Positions 1 through 64,000 of a stretch of DNA of 64,000 nt are shown here, in pieces (the stretch's first letter is position 1; each line of letters begins with the position of its first letter). A program made the position numbers and the translations under genes. Source of the DNA: Streptomyces achromogenes (GTDB lineage Bacteria; Actinomycetota; Actinomycetes; Streptomycetales; Streptomycetaceae); NCBI RefSeq assembly GCF_030816715.1, contig NZ_JAUSYH010000001.1, forward strand, positions 7,502,001 to 7,566,000, in the 5' to 3' direction. Below the pieces are notes generated by a model. It was not told the origin of the DNA. It saw only the letters and a list, made by a program, of their open reading frames with translations, and did not search any database.

Positions 1-357
1 GATCGCGGCGACTTCCGCCTGCGCGCCGTTCTGGGTGAGGTCCCCCAGGTGGGACAGGAACACGAGGTTCTCGTCCCCGCCCCGCGCCAGCAGATAGCGC
101 AGCGACGCCTCGACCGGCGCCCTGTCGATGCTCGGCCCGTCGAAGAGGTACTGCGTGTCGGGCATGACGGCGAGCGTGAAACGGCGGCTGTCGGGGTCCG
201 GGCGCCACCGGGCGGGAGCCGCCTCGGCGGTGGCCGGCAGTGCCAGGCCGGCCGTCGCGGCGGCGCCGAGCACGGCGGTGGCCCGCAGAAAGCCGCGTCT
301 GCCGGCGCCGGCAGACGCGACGGCCTCTTCCTGAATGTGGGCATGCGAAGTACACAC
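1..357 (-). CDS. Tat-exported metallophosphoesterase, N-terminal part
   Basis: This is the first 119 codons of a gene running off the left edge. The chosen start is a GTG at 357, placed 6 nt after a GGAG ribosome binding site. The N-terminus carries a twin-arginine signal (RRGFLRA at about residues 22-28), an Ala-rich hydrophobic stretch and an ALPATAEAA cleavage region, so export in folded form by Tat is inferred. Mature residues include the calcineurin-like motifs MPDTQY and SHLGDLTQNG, which in this superfamily bind the first metal ion and the phosphate ester. The substrate is unknown. Many actinomycete relatives have a C-terminal LamG or carbohydrate-binding domain, which would lie outside this window. 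It reads in the same direction as the decayed beta-galactosidase upstream of it. Confidence 0.8.
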   Translation of the reverse strand, partial: MCTSHAHIQEEAVASAGAGRRGFLRATAVLGAAATAGLALPATAEAAPARWRPDPDSRRFTLAVMPDTQYLFDGPSIDRAPVEASLRYLLARGGDENLVFLSHLGDLTQNGAQAEVAAI

Positions 358-397
358 GTGCTGCTCCGTTGCGAAGTCCGTTACCGGGGAGAGGGGT

Positions 398-1847
398 TCA
401 CAGGACGCGCAGGATCCAGCTCCAGCGGTGGACGCCTGCCGGGACGAGGTAGGAGGGGAGGGTGTCGGGGCCGCACGACGCGGTGCCGAGGCCGCGGTGC
501 GCGGAGTCCACGTGCACGACGCAGCCCCCGCGCGCGGTGAGCTCGTCGTGGTGGGCGACGGCCGTCAGGTCCTCGGCGCGGTAGCGCGTGACGGAGACCT
601 GGCGCGGCTCGTCCAGCGTGACCGCGAGCCCCGTGGCGTCCGGCGCCGAGAGCGTGAAGTGCCGCACGCCGTGCCGGCCGCCGCTCTCCTGCGGACGCAG
701 GTAGGGGGTGAAGGCCTCGTCGACGGCGAGCGAGTGATGGCCGACCGGCGCGCCCGAGCAGCGGTCGGGGTAGGACTCCCAAGGGCCCTGCCCGAACCAC
801 TCCAGCAGGTCCGGTCCCGCGATCGTCTCGAAGACCGAGCCGACCCGCGGCACGTCGTCGAACTCCTCCGGCAGTTCCGCCTGTTCGTCGATCCGCAGCC
901 CGCCCTCGACCGGCGTGAACACCTGCCGGTGCCGTACGACGCCGCCCGTGCCCGCGTACTCGGCGAGCACGGTCACGCCGTCGCCGTCCTGGTGCACGGA
1001 GACCAGCCTGCGCACGAGGGAGTCCGGGCCCCACGCCCGCCAGCGCCCCGCCATGCCGCCCAGTTCGTCGTTGTCGGTGGGCGCCCGCCACAGCGACAGC
1101 GTCGGCGCGGCGTGCAGCAGCGGGTGGACGAGGAGTCCGGCGGCGTCGGTCTCGACCCGGCCGGTCCCCGCCGCCGCCCCGAACGGCCCGGCCGTCCGCA
1201 GCCGTACCTGCGGCGCGCACACCGCGGTGCCGCGCGGCGCCCACGGCAGGTCCCGCGCCGTCGTCACCCGCAGCGTCAGCCATGCCTCGCCGCCGTCCGG
1301 CGGAAGGTCGAAGGGCAGCGGCAGCACGGCCGACCCGCCCGGCCGCAGGTCGGGCAGTTCGGCGGCCGCGGTGAGCGTGCCGCCGTGGGCGAGCGACAGC
1401 TCCCACTCGCCCGCGAGCCACTCCAGAGTGCGGAAGTGCTGGTGGTTGGCGACCACCACCCCGTCCTCCCGCAGGCCGTGCAGCCGTACCGGCGCGGCGA
1501 GTTCCCGGTGCTCGGACATCACCGGCTTGGGGGTGCGGTCGGGGAAGACCACGCCGTCCGCGATGAACGCGCCGTCGTGGTCCTGCTCGCCGAAGTCGCC
1601 GCCGTACGCCCAGCGGTAGCCGGGCGCGGCGACACCGTTGTCATAGAGTCCGGCGCCCCCACGCCCGACCGGTCTCGCGTCGTTCACACCCTGGAGGATG
1701 CCGTGGTCCCAGAACTCCCAGATGAACCCGCCCTGAAGACCCGGGGTGGCCTCGATGGCGGCCCAGTGGTCGGCCAGCGTGCCGTTGCTGTTGCCCATCG
1801 CGTGGGAGTACTCGCACTGGATGAGCGGCTTGGTCTGCCGCCCGTTC
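398..1847 (-). pseudogene. lacZ: beta-galactosidase (GH2), C-terminal half only
   Basis: About 483 codons remain of a protein that is normally near 1000 residues. The piece begins at the sequence NGRQTKPLIQCEYSHAMGNS, which contains the GH2 nucleophile glutamate (CEY), and runs through the C-terminal beta-sandwich to an intact TGA at 398. The sugar-binding domain, the immunoglobulin-like domain, the first half of the TIM barrel and the acid/base glutamate (NE motif) are missing, so it cannot be active. The open frame continues upstream for another 230 codons, but those translate antisense-like shadow sequence, not GH2. Upstream it is joined in a different frame to an ABC permease fragment near 1847. 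The remaining coding sequence shows no internal stop, so the deletion is either recent or the residue is tolerated. Confidence 0.85.
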
Positions 1848-1964
1848 CATGAAGGTGAAGACGCCGAGGAAGGCGAGGCCCGGCCGGACGACGGGCAGGG
1901 CCACGTGCCAGTACTGGCGCAGGAAGTGCGCGCCGTCGATGCGGGAGGCGTCGAGGAGCTCAGC
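1848..1964 (-). pseudogene. sugar ABC transporter permease, 39-codon fragment
   Basis: In a frame different from both neighbours, this strand encodes a run from AELLDASRIDGAHF through RQYWHVALPVVRP to GLAFLGVFTFM. This is the EAA loop and following membrane helix of a MalF/UgpA-type sugar permease, the segment that contacts the ATPase subunit (consensus EAAxxDGA-x8-IxLP). Family members are about 280-300 residues, so over 85 percent of the gene is gone on both sides. The left boundary is the junction with lacZ near 1847 and the right boundary is the junction with the kinase near 1964. It indicates that the ancestral operon had an ABC importer between a kinase and the beta-galactosidase. Confidence 0.8.
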
Positions 1965-2454
1965 CGTAGGCCCGCGCGAGCCCCTGGTCGGTGAGCGAGC
2001 GCCACCAGCGGTCGACGCCGTACCAGCCGGGCGCGGCGAGGGCGCCGCCGTGGTGCCGCACGGACAGGGAGGCGGCGAGGACGGCGAACCGCAGCCGCTC
2101 CGCCAGCGGCCAGCCGCCGAGCGAGGCCGCCACGAAACTCGCGCCGAACACGTCTCCGGCGCCGGTCGCGTCCAGGACGTCGACGTCCAGGGCGGGGACC
2201 TCCGCGTACTCGCCGGTCGTCTGGTCGACCGCGATCGCGCCGTGCGCGCCCCGGGTGACCACGGCCACCGGCACCAGCTCGGCGAGCGTGCCGAGCGCGG
2301 CGACCGCGCTGTCGGTGCGGGTGCACGCCGTCGCCTCGGTCTCGTTGGGGAGGAAGGCGTGGCACAGGGCCAGCTGATCGAGCAGGCCACCCGTGAGGAC
2401 GAGGTCGTAGAAGAGCAGCCCGGTGAGCAGCACCTCGGGCCGGTCGTCGTCCAC
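1965..2454 (-). pseudogene. PfkB-family sugar kinase with internal deletion
   Basis: The start is a GTG at 2454, about 6 nt after a GAGG ribosome binding site. The first 20 codons (VDDDRPEVLLTGLLFYDLVL) match the beginning of a PfkB/ribokinase fold. They are joined in frame, near 2386-2392, to a segment (LLDQLALCHAFLPNETEA) that normally lies around residue 180, so the lid and sugar-binding half are absent. The C-terminal half keeps the catalytic DATGAGD motif. Homology ends at about LARAYG; the open frame stops at 1960, just inside the permease fragment. A working kinase would need about 300-330 residues; only about 163 remain. The frame is preserved across the internal deletion, so a short protein may still be made, but sugar phosphorylation is not expected. 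Confidence 0.85.
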
Positions 2455-2480
2455 CGCACATCCTCTCGTCAAAAGTCTTC

Positions 2481-2497
2481 ATTTCGGTGACCGAAAT
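2481..2497. promoter_or_regulatory. 17-bp perfect palindrome, candidate DeoR operator
   Basis: ATTTCGGTGACCGAAAT reads identically on both strands apart from its central base (8-bp arms). It lies 27 nt upstream of the kinase-remnant start and 62 nt upstream of the DeoR-family start, in the only gap between the two divergent units. Position and symmetry make it the best candidate for the binding site of the adjacent DeoR regulator; binding itself is inferred. Confidence 0.65.
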
Positions 2498-2559
2498 CGT
2501 GCGCCCCTCCGCGAGATTGGTCAGTACTTCAGCAGAAGTGAGCATAGATTTGATTGAAG

Positions 2560-3345
2560 ATGACGAGTAGTGTTCACGTCGTGCTGGCAGAACGACGACA
2601 TCAACTCATCCTGCGGGCCCTGCGCGCCGGGGGCCCCGCGGCCGTGACCGATCTCTCCGAGGAGCTGGGTGTGAGCCCGGCCACGATCAGGCGCGACCTG
2701 GTCAGGCTCGAGGAGGACGGTCTGCTCACCCGGGTGCACGGCGGGGCCGTCGCGGAGCAGGGCGACCAGCCCCTCGCCGAGGTGGCCGAGGTGCGGGTGG
2801 CCGAGAAGGACGCGATAGCCGCCCGGGCCGCGGCGATGGTCGAGGACGGCCAGACGGTGCTGCTCGACATCGGCACCACCGCCTACCGGCTGGCCCGGCA
2901 GCTGCACGGCCGCAGACTCACGGTGATCACCAGCAACCTGGTGGTCTACGAGGAGCTCGCCGACGACGAGGGCATCGAGCTGGTGCTCCTCGGCGGCATG
3001 GTCCGCCGCGAGTACCGTTCCCTGGTGGGTTTCCTCACCGAGGACAACCTGCGCCAGCTGCACGCCGACTGGCTCTTCCTCGGCACCAGCGGAGTGCGCC
3101 CGGGCGGGCAGGTGATGGACACGACGGTCGTCGAGGTGCCGGTCAAACGGGCCATGATCAAGGCCGGCGGCAAGGTCGTCCTGCTGGCCGACGCGGCGAA
3201 GTTCCCGGGCAGGGGCATGGCGAAGGTCTGCGGTCCCGAGGACCTGGACGTGGTGGTGACGAACGGGCCGGTCGACCCGGCGACCCGGTCCTCCTTCGAG
3301 GAGGCGGGCGTCGAGGTGGTGCTGGCAGGAGAGGTGCAGGCGTGA
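2560..3345 (+). CDS. DeoR-family transcriptional regulator of sugar metabolism
   Basis: The protein has 261 residues. An N-terminal DeoR winged helix (AVTDLSEELGVSPATIRRDL, then LEEDGLLTRVHGGAV) is followed by a DeoR-type sugar-phosphate sensor domain with VLLDIGTTAYRLAR and TVITSNL, where GTT and the SNL region usually hold the phosphosugar effector. Family members usually repress until a phosphorylated sugar accumulates. I prefer the ATG at 2560, which lies 9 nt after a TAGATT -10-like box; a TTG at 2554 and a GTG at 2581 are alternatives, and none has a clear ribosome binding site. Its stop overlaps the start of the GH4 gene (GTGA), so the two are translationally coupled. Target genes are probably GH4, GH38 and the now-decayed divergent operon. 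Confidence 0.9.
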   Translation: MTSSVHVVLAERRHQLILRALRAGGPAAVTDLSEELGVSPATIRRDLVRLEEDGLLTRVHGGAVAEQGDQPLAEVAEVRVAEKDAIAARAAAMVEDGQTVLLDIGTTAYRLARQLHGRRLTVITSNLVVYEELADDEGIELVLLGGMVRREYRSLVGFLTEDNLRQLHADWLFLGTSGVRPGGQVMDTTVVEVPVKRAMIKAGGKVVLLADAAKFPGRGMAKVCGPEDLDVVVTNGPVDPATRSSFEEAGVEVVLAGEVQA

Positions 3346-4679
3346 AACTGACGATTCTGGGCGGCGGCGGCTTCCGGGTGCCGCTCGTGTACGGCGCGCT
3401 CCTGACGGACCGCGGCGAGGGGCGCGTCACCGACGTCGTCCTGCACGACCTGGACGACGACCGGCTGCGGGCGGTCGCCCGGGTGCTCGCGGAGCAGGCC
3501 GCCGCCGTGCCCGACGCCCCCCGGGTCACCGCCACCACCGACCTCGACGAGGCCTTGCGCGGCGCCGACTTCGTCTTCTCCGCGATCCGCGTCGGCGGCC
3601 TCGAGGGCCGGGCCGCCGACGAGCGGGTGGCCCTCGCCGAGGGCGTCCTCGGCCAGGAGACGGTCGGCGCCGGAGGCATCGCCTACGGTCTGCGGACCGT
3701 CCCCGTCGCCGTCGACATCGCCCGCCGGGCGGCCCGTCTCGCCCCCGACGCCTGGGTCATCAACTTCACCAACCCGGCGGGGCTCGTCACCGAGGCGATG
3801 TCCCGCCACCTCGGCGACCGCGTCATCGGCATCTGCGACTCGCCCGTCGGCCTCGGCCGCCGTATCGCCCGGGTGCTCGGCGCCGACCCGAAGCAGGCGT
3901 GGATCGACTACGTCGGCCTCAACCACCTCGGCTGGGTCCGCGGCCTGCGGATCGCCGGCCGCGACGAACTCCCGCGGCTGCTCGCCGACCCCGACCTGCT
4001 CGGCTCCTTCGAGGAAGGCAAGCTCTTCGGCGTCGACTGGCTGCAGTCCCTCGGCGCGATCCCCAACGAGTACCTGCACTACTACTACTTCAACCGGGAG
4101 ACCGTCCGCGCCTACCAGCAGGCCGAGAAGACCCGCGGCGCCTTCCTCGCCGACCAGCAGGCCCGCTTCTACGAGGAGATGCGCGACCCCGGCGCGGCGG
4201 CCCTGGCCGCCTGGGACCGCACCCGCGCCGAACGCGAGGCCACCTACATGGCCGAGAACCGGGAGAGCGCCGGGGCCGGCGAACGCGACGCCGACGACCT
4301 CTCCGGAGGCTACGAGAACGTCGCCCTCGCCCTGATGCGGGCCATCGCCCGCGACGAGCGCACCACCTTGATCCTCAACGTCCGCAACCAGGGCGCCCTG
4401 TCGGTGCTGGACGCCGACGCCGTGATCGAGGTGCCCTGCCTCGTCGACTCCGGCGGCGCCCATCCGGTGGCCGTCGCCCCGCTGCCCGAGCACGCCACCG
4501 GGCTGGTCTGCGCGGTGAAGGGCGTCGAACGCGAGGTGCTCGCCGCCGCCGGGTCCGGCTCCCGGGCGAGGGCCGTCAAGGCGTTCGCGCTGCATCCGCT
4601 GGTCGACTCGGTGAACGTGGCCCGACGGCTGGTCGAGGGCTACACCGACGTCCACCCAGGGCTCGCGTACCTTAAGTAG
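3342..4679 (+). CDS. GH4 family glycosidase (6-phospho-beta-glucosidase type)
   Basis: This 445-residue enzyme belongs to glycoside hydrolase family 4, which cleaves glycosides by NAD- and Mn-dependent oxidation-elimination and not by the usual acid-base route. Visible features are the N-terminal dinucleotide fold (MKLTILGGGGFR), the INFTNPAG motif at about 140, and the metal ligands Cys165 (GICDSP) and His195 (GLNHLGWV). Length matches the family. CDSP together with NHLGW fits the 6-phospho-beta-glucosidase branch better than the alpha-galactosidase/alpha-glucosidase branches, but substrate cannot be fixed from sequence. It overlaps the DeoR gene by 4 nt and is followed 94 nt later by the alpha-mannosidase. 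A phosphosugar substrate would fit a DeoR regulator, but no PTS component is visible here. Confidence 0.88.
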   Translation: MKLTILGGGGFRVPLVYGALLTDRGEGRVTDVVLHDLDDDRLRAVARVLAEQAAAVPDAPRVTATTDLDEALRGADFVFSAIRVGGLEGRAADERVALAEGVLGQETVGAGGIAYGLRTVPVAVDIARRAARLAPDAWVINFTNPAGLVTEAMSRHLGDRVIGICDSPVGLGRRIARVLGADPKQAWIDYVGLNHLGWVRGLRIAGRDELPRLLADPDLLGSFEEGKLFGVDWLQSLGAIPNEYLHYYYFNRETVRAYQQAEKTRGAFLADQQARFYEEMRDPGAAALAAWDRTRAEREATYMAENRESAGAGERDADDLSGGYENVALALMRAIARDERTTLILNVRNQGALSVLDADAVIEVPCLVDSGGAHPVAVAPLPEHATGLVCAVKGVEREVLAAAGSGSRARAVKAFALHPLVDSVNVARRLVEGYTDVHPGLAYLK

Positions 4680-4680
4680 C

Positions 4681-4714
4681 CCCACCGGAGGGCAAGCGCT
4701 TTCCCTCCGGTGGG
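4681..4714 (+). terminator. 12-bp hairpin with LacI/cre-like core in the loop
   Basis: CCCACCGGAGGG and CCCTCCGGTGGG form a perfect 12-bp stem around a 10-nt loop, one base after the GH4 stop codon. There is no U-tract. The loop plus adjacent stem bases contain GCAAGCGCTTTCC, which resembles LacI/GalR operators (AAGCGCTT core). It may attenuate transcription into the mannosidase gene, act as an operator, or both. Confidence 0.55.
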
Positions 4715-4773
4715 TCCCGCCCCCCGGCCCCCGGGCCTCCCCGCACTTCGTGGTCCCTCCCTGGAGATTCCCC

Positions 4774-7700
4774 ATGCATGACGAACGCCGCCGCATCGAG
4801 GAGCGCGTCGAGCGCGTCCACAACCAGCGCGTCAAGCCCGCGGTCTACGCGGCCACCGTGCCCCTCGAGGTCGAGGCCTGGCAGGCGCCGGGGGAGCCGG
4901 TGAGCTTCGAGGAGGCCGCGGCCGCCGCCTACGAGCCGTTCGCCATGGACACCCCGTGGGGCCCGCCCTGGGGCACCACCTGGTTCCGGATGCGCGGCCG
5001 GGTGCCCGCCGAATGGGCCGGCCGGCGCGTCGAGGCCGTCATCGACCTCGGCTTCGTCGGCGACTGGCCCGGCAACCAGGCCGAGGCCCTCGTCCACCGC
5101 ACCGACGGGACGCCGCTGAAGGCCGTCAACCCGCTCAACCAGTACGTGCCGATCGGCAACCCTGCGACGGGCGGCGAGAGCGTCGACTACCTCGTCGAGG
5201 CGGCCTCCAACCCCGACATCCTGGCCGGCGACTTCGCCGCGCCGACCCCGCTCGGCGACGTGCTGACGGCCGGCGACCGTCCGCTGTACACCTTCCGCCG
5301 CGCCGACCTCGCCGTCCTCGACGAGCAGGTCTGGCACCTCGACCTCGACCTCCAGGTGCTGCGCGGGCTGATGGTCCACCTCGCCGAGCACGAGCCGCGC
5401 CGCCACGAGATCATGCACGCCCTGGACCGGGCCATGGACACCCTCGACCTGGACGACGTCTCCGGCAGCGCCGCCGCCGTCCGCGAGGTCCTCGCCCCGG
5501 TCCTGGCCCGGCCCGCGCACGCCAGCGCCCACACCATCTCCGGCGTCGGTCACGCGCACATCGACTCCGCCTGGCTGTGGCCGATCCGCGAGACCAAGCG
5601 CAAGACCTCCCGCACCTTCTCCAACGTCACCGCGCTCGCCGACGAGTACGAGGACTTCGTCTTCGCCTGCTCCCAGGCCCAGCAGTACGAGTGGGTGCGC
5701 GACAACTACCCGCACGTGTGGGCGCGCATCCAGGAGTCGGTGAAGAAGGGACAGTGGGTCCCGGTCGGCGGCATGTGGGTCGAGTCCGACGGCAACCTGC
5801 CCGGCGGCGAGGCCATCGCCCGGCAGCTCGTCCACGGCAAGCGGTTCTTCCTCGAGCACTTCGGCGTCGAGACCAGGGGTGTCTGGCTGCCGGACTCCTT
5901 CGGCTACAACGCGGCCTACCCCCAGCTCGCCAAGCTCGCCGGCAACGACTGGTTCCTCACCCAGAAGATCTCCTGGAACCAGACCAACAAGTTCCCCCAC
6001 CACACCTTCTGGTGGGAGGGCATCGACGGCACCCGCATCTTCACCCACTTCCCGCCGGTCGACACCTACAACGCCCGCTTCAGCGGCGAGGAGATGGACC
6101 GCGCGGTGCGCAACTACTCCGAGAAGGGCGGCGGTACGCGTTCCCTCGCCCCCTTCGGCTGGGGAGACGGCGGCGGCGGTCCCACCCGCGAGATCATGGA
6201 ACGGGCCCGCCGGCTCGCCGACCTGGAAGGCTCGCCGAAGGTCGTCGTCGAGCACCCCGACGTCTTCTTCGCCAAGGCCCGCGAGGAATACCCGGACGCC
6301 CCGGTGTGGGTGGGCGAGCTCTACCTGGAGCTGCACCGCGCCACCTACACCACGCAGGCACGCACCAAACAAGGCAACCGACGGTCCGAACACCGGCTCC
6401 GCGAAGCCGAGTTGTGGGCGACCACGGCCGCGCTGCACGCGCCGGGCTACGCCTACCCGTACGACCGGCTCGACCGGCTCTGGAAGACGGTGCTGCTGCA
6501 CCAGTTCCACGACATCCTGCCGGGCTCCTCGATCGCCTGGGTGCACCGCGAGGCTGAGGCCGAGTACGCCCGGGTCGCCGGGGAGCTGGAGGCGCTGACC
6601 GCCGAGGCGGTCGCCGCGCTGGGCGCGGGCGCCACCCGGGTGTTCAACACCAGCCCCTACGACCGCGCCGAGGTCCTCCGCACCTCCGCGGGGGCGCCGG
6701 CCTACGTGGAGGTCCCCGCGAACGGCACCGCGCCCCTGGCCGCGCCCACCGTCGGGTCCCCGCAGCCGGTGACGGTCACCGGCCTGACCCTCGACAACGG
6801 CCTGGTCCGCGTGGAGCTGGCGGCGGACGGCACGCTGTCCTCGGTGCGCGACCTGCGCGCGGACCGCGAGGTCCTCGCCGGCCCCGGCAACCTGCTCCGC
6901 CTGCACACGGACCTGCCCAACTACTGGGACGCCTGGGACATCGACAAGCACTACAAGAACCGTTTCACGGACCTGCTCGACCCGGACTCGGTCACCGTCG
7001 TCGAGGACGACCCGCTGCTCGGCGCCCTGCGCGTCACCCGGTCCTTCGGCAAGGGCTCGACCCTCACCCAGACGATCACCCTCCGGGCCGGCAGCCCCCG
7101 CGTCGACATCGAGACCGACCTCGACTGGCACGAGGCCGAGAAGATCCTCAAGGCCGCCTTCCCGGTCGACGTCCGCGCGCCGCACTCGTCCGCCGAGATC
7201 CAGTTCGGCCACGTCCAGCGGCCCACCCACACCAACACCAGCTGGGAGGCGGCCCGTTTCGAGGTCTCCGGCCACCGCTGGGTGCACGTCGGCGAACCCG
7301 GCTACGGCGTCGCGGTCCTCAACGACTCGACGTACGGCCACGACGTCTCCCGCACGGTCCGCGAGGACGGCGGCACGACGACCACGGTCGCCCTCAGCCT
7401 GGTGCGCGCCCCGCGCATCCCGGACCCCGAGGCCGACCAGGGCCGGCACCGCTTCACGTACTCCCTGCTGCCCGGCGCCACGATCGCGGACGCGGTCGCC
7501 GAGGGCTACGCCCTCAACCTGCCGTTGCGGGTGGCCGAGTCGGCCGGCGCCGCGGAGCCGGTCGTGTCCGTGGACGGCGACGGCGTGACCGTGGAGGCCG
7601 TCAAGCTCGCCGACGACCGGTCGGGCGACGTCGTGGTGCGGCTGTACGAGTCCCGCGGCGGACGGGCCCGGGGCGTGCTGCGCGCCGGCTTCCCGCTGGC

Positions 7701-7836
7701 CGGCGCGGAGGTCACCGACCTGCTGGAACGGCCGCTGGAGGAGGAGGCCGCCGCCGCGGTGCCCGGCGACGGCACGGTCGAGGTGACCCTGCGCCCCTTC
7801 CAGATCCTGACGCTGCGACTGCGCCGGGGCGCGTGA
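4774..7836 (+). CDS. GH38 alpha-mannosidase
   Basis: This 1020-residue protein is a family 38 alpha-mannosidase, a zinc-dependent retaining exo-glycosidase acting on alpha-mannosides. The catalytic domain has the metal-binding HIDSAWLW motif (His262, Asp264) and the nucleophile Asp374 in WLPDSFGYNA. Middle and C-terminal regions are the helical and beta-sandwich domains normal for the family. There is no signal peptide, so it probably works in the cytoplasm on imported mannosides. I chose the ATG at 4774 because a GGAG lies 7 nt upstream; a GTG at 4750 would add 8 residues without a good site. It appears to be the last gene of the DeoR-GH4-GH38 unit and is followed by a strong hairpin at 7904-7948. 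Confidence 0.93.
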   Translation: MHDERRRIEERVERVHNQRVKPAVYAATVPLEVEAWQAPGEPVSFEEAAAAAYEPFAMDTPWGPPWGTTWFRMRGRVPAEWAGRRVEAVIDLGFVGDWPGNQAEALVHRTDGTPLKAVNPLNQYVPIGNPATGGESVDYLVEAASNPDILAGDFAAPTPLGDVLTAGDRPLYTFRRADLAVLDEQVWHLDLDLQVLRGLMVHLAEHEPRRHEIMHALDRAMDTLDLDDVSGSAAAVREVLAPVLARPAHASAHTISGVGHAHIDSAWLWPIRETKRKTSRTFSNVTALADEYEDFVFACSQAQQYEWVRDNYPHVWARIQESVKKGQWVPVGGMWVESDGNLPGGEAIARQLVHGKRFFLEHFGVETRGVWLPDSFGYNAAYPQLAKLAGNDWFLTQKISWNQTNKFPHHTFWWEGIDGTRIFTHFPPVDTYNARFSGEEMDRAVRNYSEKGGGTRSLAPFGWGDGGGGPTREIMERARRLADLEGSPKVVVEHPDVFFAKAREEYPDAPVWVGELYLELHRATYTTQARTKQGNRRSEHRLREAELWATTAALHAPGYAYPYDRLDRLWKTVLLHQFHDILPGSSIAWVHREAEAEYARVAGELEALTAEAVAALGAGATRVFNTSPYDRAEVLRTSAGAPAYVEVPANGTAPLAAPTVGSPQPVTVTGLTLDNGLVRVELAADGTLSSVRDLRADREVLAGPGNLLRLHTDLPNYWDAWDIDKHYKNRFTDLLDPDSVTVVEDDPLLGALRVTRSFGKGSTLTQTITLRAGSPRVDIETDLDWHEAEKILKAAFPVDVRAPHSSAEIQFGHVQRPTHTNTSWEAARFEVSGHRWVHVGEPGYGVAVLNDSTYGHDVSRTVREDGGTTTTVALSLVRAPRIPDPEADQGRHRFTYSLLPGATIADAVAEGYALNLPLRVAESAGAAEPVVSVDGDGVTVEAVKLADDRSGDVVVRLYESRGGRARGVLRAGFPLAGAEVTDLLERPLEEEAAAAVPGDGTVEVTLRPFQILTLRLRRGA

Positions 7837-7903
7837 CGTCCGGCGCGCACCGCCGGCCCGGCCGTTCCTCGCCTACCGCCGGCCGACCGTTCCTGACACA
7901 CCG

Positions 7904-7948
7904 TCGGGCCGGCCGGCCGTTCCCCGTGACAGCGGCCGGCCGGCCCGA
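7904..7948 (+). terminator. 16-bp perfect hairpin after the mannosidase
   Basis: TCGGGCCGGCCGGCCG is repeated as its exact reverse complement after a 13-nt loop, 67 nt beyond the mannosidase stop codon. The stem is all G/C except one pair and has no T-tract, as is common for Streptomyces terminators. Confidence 0.65.
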
Positions 7949-8092
7949 TCCCCCGTGTCCCGAGGATCCCCCGTCGATCCCCGGGGCTTCCCCCGTCGTT
8001 CCCTGTGCTTCCCCCCAAGGGCCGGCGCTCCCCCGGTGGCCCTTCCCCTTTGAGAGTCCGTGGGTACGCCCCTGATACACCCCTGGTGGAAA

Positions 8093-8124
8093 AAAGTCCC
8101 CCGGACCGGGATCCGGGGGACTTT
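8093..8124 (-). terminator. rho-independent terminator of the chitinase gene
   Basis: AAAGTCCCCCGGA and TCCGGGGGACTTT form a perfect 13-bp stem with a 6-nt loop. Read on the minus strand it is followed by a run of six T residues, a classical intrinsic terminator 53 nt beyond the chitinase stop codon. It can also terminate plus-strand transcripts. Confidence 0.85.
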
Positions 8125-8176
8125 CACGGCCGTGGGGGAGGCTTCGGCCGGGCTTCCTCGGCTCGCGCCGGGAGGC

Positions 8177-9865
8177 TCAGCCGGTGAAGCCGGCCGTGAT
8201 GGAGGTGAACTGCCAGGTGCTCTGGCTGATGCCGGAGCAGTTGCTCACCACGCCCCCGCCCGGACACGGCCGGTCGCGGTTGACGGCCCAGTAGGCGAGC
8301 CGGGCGATGTGGTGGGAGTTGGCCCAGTCCCGGATGGATGTCCAGATCGCCGGGGTGGTGTTCTCCTGCTGGTCGGACAGGCCGTTCATGCCCGAGACGC
8401 CGATGTGGGCGTAGGCGGTCGCGTCGTCCCAGCCGAAGGTGGACTTCAGCTTGTTCTTCAGGCCCTCGGTGGCGTTCACGGTGTTGCCGTACATGTCCGA
8501 GCCGCCGCCGAAGTCGAACGGCATGATGGTGAAGACGTCGATGTCGGCGCCGAGCGACCTGGCCTGCTCGACGAGGCGGTTGCCGTAGTACGTCGGCCCG
8601 GTGGTCGACGTCCCGAAGGTGACGATGGTCTTCAGCCCGGGGTTGTTCGCCTTCACGGTCTTCAGCGCGGTGAGGATCCGTGCCTGCACGGCCTCGTTCT
8701 CGAACTCGTCGGTGTTCTCGATGTCCATGTCGATCGCCTTGAGCGAGTAGGCGTCGATCACCTTCTGCAGGGCGCCCGCGAGCGCGCCCGCCGAGGAGCA
8801 GTTGGCGCCGAGTTTGCTGCCCTGCCAGCCGCCGAACGAGGGCACGATGTCGCCGCCCGCCGAGCGGATCTGGTTGACGACGCTCTGGTCGACCCCGCCG
8901 GCCAGCGCCCGGTTGCCGTCCCACAGGGGGTTGCAGCCGCCGCCGTCCAGCACGAACGCCATGGTGAACCACTTGACGCCGGTCGCGTTCATCACCGTGG
9001 TCACGTTCGGCGGGTCTCCCCACCCTTCGAACAGGTAGGGCGCGGCCTGCTTGAACCCGGTGCCGCCGCCCCCGCCCGCGCTGGTCGTGACGGACACGGA
9101 GTTGGAGGCCGCCGAGGTGTTCCCGGCGGCGTCGCGCGCCTTCACGGTGAAGGTGTATCCCGTGCCGGCGGACAGCCCGCTGACCGTGGCGGCCGTGCCG
9201 GAGACGGTGAGCACCTTCGCGGACCCGCTGTAGACGTCGTAGGACGTGACGCCGACGTCGTCGGTGGCGGCGTTCCAGGACAACGACACGCTGGACGACG
9301 TCCTGCCGGTCGAGGTGAGCCCGCCGGGCGCGGTCGGGGCCCGCGTGTCCGTGCCGTCCCCGCCGCCGGGTCCGTCGAGGCTGACGTCGTCGGCCTGGTA
9401 GGCGCCCTGGGCGTACCAGCCGTGGACGTAGATCGTGGCGCTGGTCTGCGAGGCCCCGGTGGTGAAGGACACCGACAGCCGGCTGTACGCCGAGGGCGAC
9501 GACGTCCAGGTGGAGGCGCCGCCGTCGACGCCGAGGTACACGTAGGAGCCGCGCACCCAGCCGGTCAGCGCGTAGGCGGTGTTCGGCCGGACGGAGACGG
9601 TCTGGCTGCACTGGGCGTTGTCGCTCGAACTCACCGCCCCCGTGAGGGCCTTGGACCCGCTGTGGGTGGGCGAGGAGACGACGGAGCCGAGATTGCCCGT
9701 ACAGGACCAGGGCGACAGGGCGCCCGACTCGAATCCGGGATTGGTGAGGACGTTGGCCGCCTGGGCGGTGCCCGGCAGGGCCACGGCGCCGGCGAGGGCG
9801 AGCCCGGCGGTGCCGAGCAGGGCGAGGAAGCGACGCCATGGGCGTCGAAGGGGTGTGCTGCGCAC
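8177..9865 (-). CDS. secreted chitinase, CBM-FnIII-GH18
   Basis: The 562-residue product starts with a Sec signal peptide (RRPWRRFLALLG, hydrophobic core, LPGTAQAA cleavage). About 130 residues of a jelly-roll carbohydrate-binding module (NVLTNPGFESG...YVHGWYAQGAY) follow, then a fibronectin type III domain (GLTSTGRTSSSVSLSWNA), a Gly-rich linker and a C-terminal GH18 catalytic domain. The GH18 signature reads LKAIDMDIENTDEF: the catalytic Glu and two preceding Asp residues are present, but the first Asp of DxxDxDxE is replaced by Lys. GVSGMNG and YWAVNRDRPC are typical of bacterial exochitinase-like enzymes. The GTG at 9865 has AGGGAG 5 nt upstream, so it is chosen over the 21-codon longer frame. 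Upstream repeats suggest control by N-acetylglucosamine signalling (DasR). Confidence 0.9.
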   Translation of the reverse strand: MRSTPLRRPWRRFLALLGTAGLALAGAVALPGTAQAANVLTNPGFESGALSPWSCTGNLGSVVSSPTHSGSKALTGAVSSSDNAQCSQTVSVRPNTAYALTGWVRGSYVYLGVDGGASTWTSSPSAYSRLSVSFTTGASQTSATIYVHGWYAQGAYQADDVSLDGPGGGDGTDTRAPTAPGGLTSTGRTSSSVSLSWNAATDDVGVTSYDVYSGSAKVLTVSGTAATVSGLSAGTGYTFTVKARDAAGNTSAASNSVSVTTSAGGGGGTGFKQAAPYLFEGWGDPPNVTTVMNATGVKWFTMAFVLDGGGCNPLWDGNRALAGGVDQSVVNQIRSAGGDIVPSFGGWQGSKLGANCSSAGALAGALQKVIDAYSLKAIDMDIENTDEFENEAVQARILTALKTVKANNPGLKTIVTFGTSTTGPTYYGNRLVEQARSLGADIDVFTIMPFDFGGGSDMYGNTVNATEGLKNKLKSTFGWDDATAYAHIGVSGMNGLSDQQENTTPAIWTSIRDWANSHHIARLAYWAVNRDRPCPGGGVVSNCSGISQSTWQFTSITAGFTG

Positions 9866-9932
9866 GCGATCTCCCTGAAGGAATGGGGGTGTTCGGGAGT
9901 GCAGGGGAGTGCAGGGGGTGCGCAACAAAGTT

Positions 9933-9982
9933 GGTATGGACCAATCCGCCTGTCAAGGCGACGGACAGGATTGGTCCATACC
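9933..9982 (-). promoter_or_regulatory. 15-bp inverted repeats in the chitinase promoter
   Basis: GGTATGGACCAATCC (9933-9947) and its exact reverse complement GGATTGGTCCATACC (9968-9982) flank a 20-nt spacer, 68 nt upstream of the chitinase start. Each contains the TGGTCCA..ACC core seen in the 12-bp repeats of Streptomyces chitinase promoters and resembling DasR sites (TGGTCTAGACCA). Known chitinase promoters usually have direct, not inverted, copies. Confidence 0.65.
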
Positions 9983-10010
9983 GGTGAGCGATATATCCGT
10001 TTCGGGCTTT

Positions 10011-11159
10011 CTAGAACGGCAGCGCCTGCGCGGCCGGCGCCACCTCGACGGAGTCGGCCGGGGCGGGCATGGCCGGCAGCAGCGGCTCGGCCGCCACCTC
10101 GTCCATGCGCTGGTGCGGCAGCGTCACCGCGCGCAGCGGCCGCGGGCCCGACACCACCGTGTAGTCCTGTCCCAGGAACGGCGGCACGACCTCGCCCGGA
10201 TCCTCGCCGAGCGCCAACTGCACTGCGGCCCAAGGGGCGTTGACGCCGCACAGGGACAGCTGGTGCAGTCCGCCGGCCGGGCGGGTGTTGACGTCCATCA
10301 GGACCGGCCGGTCGCCGAACATCCGGAACTGGATGTTGGACAGGTAGTGCAGCCCGAAGCCCTCGGCGATGAGCCGCGCCGGCTCCAGCCACTGCTCGTG
10401 CAGGGTGAAGCCCCGCCGGCGGCCGTTCTTCGTCCGGCCGATGGCCATGCGCACGACGTTGTCGGGGCCGGTGAGGCAGTCCACGGACACCTCCGGCTGC
10501 TCCAGGCGCGGCATGACGAGCCAGTCGACCGTCTCCCCGTCCTGCTCCTCGGCCTGCTTCAGTACCTCGACCACCGCGTCCAGCTGGACGTAGGGGCTGG
10601 GGAAGCCGGTGAGGTGCGACAGCGAGAAGGGCGCCCGGGTGATCATGCGGAAGCCGACCCCGCCCGCGCCGGACGCCGGCTTGAAGCACGGCTTGTGTCC
10701 CGCGTCCTCCAACTCCTCGACAGCGGCCACGAGTTCGTCCGCCGACCGGATCCGGTACCACGGCGGCACGGGCACGCCGATCGCCTGCACGGCCTCGTAC
10801 GCGATCACCTTGTCGTGGAAGACGGCGACGGCCTCCGGCGGCGGCGCCAGCAGCGCGGTGCCGACCGCCTCGAAGTCGGCGCGGTGCGCCACGATCGCCG
10901 ACTGGTGCAGCCGGGGCACGAAGACGTCGATGCCGCGGCGCCGGCACTGGGCCAGCGCGTACTCGACGTACGCCGCCGGGGAGAGGCCCTCCGGCTCGAG
11001 CTCGGCGGTGTCGGCGGCGGCCAGCACGGGGGAGTCGGCGTCACCGTGCGTGGCATGGATCTCGACGGCGCGGTCGCTGGGATTTCGTCGCAGCTGATCC
11101 GTGAAGAACACGTTCTCCGCGTACGTGCGGTTGAGCCAGACGCGTACGCGAGAGACCAT
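10011..11159 (-). CDS. ATP-grasp domain protein
   Basis: A 382-residue ATP-grasp enzyme, a fold that ligates a carboxylate to an amine, thiol or other nucleophile via an acyl-phosphate. An N-terminal preATP-grasp domain (MVSRVRVWLNRTYAENVFFT) is followed by the ATP-grasp subdomains: ACFKPASGAGGVGF-like phosphate loop near residue 165 (residues KPCFKPASGAGGVGF), VMPRLEQPEVSVDCL, and the metal-binding LMDVNTRPAGGLHQ near the end. The ATG at 11159 opens the best-matching frame. Substrate is unknown; peptide-tailoring, amino-acid ligation and carbamoyl-phosphate-like chemistry are all possible. It is divergent from the metallophosphoesterase/PPTase pair across a 351-nt gap. Confidence 0.82.
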   Translation of the reverse strand: MVSRVRVWLNRTYAENVFFTDQLRRNPSDRAVEIHATHGDADSPVLAAADTAELEPEGLSPAAYVEYALAQCRRRGIDVFVPRLHQSAIVAHRADFEAVGTALLAPPPEAVAVFHDKVIAYEAVQAIGVPVPPWYRIRSADELVAAVEELEDAGHKPCFKPASGAGGVGFRMITRAPFSLSHLTGFPSPYVQLDAVVEVLKQAEEQDGETVDWLVMPRLEQPEVSVDCLTGPDNVVRMAIGRTKNGRRRGFTLHEQWLEPARLIAEGFGLHYLSNIQFRMFGDRPVLMDVNTRPAGGLHQLSLCGVNAPWAAVQLALGEDPGEVVPPFLGQDYTVVSGPRPLRAVTLPHQRMDEVAAEPLLPAMPAPADSVEVAPAAQALPF

Positions 11160-11510
11160 GCGAGGCCGCCTTTCACGGTTCGCGGGCAGGGCGAAGCAGG
11201 CCCGGCCCGGGCAGGGGGAATGGTGGGTCACCAAACCGCCCTGCGGAAGGGACGTCCATGGCGGTGGTGTTGGGGCGATCATACGGCTTCCCGGGGGTGC
11301 CGCGTGCAACGCGGGTGTTACGGAATCGCCGATCTTGTTCACGTGTGGCGCCCGATCCGGTAAGGGGGCGCTCCGGCGCAGGTGAAGCCCTGTGCGGGCG
11401 CCACGGACGACGTGATTCGACCTTGTACCGGGGCCGCGAATGTGTTCTCGTGGGCACACTGGTGTGTGCATGTGGATACGGAGCGTGGGCTCCTGAGCGG
11501 GGGGTGTGAA
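11160..11510. other. divergent promoter region
   Basis: The 351-nt gap between the divergent ATP-grasp and metallophosphoesterase genes has no supportable gene. It contains CACACTGGTGTG (11455-11466, 5-bp arms), about 45 nt upstream of the phosphoesterase start, as a weak operator candidate. Confidence 0.5.
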
Positions 11511-12371
11511 GTGACGTCGAAGGCCGGTGCCGCCGGGCGACTGCTGGCCATCAGCGATCTGCACATCGGCTATGCGGAGAACCGGGCCCTCGTCGAGGCC
11601 ATGGTCCCCGAGACGGACGAGGACTGGCTGCTCGTGGCCGGCGACGTCTCGGAGAACACCGCCGACATCCGCTGGGCGCTGAAGACCCTCGCGAGCCGCT
11701 TCCGCAAGGTCGTCTGGGCTCCCGGCAACCACGAGCTGTGGACGCACCCCACCGACCCGGTCACCCTGCGCGGGGTCGCCCGCTACGAGCACCTGGTGGA
11801 GCTCTGCCGCGACCTGGGCGTGACGAGCCCCGAGGATCCCTACCCGGTGTGGGAGGGCCCCGGCGGCCCGGTTGTCGTCGCGCCGCTGTTCCTGTTGTAC
11901 GACTACACGTTCCTGCCGGCCGGCTGCACGACCAAGGAGGAGGGGCTGGCCTACGCGGAGGGCACGGGCATCGTCTGCAACGACGAGTACCTGCTGCACC
12001 CCGACCCGTACCCGAGCCGCGAGGCGTGGTGCCGGGCCCGGGTCGCCGAGACCGAGCGGCGGCTCGCCGAGATCGACGCGGACCTGCCGACGGTCCTCGT
12101 CAACCACTACCCGCTGCACCGTCACCCCATGGACGTCCTGTGGCACCCCGAGTTCGCCATGTGGTGCGGCACCGCCCTCACCGCGGACTGGCACCGCCGG
12201 TTCCGCGTCGAGGCCATGGTCTACGGCCACCTGCACATCCCACGCACCACCCGGCAGGACGGCGTCCGCTTCGAGGAGGTGTCGGTGGGCTACCCACGCG
12301 AGTGGCGCAAGCGCCCGCAGCCGCCGGGCCGCCTGCGGCGCATCCTGCCCCGGGAGGACGAGACCTCGTGA
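11511..12371 (+). CDS. calcineurin-like metallophosphoesterase
   Basis: The 286-residue protein has the full metallophosphoesterase signature: LLAISDLHIGY (first metal), LLVAGDVSEN (bridging Asp), WAPGNHELW (Asn-His), LVNHYPLH and VYGHLHIPR near the C-terminus. There is no signal peptide, so it is probably cytoplasmic. Its GTG start at 11511 follows a GGGGGT ribosome binding site by about 9 nt. The stop codon overlaps the start of the phosphopantetheinyl transferase gene by 4 nt (GTGA), so the two are coupled. A plausible but unproven role is removal of phosphopantetheine or a related phosphodiester, the reverse of its partner. Confidence 0.88.
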   Translation: MTSKAGAAGRLLAISDLHIGYAENRALVEAMVPETDEDWLLVAGDVSENTADIRWALKTLASRFRKVVWAPGNHELWTHPTDPVTLRGVARYEHLVELCRDLGVTSPEDPYPVWEGPGGPVVVAPLFLLYDYTFLPAGCTTKEEGLAYAEGTGIVCNDEYLLHPDPYPSREAWCRARVAETERRLAEIDADLPTVLVNHYPLHRHPMDVLWHPEFAMWCGTALTADWHRRFRVEAMVYGHLHIPRTTRQDGVRFEEVSVGYPREWRKRPQPPGRLRRILPREDETS

Positions 12372-13084
12372 TCGATGAACTGTTGCCCGCTTCCGTCGTG
12401 GCGGTGGAGGCGTTCGGCGAGGAGGGCGTCCGCGAGTTCGGCAACACGCCGCTGTACCCGCAGGAAGCGGCGCTGGTGGTCCGGGCCGTCGACAAGCGGC
12501 GCCGCGAGTTCACCGTCGTCCGCGGCTGCGCCCGGCGCGCCATGGAGAAACTGGGGGTGCCCGCGCAGCCCGTGCTGCCCGGCGAGCGCGGCGCGCCGTG
12601 CTGGCCGGACGGCGTCACGGGCAGCATGACGCACTGCGCCGACTACTCGGCGGCGGCCCTGGTGCGGGCCGCGGACCTGGCCTCGCTCGGCATCGACGCC
12701 GAACCCCACGGGCCGCTGCCCGAGGGCGTGCTGGCCGCCGTCGCCCTGCCCGCGGAGAAGGCGCGGCTCGAGCGGCTGACCGCGGACCGTCCCGAGGTGC
12801 ACTGGGACCGGCTGCTGTTCAGTGCCAAGGAGTCCGTCTACAAGGCGTGGTTCCCCCTCACCCGAAAGTGGCTGGACTTCGGGGAGGCCGACATCGAGAT
12901 CTCGGCAGACGACGGCCGCACCGCCGTCACTACCGGGCCGGCCGCGGGTGCGCAGGGCGGGTTCCGGGCCCGGCTGCTGGTCCCCGGGCCGGTGGTCGGC
13001 GGGCGTCGCGTCGAGCACTTCGACGGCCGCTGGACCGTACGCCACGGGCTGGTGGCCACGGCGGTGACGGTGCCGCACTCCTGA
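12368..13084 (+). CDS. 4'-phosphopantetheinyl transferase, Sfp/EntD type
   Basis: The 238-residue enzyme transfers phosphopantetheine from CoA to a serine of carrier proteins in polyketide, peptide and siderophore synthases. Recognisable motifs are GSMTHC (84-90), GIDAEPHG with Mg ligands Asp110 and Glu112, and FSAKESVYKAWFP with Glu155 and Lys159. Length and motif spacing fit the EntD/Sfp branch. The GTG start at 12368 lies inside the stop codon of the preceding phosphoesterase gene. No carrier-protein gene is seen nearby, so it probably serves synthases elsewhere in the genome. Confidence 0.93.
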   Translation: MIDELLPASVVAVEAFGEEGVREFGNTPLYPQEAALVVRAVDKRRREFTVVRGCARRAMEKLGVPAQPVLPGERGAPCWPDGVTGSMTHCADYSAAALVRAADLASLGIDAEPHGPLPEGVLAAVALPAEKARLERLTADRPEVHWDRLLFSAKESVYKAWFPLTRKWLDFGEADIEISADDGRTAVTTGPAAGAQGGFRARLLVPGPVVGGRRVEHFDGRWTVRHGLVATAVTVPHS

Positions 13085-13103
13085 GGCTGCCGCCGCCCGC
13101 GGT

Positions 13104-13364
13104 TCATCTGCCGGGGCACCAGCTGTGCAGCAGCCGGAAGAACTCCTCCTCGTTGCCGGTCAGCCCCGCGTCGGCCAGCGCCTGCTCGGCCTCCGCCAGC
13201 ACGGCGGGCGGCACCACCGGGGGCCGACGGTCGTGCGGCGGCAGGGAGGCGCCGGCGTGCGCACCGCCCTCCTCGTCGCCGAAGGCGGCCCGCACGGTGT
13301 GCAGCAGCCGGAGATAGGCCTGGACGGCGGTGCGTTCGCGGTCGGTCAGTACGGCAGTGGGCAT
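13104..13364 (-). CDS. small conserved-looking protein of unknown function
   Basis: An 86-residue acidic protein (MPTAVLTDRERTAVQAYLRL..., ending FFRLLHSWCPGR). I do not recognise the family. It is predicted mostly alpha-helical, with a Pro-rich middle (HDRRPPVVPPAV) and no signal peptide or membrane segment. The ATG at 13364 follows GGGGAG by about 8 nt. About 85-105 nt upstream is a promoter-like element (13446-13468) of the DNA-damage type. It converges on the PPTase gene with only 19 nt between stops. Confidence 0.7.
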   Translation of the reverse strand: MPTAVLTDRERTAVQAYLRLLHTVRAAFGDEEGGAHAGASLPPHDRRPPVVPPAVLAEAEQALADAGLTGNEEEFFRLLHSWCPGR

Positions 13365-13445
13365 CGGTCGGCTCTCCCCGTGTCGGCGTCGTCGTCTGCC
13401 ACGCGCCCCCACGGCGCGTACGCCACCGTGCGGCGGCGCACCCCC

Positions 13446-13468
13446 AGCTTGCCGCCCACCACTGACAA
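13446..13468 (-). promoter_or_regulatory. RecA-independent DNA-damage-type promoter motif
   Basis: On the minus strand TTGTCAGTG is followed by 8 nt and then CAAGCT. The mycobacterial PafBC (RecA-NDp) promoter is TTGTCRGTG-N8-TAnnnT, so the -35-like box and spacing match exactly and the -10 is CAnnnT. It points at the 86-residue gene that starts at 13364. Confidence 0.55.
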
Positions 13469-13660
13469 TCCGGCCGTCCTCCACGTCGGTTCGCCCGCTC
13501 AGCGCAGGCGCCGCCCGCGCCGGACTCCGTGCGGGAAACCGTTCCTGAGCTGCGTGAAGGGCCCGTGTACGGGCCGCCGGAGGCCCGGATCGGGACGGAG
13601 CGCGCCAAGGTCCGTCACCCGCCGAACGCGCCCGGCGCGCGCCCCCGAGGGCGCCGCCGC

Positions 13661-14209
13661 TCAGTTCTGCGGTCCCAAGTACCCGAGCGAGGCCTCGATA
13701 CGGCCCGCCAGGTGGTCCCGCTGACCCCGGCCCCGGGGTGCCGACCCCGGCAGCCAGGTGCGGCACTTGCTGGCCAGCAGCAGACCGAAGCTCTCCGCCT
13801 GCCGCTCGTCGGCCAGGTCGAAACGGGTGCGCGCCGCCACGCTGCGGACCGTCGCCCGCAGGTCGGCTCCGTCGTTCAGTAAACGGGCCGCGACCGCCGC
13901 GCCTTCGACGTGATGACTGCAGTGCCCCGCCTTCATGTGCCACAGCTCGTGCCCGAGGATCACCAACTGGTGGTCGGGCGCGGTGCGTTCCTCGATGACG
14001 ACGAGGTCCTGGTCCGCCATGTCGAGCCACAGCCCGCTGGCCGTGTCCGCGGGGAAGGGGGCCATCCGGAAGTGCACGGGGCGGCCGCGCCGTCTGCTCA
14101 TCCCGTCGCACAGAGCGGTGTACAGGTCGGCCGGCGGGGCGGGGGCCGGGAGGGTCAGCTCCGAGACCAGTTCGCCGCTGAGCCGGCGCATTTCCTTCGC
14201 GATGCTCAC
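13661..14209 (-). CDS. HELWH metalloprotease-like protein, partner of XRE regulator
   Basis: A 182-residue protein with a zincin motif, LVILGHELWHMKAGH (His87, Glu88, His91), as in ImmA/IrrE-type peptidases and the COG2856 toxin-like group. The N-terminal part (RRLSGELVSELTLP, then RPVHFRMAPFP) resembles the variable region of such proteins. The GTG at 14209 follows GGGGGAG by 6 nt. It lies 14 nt downstream of the XRE gene on the same strand, the arrangement in which ImmA-like proteases cleave their cognate repressor; such pairs are often annotated as toxin-antitoxin modules. Whether this one cleaves its partner or something else is not known. Confidence 0.8.
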   Translation of the reverse strand: MSIAKEMRRLSGELVSELTLPAPAPPADLYTALCDGMSRRRGRPVHFRMAPFPADTASGLWLDMADQDLVVIEERTAPDHQLVILGHELWHMKAGHCSHHVEGAAVAARLLNDGADLRATVRSVAARTRFDLADERQAESFGLLLASKCRTWLPGSAPRGRGQRDHLAGRIEASLGYLGPQN

Positions 14210-14223
14210 AGTTCTCCCCCGGA

Positions 14224-14877
14224 TCACGACTCGGGCCGCTTCACGCTCTCCAGGAGCATGTCCAGCCACTCGGCGACCTTGTCGCGGTGCTGGTCGGTGG
14301 GCAGCTGGGCGGCCCGCCACGCGATCCCGCGCACGCCGTGGTCCTGGAGCAGCCGCTCCAGCGGGTCCTCGGCGGCCGCGGCCGCCTCCCGCGCGGCGAG
14401 CTTCTGCAGCAGCTCCTGCTCGGTGTGCTGCAACGCCCCCGCGAGCGCCTCCGGGTCCTCCGCCGTGAGGAAGCCCGCGTGCACGCGGAAGAAGCGCTGA
14501 AGGGCGTCGCAGTGCTCCATCGTGGGACGCCGGTCGCCGTTGATGAGGGCGCCCGCCTGCTGGCGCGACATGCCCGCGCCGTCGGCGATCTCCTGCTGGG
14601 TGTACTTGCGGCCGTTCGGCTTGAGCCGCGTACGGCGCAACAGGTCCAGGCGTTGCAGGAAGCGGGCCTGGACATCGGGCTCGCCGGCGGGCCGGCCGCT
14701 CAACAGGGCCCTGACCACGGGCTCGGGGACACCGGAGGCGACGGACAGCCGCCCGGTGCCGAAGACCTCCGCGTGCGCCACGCCGAGCCGGTCGGCGAGC
14801 CCGGCGACACGGGCGACGACGGCCGACAGCAGCACCGTCGCCGTGGCGCCCGGAACCTCGAAGCCATCCTCCGCCAC
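14224..14877 (-). CDS. XRE-family HTH regulator paired with metalloprotease-like protein
   Basis: The 217-residue protein has a helix-turn-helix of the XRE type in its middle (KYTQQEIADGAGMSRQQAGA, about residues 91-110). The first 70 residues include a second possible helical bundle (GLADRLGVAHAEVFG), and the C-terminal 80 residues form a Glu/Ala-rich helical region. I place the start at the GTG at 14877 because AGGAG lies about 8 nt upstream; a GTG at 14901 gives 8 more residues. It is the first gene of a two-gene unit with the HELWH protein and is divergent from the MmyB-domain gene, with a palindrome between them. Confidence 0.82.
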   Translation of the reverse strand: MAEDGFEVPGATATVLLSAVVARVAGLADRLGVAHAEVFGTGRLSVASGVPEPVVRALLSGRPAGEPDVQARFLQRLDLLRRTRLKPNGRKYTQQEIADGAGMSRQQAGALINGDRRPTMEHCDALQRFFRVHAGFLTAEDPEALAGALQHTEQELLQKLAAREAAAAAEDPLERLLQDHGVRGIAWRAAQLPTDQHRDKVAEWLDMLLESVKRPES

Positions 14878-14991
14878 CGACAGGTCTCCTAGGTCTCTCA
14901 CGTCCCTCTCACCGGGGCACGCTCATCGGCACAGACGGTCGCCGTGAACTTGTGGAGAGTAGCGGGTGTTTCGAACTCACATCCAGGTCTC

Positions 14992-15005
14992 GCCACAACT
15001 GTGGC
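14992..15005. promoter_or_regulatory. palindrome between XRE and MmyB-domain genes
   Basis: GCCACA-AC-TGTGGC has 6-bp perfect arms and sits between the divergent XRE gene (start 14877) and the MmyB-domain gene (start 15119). It is a candidate operator for the XRE protein and could control both directions. Confidence 0.5.
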
Positions 15006-15043
15006 CAATTTCAGCCGTCAACGAGCATGGAATGCCACGATAG

Positions 15044-15072
15044 TTGACATGACTGCGCCCCGGCAGCAGGAT
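15044..15072 (+). promoter_or_regulatory. sigma-70-type promoter of the MmyB-domain gene
   Basis: A consensus -35 box TTGACA (15044-15049) is separated by exactly 17 nt from CAGGAT (15067-15072), close to the Streptomyces -10 consensus TAGGAT. The gene it points to starts at 15119, giving a leader of about 40 nt with a GAGGGG ribosome binding site. Confidence 0.7.
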
Positions 15073-15118
15073 CGGGGCGCCGCGTGAAGGCCGCAGAGGC
15101 AAGAGGGGTGACCTCCCG

Positions 15119-15787
15119 ATGGCGCATCAGGCAGGTGGGCAGCGGTCCATACCGCGTCCCGTCCCCGAAGGACCCGAGGCCCAGGCGTATCTGCAGGACT
15201 GCGCCGTCTACCTGGAGGCCGTCCCCTTCCCGTCCGTCGTGGTCGACCACCGCTGGGACGTGGTGCAGTCCAACGCTGCTTTCGCGTCACTTTTCCGGGC
15301 GGTGAGCCCGCATCCGACGGCCCAGCCGGGCGACAACTTCCTGCGCTTCGTGCTCTTCCACCCCGACGCGCCCTCGGTGCTCGGCGACCACGAGGCCGGC
15401 TGGTGCCTGCCGATGCTCGCCGGTTTCGCGGCGGCCGTGGAGCGGCACGGCCACGACCACGGGCTGCTGGCGATCCGCCGTGACATCGCCCAGGACCCGA
15501 TCATGGAGGCCGCCTACCGGTACGGCCTGCCGCACTGGATCCGCGCGGTCGGCGAGGGCGCCGCGGAGCACGACGGGGCGGTCCGCCCGCTGGTGCATCC
15601 CGACCCGCGCTGGGGCGCCACGGACTGCCGCATCGTCGAGGACACCCCGACGGCCCTGCGCGACATGGGGTACACGCGGCTCACGCTGGTGCTGCGCGAG
15701 GCGCGTCCCGCCCCCGCGACCCGCAGGGCGCGCGCCGGGCGCCGCGCCGCCGGCCACCTCAGGGTGGTGCCGCCCGCGGAGGCATGA
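15119..15787 (+). CDS. stand-alone MmyB-type ligand-binding domain protein
   Basis: The 222-residue protein matches the PAS-like C-terminal domain of MmyB regulators (FPSVVVDHRWDVVQSNAAF, then NFLRFVLFHPDA, and the closing GYTRLTLVLRE). MmyB proteins normally carry an N-terminal XRE HTH; none is present here, and the first 30 residues are Pro/Gly-rich. The domain binds fatty-acid or aromatic-type ligands in solved relatives. The ATG at 15119 has GAGGGG upstream. It is divergent from the XRE/HELWH pair, so it could sense a ligand for that regulator, which is inference. The C-terminal 35 residues are Arg/Ala-rich. Confidence 0.8.
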   Translation: MAHQAGGQRSIPRPVPEGPEAQAYLQDCAVYLEAVPFPSVVVDHRWDVVQSNAAFASLFRAVSPHPTAQPGDNFLRFVLFHPDAPSVLGDHEAGWCLPMLAGFAAAVERHGHDHGLLAIRRDIAQDPIMEAAYRYGLPHWIRAVGEGAAEHDGAVRPLVHPDPRWGATDCRIVEDTPTALRDMGYTRLTLVLREARPAPATRRARAGRRAAGHLRVVPPAEA

Positions 15788-15820
15788 GACCCCCGGGCCG
15801 TCGGCGCCCCGCGGGCCGCG

Positions 15821-15880
15821 GCACGTCCCGCGGGGCACAGGTACGTCCCGCGGGTCACAGGTACGTCCCGCGGGTCACAG
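15821..15880. repeat. three tandem 20-bp repeats at the end of the reductase gene
   Basis: GTACGTCCCGCGGGTCACAG occurs twice exactly (15841-15860, 15861-15880), preceded by a copy with two differences (15821-15840). The last copy runs into the final codons and stop of the reductase gene. Each unit holds the palindrome CCCGCGGG. It lies between two convergent genes and may add termination hairpins. Confidence 0.8.
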
Positions 15881-16813
15881 GTCGAGGACCAGCTTCCCGC
15901 CCTGGCACCGGGACACACAGATCATCATGGTCTCCCCGGCCTCCCGTTCCTCGGCGGTGAGCACCGAGTCGCGGTGCTCGGGCACGCCGTCCAGCACATC
16001 GGTCTCACAGGTGCCGCAGGTGCCCTCGGTGCAGGAGAAGAGCACCTCGACGCCGGCCGCGCGCACCGTGTCCAGCACGGACACGCCCGGCGCGACCGTC
16101 ACCGTACGGCCGCTCTGCGCGAGCTCGACCTCGAACTCCACGTCCGTGCCCGTGGGTTGATCCTTGGCCTGGAACCGCTCGACGTGCAGCGCCCCGGCCG
16201 GGCAGCGCTCCTCCACCGCGTCCAGCAGCGGACCGGGGCCACAGCAGTAGACGAGGGCGTCCTCGGGCAGCTCGTCGAGCACCGAGCCGAGGTCCAGCAG
16301 ACCGGTCTCGTCCTGGGGCGCGACCGTGACCCGTTCGCCGTACCGCGCCAACTCTCCCGTGAACGCCATGGAGTCGCGGGTGCGGCCGCCGTACAGCAGA
16401 GTCCACTCGGCGCCCGCCGCCTCGGCGGCCGCCAGCATCGGCAGGACGGGCGTGATCCCGATGCCGCCCGCGATGAACCGGTAACGGGCCGCCGGGCGCA
16501 GGGCGAAGTGGTTGCGCGGACCGCGCACCCGGAGCTTGTCGCCCTCCCTCACCTCCTCGTGCACATGAGCCGACCCGCCCCGCCCGGCCGGCTCGCGCAG
16601 CACCGCTATCCGCCAGGCGCTCCGGTCGGCCGGGTCGCCGCAGAGCGAGTACTGCCGCTCCAGGTCCGGCCCGAGGGCCACGTCGACGTGGGCGCCGGGC
16701 TCCCAGGCCGCGAGCGGCTCGCCCAGGGGATGGCGCAGGGTGAGCGCGAGCACGCCGTCGGCCGCGAACTCCCTCCGTTCTACGACGAGTTCGACTTCCT
16801 GGACGTCACTCAT
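15875..16813 (-). CDS. Rieske oxygenase reductase component (VanB/PDR type)
   Basis: The 312-residue protein passes electrons from NADH or NADPH to the adjacent Rieske oxygenase. In order it has an FMN-binding barrel (LERQYSLCGDP, residues about 52-62), a nicotinamide-binding domain (FIAGGIGITPVLPML, YCCGPGPLLDAVE) and a C-terminal plant-type [2Fe-2S] domain with FSCTEGTCGTCETDVL and a fourth Cys in MICVSRCQ. This order is that of phthalate dioxygenase reductase and vanillate demethylase reductase. Its ATG at 16813 overlaps the stop of the 58-residue gene by 8 nt. It is the last gene of the operon. Confidence 0.92.
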   Translation of the reverse strand: MSDVQEVELVVERREFAADGVLALTLRHPLGEPLAAWEPGAHVDVALGPDLERQYSLCGDPADRSAWRIAVLREPAGRGGSAHVHEEVREGDKLRVRGPRNHFALRPAARYRFIAGGIGITPVLPMLAAAEAAGAEWTLLYGGRTRDSMAFTGELARYGERVTVAPQDETGLLDLGSVLDELPEDALVYCCGPGPLLDAVEERCPAGALHVERFQAKDQPTGTDVEFEVELAQSGRTVTVAPGVSVLDTVRAAGVEVLFSCTEGTCGTCETDVLDGVPEHRDSVLTAEEREAGETMMICVSRCQGGKLVLDL

Positions 16814-16982
16814 GAGGTGCTCCCTTCCGCGGCTCGTGACCTTGGGGGTGGGCGAGCATCCACTCCCACATCACCACCGGGTCCTGCTCGGTGTGCTCGG
16901 CTCCGCAGTGGCAGGTGCCGTGCAGGACGTCGGTGCCCGGCAGCCAGTCGATGCGGTAGACCTCGCCGGTGGGGCTGCTCAC
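16806..16982 (-). CDS. 58-residue Cys/His protein inside the Rieske operon
   Basis: A small protein encoded between oxygenase and reductase, overlapping the oxygenase stop by 4 nt and the reductase start by 8 nt, which argues strongly that it is translated. The sequence contains GTCHCGAEHTEQDP and MWEWMLAHPQGH, so two Cys and four His are clustered and could bind metal or assist iron-sulfur assembly. There is no signal peptide. I do not recognise a named family; similar small proteins accompany some Streptomyces Rieske operons from memory, but no function is known to me. Confidence 0.75.
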   Translation of the reverse strand: MSSPTGEVYRIDWLPGTDVLHGTCHCGAEHTEQDPVVMWEWMLAHPQGHEPRKGAPHE

Positions 16983-18046
16983 AGGACCCGCTCCGCCGGC
17001 TTGTCGCCCTCCTCCACCAGCCGGGCGAGGATGCGGCGGGCGGCGAGACCGCCGGTGTCGATGTTGATGCTCAGCTCCTGGTAGCCGGACCGCTCCGACC
17101 CCAGCGTCCGCTGCAGGAGGTTGAGGGCGTCGACGTCCTGCATGACCACCGTGTGGTTGTTGCCGCGCAGGAACCCGGTGACCTCGTCGTCGTCCGTCGC
17201 CCAGTCCCGCGAGACCATCCAGAAGTCGTACACCTTGCCGTCGGCGGACGGGGTGATCGCGTACGTGATCTCGGTGTGGAACCCGTTCGGGTCGCTCCCG
17301 TCGGCCTCCGGCAGCACGCCCACCGGCGCGATGCGGCTGTGCAGCAGATACAGGCACGGCGCGTGGTACTCGATGTCCTGCCATCGGGTGATCCGGCCCT
17401 CGATGCCGGTCGAACGGGCGTAGAAGGGCGGGCATTCGGCGTCGTCCATGTGCCGGCTCACCCGGACGATCCCGGCGCCCTCGTCGACCTCGGTGGTGAT
17501 CGGCGTCTCGGCGACCTCGGGCGTGCCGATGTAACCGCCGTGCAGATACGTCTCGTGGGACAGGTCGAGGAGGTTGTCGACGAGCAGCCCGTAGTCCGCG
17601 TCGATGGGCTCCATGCCGCGCACGGTCGTCCAGCCGGGGGCGTCCAGGTGCCGGGCGCGCGGGATGGTCCGCGGGTCGGCGAGCGCCGGGTCGCCGATCC
17701 ACACCCACACCAGGGAGTCCTGCTCGACGACCGGGTAGGCGGTGACCCGGGCGGTGCGCGGGATGCGCTTCTGCCCCGGCACGTACACGCAGGCGCCGGT
17801 CGTGTCGTAGGTGAACCCGTGGTAGCCGCACACGATCCGGTCGCCGTCCAGGCGGCTCTCGGAGAGCGGGAACCGGCGGTGCACGCACCGGTCGTGCAGC
17901 GCGACCGGCGTGCCGTCCTCCTCGGTCCGGTAGAAGACCAGCGGCTCCCCGAGGATCGTCCGCCCGAGCAGCTCCTCGCGTCCGACCTCGTGACTGTAGG
18001 CGGCGACGTACCACTGGTTCCTGGCGAAGGCGGTCATGTGAGGCAT
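16979..18046 (-). CDS. Rieske non-heme iron oxygenase, vanillate O-demethylase type
   Basis: The 355-residue oxygenase has an N-terminal Rieske domain with Cys54-x-His56 and Cys73-x2-His76 (DRCVHRRFPL, IVCGYHGFTYD). A catalytic domain follows with the mononuclear-iron ligands in DNLLDLSHETYLHGG. Sequence style (NQWYVAAYSHEVG, LVFYRTEEDG) is that of VanA-like aromatic O-demethylases, which turn vanillate or similar methoxyaromatics into protocatechuate plus formaldehyde. The ATG at 18046 was chosen from homology, with a weak GGGAA upstream; ATG 18037 is the alternative. The first gene of a three-gene operon. A product of this kind could feed the pca operon 10 kb away, and the zinc dehydrogenase at 34079 might handle formaldehyde; both links are inference. 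Confidence 0.88.
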   Translation of the reverse strand: MPHMTAFARNQWYVAAYSHEVGREELLGRTILGEPLVFYRTEEDGTPVALHDRCVHRRFPLSESRLDGDRIVCGYHGFTYDTTGACVYVPGQKRIPRTARVTAYPVVEQDSLVWVWIGDPALADPRTIPRARHLDAPGWTTVRGMEPIDADYGLLVDNLLDLSHETYLHGGYIGTPEVAETPITTEVDEGAGIVRVSRHMDDAECPPFYARSTGIEGRITRWQDIEYHAPCLYLLHSRIAPVGVLPEADGSDPNGFHTEITYAITPSADGKVYDFWMVSRDWATDDDEVTGFLRGNNHTVVMQDVDALNLLQRTLGSERSGYQELSINIDTGGLAARRILARLVEEGDKPAERVL

Positions 18047-18249
18047 GGGGGTTCCCGTCCCTGTCGGCGGGGCGCCGTCGCCCCGCGTGCCGTGGTTGGA
18101 AACAGGGTCGTGAGGCGCGTGGTCAGTGCGCAAGGAGGCTTCTGCCAGGCGGAAGTGCATCTACGAAAGAGCTGGTCAGAGACTGGCCCAGCTCGTCCCG
18201 CCGACGGACGGCGCGATCTCCGATCATCTCCCGCCCGGCATGCCCAGTG

Positions 18250-18530
18250 CTCGCCCGGCTCGGGGACGTGCCGGTCGCCGTGTTCGCGGCGGACTGGCAA
18301 CCGGCGTGGTGGAACCGTGGGTGGGCCGCCCTGCTCGGCGACCCCTGCGCCGCGCCACCGTCACTGCGCAACTTCGCCCGCGACAGGTTCCCGGTGGACG
18401 CCGGCCGTGCCCACTCGCGCTGTGGCCGGTGACCGAGGCGGACCGCGACGCCACCGACGCCGCCGTCGTCTCCGACCTGCGCCGCGCCACCGGCCGCTTC
18501 CCTCAGGACGCCCGCTTGCCACGCCGGCCG
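18250..18530 (+). pseudogene. relic of an MmyB-type regulator
   Basis: One frame reads LARLGDVPVAVFAADWQPAW then NRGWAALLGDPCAAPPSLRN and ARDRFPVDAG, the start of an MmyB ligand-binding domain. Near 18415 the homology moves to another frame (LALWPVTEADRDATDAAVVS, DLRRATGRFPQDARL). No HTH precedes it and the domain ends early, so the gene has lost both ends and suffered at least one frameshift. It is divergent from the Rieske oxygenase gene, where a pathway regulator would be expected. The operon may therefore have lost its local control. Confidence 0.75.
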
Positions 18531-18711
18531 AATGATGCCATGTGAATCGATTCCACCCGGTCGGGGTGCCCCTTGCTGCCGCCATGCGCTCGCTTCCCCC
18601 CGGCCCGCATTCGGCGGTGCGTGCCTGGACCGGTGGTCGCGGTGAACGTGCGAGGAGTGCCGGATCGCGGGGGCTGGTCGGGTCCCGGTGGGCGCGGGGT
18701 AGTGTGCCCCG

Positions 18712-19530
18712 GTGAACACGCATTCGAACACGCCTGCAGGCTGGTATCCCGATCCGCACGGAGCGGCCCAGACCCTGCGTTACTGGGACGGCGCCCAGTG
18801 GACCGAGCAGACCCACGCCGAGGGCAAGGGCGGCCCCGTCCCGCAGATACCGCAGCAGGCGGGGCCCGACGCCCGGGTCCAGCGCCAGGTGCAGCAGCAG
18901 GCCGGCGTCGCGCCGAGCGGTCCCGGCGGCGGCTCCCTGTTCAGCGAGCCGGTGCTGGTGGTGAACCAGAAGGCGAAGCTGATCGAACTCACCAACGAGT
19001 ACAAGGTGATGGACCAGCAGGGCAACCAGCTCGGCTCGGTGGTCCAGGTCGGCCAGAGCACGCTGCGCAAGATCGTGCGCTTCCTCGCCAGCATCGACCA
19101 GTACCTGACGCAACGACTGGAGATCCGCGACGCCCACGGGCAGCCGGTGCTGCTGCTGACCCGTCCGGCGAAGATCTTCAAGTCGCGGGTGCTGGTGACC
19201 CGTCCCGACGGGCAGCCGGTCGGCGAGATCGTCCAGCAGAACGTCTTCGGGAAGATCAACTTCGCGATCAACGCGGAGGGCCGACAGGTCGGCGCCATCA
19301 AGGCGGAGAACTGGCGGGCGTGGAACTTCGCGATCGTCGACCACGCGGACAACGAGGTCGCCCGGATCACCAAGACCTGGGAAGGCCTCGCCAAGACGAT
19401 GTTCACCACCGCGGACAACTACGTCCTGCAGATCCACTACCAGCTGCCCGAGCCGCTGCTGAGCCTGGTCGTCGCCACGGCCCTGACCGTCGACACCGCG
19501 CTCAAGCAGGACGCGCGCGGTTTCGGCTGA
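18712..19530 (+). CDS. DUF2510 - scramblase/LURP-like domain protein
   Basis: A 272-residue protein with an N-terminal DUF2510 motif (AGWYPDPHG...LRYWDGAQWTEQ), a Gln/Gly-rich linker and a C-terminal domain of the phospholipid scramblase/Tubby-like beta-barrel group (LFSEPVLVVNQKAKL, YKVMDQQGNQLGSV, KSRVLVTRPDGQPVGE). These domains bind lipids or membranes in relatives. No membrane helix is clear except the moderately hydrophobic LLSLVVATALTVD near the end. The GTG start is 6 nt after TAGTGT, with no ribosome binding site, so a leaderless transcript is likely. It converges on the DMT transporter gene across a hairpin. Confidence 0.8.
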   Translation: MNTHSNTPAGWYPDPHGAAQTLRYWDGAQWTEQTHAEGKGGPVPQIPQQAGPDARVQRQVQQQAGVAPSGPGGGSLFSEPVLVVNQKAKLIELTNEYKVMDQQGNQLGSVVQVGQSTLRKIVRFLASIDQYLTQRLEIRDAHGQPVLLLTRPAKIFKSRVLVTRPDGQPVGEIVQQNVFGKINFAINAEGRQVGAIKAENWRAWNFAIVDHADNEVARITKTWEGLAKTMFTTADNYVLQIHYQLPEPLLSLVVATALTVDTALKQDARGFG

Positions 19531-19575
19531 CCCTCCCGGCGGACGCGCGCGGGGCGCGGCTCACACCCTCCGCGC

Positions 19576-19608
19576 CCGGGTGGCACGTTCCCGGAAGGTG
19601 CCACCCGG
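19576..19608. terminator. bidirectional terminator, 11-bp stem
   Basis: CCGGGTGGCAC and GTGCCACCCGG pair perfectly around an 11-nt loop between the convergent DUF2510/scramblase and DMT genes. It is 46 nt after the first stop and 8 nt before the second. Confidence 0.75.
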
Positions 19609-19615
19609 CCGCGCC

Positions 19616-20647
19616 TCACAACGGGGTGAGGTGCTCCGGGCCGGTCGTCGGCCGGGGGAGCAGCGCCGGTTCGGCGGACGCCGTCTCCGGCCGCAGTGCC
19701 AGCACCGCCGCCACGGGGTGTTCCTCATCCGCGACGGACTCCGTGACGTATGCGGGGACGGGCTCCGTGACGGACTCCGTGACGTACGCGGGGACGGGCT
19801 CCGTGACGGACTCCGTGACGGCCGCCGGGTGCGGCGCTGCCCGCGACAGCAGCACCACGCCCCGCCCCGCCAGCCCTGCTCCCGCGAGGGCGAGGAGCAG
19901 CCCCGCGAGCCCTCCCTGGAGCCGTTCGCCGAGGAGCGCGAGGCCGATCGCCGCGGCGGCCACCGGGTTGGCCAGCGTCACCATGGCCAGCGGGGCGCCG
20001 AGACCGTCCCGGTAGGCGGTCTGCGACAGCAGCAGTCCGCCCGTCGCGAAGGCCGCGACCAGCAGTGCCATCCCGATCACCGGCGGGCTCAGCAGCGAAC
20101 CCGAGCGGTCCGTCGCGGCCACCGTCACCGTCTGGGTGAGCGCCGAGGCGACGCCCGAGGCGAAGCCGGAGGCCGTCGCGTGCCGCAGCCCCGGACGGGC
20201 GCCGCGCCGGGCCAGCAGCCCGATCAGCACGGCCGTGGCCCCTGCCACGGCCACCGCCTCGGGCCCACTCAGGACGTCTTCCGGGGCCGGCCCCGAAGCC
20301 GTGACCAGGATCGCGGCCAGGCCGGCCAGGGTGAGGGCGGTGCCCCGCCACTCGGCGGCGCTCACCCGGCGTCCCGCGACCCGCGCGCCCATCGGCACCG
20401 CCGCCACCAGGGTGAGCGCGCCGAGCGGCTGCACCACGGTGAGCGGGCCGTACTTCAGGGCCACGACGTGCAGCAGCGCGGCGCCGGCGTTCAGCCCCAC
20501 TGAGCACCACCAGGCCCCGTTGCCGAGCAGACGGGCCAGGCCGGAGCCCGGGTGCCGGGAGGCGAGCCGTTCCTGGGCGACCGCGGCGGCCGCGTACGCG
20601 ACGGCCGAGAACAGGGAGAGGACGACGGCGATCAGGGTGGCGTTCAT
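19616..20647 (-). CDS. DMT-superfamily (EamA-like) transporter
   Basis: A 343-residue membrane protein with about ten predicted helices (LIAVVLSLFSAVAYAAAAVA at the start, then further hydrophobic segments such as VVQPLGALTLVAAVP and VIGMALLVAAFATGGLLL) in the two-repeat pattern of drug/metabolite transporters. The C-terminal cytoplasmic tail is unusual: a 12-residue unit VTESVTEPVPAY is present twice, encoded by two tandem 36-bp repeats. The ATG at 20647 overlaps the stop of the PAP2 gene by 4 nt. The cargo is unknown. The divergent TetR gene suggests induction by a small molecule. Confidence 0.85.
   Translation of the reverse strand: MNATLIAVVLSLFSAVAYAAAAVAQERLASRHPGSGLARLLGNGAWWCSVGLNAGAALLHVVALKYGPLTVVQPLGALTLVAAVPMGARVAGRRVSAAEWRGTALTLAGLAAILVTASGPAPEDVLSGPEAVAVAGATAVLIGLLARRGARPGLRHATASGFASGVASALTQTVTVAATDRSGSLLSPPVIGMALLVAAFATGGLLLSQTAYRDGLGAPLAMVTLANPVAAAAIGLALLGERLQGGLAGLLLALAGAGLAGRGVVLLSRAAPHPAAVTESVTEPVPAYVTESVTEPVPAYVTESVADEEHPVAAVLALRPETASAEPALLPRPTTGPEHLTPL
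19743..19814. repeat. two tandem 36-bp coding repeats
   Basis: Units 19743-19778 and 19779-19814 differ at one position (T/C). They encode the VTESVTEPVPAY repeat in the tail of the DMT transporter, and partial units flank both ends. Confidence 0.85.
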
Positions 20648-21450
20648 CGGCCCGCTCCGACTAGGACCCGCCGCTCGGCGGGGACGAGTTCGCGCGCGTC
20701 GCGTCCGCCCGCGGTGTCCGTGGTGGCCGTGCGCCGGGGCGCTTGGATCAGCGCCAGCGCCGCACCGAGCAGGGCGGCCGCGGCGATCGCGTCGAGCCAG
20801 TAGTGGTTCGCCGTGCCCACGATCACCAGCAGGGTGAGCAGCGGGTGCAGCAGCCACAGCCACCGCCACCGTGACCGGGTGGCGACGATCAGGCCGATCG
20901 CCACCATCAGCGCCCAGCCGAAGTGCAGCGAGGGCATCGCCGCGAACTGGTTGGACAGGTGGTCCGTCTGCGGTGGGCCGTAGACGGACGGCCCGTACAC
21001 GCGCGCGGTGTCCACCAGGCCTGTCGCCGCCAGCATCCGCGGCGGGGCGAGCGGGAACGCCAGATGCAGCAGCAGGGCGGCGGCGGTCACCGCGGCCAGC
21101 ACCCGCCGCGACCAGGTGTAGTGCGCCGGGCGGCGCAGGTACAGCCAGACCAGGAAGGCCAGGGTGGCCGGGAAGTGCACGGTCGCGTAGTAGGCGTTGG
21201 CGGCTTCGGCCAGGCCGTCGCCGTGCAGCAGCAGGGACTGCACGGCGCCCTCGCCGGGCAGGTGCAGCCACCGCTCGGCGTGCCACACGTCCCGGGCGTC
21301 GCGGAACGCCTCGCCGGTGTGGTCCGCGGCCAGTTGGCGGCCGAGTTTGTAGACGGCGAAGAGACCTGCGACGAGCAGGAGCTCACGGACTACGGGCGGC
21401 CTCGCCGGTGTGACGGGCTCCGCTTCTGCAGGCTCGGTGCGGGCATTCAT
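20644..21450 (-). CDS. PAP2-family membrane phosphatase
   Basis: A 268-residue integral membrane protein with six hydrophobic segments and the PAP2 catalytic motifs PSLHFGWA (His176) and GTANHYWLDA (His216, Asp220). Related proteins are inositol phosphorylceramide synthase-like or undecaprenyl/phosphatidic acid phosphatases; which lipid is used here cannot be told. The N-terminal 25 residues are Glu/Pro-rich and cytoplasmic. The ATG at 21450 lies 8 nt after AAGGGG. It is the first gene of a two-gene operon with the DMT transporter and is divergent from a TetR gene. Confidence 0.87.
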   Translation of the reverse strand: MNARTEPAEAEPVTPARPPVVRELLLVAGLFAVYKLGRQLAADHTGEAFRDARDVWHAERWLHLPGEGAVQSLLLHGDGLAEAANAYYATVHFPATLAFLVWLYLRRPAHYTWSRRVLAAVTAAALLLHLAFPLAPPRMLAATGLVDTARVYGPSVYGPPQTDHLSNQFAAMPSLHFGWALMVAIGLIVATRSRWRWLWLLHPLLTLLVIVGTANHYWLDAIAAAALLGAALALIQAPRRTATTDTAGGRDARELVPAERRVLVGAGR

Positions 21451-21752
21451 CCCCCGGCCCCTTCGCTGACGGCGGTGCGTGTGAGGTGGTAACAGGTGGT
21501 GCAGGTGATGCGGGTGGCGCAGGTCGTCCAGGTGGTGTCGTCGGGCGGTGGCTCGTGCATACACCATCGATACGATGTCGTTCCGATACGTCAGTGTACC
21601 GAAACGAAGCAGTATCGGTACACTGACGTATCGATTGATGTGCGCCACACTGGAGACCGGGCCGATCCGACCGCCGGAGACCGGGCCGATCGGAGGGCCG
21701 CACCGCCTTCGGGCGGGCGCGCCGAGCGGAAGAGAAGCGAGGGGGAGAGCAG
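21451..21752. other. divergent promoter region with operator
   Basis: This 302-nt gap between the PAP2/DMT operon and the TetR gene carries the long inverted repeat at 21584-21633, a smaller palindrome CATCG-ATA-CGATG (21565-21577) and a degenerate GGTG-rich stretch. No gene is supported. Confidence 0.6.
21584..21633. promoter_or_regulatory. 19-bp perfect inverted repeat, TetR operator candidate
   Basis: CGATACGTCAGTGTACCGA (21584-21602) recurs as its exact reverse complement TCGGTACACTGACGTATCG (21615-21633) with a 12-nt spacer. It lies in an AT-richer island between the PAP2/DMT operon and the divergent TetR gene. It could bind two regulator dimers or form a cruciform or hairpin. Confidence 0.8.
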
Positions 21753-22427
21753 ATGACGTCGCAGGCCGCGGACGGACCGGAGTCGGCCGCCGCCACGCGC
21801 CGCTCGAAGATCACGCCCGAGCGGGAGCAGGAGTTCTTCGACGCCGTGCTCGACCAGGTCCGTGAATGCGGTTACGAAGCCGTGACCATGGAGGGCGTCG
21901 CGGCGAGCACCCGCTGCAGCAAGTCCACGCTCTACCGGCAGTGGAAGACCAAGCCGCAGTTCGTCGTCGCCGCCCTGCGCTCCCGCCGCCAGGCCCGGCT
22001 GACCGGCATCGACACCGGCTCGCTCGCCGGGGACCTGCGCGAGGCCGCGCGGGCCGCCGGGCGCTGGTCCACCCACGACACCACGCTGATGCAGGCCCTC
22101 GGTCACGCGGTCACCGGCGACCAGGAACTCGCCCGTGCGCTGCGGGAGGCGATCGTCGCCCCGGAGATCGACGCGCTCCGGCAGATCCTGCGGCGCGGGG
22201 TGGAACGCGGCGAGATCGCCGGCGACCATCCGGCGCTGGAGTACGTCCCCGCGCAGCTGTTCGGGGTGATCCGCGCCCGTCCGGTCGTCGACGGGGAGTA
22301 CGCGGACGGGGAGTACCTGCTGCGTTTCGTGGAGGCCGCCGTGCTGCCGGCTCTGGGCCTCGTCCCTCGCTCCGGCGGCGACCTGCCGGCCGGGGGACCG
22401 GCCGGGGCCGCTCCGAGGCCGGCCTGA
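21753..22427 (+). CDS. TetR-family regulator of the PAP2/DMT operon
   Basis: The 224-residue protein has a TetR N-terminal HTH (EFFDAVLDQVRECGYEAVTM, then EGVAASTRCSKSTLYRQWK, about residues 29-68) and a C-terminal TetR_C ligand domain of the AcrR C-33 type (LREAIVAPEIDALRQIL). The ATG at 21753 follows GAGGGGGAGAG by 4 nt. It is divergent from the PAP2/DMT operon, and the 19-bp inverted repeat between them is its probable operator. The effector is likely to be a DMT substrate. Confidence 0.92.
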   Translation: MTSQAADGPESAAATRRSKITPEREQEFFDAVLDQVRECGYEAVTMEGVAASTRCSKSTLYRQWKTKPQFVVAALRSRRQARLTGIDTGSLAGDLREAARAAGRWSTHDTTLMQALGHAVTGDQELARALREAIVAPEIDALRQILRRGVERGEIAGDHPALEYVPAQLFGVIRARPVVDGEYADGEYLLRFVEAAVLPALGLVPRSGGDLPAGGPAGAAPRPA

Positions 22428-22607
22428 GACCGAACGGACCCAGGCCGCCGTCCACGGGATGACCGGACGGCGACCTGTATCGCGCCGCACCGTGGGGACG
22501 GGGGCGGCGCGCACCCCCGGCCGGGCGGGGACATCCCTGAACGCAGGGGTGTTCCCGCCCGGCGGGCCGTGTCCCGCCCGGCGTGTCCCGCGGGGCGGGT
22601 CGGGCGC

Positions 22608-23771
22608 TCAGACGTCCTGTCCGCTGCCGCCGCCCGTCGACACCTTGACGCTCTTGGTGATCGTGTCGATGACCGACACGTCCTGATCGGTGTCGAGACC
22701 GAAGCGGAGCACCACGAAGCGCTTGGCGTCCGCCGGCGCCGGGAACGCCAGCGACTCGACATAGCCGTCCGCGCCCTTGCTGGTCACCGCCTTCCAGCGC
22801 ACCAGATAGCCCTTCTGCCCGGCCACCGTCACCGCCTTCGAGGCGAGCACCTGGTGCGAGGTGATCGCGCCGTACGTCGTGCCGCCGTACGACTGCTCGG
22901 CGTTGGCCGCGACGTCCGCCTTCGCGACCTCCTCGGCCGTGGCGCCCTTGCTCCCCAGCGCCTCGGCGGGCGACGAGTACACGCCCCCCTTGGTGCAGGT
23001 CTTGGTGGTGTCGCCCGGGCACTTGTAGGAGGCGTCGGAGACGACCTGGACGCCCACCTGGAGCTGCTGGCCCGACCAGCCCTTCGGGATCGGGATGCTG
23101 ATGCCGTTGAGCGCGTCGGTCACCGAACCGCTCTTGATCGTCGGCGGCTCGGACCCTCCGGGCGAGGACGACGGCCCGTCCGAGCCGCCCGACCCGCCGC
23201 CGTCCTGTCCGTCCGGGCCCCCGGGACCGCCCCGCCCGCCCGGTCCCTGGGCCGTGCCACCGCCGCCGCCCGACTTGTCGTCCTTGGCGAGGGCGTACAC
23301 GCCGACCCCGATGCTGGCGAGGACGGCGACCGCGGCCGCCACGGCTATGCCCGTGCGCAGCCCGCGCCGCCGGCCGGCCGCGGGCGCCGCCGGATACCCC
23401 GGGTAGCCCGCGTATCCGGGGTCCCCCGGATACGCGGGGCCGCTCGCGGGGCCTCCCGGATACGCGGGGCCCCCGGGATACGCGGGGCCGCCCGAGTAGG
23501 CGGGGCCTCCGGGATACGCCGGGGCTCCGGGATACCCCGGGCCCGCGGGGTACGCCGGGCCTGCGGGGTACCCAGGTCGCCCGGCGCCGCCCGGGTGGGC
23601 CGCGGGCGTGCCGTCGGCCGCGGTCTGCGCCGGCGGACCCCAAGCGGCGGCCGAGCCCGCGGCGCGGGTCTGGTCCGTCCATGCCTTGCCGTCCCACCAG
23701 CGTTCGGTGGCGGGACCGTCATTCGTCTGCCCCGGATCGGGATACCACCCGGGAGGAGTCACCTGCGTCAT
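22608..23771 (-). CDS. DUF2510 membrane protein with Gly-Tyr-Pro repeats
   Basis: The 387-residue protein has an N-terminal cytoplasmic DUF2510 motif (TPPGWYPDPGQ...ERWWDGKAWTDQ), a 70-residue region built of PAYPGGPA-like Pro/Gly/Tyr repeats, one transmembrane helix (GIAVAAAVAVLASIGVGVYAL), a Gly/Ser-rich extracellular stalk and an exported domain of about 165 residues (ISIPIPKGWSGQQLQVGVQV...). The outer domain contains two Cys (KCPGDTTKTC) likely to be disulfide bonded. Function is unknown; a cell-surface role is inferred from topology. The ATG at 23771 is 6 nt after TACGGT. Confidence 0.82.
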   Translation of the reverse strand: MTQVTPPGWYPDPGQTNDGPATERWWDGKAWTDQTRAAGSAAAWGPPAQTAADGTPAAHPGGAGRPGYPAGPAYPAGPGYPGAPAYPGGPAYSGGPAYPGGPAYPGGPASGPAYPGDPGYAGYPGYPAAPAAGRRRGLRTGIAVAAAVAVLASIGVGVYALAKDDKSGGGGGTAQGPGGRGGPGGPDGQDGGGSGGSDGPSSSPGGSEPPTIKSGSVTDALNGISIPIPKGWSGQQLQVGVQVVSDASYKCPGDTTKTCTKGGVYSSPAEALGSKGATAEEVAKADVAANAEQSYGGTTYGAITSHQVLASKAVTVAGQKGYLVRWKAVTSKGADGYVESLAFPAPADAKRFVVLRFGLDTDQDVSVIDTITKSVKVSTGGGSGQDV

Positions 23772-24069
23772 ACCCCCACCGTATGAGGCGTCGGTGAGAT
23801 CCGGATGAGAGGGAGGACACTCCGTCGGAACCGGACCCCGACGCCCGGCCGGCCGGGCTCCCTCGGCGTGGCGCGAATTCGACGTCAATTCGGCGCGCGT
23901 CGCTCCCCGTTGACGTCACGGGAGCACTTCTGCAGGCCCGCCGGGCCCTTCGGCGCCGCGACCCGTCACCCGTCGAGGCGGGACCTGCGTGGACCACCCT
24001 CCGCGCGCGCCCTCGGAGAGCTACGCTCGACGTCGGTACGTCGTTCGGGCGACTTGGGGAGGTAGCGGG

Positions 24070-26784
24070 ATGACGGAGGTCAGGCCGGCGGCGGCCGCCT
24101 CGGCTTCCCTGTGGGAGCGCGACGCGGAGGTCGCCGCCATCGCGCAGGCGGTGGAGACACTCTGCGCCGACCGGTCCTCCACGGGTCACCTGCTGGTGCT
24201 CCGCGGCGAGGCCGGATTCGGCAAGACCGCCCTGCTGGCCGAGACGCGCCGCATCGCCGAGGCCCGCGGCTGCGCGGTCTGGTCGGCCCGCGGCGGCGAG
24301 ACACTGAGGTCCGTCCCCTTCAACATGGTGCGGCAACTGCTGCAGCCCGCACTGATGTCCCTGCACCCGGAGGAGGCCCGCGAGTACCTCGGCGACTGGT
24401 TCGGCATCGCCGGTCCCGCCCTCGGCATCGTCGAACCCGGGGAGGGCAACGCCGACCCGCAGGGCGTGTGCGACGGCCTCGTGGCCGCCGTCACCCGGCT
24501 CGCCCGGCGGGACTACCCGCTCGTGCTGCTCGTCGACGACGCGCACTGGGCCGACCAGGAATCCCTGCGCTGGCTCGTCGCCTTCGTGGAACGCCTCGAC
24601 GAACTGCCGGTCCTGATCGTCGTGGCCCGCAGGCCCGGCGACGTGAAGGGCGAGGCGGCGCGGCACCTCGACGCCGTCGGCGAGGCCGCGGGCCGCGCCG
24701 TCAGCAGCCTCAGCGCCCTGACCCCGGCCGCGGTCGCCGGCCTGACCCGCGCCACCCTCGGCGACCACGCCGAGGCCTCCTTCTGCCGCGAGGTGTGGGC
24801 GGTCACCGACGGCAACCCGTACGAGACCGTCGAACTCCTCGCCAAGGTCCGCGACCGCGAGTTGACGCCGAGCGAGTCCTCGGCCACCGAACTCCGCGCC
24901 CTCAACCGGGCGGCCCGCGGCGGAGGCCTCGTCGACCGCCTGGAGAAACTCGGCGTCGACGCCACCAAGTTCGCGATGGCGGCCGCGATCCTCGGCGCCG
25001 ACATCTCCGTCGCACAGGCCGCCCGGCTCGCCGGCCTCGGCCGTGACGACGCGGCGCGCTGCGCCGAGCTGCTGCGCAACGCCCGTATCCTCACCGAGCC
25101 CGACCCCGCCGCCGCCCCGGCCGAGGACGGCGACCTGGAGTTCGTCCACCCGCTGATCGCCTCCGCCGTGTACGACTCCATCCCCGGCGGCCTGCGCACC
25201 GCGATGCACGGCATCGCCGCCCAGGTCGTCGCGGACGCCGGGAAGGGCCTCGCGGCCGCCTCCCGGCATCTGTTGCAGGTGCACGCGGAGGGCGACGAGG
25301 AACTCGTCGAGCAGCTGCGCGAGGCCGCCCGGGAACACCTCGCCGTCGGCGCCCCCGACGCGGCCCGCCGCTGTCTGGAGCGGGCCCTGCGCGAACCGCC
25401 CGTGCCCGACGTCCACGCGCGCGTGCTGTACGAACTGGGCTGCGCCACCCTGCTCACCGCGCCGGCCAGGACCATCGAGCACCTGCGCGAGGCGCTGTCC
25501 CTGCCGGGCCTCGACGGCGACGAGCGGGTCGACGCCGTCTACCGCCTCTCCCAGGCGCTGCTGCACAACGACCAGTTGGGGGAGGCCGTCCGCACGGTCG
25601 AGGCGGAGGCCGCACGACTCGCACCCGGACCCGCGCGGCTGCGGCTGCAGGCCGTCCAGTTCATGTGGGAGGGCGTGAACGCCGGTGAGCCGACGTCCGC
25701 CCGCCGCTCCGAGAAGCTCGCGTCCCTCGCGGTGTCCTGCACCGGCCGGGACGACTCCGAGCGCGCCCTGCTCATCCTGCGCGGCTTCGACCTGATGACC
25801 CACGGCGAGAACGCCGAGGAGGTCGTCGAGTTCTGCGACCGCGCCCTCGTCAACGGCCGCCTCGCCCCGGGCCTCGGCTGGACCGACCAGGAGTGGGGCA
25901 TCGAGCTGCTGATGATGCTGGCCAGCTCCTACGCCTACACCGACCGGCTCGACCGCGCCGACGCCCTCTTCAACGAGGCCCTGCGCGCCTATGTGTCGGC
26001 CGGCTGGAGCGGCGGTCACCTCGCCCTGGCCCACGCCTACCTCGGCCTCGGGCTGCGCCGCAGGGGGCGCCTGAAGGAGGCGGAGGAATCGCTGAGGGAG
26101 TCCCTGCGTCTCGCCGAACGCGTCGGCCGCGGGCTGCCCCTGTACTGGTCGGCGACCTGCAACCTGGTCGACACGCTGCTGGTGCGCGGCCATGCCGACC
26201 GGGCCTGGGAGGTGGCCGAACAGTACGGCTTCGCCCCGCCCTACCCGTCGACGATCGTGCTGCCCGACCCCCGGTCGGTGCGCGGCCGGCTGCTGCTGGC
26301 CGTCGGCCGGGTCCAGGAGGGCGTCAACGAGCTGGAGGAGGCCGAGAAGGCGGCGGCTGCCCGCGGTCACCTCAACCCGGTGATGGTGCCCTGGGCCGTC
26401 GACCTGGCCCGGGCCCTCGCCGTGGAGGACCCGGCACGGGCGAGCCGGCTCGCCACCGAGGCCCGCCGTCAGGCCGAGCGCTTCGGCACCGACACCGCGA
26501 TCGGCGAGGCCCTGCGGTGCGCCGCCGCCCTGGAGACCGGGCAGCGTGCCGTCCGGCTCGCCCAGCAGGCGGTCACCTACCTGGAGTTGTCGCCCTGCCA
26601 GTACGAACACGCCGCCGCGCGGGTCGAGTACGGCATCCTCTCCCGCTCGGTCGCCGAACTCGGCCGGGGCCTGACGCTGGCCCGCTCCTGCGGTGCGGAC
26701 GGCCTGGTGCAGAAGGCGCAGCAGGCCCTGCAGGGGCTCGGCGCACCGCAGGCCGGCCTGGTCCCGGGCCAGACCAGGAGGTAG
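24070..26784 (+). CDS. LAL-like AAA ATPase without LuxR domain
   Basis: A 904-residue protein with an AAA/NACHT-like ATPase at the N-terminus (Walker A GEAGFGKT 46-53, Walker B LVLLVDD 151-157, then VARRPGD) followed by an all-helical TPR-rich sensor half (from about residue 400 on). This is the layout of LAL regulators such as MalT-like proteins, which end in a LuxR HTH. Here the last 40 residues (GRGLTLARSCGADGLVQKAQ...) contain no HTH and the stop is clean. The ATG at 24070 has GGGAGG 6 nt upstream. It may be a signalling ATPase acting through another protein, or a LAL protein that lost DNA binding. Confidence 0.85.
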   Translation: MTEVRPAAAASASLWERDAEVAAIAQAVETLCADRSSTGHLLVLRGEAGFGKTALLAETRRIAEARGCAVWSARGGETLRSVPFNMVRQLLQPALMSLHPEEAREYLGDWFGIAGPALGIVEPGEGNADPQGVCDGLVAAVTRLARRDYPLVLLVDDAHWADQESLRWLVAFVERLDELPVLIVVARRPGDVKGEAARHLDAVGEAAGRAVSSLSALTPAAVAGLTRATLGDHAEASFCREVWAVTDGNPYETVELLAKVRDRELTPSESSATELRALNRAARGGGLVDRLEKLGVDATKFAMAAAILGADISVAQAARLAGLGRDDAARCAELLRNARILTEPDPAAAPAEDGDLEFVHPLIASAVYDSIPGGLRTAMHGIAAQVVADAGKGLAAASRHLLQVHAEGDEELVEQLREAAREHLAVGAPDAARRCLERALREPPVPDVHARVLYELGCATLLTAPARTIEHLREALSLPGLDGDERVDAVYRLSQALLHNDQLGEAVRTVEAEAARLAPGPARLRLQAVQFMWEGVNAGEPTSARRSEKLASLAVSCTGRDDSERALLILRGFDLMTHGENAEEVVEFCDRALVNGRLAPGLGWTDQEWGIELLMMLASSYAYTDRLDRADALFNEALRAYVSAGWSGGHLALAHAYLGLGLRRRGRLKEAEESLRESLRLAERVGRGLPLYWSATCNLVDTLLVRGHADRAWEVAEQYGFAPPYPSTIVLPDPRSVRGRLLLAVGRVQEGVNELEEAEKAAAARGHLNPVMVPWAVDLARALAVEDPARASRLATEARRQAERFGTDTAIGEALRCAAALETGQRAVRLAQQAVTYLELSPCQYEHAAARVEYGILSRSVAELGRGLTLARSCGADGLVQKAQQALQGLGAPQAGLVPGQTRR

Positions 26785-27271
26785 GGGCGGCGGAGCCGGG
26801 ACGCCGCGGTCCCGGACGCTGAGCGGCTTCCCCGGCCGGCCGTGCGCCGCCCGGCGCGCGCCTGCGGTCGTAGCCGACGCGTGGTGGGCGTACGCCGACT
26901 GTGCCGGGCGTACGCCGACGCGTGCGCTCGCGGCGCAGACTCCGACGGGCCCCGGCGCGGCGGTGCTTGGCGCCGGTCGGCCGCCTGGTCGCCCGACAGC
27001 TCCTTTCGCTTCGGCATACATGACACTCGGCGAGACCGGCGAGTGGCGAGTTCACGTCGGCCGCACGGGCCGGGTTCCACGTGCACTTCGGGGACCGCGA
27101 GCCGGACGGGGGCCGTGGAGGCTCTTCCCGCTGACTCCGGTGCGGGGCTCGGCGTGACGGCGAAGGACCACGCCGCCTGCGAGGCGACCTGCGCCCGGAT
27201 CGGCGAACCACCCCCCCCGCGACGCGCACGGCCACGAGGCGCACGAGGGCCGCTAGGCGTACGGCCGTGCG
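26785..27271. other. gene-free stretch
   Basis: In this 487-nt gap I see no supportable gene on either strand. It holds a hairpin just after the ATPase gene and a direct repeat of GGGCGTACGCCGAC (26886 and 26906). The overlapping frames are Arg/Pro-rich shadows. Confidence 0.6.
26796..26815 (+). terminator. hairpin after the LAL-like ATPase gene
   Basis: CCGGGAC and GTCCCGG form a 7-bp stem with a 6-nt loop, 12 nt after the stop codon. Confidence 0.55.
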
Positions 27272-27824
27272 TCAGGCCGGACGGCCGAGCGCGCCGAAGA
27301 TGATGGTTTCGAGCTGCCGAGCCACCTGGTCCAACGGGTCCATGCTGCGCTCGGCGCGGCACATGGCGATGGCGCCCTCGACGGTCGCCACGATGAGGGC
27401 CGCGAGCTCCGGCGCCCGCTCCGAGTCGGCGCCGTGCGCCCGGAGCGCCTGGGCGAGCAGCCGCTCCCACTCCTCGAACGCCTCGGCGGCTGCGGTGACG
27501 GCCGGCGGGATCGTCGGCCGGCGGCTCCTCCACGGAGACGGTCAGCACGGGGCATCCGGCGTGGAATTCGCTCGCGACGACGATGCCGCGCCACAGGTCC
27601 AGGAAAGCCCGCAGGCCGGCGACCGGGCCCGCCTGAAGTTCCTTGCGCAGGATGCGGGCGACCGCCCCTCCCGCATACCGCACGGCCTCGGTGGCCAGCT
27701 GCTGCTTGCCCTCGGGGAAGTAGTGGTAGGTCGAGCCGAGCGGCGCCTCGGCGTGTTTGGCCACCTCGCGGATGCTCGCGGCGTTCAGGCCGCGCCTGCT
27801 GATGAGGTCGGCCGCACCGGCCAC
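27272..27824 (-). pseudogene. TetR-family regulator, frameshifted
   Basis: The N-terminal part reads VAGAADLISRRGLNAASIRE, VAKHAEAPLGSTYHYFPEGK, a complete TetR HTH of the LmrA/YxaF type, through SVEEPPADDPA. Near 27510-27516, in a G/C-rich run, the homology moves to another frame (AVTAAAEAFEEWERLLAQAL through ETIIFGALGRPA to a TGA at 27272). A one-base indel explains it. In addition no ATG or GTG is found at the expected start about 10 codons upstream of the GTG at 27824, although AAGGGAG is present there. It is therefore a decayed gene or contains sequencing errors. Confidence 0.75.
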
Positions 27825-27889
27825 GATGCGATCGCGTGACGGCGCGCTGGATCGGGCCGAGGCCGTGCTCCCTTCCGGCTCCCCTGGAT

Positions 27890-27903
27890 ATGACGATCGT
27901 CAT
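27890..27903. promoter_or_regulatory. 14-bp perfect palindrome, TetR operator candidate
   Basis: ATGACGATCGTCAT is its own reverse complement and lies just upstream of the TetR gene. LmrA/YxaF-type TetR proteins bind similar GAC-NNNN-GTC sites. It probably marks the former autoregulatory promoter; no divergent partner gene remains on its other side. Confidence 0.65.
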
Positions 27904-28066
27904 CGTCTACGCGACCGCCGGCCACGACGAGCGTGACGGCGCGCGGCTCACCGTTGCGCACGGTGCCCCGGCCGTGGCGGGCCGCAGGACGGCCGGCGCG
28001 ACCTGGCCGCCGTCCTGCTGCGCCGGGAGAGGGAACACCTCGCAAGGGCCTGTCGGACGTACCGTC

Positions 28067-29194
28067 TCAACCGGTCGGGTCGTCCTCCTCCGCCAGCACC
28101 CGCTGGGCCGTGGCGAAGGCCGAGTTCGCGGCCGGGACCCCGCAGTAGACGGCCGTCTGGAGCAGCACGGCGCCGATCTCCTCGGGGGTGAGCCCGTTGC
28201 GGCGGGCCGCCCGGACGTGCATCGCCAGTTCGTCGTAGTGGCCGTGCGCCACCAGCGCGGTCAGGGTGATCATGCTGCGCTCGCGCCGGTCGAGCGTCGG
28301 GTCGGTCCAGATCTCCCCCCACGCATAGCGGGAGATGAAGTCCTGGTATCGGGCGGTGAACGCGTTCTGCCCCGACTGGGCCCGGTCCACGTGGGCGTCG
28401 CCCAGCACCTCGCGCCGCACCTCCATGCCACGCTTCGCCGGGCCGTCGAGATGCGCCCGCAGCACGGTCAGCACGGCCTCGGGGCACTGCGCCGGAGCGA
28501 GATGGGAGGCCCCCGGCAGTTCGACCAGCGTGGCGTCCGGCACCGCGTCCGCGATCTCCCGCAGATGCGCCGGCGGCGTCGCCGGGTCCCGGCGACCGGC
28601 GATCAGCAGGGTCCGTACGGCGATCTCCGGCAGCCGCTCGCGCAGATCGAACGCGGCCAGCGCGTCACAGCACGCGGCGTACGCCTCCGGGTCCGCGGCG
28701 CGGTGGTCCGCGATCAGCTCCGGCACGGTGAACCCGGGCGTGAACCACCGCGCGTCCGCGGTCTCGACGAGCCCCGCCAGACCCTCCCCGCGCACCAGCG
28801 CGGCCCGCTCCTCCCACGGCCTCGACCCGTTGAAGTGGGCGGACGAGCAGATCATCGCCAGCGACGACACCCGCTGCGGATGGTGCAGCGCCAGATGCAG
28901 GCCCACCGCCCCGCCCAGGGAGACGCCCGCGTACGCGAACCGCTCCAGGCCGAGGGAGTCGGCGAGCGCCAGCACCAGGTCGGCGAGGTCGCCCACGGTG
29001 GCTCCGGGACCGATCAGGCCGGCGGCCGAGCCCCCGTGCCCGGGCAGGTCCCAGCGGACCACCCGGTGGGTGGCGGACAGCTCGGGCGCGATCTTGCCCC
29101 ACACGGCGTACGAGGCGCCCAGGGAGGGTCCGAGCAGCAGCGGGGGGCCGCAGGCCGGGCCCTCGGCGCGGTGGTGGAGAAGGCTCTCGGTCAA
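28067..29194 (-). CDS. pcaL: 3-oxoadipate enol-lactonase / 4-carboxymuconolactone decarboxylase fusion
   Basis: The 375-residue bifunctional enzyme performs two consecutive protocatechuate-pathway steps: decarboxylation of 4-carboxymuconolactone (C-terminal domain) and hydrolysis of 3-oxoadipate enol-lactone (N-terminal alpha/beta hydrolase). The hydrolase half shows the nucleophile elbow AGVSLGGAVG and PGASHLAPAQ with the catalytic His. The decarboxylase half, from about residue 250, has ITLTALVAHGHYDEL and LLQTAVYCGVPAANSAF. Such PcaL fusions are known in Streptomyces and rhodococci. A TTG start at 29194 overlaps the pcaB stop (TTGA). It is the last gene of the pcaHGBL operon. Confidence 0.92.
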   Translation of the reverse strand: MTESLLHHRAEGPACGPPLLLGPSLGASYAVWGKIAPELSATHRVVRWDLPGHGGSAAGLIGPGATVGDLADLVLALADSLGLERFAYAGVSLGGAVGLHLALHHPQRVSSLAMICSSAHFNGSRPWEERAALVRGEGLAGLVETADARWFTPGFTVPELIADHRAADPEAYAACCDALAAFDLRERLPEIAVRTLLIAGRRDPATPPAHLREIADAVPDATLVELPGASHLAPAQCPEAVLTVLRAHLDGPAKRGMEVRREVLGDAHVDRAQSGQNAFTARYQDFISRYAWGEIWTDPTLDRRERSMITLTALVAHGHYDELAMHVRAARRNGLTPEEIGAVLLQTAVYCGVPAANSAFATAQRVLAEEDDPTG

Positions 29195-30534
29195 CGTCGC
29201 TCCAGCGCACGGTCGGTGAGGGCTCCGGCGGAGCCGGTGTAGCGGGCGGGGTCGGTGAGCTCGCCGAGGTCGGTCCCGGTGACGTCCGGTTCTTCGGCGA
29301 GCAGCCGGCCCAGGGGCAGGTTCTCGGCGTAGGCGCGCCGGGCGAGTTCCGTCAGCAGCTCCTTGGCGCGGGCGCGGCCGAGCAGCGCCGACAGCTCGGC
29401 GGACAGCCGCTCGGAGACGATCAGTCCGTGGGTGAGCCCGAGGTTGAAGCGCATGGCGTCCGCGTCCACCCGCAGCCCCTCGGTGAGTTCCGCCGCGTCC
29501 CGGGCGGCTCCGCCGACCAGCCGCAGCAGGTCCCGGAGCGGCTCCCACTCGGCGTGCCAGGCGCCGGCGGGGCGCTCGTCCTGCGCGGCCAGCGACCCGT
29601 AGAGCACGGCCGCGAGTTGCGGGGCGCGCCGGGCGGCCGCCGCGATCAGCGTCGAGCGCACCGGGTTCGCCTTGTGCGGCATGGCCGAGGACCCGCCCCC
29701 GCTGTCCTCGGCCAGCTCGCCGATCTCGGTGCGGGCGAGCGTGAGGACGTCCGCCGCGATCTTGCCGAGGGCGCCCGCGGTGAACGCCAGGCAGCCGGCG
29801 AGGTCGGCGACGGGCGTGCGCAGGGTGTGCCACGGCAACAGGGGTGCCGTCAGGCCGAGTTCGCGGGCGAAGGCGGCGGGCAGTGCCGTCGCGTCCGCGG
29901 CGCCGTACGCCGTGAAGGCGGCCAGGGTCCCGGCGGCGCCGCCGAGTTGGGCGGGCAGTGAGTCCCGTACGGCCGTCACCCGGTCCCGGGCGTCCAGCAC
30001 CAGGGAACGCCACCCGGCCGCCTTCAGTCCGAAGGTGGTCGGTACGGCGTGCTGGGTCAGCGTCCGGCCCGGCATCGCCGTGTCCCGGTGCGCCACGGCG
30101 AGGCCGGTCAGCGCGCTCCGGGTGCGGTCGAGGTCGGCCAGGACGAGGCCGAGCGTGCGCACGGCGACCAGCATCGCCGCCGTGTCCATGATGTCCTGGC
30201 TGGTGGCACCACGGTGGACGTACGGGCCGTACGGCTCGCCGACCGCCGCCGTCAGGTCGGCGACCAGCGGGATCACCGGGTTTCCGCCGCCTCGGGCGCG
30301 CTCGGCGAGGGAGCGCACGTCGAAACCACCGCCCCGCGCGGCCGAGGTGACCGCGGCCCCGGCCCCCTCCGGGGCCAGTCCCAGGGCCTCCTGGGCGCGG
30401 GTGAGCGCGGCCTCCGCGTCGAGCAGCGCCCGCAGCCAGGCCCGGTCGTCGGTGGCGGAGTCGGCGGGTGAGCCGGCCCACCCGGGGGAGAGCAGACCGG
30501 TCCCGTGCGGGACGTCGCAGGACGCGGGTGTCAC
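29191..30534 (-). CDS. pcaB: 3-carboxy-cis,cis-muconate cycloisomerase
   Basis: The 447-residue enzyme belongs to the fumarase/aspartase superfamily and lactonises 3-carboxymuconate to 4-carboxymuconolactone. Visible signatures are YVHRGATSQDIMDTA (about 104-118), LTQHAVPTTFG and the superfamily loop SSAMPHKANPVRS. The length is normal. Its GTG start at 30534 overlaps the pcaG stop by 4 nt and its stop overlaps the pcaL start, so the operon is tightly coupled. Confidence 0.93.
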   Translation of the reverse strand: MTPASCDVPHGTGLLSPGWAGSPADSATDDRAWLRALLDAEAALTRAQEALGLAPEGAGAAVTSAARGGGFDVRSLAERARGGGNPVIPLVADLTAAVGEPYGPYVHRGATSQDIMDTAAMLVAVRTLGLVLADLDRTRSALTGLAVAHRDTAMPGRTLTQHAVPTTFGLKAAGWRSLVLDARDRVTAVRDSLPAQLGGAAGTLAAFTAYGAADATALPAAFARELGLTAPLLPWHTLRTPVADLAGCLAFTAGALGKIAADVLTLARTEIGELAEDSGGGSSAMPHKANPVRSTLIAAAARRAPQLAAVLYGSLAAQDERPAGAWHAEWEPLRDLLRLVGGAARDAAELTEGLRVDADAMRFNLGLTHGLIVSERLSAELSALLGRARAKELLTELARRAYAENLPLGRLLAEEPDVTGTDLGELTDPARYTGSAGALTDRALERR

Positions 30535-31136
30535 TGGAACTCCAGGAAGACCGTCTCGCCTTCGCCCTGAAGGCGGATGTCGAAACGGTAGGTGCCGAGC
30601 GGGCCGTCGGTGGCGATCAGTGTGTCGCGCCGCGCCGGGTCCACCCGCCGCAGCAGCGGGTCGGCGGCCAGCGCTGCCTCGTCGCCGGGCAGGTAGATCC
30701 GGGTGTAGAGGTGGACGAGCAGGCCGCGCGCGAACACGCAGACACTCAGGTACGGGGCGCTCCGCCCGCGCGCGCCGGGCCGCAGCGTACGCGCCGACCA
30801 GTGGCCGTTCGCGTCCGTCTGGATCCGTCCCCACCCGGTGAACTCCACGCCGTTGCGGCCGAGGAATCCGCCGCTCGCCGGGTCGCGCCGCATCGAGCCG
30901 TCGACCCGCGCGACGTTGCCCTCGGGGTCCGCGCCCCACAGCTCCAGGAACGCGTCCGGCAGCGGGTTGCCCGCACCGTCGTACACATGGCCCTGCAGCG
31001 CGAGGGTGTCCGGGTGGCCGGCCGGGGCGATGTCGCCGCCGCCGGGGAACGGCAGCGCGTGGCCGTAGAAGGGGCCGACCGTGTGCGACGGCGTGGGGAG
31101 CACGCTCTCCGGACGGCTCGTGTCGATCTTCGTCAT
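30531..31136 (-). CDS. pcaG: protocatechuate 3,4-dioxygenase alpha subunit
   Basis: The 201-residue alpha subunit forms, with PcaH, the ring-cleaving intradiol dioxygenase that turns protocatechuate into 3-carboxy-cis,cis-muconate. The N-terminus HTVGPFYGHALPF and the beta-sandwich motif PDAFLELWGADPEGN are typical. Iron ligands are not expected in this subunit. The ATG at 31136 lies 7 nt after the pcaH stop codon. Length is normal. Confidence 0.93.
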   Translation of the reverse strand: MTKIDTSRPESVLPTPSHTVGPFYGHALPFPGGGDIAPAGHPDTLALQGHVYDGAGNPLPDAFLELWGADPEGNVARVDGSMRRDPASGGFLGRNGVEFTGWGRIQTDANGHWSARTLRPGARGRSAPYLSVCVFARGLLVHLYTRIYLPGDEAALAADPLLRRVDPARRDTLIATDGPLGTYRFDIRLQGEGETVFLEFQ

Positions 31137-31142
31137 GGCAGC

Positions 31143-31916
31143 TCAGCGTCCTTCTTCGATCCAGGTGGCGTGCGGCCCGTCGAGCACGATGTCCCAGTGG
31201 TAGCCCATGGAGAACTCGGGCACCGACAGGCTGTGGTCGTAGGTCGCGACCAGTCGCTGCCGGGCCGCGTCGTCCGTGACCGACTGGATGATCGGGTCGT
31301 ACGGGAACAGCGGGTCGCTCGGGAAGTACATCTGGGTCACGAGCCGCTGGGTGAACGCCGTGCCGAACAGCGAGAAGTGGATGTGGGCCGGCCGCCACGC
31401 GTTGAGGTGCTGACGCCACGGGTAGGGGCCGGGCTGGATCGTGGTGAAGCGGTAGAAACCCGTGTCGTCGGTCAGGGTGCGGCCGACGCCCGTGAAGTTC
31501 GGGTCCAGCGGCGCGTCGTGCTGCTCACGCTGATGGGCGTACCGTCCCGCCGAGTTGGCCTGCCAGATCTCCACCAGCTGACCGCGGACCGGATGTCCGT
31601 CGCGGTCCAGCAACCGGCCGGAGACCGTGATCCGTTCGCCGACCGGCTCGCCGGTGTGCTGGCGGGTGAGGTCGTTGTCGATCTCCGTGATGTCCCGCTC
31701 GCCGAAGGCGGGGGAGGACAGCTCCACCAGCTCCGGGTCCTGCGTCACGTCGATGGTGACCGGCGGCTGCCGCGGATGGCGCAGGACGGACGAGCGGTAC
31801 GGTGCGTAGTCGCGCCGCGGCTGGTGCTCCACGGGCGCGCCGCCGGCCAGCCGCTTCTCGTAGGCGGCGTGCTCGGCCGCGATCTCCAGGTCGATGTCGG
31901 CTTGCGTGAGAGTCAT
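31143..31916 (-). CDS. pcaH: protocatechuate 3,4-dioxygenase beta subunit
   Basis: The 257-residue beta subunit carries the non-heme Fe(III) site. The intradiol signature is EIWQANSAGRYAHQ (first Tyr ligand), followed by the second Tyr in QPGPYPWRQHLNAW and the two His ligands in RPAHIHFSLFG. Length matches characterised PcaH proteins. The gene is first in the operon pcaHGBL and is divergent from the PcaV-like regulator; the gap contains the likely operator. Confidence 0.94.
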   Translation of the reverse strand: MTLTQADIDLEIAAEHAAYEKRLAGGAPVEHQPRRDYAPYRSSVLRHPRQPPVTIDVTQDPELVELSSPAFGERDITEIDNDLTRQHTGEPVGERITVSGRLLDRDGHPVRGQLVEIWQANSAGRYAHQREQHDAPLDPNFTGVGRTLTDDTGFYRFTTIQPGPYPWRQHLNAWRPAHIHFSLFGTAFTQRLVTQMYFPSDPLFPYDPIIQSVTDDAARQRLVATYDHSLSVPEFSMGYHWDIVLDGPHATWIEEGR

Positions 31917-32246
31917 GACGTTTCCCGTGATTCCTGACGTTCGGCGACGGGGGCGGGGTCGGGGGGCGGGGCCCAGGCCCACTGCCGAGGCGGAGAGCGG
32001 CGGCCGCCACGCCGCCGCCCGGTGGGCGATCCGGTCAACTGATCGGGGCAATTAATCAGGGCACTGATTATTCTTCGGAGGATTTCCCACGCTGTCATCG
32101 GGGGCGCGCCTCGTCAAGACCCCAGGCCGGGAGATGGGTGATGTCGGCGTCACGCGAGATCTGGCCGAGTGAAGGCGAGTATCGTTCAGTGCACCGATGA
32201 AATCTCGGTACCAGGGCAGACGTCGACTCCATGCAGAGGAGCGCAC
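31917..32246. other. pca divergent promoter region
   Basis: This 330-nt gap lies between pcaH and the PcaV-like gene. It includes a G/C-rich leader near pcaH, the inverted repeat at 32053-32070, and a looser dyad around GTGCAC at 32190-32195. No gene is supported. Confidence 0.65.
32053..32070. promoter_or_regulatory. inverted repeat, candidate PcaV operator
   Basis: TAATCAG-GGCA-CTGATTA has perfect 7-bp arms in the AT-rich part of the gap between pcaH and the MarR regulator. MarR proteins bind such dyads. Position suits repression of the pca operon, relieved by protocatechuate. Confidence 0.7.
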
Positions 32247-32711
32247 ATGGCAGCGGTGGACCTCACCAGCCACCCCGGGCATCTTGCCCGACGGCTGCAA
32301 CAGGCGCACTACCTGTTGTGGAACACGATGGTCTCCGAGGAGATCACCTCCCCGCAGTTCGCGGTGCTGAACGCGCTGGTCGCCGAGCCCGGCCTCGACC
32401 AGCGCACGGTGGGGGAGCGGGTGGGCCTCGACCGCTCCACGGTCGCCGAGGTCATCAGCCGGCTCATCCGCCGGGGACTCCTCGACAAGGTCCGCGACCC
32501 GCGGGACGGCCGCCGCTTCCTGCTCGGGCTCACCGAGGAAGGGCTGCGCGCCCACCGCAAGCTCACCGTGCGCACGGCCCGGATGAACCAGGTCTTCCTC
32601 TCGCCGCTCTCGGCCGCGGAACAGACGGCGTTCCTCGAACTCATCCAGCGTGTGTCGGACGCGGCCGAGGGGCTGCGCAACCCGGGAGAGCCGCTGACCG
32701 CCCCGTCCTGA
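32247..32711 (+). CDS. pcaV: PcaV-like MarR-family repressor
   Basis: The 154-residue protein has the MarR winged-helix fold (SPQFAVLNALVAEPGLDQRT, VGERVGLDRSTVAEVISRLI, RRGLLDKVRDPRDGRRFLLG). Its position, divergent from pcaH, matches PcaV of Streptomyces coelicolor, a repressor of the pca operon that releases DNA on binding protocatechuate (established for that protein). The ATG at 32247 has GGAG 7 nt upstream and is preferred over a longer frame. The symbol rests on synteny and family. Confidence 0.88.
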   Translation: MAAVDLTSHPGHLARRLQQAHYLLWNTMVSEEITSPQFAVLNALVAEPGLDQRTVGERVGLDRSTVAEVISRLIRRGLLDKVRDPRDGRRFLLGLTEEGLRAHRKLTVRTARMNQVFLSPLSAAEQTAFLELIQRVSDAAEGLRNPGEPLTAPS

Positions 32712-32733
32712 CCGGCCGGCTCTGGCGTCCCGG

Positions 32734-33903
32734 TCACGGCGCGTGCGACGCGGGCGCTCGCGCCGGTGCCGCGTTCGAGGCCGGGGACGCGGAGGAGACC
32801 GAGGACGGGGAGGCGGCCGGGGACGCGGCCGCGGCCGGGGAGGCGGAGGTGGGCGCGGCCGAGGACGCGTTCGCGAAGACCACCCACACCTGGCCCCGGG
32901 CGAAGCCGACCGGAGCGCCGTCGGCGGTGGTGAAGTCGGTGCCCTCGGTCGCCGTGCCGCGCTTCCAGTTCACGTCGTAGGCCCGTCCGTCCCGCAGCAC
33001 CTGCGCCTTTCCCGAACCCACCGTCTCGGTGTACGGCGTGTTGTTGCCCAGGAAGTCGTGGAAGCGCGACGCGCGCACCTTCACGTACTGCACGACCACC
33101 GTGGCCGGCGCCAGGGGCACCCCGTCGCTCGTCCCGGCCGCCGCGCCGTCCGTCGAGACCAGCCAGCCCGCCCTGCTCGCGGACCAGGTGAAGGTGAAGC
33201 GGGCCGCCGGGTAGCGCACCGTGCGCGAGACCGTCACCGTGCCGCCCGAGGGCCCGGGCCCGTACCGGAACCCCGTGGTCAGCGCGGCGGCGCCCGGCGC
33301 GGAGGGCAGCAGACCGCTCGGGCGCACGAACAGGTTGTGCGGCGCCGCCCGGTCCGCGCCGCGGAAGTACGCGCCGGACGCGTCGGAGGGCGTGACGGCG
33401 TCCAGCGGCGCTCTGTCGATCAGCGGCAGCAGCCTGCCCTGCGCGCCGGAGAACGCCAGCACCGGCTGGTGGAACTGGCGCAGCAACTCCAGATCGGACT
33501 CGCGGGCGCTGCGCACCGGACCGACCGCCTTCGGCAGACGTGTCGCATACACGGCCATCAACCGGCTCAGCCCGCCCTCGACCTGCTCCGCGTACACGAC
33601 GTCCGCCGCGCCGAGACCGGTTTGCGGTCGTGCGGCCGGCGCGTTGTCGATCTTCACGGCGAGCACCGGGGCGGCGACCGCGCTCGGACGGTCCCCGCCG
33701 GGGCTTCGTTTCTGCGACGCGCTGCGGCCGTCGTCCCCCGAAGGTTCCCGGGACGTCGTGCAGCCCGCCGTGAGCGAGACCGCCAGCGCGGCGGCCAGCG
33801 CCGAGGCCAGCAACGCCGCCGCGGCGGCCGGGGAGCGTCCGGCGCGCACCGCGCGCGCCGGACGTCTGGAGCGTTTCGGACGACTCGGATCTCTCGCGCT
33901 CAT
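32734..33903 (-). CDS. DUF3048-domain lipoprotein
   Basis: A 389-residue exported protein. The N-terminus has a very basic region (RPKRSRRPARAVRAGR), a hydrophobic segment and a lipobox (SLTAGC), so it is probably anchored to the outer face of the membrane. The mature part is a DUF3048/YerB-like domain: APVLAVKIDNAPAARPQTGL, YAEQVEGGLSRLMAVY, and near the end FARGQVWVVFANA. The extreme C-terminus is a 45-residue Ala/Ser/Pro tail. The function of YerB proteins is unknown. The ATG at 33903 follows GGGGTGG. It converges on pcaV. Confidence 0.85.
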   Translation of the reverse strand: MSARDPSRPKRSRRPARAVRAGRSPAAAAALLASALAAALAVSLTAGCTTSREPSGDDGRSASQKRSPGGDRPSAVAAPVLAVKIDNAPAARPQTGLGAADVVYAEQVEGGLSRLMAVYATRLPKAVGPVRSARESDLELLRQFHQPVLAFSGAQGRLLPLIDRAPLDAVTPSDASGAYFRGADRAAPHNLFVRPSGLLPSAPGAAALTTGFRYGPGPSGGTVTVSRTVRYPAARFTFTWSASRAGWLVSTDGAAAGTSDGVPLAPATVVVQYVKVRASRFHDFLGNNTPYTETVGSGKAQVLRDGRAYDVNWKRGTATEGTDFTTADGAPVGFARGQVWVVFANASSAAPTSASPAAAASPAASPSSVSSASPASNAAPARAPASHAP

Positions 33904-34078
33904 CGTGTCCACCCCGTTCGGTGTCTCGATTGTGCGCTCGCCGGGCGACGGCGGCCATCCGTGACCGCGAACGGCCGCCGCGGTTCGGGGACCGCGGCAC
34001 GGGTACCCGGGCGGCAGCCAGGACCCGGGACACCCGGACCCGCCGGGACGGACCGGCCGGCGGAGGGAGTGCGGCACG

Positions 34079-35269
34079 ATGAAGGCTGTGACCTGGCAGG
34101 GCAAGCGGGACGTGCGGGTGGACACCGTGCCCGACCCCACCGTCCAGGAACCGACGGACGCCGTCATCCGCATCACGTCCACCGGACTGTGCGGCTCCGA
34201 CCTGCACCTGTACGAGGTGCTCACCCCGTTCATGACCCCGGGCGACATCCTGGGACACGAGCCCATGGGCATCGTCGAGGAGGTCGGCGCGGCCGTGCCC
34301 GACCTGAAGGCCGGCGACCGGGTCGTGGTGCCCTTCCAGATCGCCTGCGGCAACTGCTGGATGTGCCTGAACTCCCTGCCCACCCAGTGCGAGACCACCC
34401 AGGTCACCGGTGAGGGCATGGGCGCCGCCCTGTTCGGCTACACCCGGCTGTACGGCGCGGTGCCGGGCGCCCAGGCCGAGTACCTGCGCGTGCCCCAGGC
34501 CCAGTTCGGCCCCATCAAGGTGCCCGAGGGCCCGCCCGACGACCGCTTCGTCTACCTCTCCGACGTCCTGCCCACCGCCTGGCAGGCGGTCGAGTACGCG
34601 GACGTGCCCGAGGGCGGCAGCGTCGCCGTGCTGGGCCTCGGCCCCATCGGCGACATGGCCTGCCGGGTGGCCCAGGTGCGCGGAGCGGGCCGGGTCTTCG
34701 GCGTGGACCTGGTCGGCGACCGGCTGCGCCGGGCCCGCGCACGGGGCGTGGAGACGTTCGACCTGCGCAGCTTCGACAGCGAGAAGGAACTCGTCGCCGC
34801 CATCCGCGACGAGACCGACGGCCGAGGCCCGGACGCCGTGATCGACGCCGTCGGCACCGAGGCGCACGGCAGTGCGGCCGCCCGGATGGTCCAGAACGCC
34901 TCCGCCCTGCTGCCCCGGAAACTCAGCGGCCCGCTCGCGGAACGCTTCAGCGTCGACCGGCTCGCCGCCCTGCACACCGCCATCGAGCTGGTGCGCCGCG
35001 GCGGCACGCTCTCCCTGGTCGGCGTCTACGGCGGGATGGCCGACCCGCTGCCCATGCTCACCATGTTCGACAAGCAGCTCCAGATCCGCATGGGCCAGGC
35101 GAACGTACGCCGCTGGACCGACCGGATCCTGCCCTACCTCACCGACGACGACCCACTCGGCGTCGACGACTTCGCCACCCACCGGGTGCCGCTGGCGGAG
35201 GCCCCGCACGCGTACGACATGTTCCAGCACAAACAGGACGGCGCGGTGAAGGTCCTGATGACGCCGTAG
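34079..35269 (+). CDS. zinc-dependent alcohol dehydrogenase (formaldehyde dehydrogenase-like)
   Basis: The 396-residue medium-chain dehydrogenase has catalytic zinc ligands in GLCGSDLH and GHEPMGIVEEVG, the structural zinc motif CGNCWMCLNSLPTQC, and the NAD-binding loop VLGLGPIGDMACRV. Length, the LFGYTRLYGAVPGAQAEYLR insertion and RMGQANVRRWTD fit the glutathione-independent formaldehyde dehydrogenase-like branch. The ATG at 34079 has GGAGGGAG upstream. The true substrate is open; aldehydes or secondary alcohols are possible. It stands alone, followed by a terminator hairpin. Confidence 0.88.
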   Translation: MKAVTWQGKRDVRVDTVPDPTVQEPTDAVIRITSTGLCGSDLHLYEVLTPFMTPGDILGHEPMGIVEEVGAAVPDLKAGDRVVVPFQIACGNCWMCLNSLPTQCETTQVTGEGMGAALFGYTRLYGAVPGAQAEYLRVPQAQFGPIKVPEGPPDDRFVYLSDVLPTAWQAVEYADVPEGGSVAVLGLGPIGDMACRVAQVRGAGRVFGVDLVGDRLRRARARGVETFDLRSFDSEKELVAAIRDETDGRGPDAVIDAVGTEAHGSAAARMVQNASALLPRKLSGPLAERFSVDRLAALHTAIELVRRGGTLSLVGVYGGMADPLPMLTMFDKQLQIRMGQANVRRWTDRILPYLTDDDPLGVDDFATHRVPLAEAPHAYDMFQHKQDGAVKVLMTP

Positions 35270-35276
35270 GGCGCAG

Positions 35277-35295
35277 GCCCGGCCGCGGGCCGGGC
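35277..35295. terminator. hairpin between dehydrogenase and ligase genes
   Basis: GCCCGGC and GCCGGGC form a 7-bp stem with a CGCGG loop, 7 nt after the dehydrogenase stop and between convergent genes. Confidence 0.6.
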
Positions 35296-35319
35296 GCCGT
35301 CTCCGGCGCGGGTGGACGG

Positions 35320-35355
35320 TCAGGTGCGCGGCGGCGGTCAGGTGCGCGGCGGCGC
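35320..35355. repeat. 18-bp tandem duplication over the ligase stop codon
   Basis: TCAGGTGCGCGGCGGCGG (35320-35337) is repeated at 35338-35355 with one difference. The unit covers the stop codon and last five codons of the ligase gene, so a duplicate in-frame stop lies 18 nt beyond the real one. Confidence 0.8.
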
Positions 35356-36415
35356 CCCGAGGATCTCCGCCAGGTCGTAGCGCACCGGTTCCTCCAGTTG
35401 CGTGTACGTGCAGCTCTCCGGGGTGCGGTCCGGGCGCCAGCGGCGGAACCGTGCCGTGTGCCGGAACCGCGCCCCGTTCTCCATGTGGTCGTATGCCACC
35501 TCGACCACCCGTTCGGGCCGCAGCGGCACCCAGGACAGGTCCTTCTTGCCCGACCAGCGGCTCGGCGCCCCGGGCAGCCGGGCGCTCTCGTGCGCCGCCT
35601 CGTCCGACCAGGCCGCCCAGGGATGCCCGGCCGCCTCCGCCATCCGCAGCGGCTCCAGCTCCCCGACCAGCTCCGCCCGGCGCTTCATGGTGAAGGCCGC
35701 GCAGACGCCCACGTGCTGGAGGACGCCCGCGTCGTCGTGCAGGCCCAGCAGCAGCGAGCCCACCACGGGCCCGCTCTTGTGGAAGCGGTATCCGGCGACC
35801 ACCACGTCCGCCGTGCGCTCGTGCTTGACCTTGAACATCGCGCGCTCGTTCTGCAGATACCGCAGGTTCGGCGGCTTGGCGATCACCCCGTCGAGGCCCG
35901 CGCCCTCGTACTCCTCGAACCACTGCCGGGCCACCTCGACGTCGGTCGTCGCCGGCGCCACGTGCACCGGCCGCCGTCACTCCGGCCAGCGCCGCGGTCA
36001 GCAGCTCACGCCGGTCGCTCTGCGGCACGTCGAGGACGGCGTCGTCGGCCAGCGCCAGCAGGTCGAAGGCGACGAAGGACGCCGGCGTCCGCTCGGCGAG
36101 CGTGCGCACCCGGGAGTCCGCCGGGTGGATGCGCTCCGTCAGCGCGTCGAAGTCGAGGTGCCCCTCCCGGGCGATCACGATCTCGCCGTCCAGCACGCAC
36201 CGCTGCGGCACCCGCTCCCGCAACGCCTCCACCACCTCGGGGAAGTATCTGGTCAGGGGCTTTCCGGTGCGGCTGCCCAGTTCGATCTCGTCCCCGTCCC
36301 GGAAGACGATCGCGCGGAAGCCGTCCCACTTCGCCTCGTACTGCATGCCCGGCGGGATCGCCGCCACCGACTTGGCGAGCATCGGCTTCACGGGCGGCAT
36401 CACGGGCAGATCCAT
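35338..36415 (-). pseudogene. ligC: ATP-dependent DNA ligase, LigC type, frameshifted
   Basis: The adenylation domain is complete in the first frame: VKPMLAKSVAAIPPGMQYEA then KWDGFRAIVF with the nucleophilic Lys in the KWDG motif, and CVLDGEIVI. At about 35968-35975 homology moves by one base to a second frame that has VHVAPATTDVEVARQWFEEY, LDGVIAKPPNLRY, MFKVKHERTADVVVAGYR and the OB-fold end (LRPERVVEVAYDHMENGARF). A single-base indel in CCGGCCGCCG accounts for this. Without it the protein would be about 358 residues, normal for LigC-type end-joining ligases. It is either a fresh loss or a sequencing error. It is divergent from the LigD-type polymerase gene. Confidence 0.85.
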
Positions 36416-36520
36416 GGTGCGATTCTGCGCGCCGATCGTCCGCGCCGCCCGGCGGGCGAGGCCGCCGGGCGCGTGCGCGTCGCCGGGATGCGCGCGCATG
36501 CGAGTCGCCGGGGGTGTGTC

Positions 36521-36534
36521 TACCGTGGCTCGCA
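36521..36534 (+). promoter_or_regulatory. -10 box for leaderless polymerase mRNA
   Basis: TACCGT at 36521-36526 lies 7 nt upstream of the ATG at 36534. There is no ribosome binding site, so the transcript probably begins at or next to the start codon. Confidence 0.55.
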
Positions 36535-37586
36535 TGGGCGATGCGGTGGAACTGGAAGCAGCCGGCCGGACGGTGCGCCTGTCCAGCCCGGACAAGGTGT
36601 TCTTCCCGGAGCGCGGCTTCACCAAGCTGGACCTCGCCCGCTACTACCAGACGGTCGCCCCGGGCATCCTGCGCGCCCTGCGCAACCGCCCCACCACCCT
36701 GGAGCGCTACCCAGACGGAGTGACCGGGGAGTCCTTCTTCCAGAAGCGGGCGCCCAAGAACATGCCCGACTGGATCCCGACCGCGCACATCACCTTTCCC
36801 AGCGGACGCAGCGCCGACGAGATGTGCCCGACGGAGGAGGCGGCCGTCCTGTGGGCCGCCCAGTACGGCACCCTCACCTTCCACCCGTGGCCGGTGCGCC
36901 GCACCGACGTGGACCGTCCCGACGAACTGCGCATCGACCTCGACCCGCAGCCCGGCACCGACTACGACGACGCCGTCCGCGCCGCCCACGAACTGCGGTC
37001 CGTGCTGGACGAGTTCGGCGGTCTGCGCGGCTGGCCCAAGACCTCCGGCGGGCGCGGCCTGCATGTCTTCGTGCCGATCGAGCCACGCTGGACCTTCACC
37101 CAGGTCCGGCGCGCCGCCATCGCCGTGGGCCGGGAGATGGAGCGGCGGATGCCGGACCAGGTGACCATCCGCTGGTGGAAGGAGGAACGCGGCGAGCGCA
37201 TCTTCGTCGACTACAACCAGACCGCCCGCGACCGCACCATCGCCTCCGCCTACTCCGTACGTCCGCGCCCGCACGCTCCCGTCTCGGCGCCGCTGCGCTG
37301 GGAGGAGGTGGGCGAGGCCCACCCCCGCGACTTCGACATCGCGAGCATGCCCGCCCGTTACGCCGAACTCGGCGACGTCCACGCCGACATGGACGACCAC
37401 GCCTTCTCCCTCGACGCCCTCCTCGACCTGGCCCGGCGCGACGAGCACGACCACGGCCTCGGCGACCTGCCGTATCCGCCGGAGTACCCGAAGATGCCGG
37501 GTGAGCCGAAGCGGGTGCAGCCCAGCAGGGCGAAGAAGGGGGCGTCCGACGCGGAAGAGCCCCCGGCGGGCGCCACGACCCCCTGA
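36534..37586 (+). CDS. LigD-type DNA polymerase/primase domain protein
   Basis: The 350-residue protein is a free-standing LigD polymerase domain of the archaeo-eukaryotic primase superfamily. In non-homologous end joining it fills gaps and prefers ribonucleotides. Signatures are LSSPDKVFFPERGFTK near the N-terminus, LRIDLDPQPGTDYDD (metal-binding Asp-x-Asp), KTSGGRGLHVFVPI and FVDYNQTARDRTIASAYSVR. There is no ligase or nuclease domain, so it would work with the separate LigC-type ligase encoded divergently 118 nt away. Ku is not in this window. Confidence 0.92.
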   Translation: MGDAVELEAAGRTVRLSSPDKVFFPERGFTKLDLARYYQTVAPGILRALRNRPTTLERYPDGVTGESFFQKRAPKNMPDWIPTAHITFPSGRSADEMCPTEEAAVLWAAQYGTLTFHPWPVRRTDVDRPDELRIDLDPQPGTDYDDAVRAAHELRSVLDEFGGLRGWPKTSGGRGLHVFVPIEPRWTFTQVRRAAIAVGREMERRMPDQVTIRWWKEERGERIFVDYNQTARDRTIASAYSVRPRPHAPVSAPLRWEEVGEAHPRDFDIASMPARYAELGDVHADMDDHAFSLDALLDLARRDEHDHGLGDLPYPPEYPKMPGEPKRVQPSRAKKGASDAEEPPAGATTP

Positions 37587-37709
37587 TCCGGACGGCCGGG
37601 CTCCGCTCAGAGGCCACATCCGCCGCGGTGCGGCACCGCCGGTGCGCTACCCGCGGTGCGGCGGTACGGGGGTGCTGTAGGGACGGGGTGCGGTACCCGC
37701 CGGTGCGGC

Positions 37710-37721
37710 GAGAGCGCTCTC
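37710..37721. promoter_or_regulatory. LacI-type operator upstream of the LacI gene
   Basis: GAGAGCGCTCTC is a perfect 12-bp palindrome with the central CG typical of LacI/GalR operators. It lies 68 nt upstream of the LacI-family start and is probably an autoregulatory site. Confidence 0.7.
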
Positions 37722-37789
37722 ATCGGGCTCCCGTCCGGCTCGTGGTCCGGGGCTATCCTGATCCGCAGCCGGCCAGGAGGAGCCCCGAA

Positions 37790-38836
37790 GTGACCGAGAC
37801 AGCGTCGCGTCCCACGCTGGAGGCCGTGGCCGAGCGGGCCGGGGTCTCCCGGGCGACCGTGTCGCGAGTCGTCAACGGCGGCGACGGCGTCCGGGAACCG
37901 CTCGTCGAACGGGTGCGGCAGGCCGTGGAGGAACTCGGCTACGTGCCCAACCAGGCCGCGCGCAGCCTCGTGACGAAGCGACACGACGCCGTGGCCGTCG
38001 TCATCGCCGAGCCGGAGACCAGGGTCTTCGCCGACCCCTTCTTCGCGCTCCAGCTCCGTGGCATCAGCAAGGAGCTGACCGCCCACGACAACCAGCTCGT
38101 GCTGCTGCTCACCGAGGGCCGGGACGACCACGCTCGCGTCGCCCGCTACCTCGCCGGCGGCCATGTCGACGGGGCTCTGGTCTTCTCCCTGCACCTCGAC
38201 GACCCGCTGCCGGGCCTGATCCAGGGCGCGGGGGTCCCGACCGTGTTCGGCGGGCGGCCCGGCTGGAGCGACGGCACGCGCGACGTGGTCTACGTGGACA
38301 GCGACAACCGCGGCGGCGCCCGTGACGCCGTACGCCTGCTGGCCGGTCTCGGCCGCACCCGCATCGCGCACATCACCGGCCCGCTCGACCAGACCTCCGC
38401 GGCGGACCGGCTCGACGGGTACCGGGAGGTCATGGGCGACGCCGATCCGGGTCTGGTAGTCGAGAGCGACTTCACCCCCGGCGGCGGCGAACGCGCCATG
38501 CGCGCACTCCTCGAGCGGTGCCCCGACGTCGACGCCGTGTTCGCCGCCAACGACCTCACCGCCGCGGGCGCCGTGCGTGTGCTGCGGGAACGGGGCAGGC
38601 GCGTGCCCGAGGACGTGGCCGTGGTCGGCTTCGACGACATGATGCCCGTCGCCGAGCAGACCGACCCGCCGCTGACGACGGTCCGCCAGGACATCGAGGA
38701 GATGGGCCGGATCATGGCCCGCCTCCTGCTGCGCCGCCTGGAGAGGCGCACCGCCGACGGGGCTGCGGGCGGCGCGGACGGCAGCGATGCCCCGGTGGTG
38801 CTGCCGACCACGCTGGTGCGCCGCGCCTCCGCCTAG
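37790..38836 (+). CDS. LacI-family transcriptional regulator
   Basis: The 348-residue protein has the LacI HTH and hinge ([20 protein letters not shown], then [20 protein letters not shown]) and a periplasmic-binding-protein-like sensor domain ([55 protein letters not shown]). The GTG at 37790 follows AGGAGGAG by about 8 nt. No sugar operon is next to it, so its targets are elsewhere or limited to itself; the palindrome at 37710-37721 supports autoregulation. Confidence 0.93.
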
Positions 38837-38947
38837 CCGGGGCGCCGCGCACCGGGCAGGGGAGGGCGCCGGGGCTGCGGGCCGCGCGCCCGCCTTGGCG
38901 GCGCGCTCGTCGCCTTCGCGGCCTTCACCGTGACCCGGGCCGCCGTG

Positions 38948-39742
38948 TCACGCCTCCTGCGGGGCGCTTCTGATCACCGCGAAGCGTGCCCCGTAGGGGT
39001 CGGCGAGCTTGGCGATGCGGCCGACGCCCTCCACGTCCGTGGCGGGCATCCGCACTCCGCCGCCCCGGCCCGTGGCCTCGGCGACGACCGCGTCCACATC
39101 GGTGACCTCGAAGTACGGCAGCCAGTACGGATCCGACCCGGCCTCCGCGGGATCGTCGGCCAGCGGGACGATCCCGCCGAACATCGCCTCCTCCCCGCCG
39201 TCGGCCGGGTTGACGCAGGTGTACGTGCCGCCGGGGAAGGGGGCGGCGGAGGTCTCCAGGCCCAGCGCGGTGTGGTAGAAGGCCGCCGCCGCGGCGATGT
39301 CCGGCGTGTACAGCTCGACCCAGCACAGCGATCCGGGTTGGTCCGCCACGTCCACACCCTTGGTCAGGGCCGGCTCCCAGAGGCCGAACGTGACGCCCGC
39401 CTGGTCGGCGAGGACCGCCATCGTGCCCTGGCCCATCACGTCCATCGGAGGGAGGAGCACCCTGCCGTGGGCCTGCTCGGCGGTTTTGGCGGTGGCCTGC
39501 GCGTCCGTCGTCCGGAAGTAGACCGTCCAGGACGGCGGCCCCTGCTCGGGGGTGGTCTGCATGCCGCCCGCCACGGTTCTGCCGTCCAGCTGGAAGAAGC
39601 CGTAGCCGCCGGCGTCGGGTCCCGCCGACCGGAACCGCCAACCGAAGAGCGCGTCGTAGAAGGAGGTGGCGCCGTCGATGTCGGGCGTGCCGACGTCGAC
39701 CCAGTTCGGAGCGCCGTCGACGAAACGGGTGGTGAGCATCAT
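38948..39742 (-). CDS. glyoxalase/VOC-superfamily protein, two domains
   Basis: A 264-residue protein made of two beta-alpha-beta-beta-beta VOC modules. The first starts at NWVDVGTPDIDGATSFYDAL, the second at LCWVELYTPDIAAAAAFYHT. Similar Streptomyces proteins are called glyoxalase or hydroxylase without proven activity. Of tandem ATGs at 39742 and 39739, both follow GAGGAGG. A promoter of the RecA-independent DNA-damage type lies 39-61 nt upstream, suggesting a stress role. Confidence 0.85.
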   Translation of the reverse strand: MMLTTRFVDGAPNWVDVGTPDIDGATSFYDALFGWRFRSAGPDAGGYGFFQLDGRTVAGGMQTTPEQGPPSWTVYFRTTDAQATAKTAEQAHGRVLLPPMDVMGQGTMAVLADQAGVTFGLWEPALTKGVDVADQPGSLCWVELYTPDIAAAAAFYHTALGLETSAAPFPGGTYTCVNPADGGEEAMFGGIVPLADDPAEAGSDPYWLPYFEVTDVDAVVAEATGRGGGVRMPATDVEGVGRIAKLADPYGARFAVIRSAPQEA

Positions 39743-40084
39743 CGCCCTCCTCGAAAGGGGTCCCGTTCTCTGCACTGCCGAGTCTGGCACCGCCCACTGA
39801 CAATCGCTGCCCGAGCGCACCCGCCGTCCGAAGCCCTTGGAGGCGGCCCGCGCCGACCCCGCGGGCAGCCGCTGGTCGGGCGCCCGAGCGCGGCGGCGAC
39901 GCCGGGCGCCCGCCCGGTGCGTGCCGGATGCCGCAGGGTCCGACGGTCCGGTCGTTCCGGTCGTTCCGTTCCGCGCGCCGCCGTGCGGCCGGTCGCCGGC
40001 GAGGCCGTCATCGGGCGGCCCGTCGCGCCGCGCGTATACCCGGCGTTGATCGAATGTTTTGCGCCGCCGGGCACCGTTCTGGCC
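39743..40084. other. divergent promoter region
   Basis: The 342-nt gap between the VOC gene and the WhiB-like gene holds the damage-type promoter at 39781-39803. Near the WhiB start there is CACCGT, a poor -10 match, 7 nt before the ATG. No further gene is supported. Confidence 0.55.
39781..39803 (-). promoter_or_regulatory. RecA-independent DNA-damage-type promoter motif
   Basis: On the minus strand TTGTCAGTG, 8 nt, then CAGACT. This repeats the -35-like box and exact spacing of the PafBC/RecA-NDp promoter and of the element at 13446-13468. It directs transcription to the VOC gene starting at 39742. Confidence 0.6.
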
Positions 40085-40330
40085 ATGTACACCGACACGA
40101 TTCCCACGCCCGACCTCTCCTGGCAGCGGGAGGCGCTGTGCGCGCAGACCGGGGCGGACTTCTTCTTCCCCGAGCCCGGCAGTTCGGTGCGCGAGGCCAA
40201 GCGCATCTGCGGCATGTGCGAGATGCGTCCCGCCTGCCTGGACTACGCCCTGGCCCACGACGAGCGCTTCGGCGTCTGGGGCGGCCTGTCCGAGAAGGAG
40301 CGACTGCAGATCAGGCGCACGGCCGACTGA
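40085..40330 (+). CDS. WhiB-like iron-sulfur regulator
   Basis: The 81-residue protein is a WhiB-like factor, a [4Fe-4S] protein that acts with the principal sigma factor. It has the four conserved Cys (LCAQTGADFFF, then ICGMCEMRPACLDYAL) and the GVWGGLS turn followed by a short basic tail (KERLQIRR). The length is that of minimal Wbl proteins. The ATG at 40085 lacks a clear ribosome binding site. I cannot assign it to a specific Wbl subclass. Confidence 0.92.
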   Translation: MYTDTIPTPDLSWQREALCAQTGADFFFPEPGSSVREAKRICGMCEMRPACLDYALAHDERFGVWGGLSEKERLQIRRTAD

Positions 40331-40606
40331 CCCGTGCCGCGGTGACGCAACGACCCGTCGCCGCCCCGGAATTCGAACGACCGCGTCGCGGGGGTGCGGT
40401 TAGGATCCGGGGGCGTGTTCGGGCGTGGTGCGGAGGCAGGCGTATCGCCCCGCACCGGCGGTCACGCCGGTTTCCCACCGGCGCCCCGAACGCGTGCGCG
40501 GTTCCGTGGAGCAGAGGCCGGGTGGACACCTTGTCGGGTGGATACGCCGGTCCGCGTCCGGTCGGGACCACGGCACGGAGCACAGGGGCGGGCCGGGGGT
40601 GAGGGA

Positions 40607-41974
40607 ATGGGCGAGGAGAACACGGGGGCGGCGAAGACCTCACAGGTCACCGAGACGGAGCTGGCCGCCTTCCATCAGGTCGTGGGCAAGCTGCGGGCGC
40701 TGCCGGTCGACGATCCCGTACGGCTGCACGCCGAGCGGGTGGCCACGTCCTTCGCGCGCGACGGATGGCGGCGCAGGCGCCGGATGCGGAGCGCCGAGGC
40801 GACGGCCGCCGACGCGGCGACGACGGCCGCCACCGCCACCGGCGCACCGGACCGGCGCGAGGACGCGCCCTTGGTGAACGGCGGCGGGGGCGGCGGCGTC
40901 TTCCGCCGGTCGCGGCCCTGCTACGTCTGCAAGTCGCCCTATCGGGAGGCGGACGCGTTCTACCACCGCCTCTGCCCCGGCTGCGCCGCCGACAACACCG
41001 CCCGCCGCGCGCTGAGCACCGACCTGAGAGGGCGCAGGGTGCTGCTGACCGGCGGCAGGGTCAAGATCGGCTTCCAGCTGGCGCTGATGATGCTGCGGGA
41101 CGGCGCGGAGATCGTCGTCACCTCCCGGTTCCCGCACGACGCCGTCCGCCGTTTCCGGACCGAGCCGGGCAGCGAGCGGTGGCTGCACCGGCTCACGGTC
41201 CTCGCCGTCGATCTGCGCGACCCCCGCCAGGTGCTGGGTCTGTGCGACGAACTGCGCCGGGAGGGCGAGCCGTTCGACATCCTCGTCAACAACGCGGCGC
41301 AGACGGTGCGGCGGCCGCCCGAGTCGTACGCCCTGCTGGCCGCCGGGGAGCGGGACGCCCTGCCCGAGGGGGCCCGACGGGCGCCGGGCTTCACGCCGAT
41401 GCGGATGCTGGAGGGACTCGGCGGCACGGTGTCGGCGCTCCCGGCCGCGCTGCGCGAGGCCGACGAGGCCGGACTGCTGCCCGACCCCTCCCCGGAGAAC
41501 TCCTGGTCGGCCCGGCTGGGCGCGCTCGACCCGGCCGAGGTGCTGGAGACCCAGCTGGTCAACGCGCTCGCCCCCGCCCTGCTGTGCGACCGGCTGCTGC
41601 CGTTGCTGCTGGCGTCCCCGCGTCCGCGCCGGTACGTGATCAACGTGACCGCGGTCGAGGGCCGGTTCGCGGTGCGCAACAAGATGCCCGGGCATCCGCA
41701 CACCAACATGGCCAAGGCCGCCCTGAACATGCTCACCCGCACCAGCGCCGCCGCGCTAGCCGCTCAGGGCGTGCACATGTGCGCCGTCGACACCGGCTGG
41801 ATCACGGACGAGAACCCGGCGCCGAAGAAGGCCCGGATGGCGAGCGCGGGATTCCGTACTCCCCTGGACGTCGTGGACGGCGCCGCGCGCGTGTACGACC
41901 CGATCGTGCGGGGCGAGGCGGGGGACCCGGTCTCGGGAGTGTTCCTCAAGGACTACCGGGAGGCGGACTGGTGA
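40607..41974 (+). CDS. zinc-ribbon / short-chain dehydrogenase-like fusion
   Basis: A 455-residue protein. Residues 1-100 are helical and low-complexity. A four-Cys zinc ribbon follows (Cys105, Cys108, Cys123, Cys126 in RPCYVCKSPY...RLCPGCAADN). The rest is a Rossmann SDR domain with the cofactor loop LLTGGRVKIG (147-155), DILVNNAAQTVRRPPE and YVINVTAVEGRF. The usual catalytic YxxxK is HPHTNMAKAALN, so Tyr is replaced by Thr while Lys is kept. Oxidoreductase activity is therefore doubtful; a nucleotide-sensing or structural role is possible. The ATG at 40607 follows GAGGGA. Confidence 0.82.
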   Translation: MGEENTGAAKTSQVTETELAAFHQVVGKLRALPVDDPVRLHAERVATSFARDGWRRRRRMRSAEATAADAATTAATATGAPDRREDAPLVNGGGGGGVFRRSRPCYVCKSPYREADAFYHRLCPGCAADNTARRALSTDLRGRRVLLTGGRVKIGFQLALMMLRDGAEIVVTSRFPHDAVRRFRTEPGSERWLHRLTVLAVDLRDPRQVLGLCDELRREGEPFDILVNNAAQTVRRPPESYALLAAGERDALPEGARRAPGFTPMRMLEGLGGTVSALPAALREADEAGLLPDPSPENSWSARLGALDPAEVLETQLVNALAPALLCDRLLPLLLASPRPRRYVINVTAVEGRFAVRNKMPGHPHTNMAKAALNMLTRTSAAALAAQGVHMCAVDTGWITDENPAPKKARMASAGFRTPLDVVDGAARVYDPIVRGEAGDPVSGVFLKDYREADW

Positions 41975-41980
41975 GCGGGC

Positions 41981-42024
41981 GGACGGCCCGCGCCGGGAGG
42001 CGTCGCCTCCGGTGCGGGCCGTCC
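41981..42024. terminator. large bidirectional terminator hairpin
   Basis: GGACGGCCCGC pairs with GCGGGCCGTCC (11 bp), and inside that CCGG plus AGGC pair with GCCT plus CCGG around a tiny loop. It sits between the convergent SDR-like and desaturase genes. Confidence 0.8.
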
Positions 42025-42040
42025 GTGGTGGGCGGTGCCG

Positions 42041-43015
42041 TCAGCCCGCGGCGCGGGCCGCCATCCGGGCCTTGCGCGCGGCCAGCTTCTCGTCGAACTT
42101 CAGGGCCTCGGCGTCCAGGCCGCCCATGTACAGGCCGAGCTCCTCCTGCGCCTGCCGCCCCTCGGGGCCGAGGCCGTCGATCTCCATGACCTTCAGGAAG
42201 CGCAGCACGGGCTGGATGACGTCGTCGTGGTGGATGCGCAGGTTGTAGATCTCGCCGATCGCCATCTGCGCGGCGGCCCGTTCGAAGCCGGGCATGCCGT
42301 GGCCGGGCATGCGGAAGTTCACGATGACGTCCCGCACGGCCTGCATGGTGAGGTCGGGGGCCAGTTCGAAGGCGGCCTTCAGCAGGTTGCGGTAGAAGAC
42401 CATGTGCAGGTTCTCGTCGGTCGCGATACGGGCCAGCATGCGGTCGCAGACCGGGTCGCCGGACTGGTGGCCGGTGTTGCGGTGCGAGACACGGGTCGCG
42501 AGCTCCTGGAAGGACACGTACGCGACCGAGTGCAGCATCGAGTGCCGGTTGTCCGACTCGAAGCCCTCGCCCATGTGGGCCATCCGGAACTGCTCCAGCT
42601 TGTCCGGGTCCACCGCACGCGAGGCGAGCAGGTAGTCGCGCATCACGATGCCGTGCCTGCCCTCCTCGGCCGTCCAGCGGTGCACCCAGGTGCCCCAGGC
42701 GCCGTCCCGGCCGAAGAGCGAGGCGATCTCGTGGTGGTAGCTGGGCAGGTTGTCCTCGGTGAGGAGGTTCACGACCAGCGCGATCCGGCCGATCTCGGTG
42801 ACCTTGGACTGCTCCTTGCCCCAGGCCTCGCCGTCCTCGAAGAAGCCGGGGAAGTTGCGGGCGTCGCTCCACGGCACGTACTCGTGGGGCATCCAGTCCT
42901 TGGTGACCTTCAGGTGCCGGTTGAGTTCCGTCTCGACCACTTCCTCCAACGCGAACAGCAGCTTGGCGTCGGTCCAGACGGCCGGATTGCCGAGGTGAGA
43001 GGAGGTGATCGACAC
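42041..43015 (-). CDS. acyl-ACP desaturase, soluble di-iron
   Basis: The 324-residue enzyme introduces a double bond into fatty acyl chains bound to acyl carrier protein. Di-iron ligands are seen in LLTEDNLPSYHH (Glu87), WTAEEGRHGI (Glu118, His121) and IATDENLHMVF (Glu201, His204). Size and motif spacing match actinobacterial DesA-like proteins. A GTG start at 43015 is used. Repeats at 43082-43108 upstream look regulatory. Electron donor genes are not nearby. Confidence 0.93.
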   Translation of the reverse strand: MSITSSHLGNPAVWTDAKLLFALEEVVETELNRHLKVTKDWMPHEYVPWSDARNFPGFFEDGEAWGKEQSKVTEIGRIALVVNLLTEDNLPSYHHEIASLFGRDGAWGTWVHRWTAEEGRHGIVMRDYLLASRAVDPDKLEQFRMAHMGEGFESDNRHSMLHSVAYVSFQELATRVSHRNTGHQSGDPVCDRMLARIATDENLHMVFYRNLLKAAFELAPDLTMQAVRDVIVNFRMPGHGMPGFERAAAQMAIGEIYNLRIHHDDVIQPVLRFLKVMEIDGLGPEGRQAQEELGLYMGGLDAEALKFDEKLAARKARMAARAAG

Positions 43016-43081
43016 GAGGACTCCAGGGGACGTGAAGCGGAGTGGAACCGTCCGGCGAGCGGGACCGGAACTTACGGGATC

Positions 43082-43108
43082 GTAGGCTACGAACCCGTAG
43101 GTTACGAA
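43082..43108. promoter_or_regulatory. duplicated 12-mer in the desaturase promoter
   Basis: GTAGGCTACGAA (43082-43093) and GTAGGTTACGAA (43097-43108) are direct repeats offset by 15 bp, and CTACG-AACC-CGTAG forms a dyad across them. They lie 67-93 nt upstream of the desaturase start. The spacing suggests a dimeric TetR- or GntR-type regulator. Confidence 0.6.
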
Positions 43109-43180
43109 GCCTCAGACTAAGCAGGGCGTAAAGATCGCTGATCAGCCGGGTTCCCCGAACAATTCGGGACATGCCGGAAC

Positions 43181-43208
43181 GGCCCCGGGAATCGCAGGTC
43201 CCGGGGCC
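43181..43208 (-). terminator. hairpin after the DDAH gene
   Basis: GGCCCCGGG and CCCGGGGCC form a 9-bp perfect stem with a 10-nt loop, 23 nt beyond the DDAH stop codon. Confidence 0.75.
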
Positions 43209-43230
43209 GAGAAGGTGATCCGGTCACCCG

Positions 43231-44007
43231 TCAGGCGTACAGCTCCCGCAGCCGCACCGAGAGGCATGTCACACATCCCTCGAGTTTCTCGAACTCGCCG
43301 ATGTCGACGAGGACGGGCTCGTGCCCGAGGTCGGCGAGCAGATCCGCCGTCTTCGGCGCGCTCGCCGCCATGAGCAGGTGGGGGCCGCCGAGGAGCACCA
43401 CGTGTGCGCCGGCCTCCTCGGGCACCGACAGGAAGCGGGGGAACAGCGACGGCCGGTCCACCTGGGGGATGTGACCGATCACCGTGCCGTCGGGCAGCGC
43501 CGTGACCGCCGACTTCAGATGCAGCACCTTGCTCACCGGCACCGCCACCACCGTCGCGCCGAGCGGTTCGAAGGCGGCCCGCAGCTGCTGGACGCCGGCC
43601 GCGTTGGTCCGCCCGCCCCGGCCGACGTAGATCGTGTCCCCGACCTTGAGCACGTCGCCGCCGTCCAGCGTGCCGGGCTCCCAGATCCAGTTCACGGAAC
43701 AGCCGAGGCGCGCCACGGCCTCCTCGACGCCGACGGTCTCCTCGCGCCGGGACTCGGCGCCGGAGCGCGCGATCAGGGCGACGTTGCGGTACATCACCAC
43801 CGTGTCCTCGACGAACACGGAGTCCGGGCAGTCGTCGGCCGGATCGACCTCGACGGTCTCCCAGCCGTGCGTCCGCAGGGCGTCGGCGTAGGCCTCCCAC
43901 TGCTCCAGGGCGAGCTCCACGTCGACCTTCTCCCGCTCGACGTGCGTCACCAGGCCTTCGGCGAGTCGGGGGCTGGGGCGGCGGATGAGGGCCTTCTTGC
44001 TGGGCAC
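43231..44007 (-). CDS. ddaH: N(G),N(G)-dimethylarginine dimethylaminohydrolase
   Basis: The 258-residue amidinotransferase-fold enzyme hydrolyses methylated arginines to citrulline and methylamine. Catalytic elements are VEDTVV (about 66-71), the His of KVLHLKSAVTAL (His163) and the nucleophile Cys in CVTCLSVRL (probably Cys248). LDGGDVL and RGGRTNAAG are also typical. The GTG at 44007 follows GGAG by 8 nt. It stands as a single gene with its own terminator. Confidence 0.93.
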   Translation of the reverse strand: MPSKKALIRRPSPRLAEGLVTHVEREKVDVELALEQWEAYADALRTHGWETVEVDPADDCPDSVFVEDTVVMYRNVALIARSGAESRREETVGVEEAVARLGCSVNWIWEPGTLDGGDVLKVGDTIYVGRGGRTNAAGVQQLRAAFEPLGATVVAVPVSKVLHLKSAVTALPDGTVIGHIPQVDRPSLFPRFLSVPEEAGAHVVLLGGPHLLMAASAPKTADLLADLGHEPVLVDIGEFEKLEGCVTCLSVRLRELYA

Positions 44008-44124
44008 GTCCAGGTCTCCGAATCGGGTGGAAAACCGGCGCCTCGGGCGCGGCGCCGGTCAGCCATCATGCAGCGCGGGACCACCAGGACAAAACCCCTC
44101 AGTAACAATGTGGCCCTCCCGAGA

Positions 44125-44143
44125 CCCGCGCGGGCGACGCGGG
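44125..44143 (-). terminator. hairpin after the ABC-F gene
   Basis: CCCGCG and CGCGGG pair around a 7-nt loop, 23 nt beyond the ABC-F stop codon. Modest stem and no T-tract. Confidence 0.45.
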
Positions 44144-44165
44144 ACCCCCCGGGCGACGCGAGGCC

Positions 44166-45788
44166 CTATGCCGGGTCCGCCACCTCCTCCGCCGTCGTCT
44201 CCCTCAGCGTGCCGTCCATCAGCAGCCAGCGTGTGATGCCGATCGACTCCAGGAAGGGCAGGTCGTGACCGGCCACGATCAGCGCCCCCTCGTACGACTC
44301 CAGCGCCGTCGTCAGCTGGCGCACGCTCGCCATGTCGAGGTTGTTGGTCGGCTCGTCGAGCAGCAGCAGCTGCGGCGCCGGCTCGGCGAGCATCAGGGCC
44401 GCCAGGGCCGCCCGGAAGCGCTCCCCACCGGACAGGGTCGCCGCCTTCTGGTCGGCGCGCGCGCCCCGGAACAGGAAGCGGGCGAGCCGGGCCCGGATCC
44501 GGTTGTTGGTCGCTCCGGGCGCGAAACGGGCCACGTTCTCGGCGACCGTGAGGTCGCCGTCGAGGACGTCGAGGCGCTGCGGCAGGAAACGCAGCGGCAC
44601 GTGCGCGTGCACCTCGCCCGCCTCCGGCGCCAGCTCCCCGGCGATCGTGCGCAGCAGTGTCGTCTTCCCGGACCCGTTGCGCCCCACCAGCGCCACCCGC
44701 TCGGGGCCGCGAAGGTCGAGACCGCCCTCCACGCGCGCGCCGTGGGCGAGCCGCAGGTCCATGAGGGTGAGGACCTCGCGCCCCGGCGGGACGGCCGTGT
44801 ACGGCAGGTCGACGCGGATCTCGTCGTCGTCGCGCACGGCCTCCACCGCGTCGTCGAGCCGGTCCCTGGCCTCGGCGAGCTTCTCCTCGTGCATGATCCG
44901 GTGCTTGCCCGCCGACTCCTGCGCCGCGCGTTTGCGCGCCCCCATGACGATCTTCGGCTCACGCTTGCTGTCCCACATCTTCTGCCCGTACCGCTTGCGG
45001 CGGGCGAGCTTGACCTGGGCGTCCGCCAGTTCGCGCTTCTGCTTGCGCAGGTCGGCCTCGGCGACGCGCACCATGCGCTCGGCGGCCTCCTGCTCGGTGG
45101 CCAGGGCCTCCTCGTAGGCGGTGAAGTTGCCGCCGTACCAGGTGATCTCCCCGGCGCGCAGGTCGGCGATCTGGTCGACGAGGTCCAGCAGCTCACGGTC
45201 GTGGCTGACCACGACCAGCACGCCCGGCCAGGACGCGACGGCCGCGTACAGCCGCCGCCGGGCGTACAGGTCGAGGTTGTTGGTCGGCTCGTCCAGCAGC
45301 AGGACGTCCGGCCGGCGCAGCAGCAGAGCGGCCAGCCGCAGCAGCACCGACTCGCCGCCGGAGACCTCGCCGGTCGTGCGGTCGAGGTCGACGTGGCCGA
45401 GCCCGAGCTCGCCGAGGGTGGCCAGGGCGCGCTCCTCGACGTCCCAGTCGTCGCCGACGGTCTCGAAGTGCTCCTCGGCCGCGTCGCCGGCCTCGATGGC
45501 GTGCAGGGCGGCCCGCCGGTCGGCGATGCCGAGCGCCTGGTCGATGCGGAGGGCGGTGTCCAGGGTGACGTTCTGCGGGAGGTAGCCGACCTCGCCCGCG
45601 ACGCGCACGGCGCCGTCGGCGGGTTTCAGTTCTTTGGCGATCAGCTTCAGCAGGGTCGACTTGCCGGAGCCGTTGACGCCGACGAGCCCGGTGCGGCCGT
45701 TGCCGAACGCGACGTCGAGGCCGTCGAAGACGGGGGTGCCGTCGGGCCAGGAGAAGGCGAGGGAGGTACAGGTGATGGACTGATGCAA
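44166..45788 (-). CDS. ABC-F family ATPase (ribosome protection type)
   Basis: The 540-residue protein has two ABC cassettes and no membrane domain. Walker A motifs are GVNGSGKST (37-45) and GRNGSGKTT; signatures are VSGGESVLLRL and LSGGERFRAALA; both Walker B ends read LLLDEPTNNLD. A charged interdomain linker (LRKQKRELADAQVKLARRKR...) matches the P-site tRNA interaction motif. ABC-F proteins of this size protect ribosomes from antibiotics or tune translation. A TTG at 45788, 6 nt after GAGG, is chosen, since no ATG or GTG fits; this weak start and the 280-nt leader hint at attenuation. Confidence 0.9.
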   Translation of the reverse strand: MHQSITCTSLAFSWPDGTPVFDGLDVAFGNGRTGLVGVNGSGKSTLLKLIAKELKPADGAVRVAGEVGYLPQNVTLDTALRIDQALGIADRRAALHAIEAGDAAEEHFETVGDDWDVEERALATLGELGLGHVDLDRTTGEVSGGESVLLRLAALLLRRPDVLLLDEPTNNLDLYARRRLYAAVASWPGVLVVVSHDRELLDLVDQIADLRAGEITWYGGNFTAYEEALATEQEAAERMVRVAEADLRKQKRELADAQVKLARRKRYGQKMWDSKREPKIVMGARKRAAQESAGKHRIMHEEKLAEARDRLDDAVEAVRDDDEIRVDLPYTAVPPGREVLTLMDLRLAHGARVEGGLDLRGPERVALVGRNGSGKTTLLRTIAGELAPEAGEVHAHVPLRFLPQRLDVLDGDLTVAENVARFAPGATNNRIRARLARFLFRGARADQKAATLSGGERFRAALAALMLAEPAPQLLLLDEPTNNLDMASVRQLTTALESYEGALIVAGHDLPFLESIGITRWLLMDGTLRETTAEEVADPA

Positions 45789-45937
45789 AGCGGGCCTCGT
45801 GGGTGCGTGTGCGGTCAGGGACGACACGTGTCGAGACACCGGAGGGCGGCGACCACCGCGGTGAGCGGGGGCGCGGAGAGAGCACGAAAAGCCCTGCTCC
45901 GCCGGGACGGCTCGAGGCCGAGGTCGCACGCTGCGCA

Positions 45938-45956
45938 CACACCTGTGAGAGGTGTG
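45938..45956 (-). promoter_or_regulatory. dyad in the ABC-F leader
   Basis: CACACCT-GTGAG-AGGTGTG has 7-bp perfect arms, 150 nt upstream of the ABC-F start. It may be an operator or an RNA hairpin of an attenuator. Confidence 0.5.
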
Positions 45957-46013
45957 GCGCGGGGTGTCTCGGGACCTCAGACGAGCAACGTCCTACTCCG
46001 ATCGGCGGCAACA

Positions 46014-46023
46014 GAAGCGCTTC
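46014..46023. promoter_or_regulatory. GAAGCGCTTC palindrome
   Basis: A 10-bp LacI/cre-like palindrome in the region upstream of the ABC-F gene and downstream of the SsgA-like gene. It shares the AAGCGCTT core with sites at 4695-4702 and 50523-50530. Confidence 0.4.
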
Positions 46024-46069
46024 ACACCGTAGGAGGGCAGGGGAGGGCCGTCAAAGGGTTTACGACGGG

Positions 46070-46486
46070 TCAGCAGGCGTCCCGCATCAGCTCCGCCAGG
46101 TCGTGGTCCAGGTCGAGCTGACGGTGCTCCGTCCCGGTGGGCACCAGCTCGCCCGCCGCCTGCAGGAAGCGGCGGATGTCGGCCGAGTGGACGTGCACGA
46201 CGGCCGTTCCCTCGGGCGCGTGGAACTCCAGGACGGTGCGGTCGTACCCGTAGGGGCGCACCCGGACGTCGCCGTGGCCCTCGGCGTCGTGCAGGCCCGC
46301 GGCGAGCAGCTCGCGCGAGAACGTCCAGCAGACCTCGACGCCTTCCAGGGTGGCCGGAGCCGGGAAGGTCATCCGCACGGCGAAGGGGTCCAGGCGGTCG
46401 TAGTGCAAGGTGGCGGGGATGTTGGGCATGCGAGGCGCGGCGGCGACCAGACGGGCCTCTACGAGCTGTTCGATGACGGTGGACAA
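46070..46486 (-). CDS. ssgD: SsgA-like sporulation/cell-division protein, probably SsgD
   Basis: The 138-residue protein belongs to the SsgA-like (SALP) family, unique to sporulating actinomycetes and involved in septum placement and cell-wall remodelling. Typical stretches are IPATLHYDRLDPFAVRMTFP, VEVCWTFSRELLAAGL and VRVRPYGYDRTVLEFHAPEG. A TTG start at 46486 with GGAG about 9 nt upstream is used. The neighbourhood (ABC-F gene on one side, thiolase/FadB operon a few kb away) matches what I remember of the ssgD region of S. coelicolor, so the symbol is probable, not certain. Confidence 0.82.
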   Translation of the reverse strand: MSTVIEQLVEARLVAAAPRMPNIPATLHYDRLDPFAVRMTFPAPATLEGVEVCWTFSRELLAAGLHDAEGHGDVRVRPYGYDRTVLEFHAPEGTAVVHVHSADIRRFLQAAGELVPTGTEHRQLDLDHDLAELMRDAC

Positions 46487-46585
46487 CGCCTTGCTCCCTC
46501 GTGACGGCGGGACGAAACTCCGGGCGGTGGGACCGGACACTGGAAGAGACGCCGGAACCGGCCGATCCGTGCACACCACTTTCGA

Positions 46586-46599
46586 GTGACCTCGGTCAC
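46586..46599 (-). promoter_or_regulatory. palindrome upstream of the SsgA-like gene
   Basis: GTGACC-TC-GGTCAC, with 6-bp perfect arms, lies 100 nt upstream of the SsgA-like start. It is a candidate developmental operator. Confidence 0.45.
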
Positions 46600-46709
46600 C
46601 GCGTTTCATGCACGGGAGTGACTCAGCTCTCCTGCCGTGCCCCAGAAGGCGGTTGGGACGGACGACGGCCTCTGGACGCCGGCGGGAGCCTGGACCGGCT
46701 TCGCCTGCC

Positions 46710-47570
46710 ATGAGGCGCTTGGGGAAGACGCGACGCACGGTACGGACAGCGCGGGGCGACGACCGAGCGGCGGCGCCTGCCGGGCGGCGCTCGCCGTGCT
46801 CACCGCACTGCCCCCGCACGCCCATCCGGAACGTCCGGCGGCGCCCCACTGGGAGCTCAAGGACACCGGCGTCACCGGCACGCCTGCGCGGTCTCGCGGC
46901 GGTCGACCGCCACACCGCGGGGGTCGCCGACGCCCAGGGCGTCGTGCTGCGCACCGCCGACGGCGGCGCCACCTGGCGGGACGTCTCCCCGCCGGGCGCG
47001 GCCGGCCTGAACTTCCGCGACGTCGAGGCGTTCGACGCGCGCCGCGCCGTGGGCCCAGGAGGGCGAGGCGGGGTTCGCCGCGAGCGGCCGGTGCCTGGTG
47101 GCAGCCGGTGCCCGGGACGTCTGGTCGGCGACCGGCGGTGCCGCACGCGCGCGGGTGCTGCACTCCTCCGACCGCGGGACGACCTGGAGGGCCGCCGAAG
47201 TCCCCGCCGGGGACCCCGCGCGCGGCGTCCTCGCCCTCGCCTTCCGCGACCGCACGCACGGCCTCGCCGTGGGCGGCGACCACCGCCCCGACCAGCCCTT
47301 CCCCGCAGGCCGCGCCACGACCACGGACGGCGGCCGCATCTGGCGGCCCGCGGCCGGCCCGCCGCCCGCCTACCGCTCCGGCGTCGCTGACTGCCGCACA
47401 GCCGCACCGCCGCCCTCGCGGTCGGCCCCGCCGGCACCGACCTGACGACGGACGCCGGCCGTACCCGGCGCACCCTCGACACCGGCTCGTACGACACCGT
47501 GGACTGCACGCCCGACCTCGGCTGCTGGGCCGCGGGCGAACAGGGACGCGTGGCATGCCTGGAGAGCTGA
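46710..47570 (+). pseudogene. secreted BNR/beta-propeller protein, multiply frameshifted
   Basis: Pieces of an exported propeller protein (photosystem assembly factor Ycf48-like, BNR repeats) appear in successive frames. They are a signal peptide end with HPERPAAPHWELKDTGVTGT, then LRGLAAVDRHTAGVADAQGV and VLRTADGGATWRDVSPPGA in a second frame, then EGEAGFAASGRCLVAAGARD and VLHSSDRGTTWRAAEVPAGD in a third, and DTGSYDTVDCTPDLGCWAAG in a fourth segment ending at TGA 47570. Asp-box-like TADGGATW and SSDRGTTW repeats confirm the fold. At least three frame changes and a deletion near 47045 (about 80 codons missing by comparison with relatives I recall) make it nonfunctional. Confidence 0.8.
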
Positions 47571-47642
47571 GCCCCGTTGCGGGTACCCGGACGTCCCTCT
47601 CCGGGTACCCGGTGGGGACGAACGCGGAAGGAGTGAGCGTCC

Positions 47643-47966
47643 ATGCCACGCGGTTCCAGCCCCAAGCGGGAGCGCCAGTACGAGCACATCAAGGAGAGCG
47701 CGCAGGACCGGGGAGAGAGCGCCGGCCGCGCGAAGGAGATCGCCGCGCGGACGGTCAACAAGGAACGCGCCCGGTCCGGCGAGTCGAAGACCGCGAGCCG
47801 CACCTCCACCGAGGACATGTCGTCCGGCAGGCGGGGCGGTCAGCGGTCCGGCAAGGGTTCTCAGGGGCCCACCTACGACCAGCTGTACGAGGAGGCCAAG
47901 CGGCGGGGCGTCAAGGGCCGTTCGGACATGAACAAGAGCCAATTGCGGCGCGCGCTCGGCGACTGA
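47643..47966 (+). CDS. small basic Rho-N/plasmid-stabilisation-like protein
   Basis: The 107-residue protein is highly charged (RKERQYEH-like: SPKRERQYEHIKESAQDRGE, then RAKEIAARTVNKERARSGES) and ends in a short Rho N-terminal/SAP-like helix (LYEEAKRRGVKGRSDMNKSQ). Streptomyces relatives are often annotated plasmid stabilisation protein, without proof; a nucleic-acid-binding role is plausible. The ATG at 47643 follows GGAAGGAG by about 8 nt. Confidence 0.8.
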   Translation: MPRGSSPKRERQYEHIKESAQDRGESAGRAKEIAARTVNKERARSGESKTASRTSTEDMSSGRRGGQRSGKGSQGPTYDQLYEEAKRRGVKGRSDMNKSQLRRALGD

Positions 47967-48039
47967 CGCCGACGTCGGCCGCGCGAACGGAAAACGTGAT
48001 CGCGGGCCAGCCCGCCGGGGCCGTACGCTCGTCCTCACC

Positions 48040-48732
48040 ATGACGACCGTCAGCGTTCCCGCGGGCTGGCCCGCGACCGAGGAAGAGGCCCGCGCCGTCC
48101 AGGACGAGCTGCGGGCCCGCGTACTGCTCGAGCCGGGGCCGCCCGTGGGCGCCGGGCACGTGACGGGGGTCGACGTCGCCTACGACGACGAGCGCGACGT
48201 CGTCGCGGCCGCCGCCGTCGTGCTGGACGCGGCGAGCCTGGAGGTCGTCGCCGAGGCCACCGCCGTCGGGCGGATCTCCTTCCCCTACGTGCCCGGACTG
48301 CTCGCGTTCCGTGAGATCCCCACCGTGCTCGCCGCCCTGGACGCCCTGCCGTACGAGCCGGGTCTGGTGGTGTGCGACGGCTACGGTCTGGCCCACCCGC
48401 GCCGCTTCGGCCTCGCCAGCCACCTCGGGGTGCTCACCGGCCTGCCGACGATCGGCGTCGCCAAGAACCCGTTCGTCTTCACCCACGCCGACCCGGACGC
48501 CCCGCGCGGATCGGCGTCCCCGCTGCTGGCGGGCGACGAGGAGGTGGGGCGCGCGCTGCGCACCCGGGCGGACGTGAAGCCGGTGTTCGTCTCCGTCGGC
48601 CACCGCGTCACCCTGGACGACGCCTGCGCCCACACCCTCGCCCTCACCCCGCGCTTCCGGCTCCCGGAGACCACCCGCCGGGCCGACTCACTGTGCCGCC
48701 GGGCCCTTCAGGAAGCCACCATCCGCCACTGA
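48040..48732 (+). CDS. nfi: endonuclease V (deoxyinosine 3' endonuclease)
   Basis: The 230-residue repair enzyme nicks DNA one nucleotide 3' of deoxyinosine. Catalytic residues are Asp45 (VTGVDVAYDD), Glu92 and the preceding wedge FPYVPGLLAFREIP, and Asp113 (VVCDGYGLAHPRRFGLASH). Length matches Nfi proteins. The ATG at 48040 lies 10 nt after TACGCT with no strong ribosome binding site. It stands next to the small basic protein on the same strand. Confidence 0.93.
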   Translation: MTTVSVPAGWPATEEEARAVQDELRARVLLEPGPPVGAGHVTGVDVAYDDERDVVAAAAVVLDAASLEVVAEATAVGRISFPYVPGLLAFREIPTVLAALDALPYEPGLVVCDGYGLAHPRRFGLASHLGVLTGLPTIGVAKNPFVFTHADPDAPRGSASPLLAGDEEVGRALRTRADVKPVFVSVGHRVTLDDACAHTLALTPRFRLPETTRRADSLCRRALQEATIRH

Positions 48733-48797
48733 CCCGCCTCCCGGTACTCCGGGAATCTCGGGAGCGTGGTCGGGGAGACCCTCAAGCAGAGGGGACA

Positions 48798-48844
48798 GAC
48801 CCCTTCGGGACACGCCGTGCCGCACGGCGTGGCCCGACGGGGTC
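48798..48844. terminator. 47-nt nested hairpin between convergent genes
   Basis: GACCCC-tt-CGGG-a-CACGCCGT pairs with ACGGCGTG-g-CCCG-ac-GGGGTC around a 5-nt loop: 18 base pairs interrupted by short symmetric internal loops. It separates the endonuclease V and saccharopine-dehydrogenase-like genes. Confidence 0.8.
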
Positions 48845-48848
48845 GCGG

Positions 48849-50021
48849 TCAGCGGCGCGCCGCGACGCGGAAACGGACGCCGGCGCGGGTCAGCCGCTCG
48901 GTCAGCGCGTCGCCCATCGCCACGGCCGTGGTGACCTGTCCGGCCGTCGGCGGGAGGTCGTCGCAGGCCAGCGCCATCGCCGCCTCGGCGAACATCTTCG
49001 CCGTCTCGTCGTAGCCGGGGTCGCCGCCCGCGACCTCGGTGTACACCCGCCGTCCGCCGCCCTCGCCGACGAACCGGACCGAGAACCAGCTCCGCGCCCG
49101 CTTCTGCGCGCTCGGCCCGTCACCGGGCTTGAACCGGTCCGACAGCCAGCGCCGGGCGGGCGGCACCTGCGCCGCCGCGGCGAGCGTCCCGACCGCGGCG
49201 ACGCCGCCGACGGCGACGGGCAGCCGCCGGACGGCCGCGTAGTGCCGGTAGCGGAAGTCCGGGCCGTAGCGCTGCAGCGCCCGAGCCGACCGGAGCACGA
49301 TCTGCGGGTCGATGGTCGGCAGCGGCAGCGCCCAGGCGCCGACCTCCCCGGCGAACCGTGGCGCGCCCACCGGTGCGACGGCCCGGCGGCCCATGAGCCG
49401 CGGCTCGTGCCGTCCCCGTTCCCGTGCGGCGGCCAGCATCTGCCGGCCGCGGGCGAACTGGCCGAGCGCGGAGGCGAAGGTGCCGCCCGAGAAGGAGGCG
49501 TCGGCCCTCACGAAGCCGTCCACGGTCAGCGGCACGCCTTCGGGGAGCTGCCGGACGGTGAAGTACACGCCGAGGTCGTGCGGGACGGAGTCGAAGCCGC
49601 ACGCGTGGATCAGCCGCGCCCCCGTCTCCCGCGCGCGTGCGTCGTGACGGACGTACATCAGGTCGACGAATTCCGGCTCGCCGGTGAGGTCGAGGTAGTC
49701 CGCGCCGCTGTCCGCGCAGGCGGCCACCAAGTCCTCGCCGTAGCGCACGTACGGGCCCACCGTCGTGGCCACCACGCGCGCGTGTTCCGCGAGCGCGCGC
49801 ACGGACGCCGGGTCGGCGACGTCGGCGCGCAGCACCCCGACGTCCACGCCGAGCCGTTCGCGCAGCCGCTCCAGCTTCCGCTCGTCCCGCCCGGCGATCG
49901 CCCAGCGCAGCCCGGCGGGCGCATGGACGGCGAGGTACTCCGCGGTGAGCGTTCCCACGAAGCCCGTCGCCCCGAAGAGCACGATGTCGTACGGACGGTC
50001 GCTCGTTTTCAGCCTGCTCAT
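48849..50021 (-). CDS. saccharopine dehydrogenase-like / trans-acting enoyl reductase family
   Basis: The 390-residue protein has an N-terminal NADP Rossmann fold (DIVLFGATGFVGTLTAEYLA) and motifs VVATTVGPYVRYGEDLV, YLDLTGEPEFVD and ARLIHACGFDSVPHDLGV. These match the mycobacterial trans-acting enoyl reductase (Rv2953-like) and saccharopine-dehydrogenase-like group, which act on polyketide-derived lipids in mycobacteria. A hydrophobic segment at about 265-285 may touch the membrane. The ATG at 50021 follows AAGGGA. The Streptomyces substrate is unknown. Confidence 0.85.
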   Translation of the reverse strand: MSRLKTSDRPYDIVLFGATGFVGTLTAEYLAVHAPAGLRWAIAGRDERKLERLRERLGVDVGVLRADVADPASVRALAEHARVVATTVGPYVRYGEDLVAACADSGADYLDLTGEPEFVDLMYVRHDARARETGARLIHACGFDSVPHDLGVYFTVRQLPEGVPLTVDGFVRADASFSGGTFASALGQFARGRQMLAAARERGRHEPRLMGRRAVAPVGAPRFAGEVGAWALPLPTIDPQIVLRSARALQRYGPDFRYRHYAAVRRLPVAVGGVAAVGTLAAAAQVPPARRWLSDRFKPGDGPSAQKRARSWFSVRFVGEGGGRRVYTEVAGGDPGYDETAKMFAEAAMALACDDLPPTAGQVTTAVAMGDALTERLTRAGVRFRVAARR

Positions 50022-50113
50022 GACATCCCTTCGCGGTGGCAGCCCGTGCCGCTGTCGGTGGCTGAGGCTAGCGTGAGGAGTGCGGAGGCCGACGACGAGC
50101 CCGGAGGCAGCAG

Positions 50114-50494
50114 GTGACCGTGGACCGCAATGCCCTGAAGAAGTGGGAGAAAGTGCGCGAGTTCGCGCTCGGGCTGCCCGGTGCGGCCGAGGAGTTCCCC
50201 TGGGGCGAGAGCGTGGCCAAGGTGAACGGGAAGGTGTTCGTCTTCCTCGGTGTCGACGACGGCAGTCACCCGCTCGGCGTCACCGTCAAGCTCACGGACG
50301 AGACCGCGCACGCCCACGCGCTGGCCGCCCCCGGCGCCGGGCCGGCGGGCTACGGCCTCGGCAGGTCGGGCTGGGTGCGGCTCCCGCTGGGGGAGAGGGG
50401 CGCGCCCGAGGCCGAGCTGCTCTGCGACTGGGTGGAGGAGAGCTACCGCACGATCGCTCCCCGACGGCTCATAACGGAGCTGGAGACGCGCTGA
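50114..50494 (+). CDS. MmcQ/YjbR-family protein
   Basis: A 126-residue protein of the YjbR fold (VREFALGLPGAAEEFPWGES, KVNGKVFVFLGV, WVRLPLG..., EESYRTIAPRRL). Family members are small DNA-binding-like proteins of uncertain function. The GTG at 50114 follows GGAGG. It is divergent from the enoyl-reductase-like gene with only 92 nt between. Confidence 0.85.
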   Translation: MTVDRNALKKWEKVREFALGLPGAAEEFPWGESVAKVNGKVFVFLGVDDGSHPLGVTVKLTDETAHAHALAAPGAGPAGYGLGRSGWVRLPLGERGAPEAELLCDWVEESYRTIAPRRLITELETR

Positions 50495-50573
50495 CCGTCG
50501 GGCGGCTCGCCGCGAACCGACTAAGCGCTTGCTCGCTCGACCCTTGTGTCCGCGGGGACACGTTCCTAGCATC

Positions 50574-50590
50574 ACTGGTGTTACATCAGT
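50574..50590. promoter_or_regulatory. 17-bp near-palindrome upstream of the CoA-transferase gene
   Basis: ACTGGTGTTACATCAGT is symmetric except for one base pair and the centre. It ends 22 nt before the CoA-transferase start, so it probably overlaps the promoter of the beta-oxidation operon. A LacI-like AAGCGCTT lies 44 nt further upstream. Confidence 0.6.
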
Positions 50591-50612
50591 TGTGTCACAG
50601 CAAGGGGACTGG

Positions 50613-51818
50613 ATGACGACGGGACGGACGACCGGGCAGGGCCCGCTGGCCGGCGTGCGCGTGCTGGAGCTCGCCGGGATCGGCCCGGGCCCCTTCGCGG
50701 GCATGCTGCTGGCCGATCTCGGCGCCGACGTGGTCCGGGTGGACCGTCCCGGCGGACCCTCCCTCGGCATCGACCCCGCCCACGACGTCACCAACCGCAA
50801 CAAGCGTTCGGTGGTCGTGGACCTCAAGGCGCCGGGCGGCCCGGCGCGCGTGCTCGACCTCGCCGCCCGCGCCGACGTGCTGATCGAGGGCAACCGGCCG
50901 GGTGTCGCCGAGCGGCTCGGCGTCGGCCCCGCGGAGTGCCACGCCCGCAACCCCCGACTGGTCTACGGCCGGATGACCGGTTGGGGCCAGGAGGGTCCGC
51001 TCGCCCAGCGCGCCGGCCACGACATCGCCTACATCGCCGTCACCGGAGCCCTGGGTCTGATCGGCCCCCCGGACACACCCCCGCCGGCCCCCGCCAATCT
51101 GCTCGGCGACTACGCGGGCGGCTCCCTCTACCTCGTCGTCGGCGTCCTCGCGGCGCTGCACCACGCGCGCGTGAGCGGCGTCGGCCAGGTCGTCGACGCG
51201 GCCATCGTGGACGGCGCCGCCCACCTCTCCGCGATGATCCACGGCATGCTCGCGGCCGGCGGCTGGCAGGACCGGCGCGGCGCCAACCTCCTCGACGGCG
51301 GCTGCCCGTACTACGGCGTCTACGAGACCGCCGACGGCGGGCACATGGCCGTCGGCGCGCTGGAGCCGCAGTTCTACGACGCGTTCGTGGACCTCCTCGG
51401 CCTCGGCGAAGATCTCCGTGACGCCCGAAAGGACTGGACGCGCTGGGGAGAGCTGCGCGAGGCCGTCGCCGCCCGCTTCCGCACCCGCACCCGGGACGCG
51501 TGGACGGATGTCTTCGAGGGCTCCGACGCGTGCGTGGCGCCGGTGCTGTCGCTGCGCGAGGCCCCGCACCACCCGCACCTGGCGGCCCGCGGCACCTTCG
51601 TCCACCACGGCGGCATCACCCAGCCCGCCCCCGCGCCCCGGTTCTCCGCGACCCCCACGGCCGTCCGCACCGGCCCGGCACGGCCCGGCGCCGACACGCA
51701 CCAGGTGGCTCGTGACTGGGACGTACCGGAGCTCGCGCCCGACCTGGAACAGCCCCTGCCGGACCCCCCGGCCCGGGGCGACCGACCCCCGCCCCCACCG
51801 CCCGGCCCACCCTCCTGA
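50613..51818 (+). CDS. CaiB/BaiF-family CoA-transferase (alpha-methylacyl-CoA racemase-like)
   Basis: The 401-residue family III CoA-transferase carries the N-terminal signature [20 protein letters not shown], then [36 protein letters not shown] and [15 protein letters not shown], which holds the catalytic Asp. Racemase-type members interconvert 2-methylacyl-CoA epimers so that branched chains can enter beta-oxidation. The ATG at 50613 follows AAGGGGA. The C-terminus is a Pro-rich tail. First gene of a three-gene fatty-acid oxidation operon. Confidence 0.88.
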
Positions 51819-51829
51819 AAGGCCCACCA

Positions 51830-53044
51830 GTGAGCACCGAAGCGTACGTGTACGACGCGATCCGCACCCCGCGCGGGCGCGGCAAGGCGAACGGCTCCCT
51901 GCACGGAACGAAGCCCATCGACCTCGTCGTCGGACTCATCCACGAACTCCGCGACCGCTTCCCCGGCCTGGACCCGGCCGCGATCGACGACATCGTGCTC
52001 GGCGTGGTCAGCCCCGTGGGCGACCAGGGATCCGACATCGCGCGCACCGCCGCGATCGCCGCCGGCCTGCCCGACACCGTGGCGGGCGTACAGGAGAACC
52101 GCTTCTGCGCCTCGGGTCTGGAAGCCGTCAACCTGGCCGCCATGAAGGTGCGCTCGGGCTGGGAGGACCTCGTCCTCGCGGGCGGCGTCGAGTCGATGTC
52201 CCGGGTGCCGATGGCCTCGGACGGCGGCGCCTGGTTCAACGACCCGATGACCAACCTGGGCGTCAACTTCGTGCCGCAGGGCATCGGCGCCGACCTCATC
52301 GCCACCATCGAGGGCTTCTCCCGGCGCGACGTCGACGAGTACGCCGCCCTGTCGCAGGAGCGGGCGGCGACGGCCTGGAAGGAGGGCCGCTTCGACCGCT
52401 CGGTCGTCCCGGTGAGGGACCGCAGCGGACTGGTCGTCCTCGACCACGACGAGCACCCCCGCCCCGGCACCACCGCGGACTCCCTCGCCAAGCTGAAGCC
52501 GTCCTTCGCCGACATCGGCGAACTGGGCGGGTTCGACGCCGTCGCGCTGCAGAAGTACCACTGGGTGGAGAAGATCGACCACGTCCACCACGCGGGCAAC
52601 TCCTCCGGCATCGTCGACGGCGCCTCCCTGGTCGCCATCGGCACCAGGGAGGTCGGCGAGCGCCACGGGCTCACCCCGCGCGCGCGGATCGTCTCCGCGG
52701 CCGTCTCCGGCTCCGAGCCGACGATCATGCTCACCGGCCCCGCGCCCGCCACCCGCAAGGCCCTCGCCAAGGCCGGCCTGACCATCGACGACATCGACCT
52801 CGTCGAGATCAACGAGGCGTTCGCCGCGGTCGTCCTGCGCTTCGTCAAGGACATGGGCCTGTCCCTCGACAAGGTCAACGTCAACGGCGGCGCGATCGCG
52901 CTGGGCCACCCGCTCGGCGCCACCGGCGCGATGATCCTCGGCTCCCTCGTCGACGAACTGGAGCGCCAGGACAAGCGCTACGGCCTCGCCACCCTCTGCG
53001 TCGGCGGCGGTATGGGCATCGCCACCGTCGTCGAGCGCGTCTGA
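51830..53044 (+). CDS. fadA: acetyl-CoA acyltransferase (thiolase), FadA type
   Basis: The 404-residue degradative thiolase cleaves 3-ketoacyl-CoA with CoA. The nucleophile is Cys93 ([12 protein letters not shown]); His360 ([13 protein letters not shown]) and Cys390 ([10 protein letters not shown]) complete the active site. [19 protein letters not shown] is the usual N-terminus. The GTG at 51830 follows the CoA-transferase stop by 11 nt. Works with the downstream FadB-like multienzyme. Confidence 0.93.
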
Positions 53045-53084
53045 CCACCCCAGCGGAACCCGAGACCTCTACGGAGAACCCGTC

Positions 53085-55262
53085 ATGACACAGAGCACCA
53101 CCATCCGCTGGGAACAGGACCGCACCGGCCTCGTCACCCTCGTCCTCGACGACCCCGACCAGTCCGCGAACACCATGAACGCGGCCTTCCGCGCCTCCCT
53201 GGCCGCCGTCGCCGACCGCCTGGAGGCCGAGAAGGACTCCGTCCGGGGCGTCATCCTCACCTCCGCCAAGAAGACCTTCTTCGCCGGCGGCGACCTGCGC
53301 GACCTCATCCGCGTCACCCCGGACACGGCCCAGGAGCTGCTGGACGGCGGACTGGAGATCAAGCGCAACCTCCGCCGCATCGAGACCCTCGGCAAGCCCG
53401 TCGTCGCCGCCCTGAACGGCGCGGCCCTCGGCGGCGGCTACGAACTCGCCCTCGCCTGCCACCACCGCATCGCCCTCGACGCGCCCGGCTCGAAGATCGG
53501 CTGCCCCGAGGTCACCCTCGGCCTGCTCCCCGGCGGCGGCGGCGTCGTGCGCACGGTCCGGCTGCTGGGCATCACCGACGCCCTCCTCAAGGTCCTCCTC
53601 AAGGGCACCCAGTACAGCCCGCGGCGGGCCCTGGAGAACGGTCTGGTCGACGAGGTCGCCGACTCGCCCGAGGACCTGCTCGCCAAGGCCCGCGCCTTCG
53701 TCGACGCGAACCCCGAGTCGCAGCAGCCCTGGGACCGGCCGGGCTACCGCATCCCGGGCGGCACCCCGTCGAACCCCCGGTTCGCCGCCAACCTGCCCGC
53801 GTTCCCGGCCAGCCTGCGCAAGGAGACCAGCGGCGCCCCCTACCCCGCGCCGCGCAACATCCTCGCCGCGGCCGTCGAGGGCGCCCAGGTCGACTTCGAG
53901 ACCGCACAGGTCATCGAGGCCCGCTACTTCGTCGAGCTGGCCGCGGGACAGACGTCGAAGAACATGATCCAGGCGTTCTTCTTCGACCTCCAGGCCGTCA
54001 ACTCGGGCCTCAGCCGCCCCAAGGGCGTCGCACCCCGACCGGTGCGCAGGGCGGCCGTCCTGGGCGCCGGGATGATGGGCGCGGGCATCGCCTACGCGTG
54101 CGCCCGCGCGGGCATCGACGTCGTCCTGAAGGACGTCTCCCTGGAGGCCGCGCTCAAGGGCAAGGCCTACTCCGAGAAGCTGTGTGCCAAGGCCGTCTCC
54201 CGCGGCCGCACGACCCAGGAGAAGGCGGACGCGCTCCTCGCCCGCATCACGCCCACCGCGGACCCCGCCGACCTGGCCGGCTGCGACGCCGTCATCGAGG
54301 CCGTCTTCGAGGACACCGCCCTCAAGCACAAGGTGTTCCAGGAGATCGAGCAGGTCGTCGCGCCCGACGCCCTGCTGTGCTCCAACACCTCCACGCTGCC
54401 CATCACCGCCCTCGCCGAAGGGGTCGAGCGGCAGGCCGACTTCATCGGGCTGCACTTCTTCTCGCCCGTCGACAAGATGCCGCTGGTCGAGATCATCAAG
54501 GGCGAGCGCACCGGCGACGAGGCGCTCGCGCGCGCCTTCGACCTGGTGCGGCAGATCAAGAAGACGCCGATCGTCGTCAACGACTCGCGCGGCTTCTTCA
54601 CCTCCCGGGTGATCGGCCACTTCATCAACGAGGGCGTCGCCATGGTCGGCGAGGGCATCGAGCCCGCCTCCGTGGAGCAGGCGGCCGCGCAGGCCGGTTA
54701 CCCCGCCAAGGTGCTCTCCCTGATGGACGAGCTGACGCTCACCCTTGCGCAGAAGATCCGGCGGGAGTCCAGGCGAGCCGTCGAGGAGGCCGGCGGCGTC
54801 TGGACCGCGCACCCCGCCGAGGCCGTCATCGACCGCATGGTCGACGAGTTCGGCCGCACGGGGCGCAGCGGCGGCGCCGGCTTCTACGAGTACGGGGAGG
54901 ACGGCGGGCGGGCCGGTCTGTGGCCGGGGCTGCGCGAGCACTTCACCCGCGCGGGCGCCGAGATCCCCTTCGAGGACATGCAGGAGCGCATGCTGTTCTC
55001 CGAGGCCCTCGACACCGTCAGGCTCGTCGAGGAGGGCGTCCTGACCTCCGTCGCCGACGCCAACATCGGCTCCCTCTTCGGCATCGGCTTCCCCGGCTGG
55101 ACCGGAGGCGTGCTCCAGTACATCAACGGCTACGACGGCGGGCTCCCCGGCTTCGTGGCTCGCGCGCGTGAGCTCGCCGCACGCTACGGCGACCGCTTCA
55201 CCCCGCCCCCCCTGCTGGTGGAGAAGGCGCAACGGGGGGAGACCTTCACGGACGCGCGCTGA
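53085..55262 (+). CDS. fadB: enoyl-CoA hydratase / 3-hydroxyacyl-CoA dehydrogenase, FadB type
   Basis: The 725-residue trifunctional-type protein carries out two steps of beta-oxidation. Residues 1-190 are crotonase-fold hydratase with catalytic Glu120 (LGGGYELALAC) and Glu142 (GCPEVTLGLLPGGGG). From about 318 there is a Rossmann domain (AVLGAGMMGAGIAYACA), SNTSTLPITALAEG, and the catalytic His in GLHFFSPVDKMPLVEII, then dehydrogenase C-terminal domains. The start ATG at 53085 is 40 nt after the thiolase stop. It converges on the MerR gene. Confidence 0.94.
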   Translation: MTQSTTIRWEQDRTGLVTLVLDDPDQSANTMNAAFRASLAAVADRLEAEKDSVRGVILTSAKKTFFAGGDLRDLIRVTPDTAQELLDGGLEIKRNLRRIETLGKPVVAALNGAALGGGYELALACHHRIALDAPGSKIGCPEVTLGLLPGGGGVVRTVRLLGITDALLKVLLKGTQYSPRRALENGLVDEVADSPEDLLAKARAFVDANPESQQPWDRPGYRIPGGTPSNPRFAANLPAFPASLRKETSGAPYPAPRNILAAAVEGAQVDFETAQVIEARYFVELAAGQTSKNMIQAFFFDLQAVNSGLSRPKGVAPRPVRRAAVLGAGMMGAGIAYACARAGIDVVLKDVSLEAALKGKAYSEKLCAKAVSRGRTTQEKADALLARITPTADPADLAGCDAVIEAVFEDTALKHKVFQEIEQVVAPDALLCSNTSTLPITALAEGVERQADFIGLHFFSPVDKMPLVEIIKGERTGDEALARAFDLVRQIKKTPIVVNDSRGFFTSRVIGHFINEGVAMVGEGIEPASVEQAAAQAGYPAKVLSLMDELTLTLAQKIRRESRRAVEEAGGVWTAHPAEAVIDRMVDEFGRTGRSGGAGFYEYGEDGGRAGLWPGLREHFTRAGAEIPFEDMQERMLFSEALDTVRLVEEGVLTSVADANIGSLFGIGFPGWTGGVLQYINGYDGGLPGFVARARELAARYGDRFTPPPLLVEKAQRGETFTDAR

Positions 55263-55274
55263 GCGATCGGACCG

Positions 55275-55988
55275 TCACGGGGAGCCGTCCGCCGGCGGCT
55301 CCCCGAGCCACTCCCGCAGTTCCTCCGTGAGCGAGCGCTGGAAGGCCGTCAGCAGCGCCTGGACGACCAGCGGCTGCATGTGCGCCGACAGCGACCGCAC
55401 CGCCCGCGCGTCGCGCTCCGGCACCTCCTCGCGCAGCAGCCGCGACAGCTCGTGGGCCGCCGCGCGCGCATGGTCGAGCAGGACGGTGCGCGCCGCGCGG
55501 ATGGACTCCGGCGACAACGGCATGTCCAGCAGCCGGACCCCCAGCCGCAGCAGGCCGGGGTCGACCCCGTACCCGTCGTCGCCGCGGCGTACGACGTTCA
55601 TCGCGACGAGCCGGTCCAGATCCTCCTCGCCGAGCGTGCGCCCCGCCCGCCGCTGCAGTTCCTCCCGGCTCACCGTCTCCACCGCGTCCGGCGCCCAGGA
55701 AGCCACCACGGCCCGGTGCACGGCGAGGTCGTGGGCGTCCAGACCGGGCGGCAGCCGCTCCAGGTAGCGCTCGATCGCCGCCAGCGTCAGACCCTGCCCG
55801 CGCAGTTCCTCGATCAGCGCCAGGCGCGCGAGGTGCCCGGCGCCGTAACGCCCCACCCGGCGCGGCCCGATGACCGGCGGCGGCAGCAGCCCCTTCGTGC
55901 CGTAGAAGCGCACCGTGCGCACCGTGACCCCGGCGCGCGCGGCCAGCTCGTCGACCGTGAGGGCCGGCTCCTCGGTCTCGCTCGTCAT
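55275..55988 (-). CDS. MerR-family transcriptional regulator
   Basis: The 237-residue protein has a MerR HTH (LTVDELAARAGVTVRTVRFY, then LLPPPVIGPRRVGRYGAGHL) with the long C-terminal helix and an effector domain of about 130 residues without a Cys metal site. The ATG at 55988 is 7 nt downstream of GATACT, with no ribosome binding site, so a leaderless transcript is likely. It overlaps no neighbour and converges on fadB with 12 nt between stops. It is a candidate regulator of the beta-oxidation operon, which is inference. Confidence 0.9.
   Translation of the reverse strand: MTSETEEPALTVDELAARAGVTVRTVRFYGTKGLLPPPVIGPRRVGRYGAGHLARLALIEELRGQGLTLAAIERYLERLPPGLDAHDLAVHRAVVASWAPDAVETVSREELQRRAGRTLGEEDLDRLVAMNVVRRGDDGYGVDPGLLRLGVRLLDMPLSPESIRAARTVLLDHARAAAHELSRLLREEVPERDARAVRSLSAHMQPLVVQALLTAFQRSLTEELREWLGEPPADGSP
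55279..55304. terminator. hairpin at the fadB/MerR convergence
   Basis: GGGGAGCCG and CGGCTCCCC form a 9-bp stem with an 8-nt loop, located inside the last codons of the MerR gene and just beyond the fadB stop. Confidence 0.65.
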
Positions 55989-56005
55989 GTGCAGCAGTAT
56001 CGCTG

Positions 56006-56022
56006 TCACACCGATGCTGTGA
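56006..56022. promoter_or_regulatory. dyad upstream of the MerR gene
   Basis: TCACA-CCGATGC-TGTGA has 5-bp arms and lies 18-34 nt upstream of the MerR start, overlapping where its promoter should be. MerR proteins bind dyads between stretched -35 and -10 boxes. Confidence 0.45.
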
Positions 56023-56113
56023 AACCCGCGACGGCGGAGCGACCGGCGCACGGCAAGGACCGGCGCACCTGCGGACCGGCGCCGATGTCGGTGGCGTCGC
56101 CTACCGTGGCGTC

Positions 56114-56596
56114 ATGGGGGAGATCACTTGTGTCAGGGGCGACGCCACCGTGCCGTCGGTGAAGGGCGTCAAGGTGATCGCCCATGTCTGCAACGACATC
56201 GGGGGAGGGGGGAAGGGCTTCGTCCTCGCGCTGTCCCGCCGCTGGCCCGAACCGGAGGCGGCCTACCGCGCCTGGCACCGGGAGGGCGCCTCCAACGACT
56301 TCGGCCCGGGCGCGCTCCAGCTGGTCCAGGTGGAGCCGTACGTGTGGGTCGCCGACATGATCGGCCAGCGCGGCGTGCGGACGGGCAGCAAGGGCGTCCC
56401 CGTGCGGTACGAGGCCATCGACGCGGCGCTGGCCCGGCTGGCCGGCCCCGCACGGGAACTCCACGCGTCCGTGCACATGCCACGGATAGGCTGCGGCCTG
56501 GCCGGGGGCAAGTGGTCCCGCGTCGAGCCGCTCGTGAGTGAGCGGCTCGTGCGGCGGGGCGTCGCGGTGACGGTGTACGACCACGGGGAGGGGTAG
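56114..56596 (+). CDS. macro-domain protein (ADP-ribose binding/hydrolysis)
   Basis: The 160-residue protein is a compact macro domain of the OARD1/POA1-like type: ITCVRGDATVPSV, VIAHVCNDIGGGGKGFVLAL (ADP-ribose pocket) and HMPRIGCGLAGGKW. Such proteins bind ADP-ribose and often remove ADP-ribosyl groups or phosphates from it. TACCGT ends 6 nt before the ATG and there is no ribosome binding site, so the mRNA is probably leaderless. A PfkB kinase gene follows 5 nt after its stop. Confidence 0.9.
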   Translation: MGEITCVRGDATVPSVKGVKVIAHVCNDIGGGGKGFVLALSRRWPEPEAAYRAWHREGASNDFGPGALQLVQVEPYVWVADMIGQRGVRTGSKGVPVRYEAIDAALARLAGPARELHASVHMPRIGCGLAGGKWSRVEPLVSERLVRRGVAVTVYDHGEG

Positions 56597-56601
56597 CGCC
56601 C

Positions 56602-57561
56602 ATGCGCGCACGGACCGGCAGGCACATGGACGGCGTCGCAGGAGTCGGCGATGTCGAGGAGGTCCGCGGCATCGATGTGCTGGTGCTCGGCGGGGCCGGC
56701 GTGGACACGATCGTGTACGTGCCGGAGTTGCCGCTCCCGTACGCCGACAGTTACCTGATCGACAGCGGGATCCGCGCCCGCGCGGGCCAGACCGGTGACT
56801 TCGTCGCCCTGGGCCTCGCCGCCCTCGGCCTGCGCACCCACCATCTCGACTTCCTCGGCGACGACCCCGAGGGCGACCTGGTCCGCGCCCTGCACGAGGA
56901 GCACGGCATCGCCCTCACCGCGATCGAGCAGCCCGCCGGCACCAAGCGGGCGGTGAACCTGGTGAGCCCGGACGGCAGGCGGCTGTCGCTGTACGACACC
57001 AGCCGCGGGCGAGCGGGCGACCGCTTCCCCGAGGACACCCTGCGCGGCCTCGCCGCGGCGAGCCGCCATGTGCACGTGTCCATCACGCAGCCCTGCGCCG
57101 AGGCGCTGCCCGTCCTGCGCGAGGCGGGCGTCGGCATCTCCACCGACCTGCACAACTGGGACGGCGAGAACCCCTACCAGGCGGCCTTCGCCCTGGCGGC
57201 GGACGTCGTGTTCGTCTCCGCGACCGCACTGCCCGACCCGCGGGCGACCATGCGCCGCATCGCCGAGCGCGGCCGCGCCGAAGCGGTCGTCGCCACCGCG
57301 GGAGCCGAGGGAGCGTATCTGCTGGCAGGAGGCGAGCTGACACATGTCCCCGCCGTCGCCCCGCCCGGACCGGTGGTCGACTCCAACGGCGCGGGCGACG
57401 CCTTCGCCGCCGCCTTCCTGTTCGGCCGTCTCCACGGCGAACCGCCCCGCCGGTGCGCCGAGTTCGGGGCACTGGCGGGGGCGTACGCGTGCACGGTGCC
57501 GGCGACGGAGAGCGCCGCCCTGCCCCGCGCCGAGCTGCTGGCACGGGCGGACGCCCGCTGA
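56602..57561 (+). CDS. PfkB-family carbohydrate kinase
   Basis: The 319-residue kinase has the ribokinase fold: IDVLVLGGAGVDTIVYVPEL, GIRARAGQTGDFVALGLAAL and the catalytic VVDSNGAGDAFAAAFLFG near the C-terminus. The family phosphorylates ribose, fructose, adenosine or related substrates. The ATG at 56602 follows GGGGAGGGG by about 8 nt. Close linkage to the macro-domain gene suggests a shared pathway, possibly handling of ribose released from ADP-ribose; this is inference. Confidence 0.9.
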   Translation: MRARTGRHMDGVAGVGDVEEVRGIDVLVLGGAGVDTIVYVPELPLPYADSYLIDSGIRARAGQTGDFVALGLAALGLRTHHLDFLGDDPEGDLVRALHEEHGIALTAIEQPAGTKRAVNLVSPDGRRLSLYDTSRGRAGDRFPEDTLRGLAAASRHVHVSITQPCAEALPVLREAGVGISTDLHNWDGENPYQAAFALAADVVFVSATALPDPRATMRRIAERGRAEAVVATAGAEGAYLLAGGELTHVPAVAPPGPVVDSNGAGDAFAAAFLFGRLHGEPPRRCAEFGALAGAYACTVPATESAALPRAELLARADAR

Positions 57562-57593
57562 CCGCGGTGGCTTCGGCGACGTCGGTTCTGACG

Positions 57594-57773
57594 TCAGTTC
57601 TGCTTACGTCTCGCAGCGCTGAGGCCGACCACCCCGACGAGGGCGACGATCGCGCCCAGCAGGGTCAGCACAGGGATGCCGCCGATGAGGCCGACGGCCA
57701 TCACCACCGCCCCGATCAGCGGCACCACCCTCCACACGCCCAGACCCTCGTTGCCGTTCCGTGCAGCAGCCAT
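57594..57773 (-). CDS. 59-residue membrane protein
   Basis: A small protein with two transmembrane helices (VVPLIGAVVMAVGLIGGIPV, then LTLLGAIVALVGVVGLS) and a basic C-terminus (AARRKQN). The ATG at 57773 follows AGGAG by about 12 nt. The family is not recognised. It converges on the PfkB kinase gene. Confidence 0.7.
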   Translation of the reverse strand: MAAARNGNEGLGVWRVVPLIGAVVMAVGLIGGIPVLTLLGAIVALVGVVGLSAARRKQN

Positions 57774-57889
57774 GACCGCCCCCGCTCTCCTCGCAGTTCC
57801 TGCACGGCTTGATACCCACAGCCGCCGTATATCAGACAGGAGTTCGTAATTTTCCGGCATCGAGGGCAGAACGGGCGGCCGATCGGCGC

Positions 57890-59383
57890 TCAGTGCGCGT
57901 GGACGTCGTTCGTCGCCGCGATCTTCTTCCAGGACTTCGGCTGCGCGGGAGCGGCCGCCGCCTTCGCGGCCGCCGCCGTCCGCGCGGTCGAAGCCGCCGG
58001 TTTCGACGGCTGGAACAGCCACGCGTCGAACAGGGCGCCCAGCTGCCTGCCCGAGACCCGCTCGGCGTATCGCACGAAATCGGACACCGTCGCGTTGCCG
58101 TAGGCGTGTTCCCGCGGCCAGCCCTTCAGGACGGCGAAGAAGGCCTCGTCGCCGATCTCGTCGCGCAGCGCCTGCACCGCCAGCGCGCCCCGGTCGTACA
58201 CGGCGATGTCGAACTGGTTCTCCGGACCCGGGTCGCCGGGCTTCACCGTCCAGAAGGCGTCGTCGGCGGGATGCGAGGCGTACACGTAGTCCGCGATCTC
58301 CCGGGCCGTGCCCTCGTCCTCGTGCTCGGACCACAGCCACTGCGCGTACCGCGCGAAGCCCTCGTTCAGCCAGATGTCCTTCCACCCGGCGACGGACACG
58401 AAGTCGCCGTACCACTGGTGGGCCAGTTCGTGCACCACCACGGAGGTGTTGGAGCCGCCGGCGAACTGCCGCGGGCTGTAGAAGGGCCGGGTCTGCGTCT
58501 CCAGGGCGTACCCGGTGTTCGTGTTCGGCACGTACCCGCCGAGCGCGTCGAAGGGGTACGGCCCGAGGTACCCGCTCAGCCAGTCGGCGATCTCCCCGGT
58601 CCGCTCGACGCTCGCCCGCGCCGCGCCCGCGTTGTCGCCGAGATCCCTGCTGTAGGCGTTGACGACCGGGATGCCGCTCTCGGTCGTGCCGGTGGTGAGG
58701 TCGAACCTGCCGACGGCGAGCGTGGCCAGGTAGGTGGCCTGCGGCTTGCCGGAGCGCCAGTTGAAGCGGGTCCAGCCGGCCCGTGAACTCGTCGACTGCA
58801 GCGTGCCGTTGGAGAGGGCCTGGGTGCCGTCGGGCACCTGCACGGACACGTCGTAGGTGGCCTTGTCGAGCGGGTGGTCGTTGCTCGGGAACCACCACCA
58901 GGCCGCCTCGGGCTCGTTCGCGCCGACCCCGCCGTCCGGGGTGCGGTGCCAGCTGGTGAAGCCGTACGCCTGCTTCGAGGACGGGACGCCGCGGTAGCGG
59001 ACCACGACGGTGACCTGCGCCCCCTCCGCCAGCGTTTTCTTCGGCGTGACCACCAGCTCGTGCTCGCCCGAGGTGGCGAACGCCGCGACCGCGCCGTCGA
59101 CCCGCACCTCGCTCACGTCGAGCAGGAAGTCCAGGTCGAACCGCGACAGGTCCTGCGTGGTCTTCGCCAGGATCGTCGCCGTGCCCTCCAGTTCGTCCGT
59201 GGCCGGCCGGTACTTCAGCCGCAGGTCGTAGTGGGAGACGTCGTAGCCGCCGTTGCCGTACGCCGGATAGTAGGGGTCGCCGATGCCCGGGGCTCCGGGG
59301 GAGCCGCTCGCGGCCGACGCCGGGATCGCCAGCAGGACGGAGGCGGCGGCGAGTGCGCCGGGCGCGGTGAGTCTGCGGTGCAC
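57890..59383 (-). CDS. secreted M1-family metallopeptidase
   Basis: The 497-residue exported zinc peptidase starts with a signal peptide (RRLTAPGALAAASVLLAIPA). Zinc ligands are His318, His322 and Glu341 (VVVHELAHQWYGDF, WLNEGFARY), the HEXXH-x18-E pattern of M1 aminopeptidases. The substrate-binding GAMEN motif of classical members is replaced by GYALETQTR. The C-terminal ERAP-like helical domain is absent, giving a short two-domain enzyme of a type common in Streptomyces. The GTG at 59383 follows GGAG. It probably supplies amino acids from external peptides. Confidence 0.9.
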   Translation of the reverse strand: MHRRLTAPGALAAASVLLAIPASAASGSPGAPGIGDPYYPAYGNGGYDVSHYDLRLKYRPATDELEGTATILAKTTQDLSRFDLDFLLDVSEVRVDGAVAAFATSGEHELVVTPKKTLAEGAQVTVVVRYRGVPSSKQAYGFTSWHRTPDGGVGANEPEAAWWWFPSNDHPLDKATYDVSVQVPDGTQALSNGTLQSTSSRAGWTRFNWRSGKPQATYLATLAVGRFDLTTGTTESGIPVVNAYSRDLGDNAGAARASVERTGEIADWLSGYLGPYPFDALGGYVPNTNTGYALETQTRPFYSPRQFAGGSNTSVVVHELAHQWYGDFVSVAGWKDIWLNEGFARYAQWLWSEHEDEGTAREIADYVYASHPADDAFWTVKPGDPGPENQFDIAVYDRGALAVQALRDEIGDEAFFAVLKGWPREHAYGNATVSDFVRYAERVSGRQLGALFDAWLFQPSKPAASTARTAAAAKAAAAPAQPKSWKKIAATNDVHAH

Positions 59384-59614
59384 GTGAACTCCAAGTCGTC
59401 GAGGAGCGCGGTCCGTTCGGAGCCTATGGACTCCCTGTGCCTCAGGACCTGCCCGACACCGCTTCCGTCACACGATCGCCATTCGGCCGTCACGAGCGGT
59501 CCGCCTCGGCACGCGTGGTCCCGGCCGGAACCGCCGCACCTCCCGCCGCACTGTCCGCCGCCGCCTCATCTGCCCTCTTCTGCGCGGGAGTTGACGCGAG
59601 TACCGTCGAAGCAC

Positions 59615-61573
59615 ATGTGGACACGCATGCGCTTCACGACCTGGAGACCGCTCGCGACGGCCGCCATCACCCTTCTGGTGGCCGCCTTCCTCACCCCGGT
59701 CGCGGCCCACGGCGCCCCCCGGGAGAGCCGACCCGTCTACTCCTACGAGAACGCCGTCCGCGAGGCGGTCTGGGTCGACACCGGACTCGACGCCGACGGT
59801 GACGGCCGGACCGACCGCGTCGCCGTCGACATCGTCCGGCCCCGCGAACCCGCCGCGCAGGGCCGCAAAGTGCCCGTCATCATGGACGCCAGCCCCTACT
59901 ACTCCTGCTGCGGACGCGGCAACGAGAGCCAGCGCAAGACCTACGACGCCGAGGGCCGCGTCGTCCGGATGCCGTTGTTCTACGACAACTACTTCGTGCC
60001 GCGGGGCTACGCCTTCGTCGGCGTCGACCTGGCCGGAACCAACCGCTCCGACGGCTGCGAGGACGTCGGCGGCCGTGGCGAGGTGCAGTCCGCGAAGGCG
60101 GTCGTCGACTGGCTGGGCGGCCGCGCCAAGGGCTACACCACCCGCACCGGCGGCGCGACCGCCAAGGCGAGCTGGACCAACGGCAGAACGGGCATGATCG
60201 GCAAGAGCTGGGACGGCACCATCGCCAACGCCGTCGCCGCGACCGGCGTGCCGGGGCTGCGGACCATCGTCCCCATCGCCGCCATCTCCTCCTGGTACGA
60301 CTACTACTTCGCCCAGGGCGCGCCCCTCTACGACTCCGGCCCCGACGCCCTCGCCGACCACGTCAGCAGCCCCGACGCCCGCGCCGGGTGCACCGCCGTC
60401 CAGCGCCGGCTCGTCGACGAGGCCCCGCGCACCGGCGACCGCACGCGGCTGTGGACCGAGCGCGACTACGTCAAGGACGCGCACAACGTGAAGGCCAGCG
60501 TCTTCCTCGTGCACGGCATGCAGGACCTCAACGTGCGCACCAAGCACCTCGGCCAGTGGTGGGACGCCCTCGCGAAGAACGGCGTGCACCGCAAGATCTG
60601 GCTCTCCCAGACCGGCCACGTCGACCCCTTCGACTTCCGCCGCGCCGCCTGGGTCGACACCCTGCACCGCTGGTTCGACCACGAACTCCTCGGCTACGAC
60701 AACGGCATCGACCGCGAGCCCATGGCCGACGTCGAACGCCACCCCGACCAGTGGGTCACCTCGACGTCCTGGCCGCCGCGCGGCACGCAGACCACGACCC
60801 TGCGCCCGGCCGCCGGCGACCGCCCCGGCGTCGGGACGCTCGGCCTGCGCAGGAGCACCGGCGCCGCCGCCTTCACCGACGACCCGCAGCACGACGAGAA
60901 CGACTGGGCCGCGCAGATCGACACCCCGACGCCCGACAAGGCGGGCTTCGTCACCGGCGCCTTCAGCCGGGACCTGCGGCTGTCCGGCTCCTCGCAGGTC
61001 ACCGTCACCGTCACGCCCAGCACGCCGACGGCCCACCTGAGCGCCGTCCTCGTCGACCTCGGCCCCGACACGATCCGCGACTACGCGGCGGGAGGCGAGG
61101 GGATCACCACCCTCGCCGACCGCACCTGCTGGGGCGCGAGCACCGCGGGCGACAGCGCCTGCTTCAAGGCGACGAAGGCCGCGACGGCCGACGTCGGCGC
61201 CACCGTCGTCAGCCGGGGCTGGGCCGACCTCGGGACCTTCGCCGATCCCGGCAGGGGCGTGCCGCTGACCCCGGGCAGGGCGTACACCATCACCCTGGAC
61301 CTCGCGGCCACCGACCACGTCGTACCGTCCGGCCACCGCCTCGCACTGATCGTCGCGGGCACCGACAAGGACCTCATCGACCCGCCCGCCGACCGGCCGA
61401 CGCTCACCCTGGACCTGGCCCGCACCTCGGCCCGGGTCCCCGTCGTGGGCGGCGCGAAGGCGTTCGCCGCCGCGACGGCCGGATCACCGGCGGCCGGCAC
61501 GTCGCACCCCGCACCGCACGCGGCTCCGCGGGCCGGCGCCGGCGCGCCGAGGAGCGCCTTGCGGATCCCGTGA
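59615..61573 (+). CDS. secreted CocE/S15-type Xaa-Pro dipeptidyl-peptidase
   Basis: The 652-residue protein has a signal peptide (MRFTTWRPLATAAITLLVAA), then an alpha/beta hydrolase with the nucleophile Ser198 in MIGKSWDGTIANA and the His in SQTGHVDPFDF, and a C-terminal galactose-binding-like jelly roll (SGSSQVTVTVTPSTPTAHLS). The CocE/NonD group includes Xaa-Pro dipeptidyl-peptidases and cocaine-esterase-like acylases. The ATG at 59615 is 8 nt after TACCGT, without a ribosome binding site; ATG 59627 is possible. It is divergent from the M1 peptidase; together they suggest external protein use. Confidence 0.88.
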   Translation: MWTRMRFTTWRPLATAAITLLVAAFLTPVAAHGAPRESRPVYSYENAVREAVWVDTGLDADGDGRTDRVAVDIVRPREPAAQGRKVPVIMDASPYYSCCGRGNESQRKTYDAEGRVVRMPLFYDNYFVPRGYAFVGVDLAGTNRSDGCEDVGGRGEVQSAKAVVDWLGGRAKGYTTRTGGATAKASWTNGRTGMIGKSWDGTIANAVAATGVPGLRTIVPIAAISSWYDYYFAQGAPLYDSGPDALADHVSSPDARAGCTAVQRRLVDEAPRTGDRTRLWTERDYVKDAHNVKASVFLVHGMQDLNVRTKHLGQWWDALAKNGVHRKIWLSQTGHVDPFDFRRAAWVDTLHRWFDHELLGYDNGIDREPMADVERHPDQWVTSTSWPPRGTQTTTLRPAAGDRPGVGTLGLRRSTGAAAFTDDPQHDENDWAAQIDTPTPDKAGFVTGAFSRDLRLSGSSQVTVTVTPSTPTAHLSAVLVDLGPDTIRDYAAGGEGITTLADRTCWGASTAGDSACFKATKAATADVGATVVSRGWADLGTFADPGRGVPLTPGRAYTITLDLAATDHVVPSGHRLALIVAGTDKDLIDPPADRPTLTLDLARTSARVPVVGGAKAFAAATAGSPAAGTSHPAPHAAPRAGAGAPRSALRIP

Positions 61574-61645
61574 CCGACAGGCCGAAGCGACCTCCGGAAT
61601 CCGTGACCGGCCGGCCGGGAACCGCGCACCGGCGTCCGTGACCGG

Positions 61646-62602
61646 TCAGGAGGAGGCGGCCAGCGCGGCCGCCTCCTCCGCGCATCCCCAGGCGACCGTC
61701 ACCCCGGCGCCGCCGTGACCGTAGTTGTGGATCACCGCGCGGCCGTCGGGCAGCGTCTGGCGCTCCAGCCGTACCGCCGGCCGGGCCGGCCGCAGGCCCA
61801 CCCGGTGCTCCAGGATCCGCGCCCCCGCCACCTCGGGCCGCAGCGCCGCGCACCGCCGCACGATCGCCGCCGCCTGCGCCGGATCCGGCTCCAGGGACCA
61901 CACGCCGTCCTCGGCCGTGCCGCCCAGCAGCAGCCGCCCCGGCTGCGGGAAGAGGTAGGCCGTCTCCCCGTCCGGGGCGGTGGAGACCAGCCAGGTCCGC
62001 AGCCCCGGGTTCTCCACGACGACCAGCTGCCCGCGCACCGGCCGCACCGTACGGTCCGCGACCAGGTCACGGGCACCGAGGCCGGTGCAGTTGACGACGA
62101 CCGGCGCGTCCACCGCCGTCAGATCGGGCACGACCCGCTCCTCGACCGTGCCGCCCGCCCGCAGCAGCCGCTCCCGCAGCCACGGAAGGTGAACCGCCAT
62201 GTCGATGAGCGGCAGCCGCGTCCACAAGGCGCTCCCGGCCGGGTGCTCCCGGACGGTGGCCCGCCGCAGCACGGACAGCCGGCCCGCCGCCCAGGCCTCG
62301 ACGCCCGCCGGGTCCGCCGGGCTCATGGCGCCCTCGACCAGCCGCACCCCGTTCTCCTCGGGCCGCCCGGCCAGCTCCTGGTACACCTCCAGCGAGCGCA
62401 GCGCCCACGCGCGCGCCGACGCCATCGGCTCGATGTGGTACGGCCACCACAGCGCGCCCGCGACGGCCGAGGTGGTCCGCTCCACGGGATCCCGCGTCCA
62501 CACCCGCACCCGTCGGCCCCGCTCGGCCAGGACGACCGCCGTCGCCAGCCCGATGACCCCGCCGCCGACCACGACGACTCCGCCGCTCACCCGAGTGTCC
62601 AC
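61646..62602 (-). CDS. FAD-dependent D-amino-acid oxidase-like enzyme
   Basis: The 318-residue flavoenzyme has the FAD-binding VVVVGGGVIGLATAVVLAER at its start, AGALWWPYHIEP in the conserved second region, NCTGLGARDLV, and near the C-terminus HRVGLRPARPAVRL and NYGHGGAGVTVAWG, the DAO signature. It would deaminate D-amino acids with production of hydrogen peroxide and a keto acid. The GTG at 62602 has only a weak upstream site. Length is normal. Confidence 0.9.
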   Translation of the reverse strand: MDTRVSGGVVVVGGGVIGLATAVVLAERGRRVRVWTRDPVERTTSAVAGALWWPYHIEPMASARAWALRSLEVYQELAGRPEENGVRLVEGAMSPADPAGVEAWAAGRLSVLRRATVREHPAGSALWTRLPLIDMAVHLPWLRERLLRAGGTVEERVVPDLTAVDAPVVVNCTGLGARDLVADRTVRPVRGQLVVVENPGLRTWLVSTAPDGETAYLFPQPGRLLLGGTAEDGVWSLEPDPAQAAAIVRRCAALRPEVAGARILEHRVGLRPARPAVRLERQTLPDGRAVIHNYGHGGAGVTVAWGCAEEAAALAASS

Positions 62603-62692
62603 GCCCGGACGCTAACCGACCGCGCCCAGGTTCGGCGACCGGACGGACACCGGCGCCCCCGACGCCGCACGCGCACTAGGATCTGCTGTCTG

Positions 62693-64000
62693 ATGACTGC
62701 CACTCTCGTCGCCAAGAACCTCGCCGCCGGGCACGGCGACCGCTCCCTCTTCTCCGGGCTCGACCTCGTGGTCGCCCCCGGGGACGTGATCGGGCTGGTC
62801 GGCGCCAACGGCGCGGGCAAGTCCACCCTGCTGACGCTCCTCGCCGGGCTCACCGCGCCCGAGCAGGGCGAGCTCAGGCTCTCCCCGCCGACCGCGACCG
62901 TCGGCCATCTTCCCCAGGAACCGGAGCGCCGCCCCGGCGAGAGCGTCCGCGAGTTCCTCGCCCGCCGCACCGGCGTCGCCGAGGCGCAGCGCACGATGGA
63001 CGAGGCGACCCAGGCCCTGGTCGACGGGGCGCCCGGTGCGGACGACGCCTACGCGACGAGCCTGGAACGCTGGCTCGACCTCGGCGGCGCCGACCTCGAC
63101 GAGCGCGCCGAGGAGGTCGCCGACTCGCTGGGGCTCGGCGTGGACCTCGACCAGCCGATGACCTCCCTGTCCGGCGGCCAGGCCGCCCGCGCGGGCCTCG
63201 CCTCCCTCCTCCTGTCCCGCTACGACGTCTTCCTGCTCGACGAGCCGACCAACGACCTCGACCTGGACGGGCTGGAACGCCTCGAACGCTTCGTGACCGG
63301 TCTGCGCGCCGGCACGGTCGTCGTCAGTCACGACCGCGAGTTCCTCACCCGCACGGTCACCAAGGTCCTCGAACTGGACCTGGCACAGCAGCAGATCAAC
63401 CTCTACGGCGGCGGCTACGACGCCTACCTGGAGGAGCGGGACGTGGCCCGTCGGCACGCGCGCGACGACTTCGAGGAGTACGCCGACAAGAAGGCCGCCC
63501 TCCAGGACCGGGCACAGACCCAGCGCTCCTGGATGGACAAGGGCGTCAAGAACGCGCGCCGCAAGGCGGCCAACGACAACGACAAGATCGGCCGCAAGTT
63601 CCGCAGCGAGGCCAGCGAGAAGCAGGCCGCGAAGGCGCGGCAGACCCAGCGCATGATCGAGCGCCTGGAGGTCGTCGAGGAGCCGCGCAAGGAATGGGAA
63701 CTGCGCATGGAGATCGCGGCCGCCCCGCGCTCCGGCGCGGTCGTCGCCTCGCTGCGCGACGCGGAGGTGCGCCGCGGCGGCTTCACCTTCGGGCCGGTGA
63801 CGCTGCAGATCGACTGGGCCGACCGGGTCGCGGTGACCGGCGCGAACGGCGCGGGCAAGTCCACCCTCCTCGGGGCGCTGCTCGGCCGGGTCCCGCTGGA
63901 CGCCGGGCACGCGGCCCTGGGCTCGGGCGTCCTGGTCGGCGAGGTCGACCAGGCGCGGGCGCTGTTCCACGGCGCGGAGGCGCTGCTGGAGGCGTTCCGC
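62693..64000 (+). CDS. ABC-F family ATPase, C-terminus outside window
   Basis: The first 436 residues of a second ABC-F protein. The first cassette has Walker A GANGAGKST (37-45), signature SLSGGQAARAGLA and Walker B FLLDEPTNDLDLDG. A charged linker (RKAANDNDKIGRKFRSEASE) and the second Walker A GANGAGKST near residue 383 follow. The gene runs off the right edge. It is less similar to the first ABC-F gene than a recent duplicate would be. The ATG at 62693 lies 10 nt after TAGGAT. Confidence 0.92.
   Translation, partial: MTATLVAKNLAAGHGDRSLFSGLDLVVAPGDVIGLVGANGAGKSTLLTLLAGLTAPEQGELRLSPPTATVGHLPQEPERRPGESVREFLARRTGVAEAQRTMDEATQALVDGAPGADDAYATSLERWLDLGGADLDERAEEVADSLGLGVDLDQPMTSLSGGQAARAGLASLLLSRYDVFLLDEPTNDLDLDGLERLERFVTGLRAGTVVVSHDREFLTRTVTKVLELDLAQQQINLYGGGYDAYLEERDVARRHARDDFEEYADKKAALQDRAQTQRSWMDKGVKNARRKAANDNDKIGRKFRSEASEKQAAKARQTQRMIERLEVVEEPRKEWELRMEIAAAPRSGAVVASLRDAEVRRGGFTFGPVTLQIDWADRVAVTGANGAGKSTLLGALLGRVPLDAGHAALGSGVLVGEVDQARALFHGAEALLEAFR

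Follow-up and report, generated by a model that had tools for sequence, protein, structure and literature searches.

Organization of the remnant operon

We characterized a locus of the Streptomyces achromogenes genome (G000) within a 64,000-nucleotide stretch of DNA (the window; G000:C1:7502001–7566000), using two sister species (G109 and G225, ~95% identical) as references. Left of a DeoR-family regulator gene, the alignments revealed remnants of a five-gene operon (β-galactosidase–permease–permease–binding protein–pfkB) as four blocks on the minus strand, in the original order and with no spacers (window positions 1–1844, 1847–1961, 1962–2386 and 2389 onward). Three deletions removed 5.1 of 7.2 kb, or ~70% of the operon length: the distance from the pfkB start to the β-galactosidase stop is 7,215 bp in G109 and 2,075 bp in the window. 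Nothing remains of two of the five genes, those encoding the first permease and the substrate-binding protein. Every block aligns over its full length to both siblings at 93.9–100% identity and, given these end-to-end alignments, the four-block arrangement is beyond chance. An earlier note, made from the letters of this DNA alone, had described three in-order fragments; the order and orientation hold, and the count becomes four blocks separated by three junctions.

The largest remnant (398–1844, minus strand) is the C-terminal half of a GH2 (LacZ-type) β-galactosidase, which aligned without gaps to G109 and G225 (95.9% and 95.6% by blastn) and retains the Pfam domains Glyco_hydro_2_C (profile positions 201–300), LacZ_4 and Bgal_small_N. 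It is followed by codons 178–216 of the second ABC permease (1847–1961, minus strand; 95.7% and 93.9%; family BPD_transp_1, assigned from the G109 gene). The PfkB-family kinase is represented by its C-terminal part from approximately codon 189 (1962–2386, minus strand; 95.5% and 94.6%; Pfam PfkB profile positions 177–298), which contains the GAGD motif, and by its first 28 codons with a TTG start (2389–2472, minus strand), which are identical (100%) in both siblings. The two kinase pieces are joined in frame, as had been noted for a start fragment given as 20 codons rather than 28. The 39-codon permease piece was likewise recognized correctly from the letters, but the pfkB, permease and β-galactosidase remnants lie in three different reading frames and the kinase open reading frame ends at 1960 in a stop codon formed across junction J2. 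A fused functional product is ruled out by the three frames together with this stop. Junction J3 cuts the β-galactosidase at codon 471 (G109 protein numbering), so that an N-E-S motif (codons 411–413) is lost and CEYSHAMGNS (481–490) is kept. In LacZ-type enzymes, these regions hold the acid/base and the nucleophile, so that the β-galactosidase remnant should be inactive.

The adjoining genes on the plus strand have whole reading frames, in agreement with the earlier description of an intact flanking unit: the DeoR-family regulator, divergent from the operon (2587–3345; Pfam HTH_DeoR and DeoRC), a GH4 glycosidase (3342–4679; Glyco_hydro_4 and 4C) and a GH38 α-mannosidase-type gene (4774–7836; Glyco_hydro_38N/C). 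The GH4 and GH38 genes have dN/dS values of 0.12 and 0.17. We infer from its position that the DeoR protein controlled this operon. Its private changes in S. achromogenes comprise 5 nonsynonymous and 4 synonymous substitutions, whereas G109 and G225 combined have 1 and 18 (Fisher P = 0.007, an unplanned test). Selection on the regulator may therefore have begun to relax once a target was lost.

The operon in related genomes

Both siblings carry the whole operon at the same locus. In G109, Pfam analysis identified intact genes for the GH2 β-galactosidase, two BPD_transp_1 permeases, a solute-binding protein and the PfkB kinase; block alignment showed the same operon spacing as in G109, in which the genes were named, for G225, G061 and G261, and approximately 1 kb extra between the β-galactosidase and permease 2 blocks, by alignment spacing, for G192, G083 and G274. 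We further collected 80 named loci (L167–L246) with the DeoR protein and then matched the operon genes upstream. Both permeases and the binding protein were present at 73 of these. Among the seven loci without them, five (L206, L209, L217, L219 and L236) have at most ~1.2 kb upstream of deoR in the record, which is too short to show transporter genes. At the other two, L169 (Streptomyces indiaensis) and L239 (Streptomyces sp. 378), the greater part of this operon has apparently been lost (pfkB matched over 78% and 19%, respectively), and these look like further losses of the operon.

Across the 80 loci, permease 2 showed 83–94% identity to G109 in 46 and 53–57% in 27, with none found in 7, and the best segments of the β-galactosidase and pfkB genes showed 73–88% identity. 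The transporter cassette thus occupies one slot in two forms, as if cassettes had been exchanged within an operon that is otherwise conserved.

Structure of the deletion junctions

Aligning the region to the intact operons and inspecting each junction, as the earlier note had proposed, confirmed the three deletions. J1 (2387–2388) lacks 482 bp (G109) or 485 bp (G225) and carries two extra bases (CC); the net loss (480 and 483 bp, respectively) is a multiple of three and leaves the kinase join in frame, whereas the J2 and J3 joins are out of frame. J2 (1961–1962) is blunt, lacks 2,967 bp (G109) or 2,982 bp (G225), and takes with it permease 1, the binding protein and the ends of their neighbours. 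J3 (1845–1846) lacks 1,695 bp relative to both siblings and carries two extra bases (TT), with no repeat. With added bases ignored, the microhomology amounts to 1 bp at J1 and 0 bp at J2 and J3, and comparison with G109 and G225 found no direct repeats at the deletion ends of any of the three joins. With no repeats at the joins, recombination between short direct repeats is not supported, and neither is the recurrent recombination at short homologies that had been suggested for this locus. Deletions with short overlaps do occur elsewhere in the same genomes (8 bases at G000 index 605172 and 13 at G109 index 576881), which makes the contrast with J1–J3 a genuine one. Deletion mediated by an insertion sequence (IS) is also ruled out: the blocks abut directly or with two bases between them, with no IS or IS end. 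The earlier reading of at least three precise deletions with no insertion element at the joins was thus borne out by the alignments.

Distribution and age of the collapse

To our reading of the genomes examined, the collapse looks private to S. achromogenes. Of 392 genus genomes, 114 gave a match at E = 1e-10 to a 231-bp probe spanning J3 and J2 (scoring covered no more than two candidates in each genome, and the listed matches are stronger than ~1e-14). Among the matches listed, only G000 matched probe positions 1–231, and the others matched its pieces apart; one genome (G316) gave a paralogue-like match (positions 48–172, 76%) that extends a few bases past J3. In a separate genus-wide scan, 61 of the 392 genomes had no score. 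The J2 pattern gave no match in a search of genome contigs, a search whose range possibly left out the source genome and its near relatives. Searched with up to three mismatches in 199 relatives, it matched 25 genomes: G000 with none, and the other 24 (25 rows) with three mismatches each. The reversed pattern, used as a control, matched 10 genomes; the three-mismatch rows are thus more numerous than in the control. With each species represented by one genome, we found no strain that carries a subset of the three deletions.

The three larger blocks (1,987 bp) contain no gap relative to G109 or G225, and no stop codon interrupts the β-galactosidase, the C-terminal kinase part or the permease piece, in keeping with the few or no point lesions reported from the letters. 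Over these blocks, G109 and G225 are 91.3–96.5% identical to each other, similar to the identity of the remnants to each. Private changes in the β-galactosidase and pfkB remnants (synonymous/nonsynonymous) numbered 20/20 in S. achromogenes, against 24/11 and 21/22 in G109 and G225, and none of them created a stop. The 20 nonsynonymous changes observed in S. achromogenes compare with 14.7 expected under sibling constraint and 53.5 under none, which corresponds by hand interpolation to ~0.14 of the branch spent as a pseudogene; fractions of 0.3 and 0.4 give P = 0.13 and P = 0.03, respectively. A stricter count over fewer sites gave β-galactosidase dN/dS values of 0.42 in S. achromogenes and 0.21 and 0.42 in the siblings. 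Given the gap-free blocks, the lack of stops and the sibling-like identity and substitution counts, the deletions are recent relative to the species split. Recent deletion had been proposed in the earlier note subject to a search for the same collapse in other strains; among the matches listed from the 392 genus genomes, only G000 showed it.

Deletion clusters in S. achromogenes and its sisters

Private deletions of ≥50 bp were counted in sequence shared three ways among G000, G109 and G225 (196, 190 and 205 kb). S. achromogenes has six, three of them in this operon, G109 has six and G225 has two. A seventh in G109 (236 bp, lying 172 bp from a 2,294-bp deletion) is clean against G000 only and not against G225. 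The private deletions fall into 11 loci (four, five and two in G000, G109 and G225), some with untidy joins (G000 551914 and 623865; G225 538547), and three of the 11 are clusters—the operon described here and two in G109. In one G109 cluster, 323 and 939 bp were deleted around 113 bp kept (7644497–7644609; island identity 90%; 0–1 bp microhomology); in the other, 2,294 and 236 bp were deleted around 172 bp kept (G109:C1:7621703–7621875; island identity 87%). A further G109 pair (2,421 and 372 bp) has uncertain polarity. Under uniform placement, spacing this tight has P = 0.0015 for G000 (6 deletions) and 0.0004 for G109 (7 deletions). When deletions were confined to one-tenth of the sequence, a fraction that we assumed as a model of relaxed selection, the values became 0.11 for G000 (two spacings of ≤425 bp among six deletions) and 0.045 for G109.

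We additionally scanned an unpolarized 530-kb pairwise alignment of G000 and G225. The pairwise scans yielded 11 distinct pairs of neighbouring deletions in the same genome with ≤1,000 bp kept between them versus two pairs in opposite genomes (duplicates were removed by hand). Among the other islands, eight of nine have 84–90% identity and one (603 bp) has 93.7%, whereas the two islands here have 95.5–95.7% identity to G109; the lower identity elsewhere arises partly from less conserved surroundings (for example, 87% around G000 6786650–6790649). The alignment chains are colinear and on the plus strand, so that island order and strand are built in and provide no evidence. Only the filler sequences in the gaps were searched on both strands; among the matches listed (at most three per gap), 12 lie on the same strand and 2 are inverted, many of them weak. 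Approximately 715 kb to the left of the window, G000:C1:6786455–6790687 shows successive gaps against G225 (407, 818, 322 and 2,211 bp) with islands of 70 and 185 bp and with less clean gaps at both ends; this unpolarized stack is apparently another multi-deletion locus in the same genome.

Several deletions in one locus are not exceptional. The view that the multiple deletions here are unusual consequently stands only in part, given the clusters in G109 and the unpolarized ones at other sites of G000. Among the publications listed in our search, none dealt with bacterial deletion clusters whose islands stay in order, which does not prove that there are none.

Origin of the deletions

For Streptomyces ambofaciens, PMC5869714 describes scars left after I-SceI breaks, with deletions of 191–23,591 bp, microhomologies of 1–6 nt in 50% of scars, bases added in 40% (a single untemplated base or 1–4 nt of fill-in) and, in two clones, inserted 42- or 83-bp pieces from nearby; one Kan-sensitive clone was recovered without KuA and none without LigC/LigD. 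J1–J3 resemble such non-homologous end-joining (NHEJ) scars, with 0–1 bp of homology and short additions at two of the three joins. The likeness to the scars of PMC5869714 extends to the deletion sizes, the little or no microhomology and the occasional local pieces at the scar; in contrast to those scars, the ones here are natural rather than nuclease-induced, and three occur in one operon. The additions at J1 and J3 comprise two bases each, whereas the untemplated additions described there were single bases (1–4 with fill-in; PMC5869714), a point against an end-joining origin. The S. achromogenes genome contains one locus for Ku (PF02735; the profile matches in 1 of 14 control genomes) and three for the LigD polymerase (ligD_pol, TIGR02778) above curated cut-offs (1 of 14 control genomes matches). 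One of the three genes with the LigD-polymerase domain lies in the window itself (36573–37313, plus strand). For the three deletions, we infer end joining as the best mechanism.

The explanation that we regard as probable is a young pseudo-operon produced by stepwise end-joining decay of a dispensable operon in the chromosome arm. A five-gene operon for sugar uptake and hydrolysis would have become dispensable, and NHEJ of the Ku/LigD type would have made the three deletions, leaving four in-order remnants; the deletions would have arrived stepwise under relaxed selection and not in one episode. Loss would have been tolerated because other GH2 homologues remain, two or more of them almost complete: matches in S. 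achromogenes lie at 8.97 Mb (codons 8–938) and 6.81 Mb (codons 31–949), and a third at 7.33 Mb is split within a 1,388-amino-acid frame. Ordinary bacterial pseudogenes and decaying operons have intact orthologues in sister species, loss-of-function deletions and remaining paralogues, all of which are shared here. They differ from this locus in that every lesion here is a deletion of 0.5–3 kb, with no stop, small indel or clear amino-acid excess in the remnants, so that the decay is young. Three deletions with no other decay are somewhat more than slow stepwise loss leads one to expect, which counts against stepwise decay.

It is possible, if unlikely, that the collapse happened in a single episode, in which one damaged stretch (with several double-strand breaks, or with one break and heavy resection) was rejoined while local 115- and 425-bp pieces were kept or captured in their order and orientation. 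In favour of this, the deletions are all young, with no intermediate form among the genomes examined; the spacing is tighter than uniform placement predicts; the cluster is fresher than most, as the island identities indicate; and insertion of nearby pieces during end joining is described in S. ambofaciens (PMC5869714). Against this, confinement to dispensable genes accounts for much of the clustering, and the gap fillers elsewhere are mainly same-strand among the matches listed, though many are weak. Stepwise decay is favoured because both pieces keep their order and orientation, for which random capture gives 1 in 8, and because the sister G109 likewise has clusters of two deletions around a short island in one genome, with islands more diverged than those here and probably older. 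We are slightly more doubtful still of the general form of the one-episode idea, that bacterial end joining can remove several neighbouring segments per episode and leave 100–400-bp islands in order, and that genes in Streptomyces arms are commonly lost in this way.

Serial replication slippage or template switching, in which one nascent strand would have skipped ahead three times between short homologies, is very unlikely: the mechanism would keep order, but the joins themselves have no repeat, and slippage does not typically span 0.5–3 kb where homology is lacking. The four-mers at the joins (GGCC, GCTC and CGTT) do recur in G109, 7–8 bases into the deleted flank on the right; the chance of such recurrence within 15 nt is 0.15, 0.08 and 0.03, the pattern was noticed after the fact, and G225 has GGTC rather than GCTC at J2, so that the case for the four-mers as templated filler is weak. 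Least probable of all is an assembly or consensus artefact in an organism that holds the intact operon, a possibility raised when the locus was first described. Poor assemblies can produce small deletions, but this one is a 9.17-Mb single contig rated 100% complete, the joins have no repeats and carry two-base additions, the surviving blocks are gap-free and G109 has similar private deletions.

Significance for gene loss in Streptomyces

The locus is a clear, well-preserved example of a known process, recent gene loss, and is in that sense essentially ordinary. The recurrent deletion islands in a sister species raise the question of whether multi-deletion scars are single events; if so, multi-segment loss in one episode would be a small-scale analogue of the clustered rearrangements of eukaryotes. 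In S. achromogenes, the loss of an operon has been caught early, with every breakpoint readable and the intact state retained in the sisters, so that the locus offers a clean case from nature of Streptomyces gene loss that was apparently driven by end joining.
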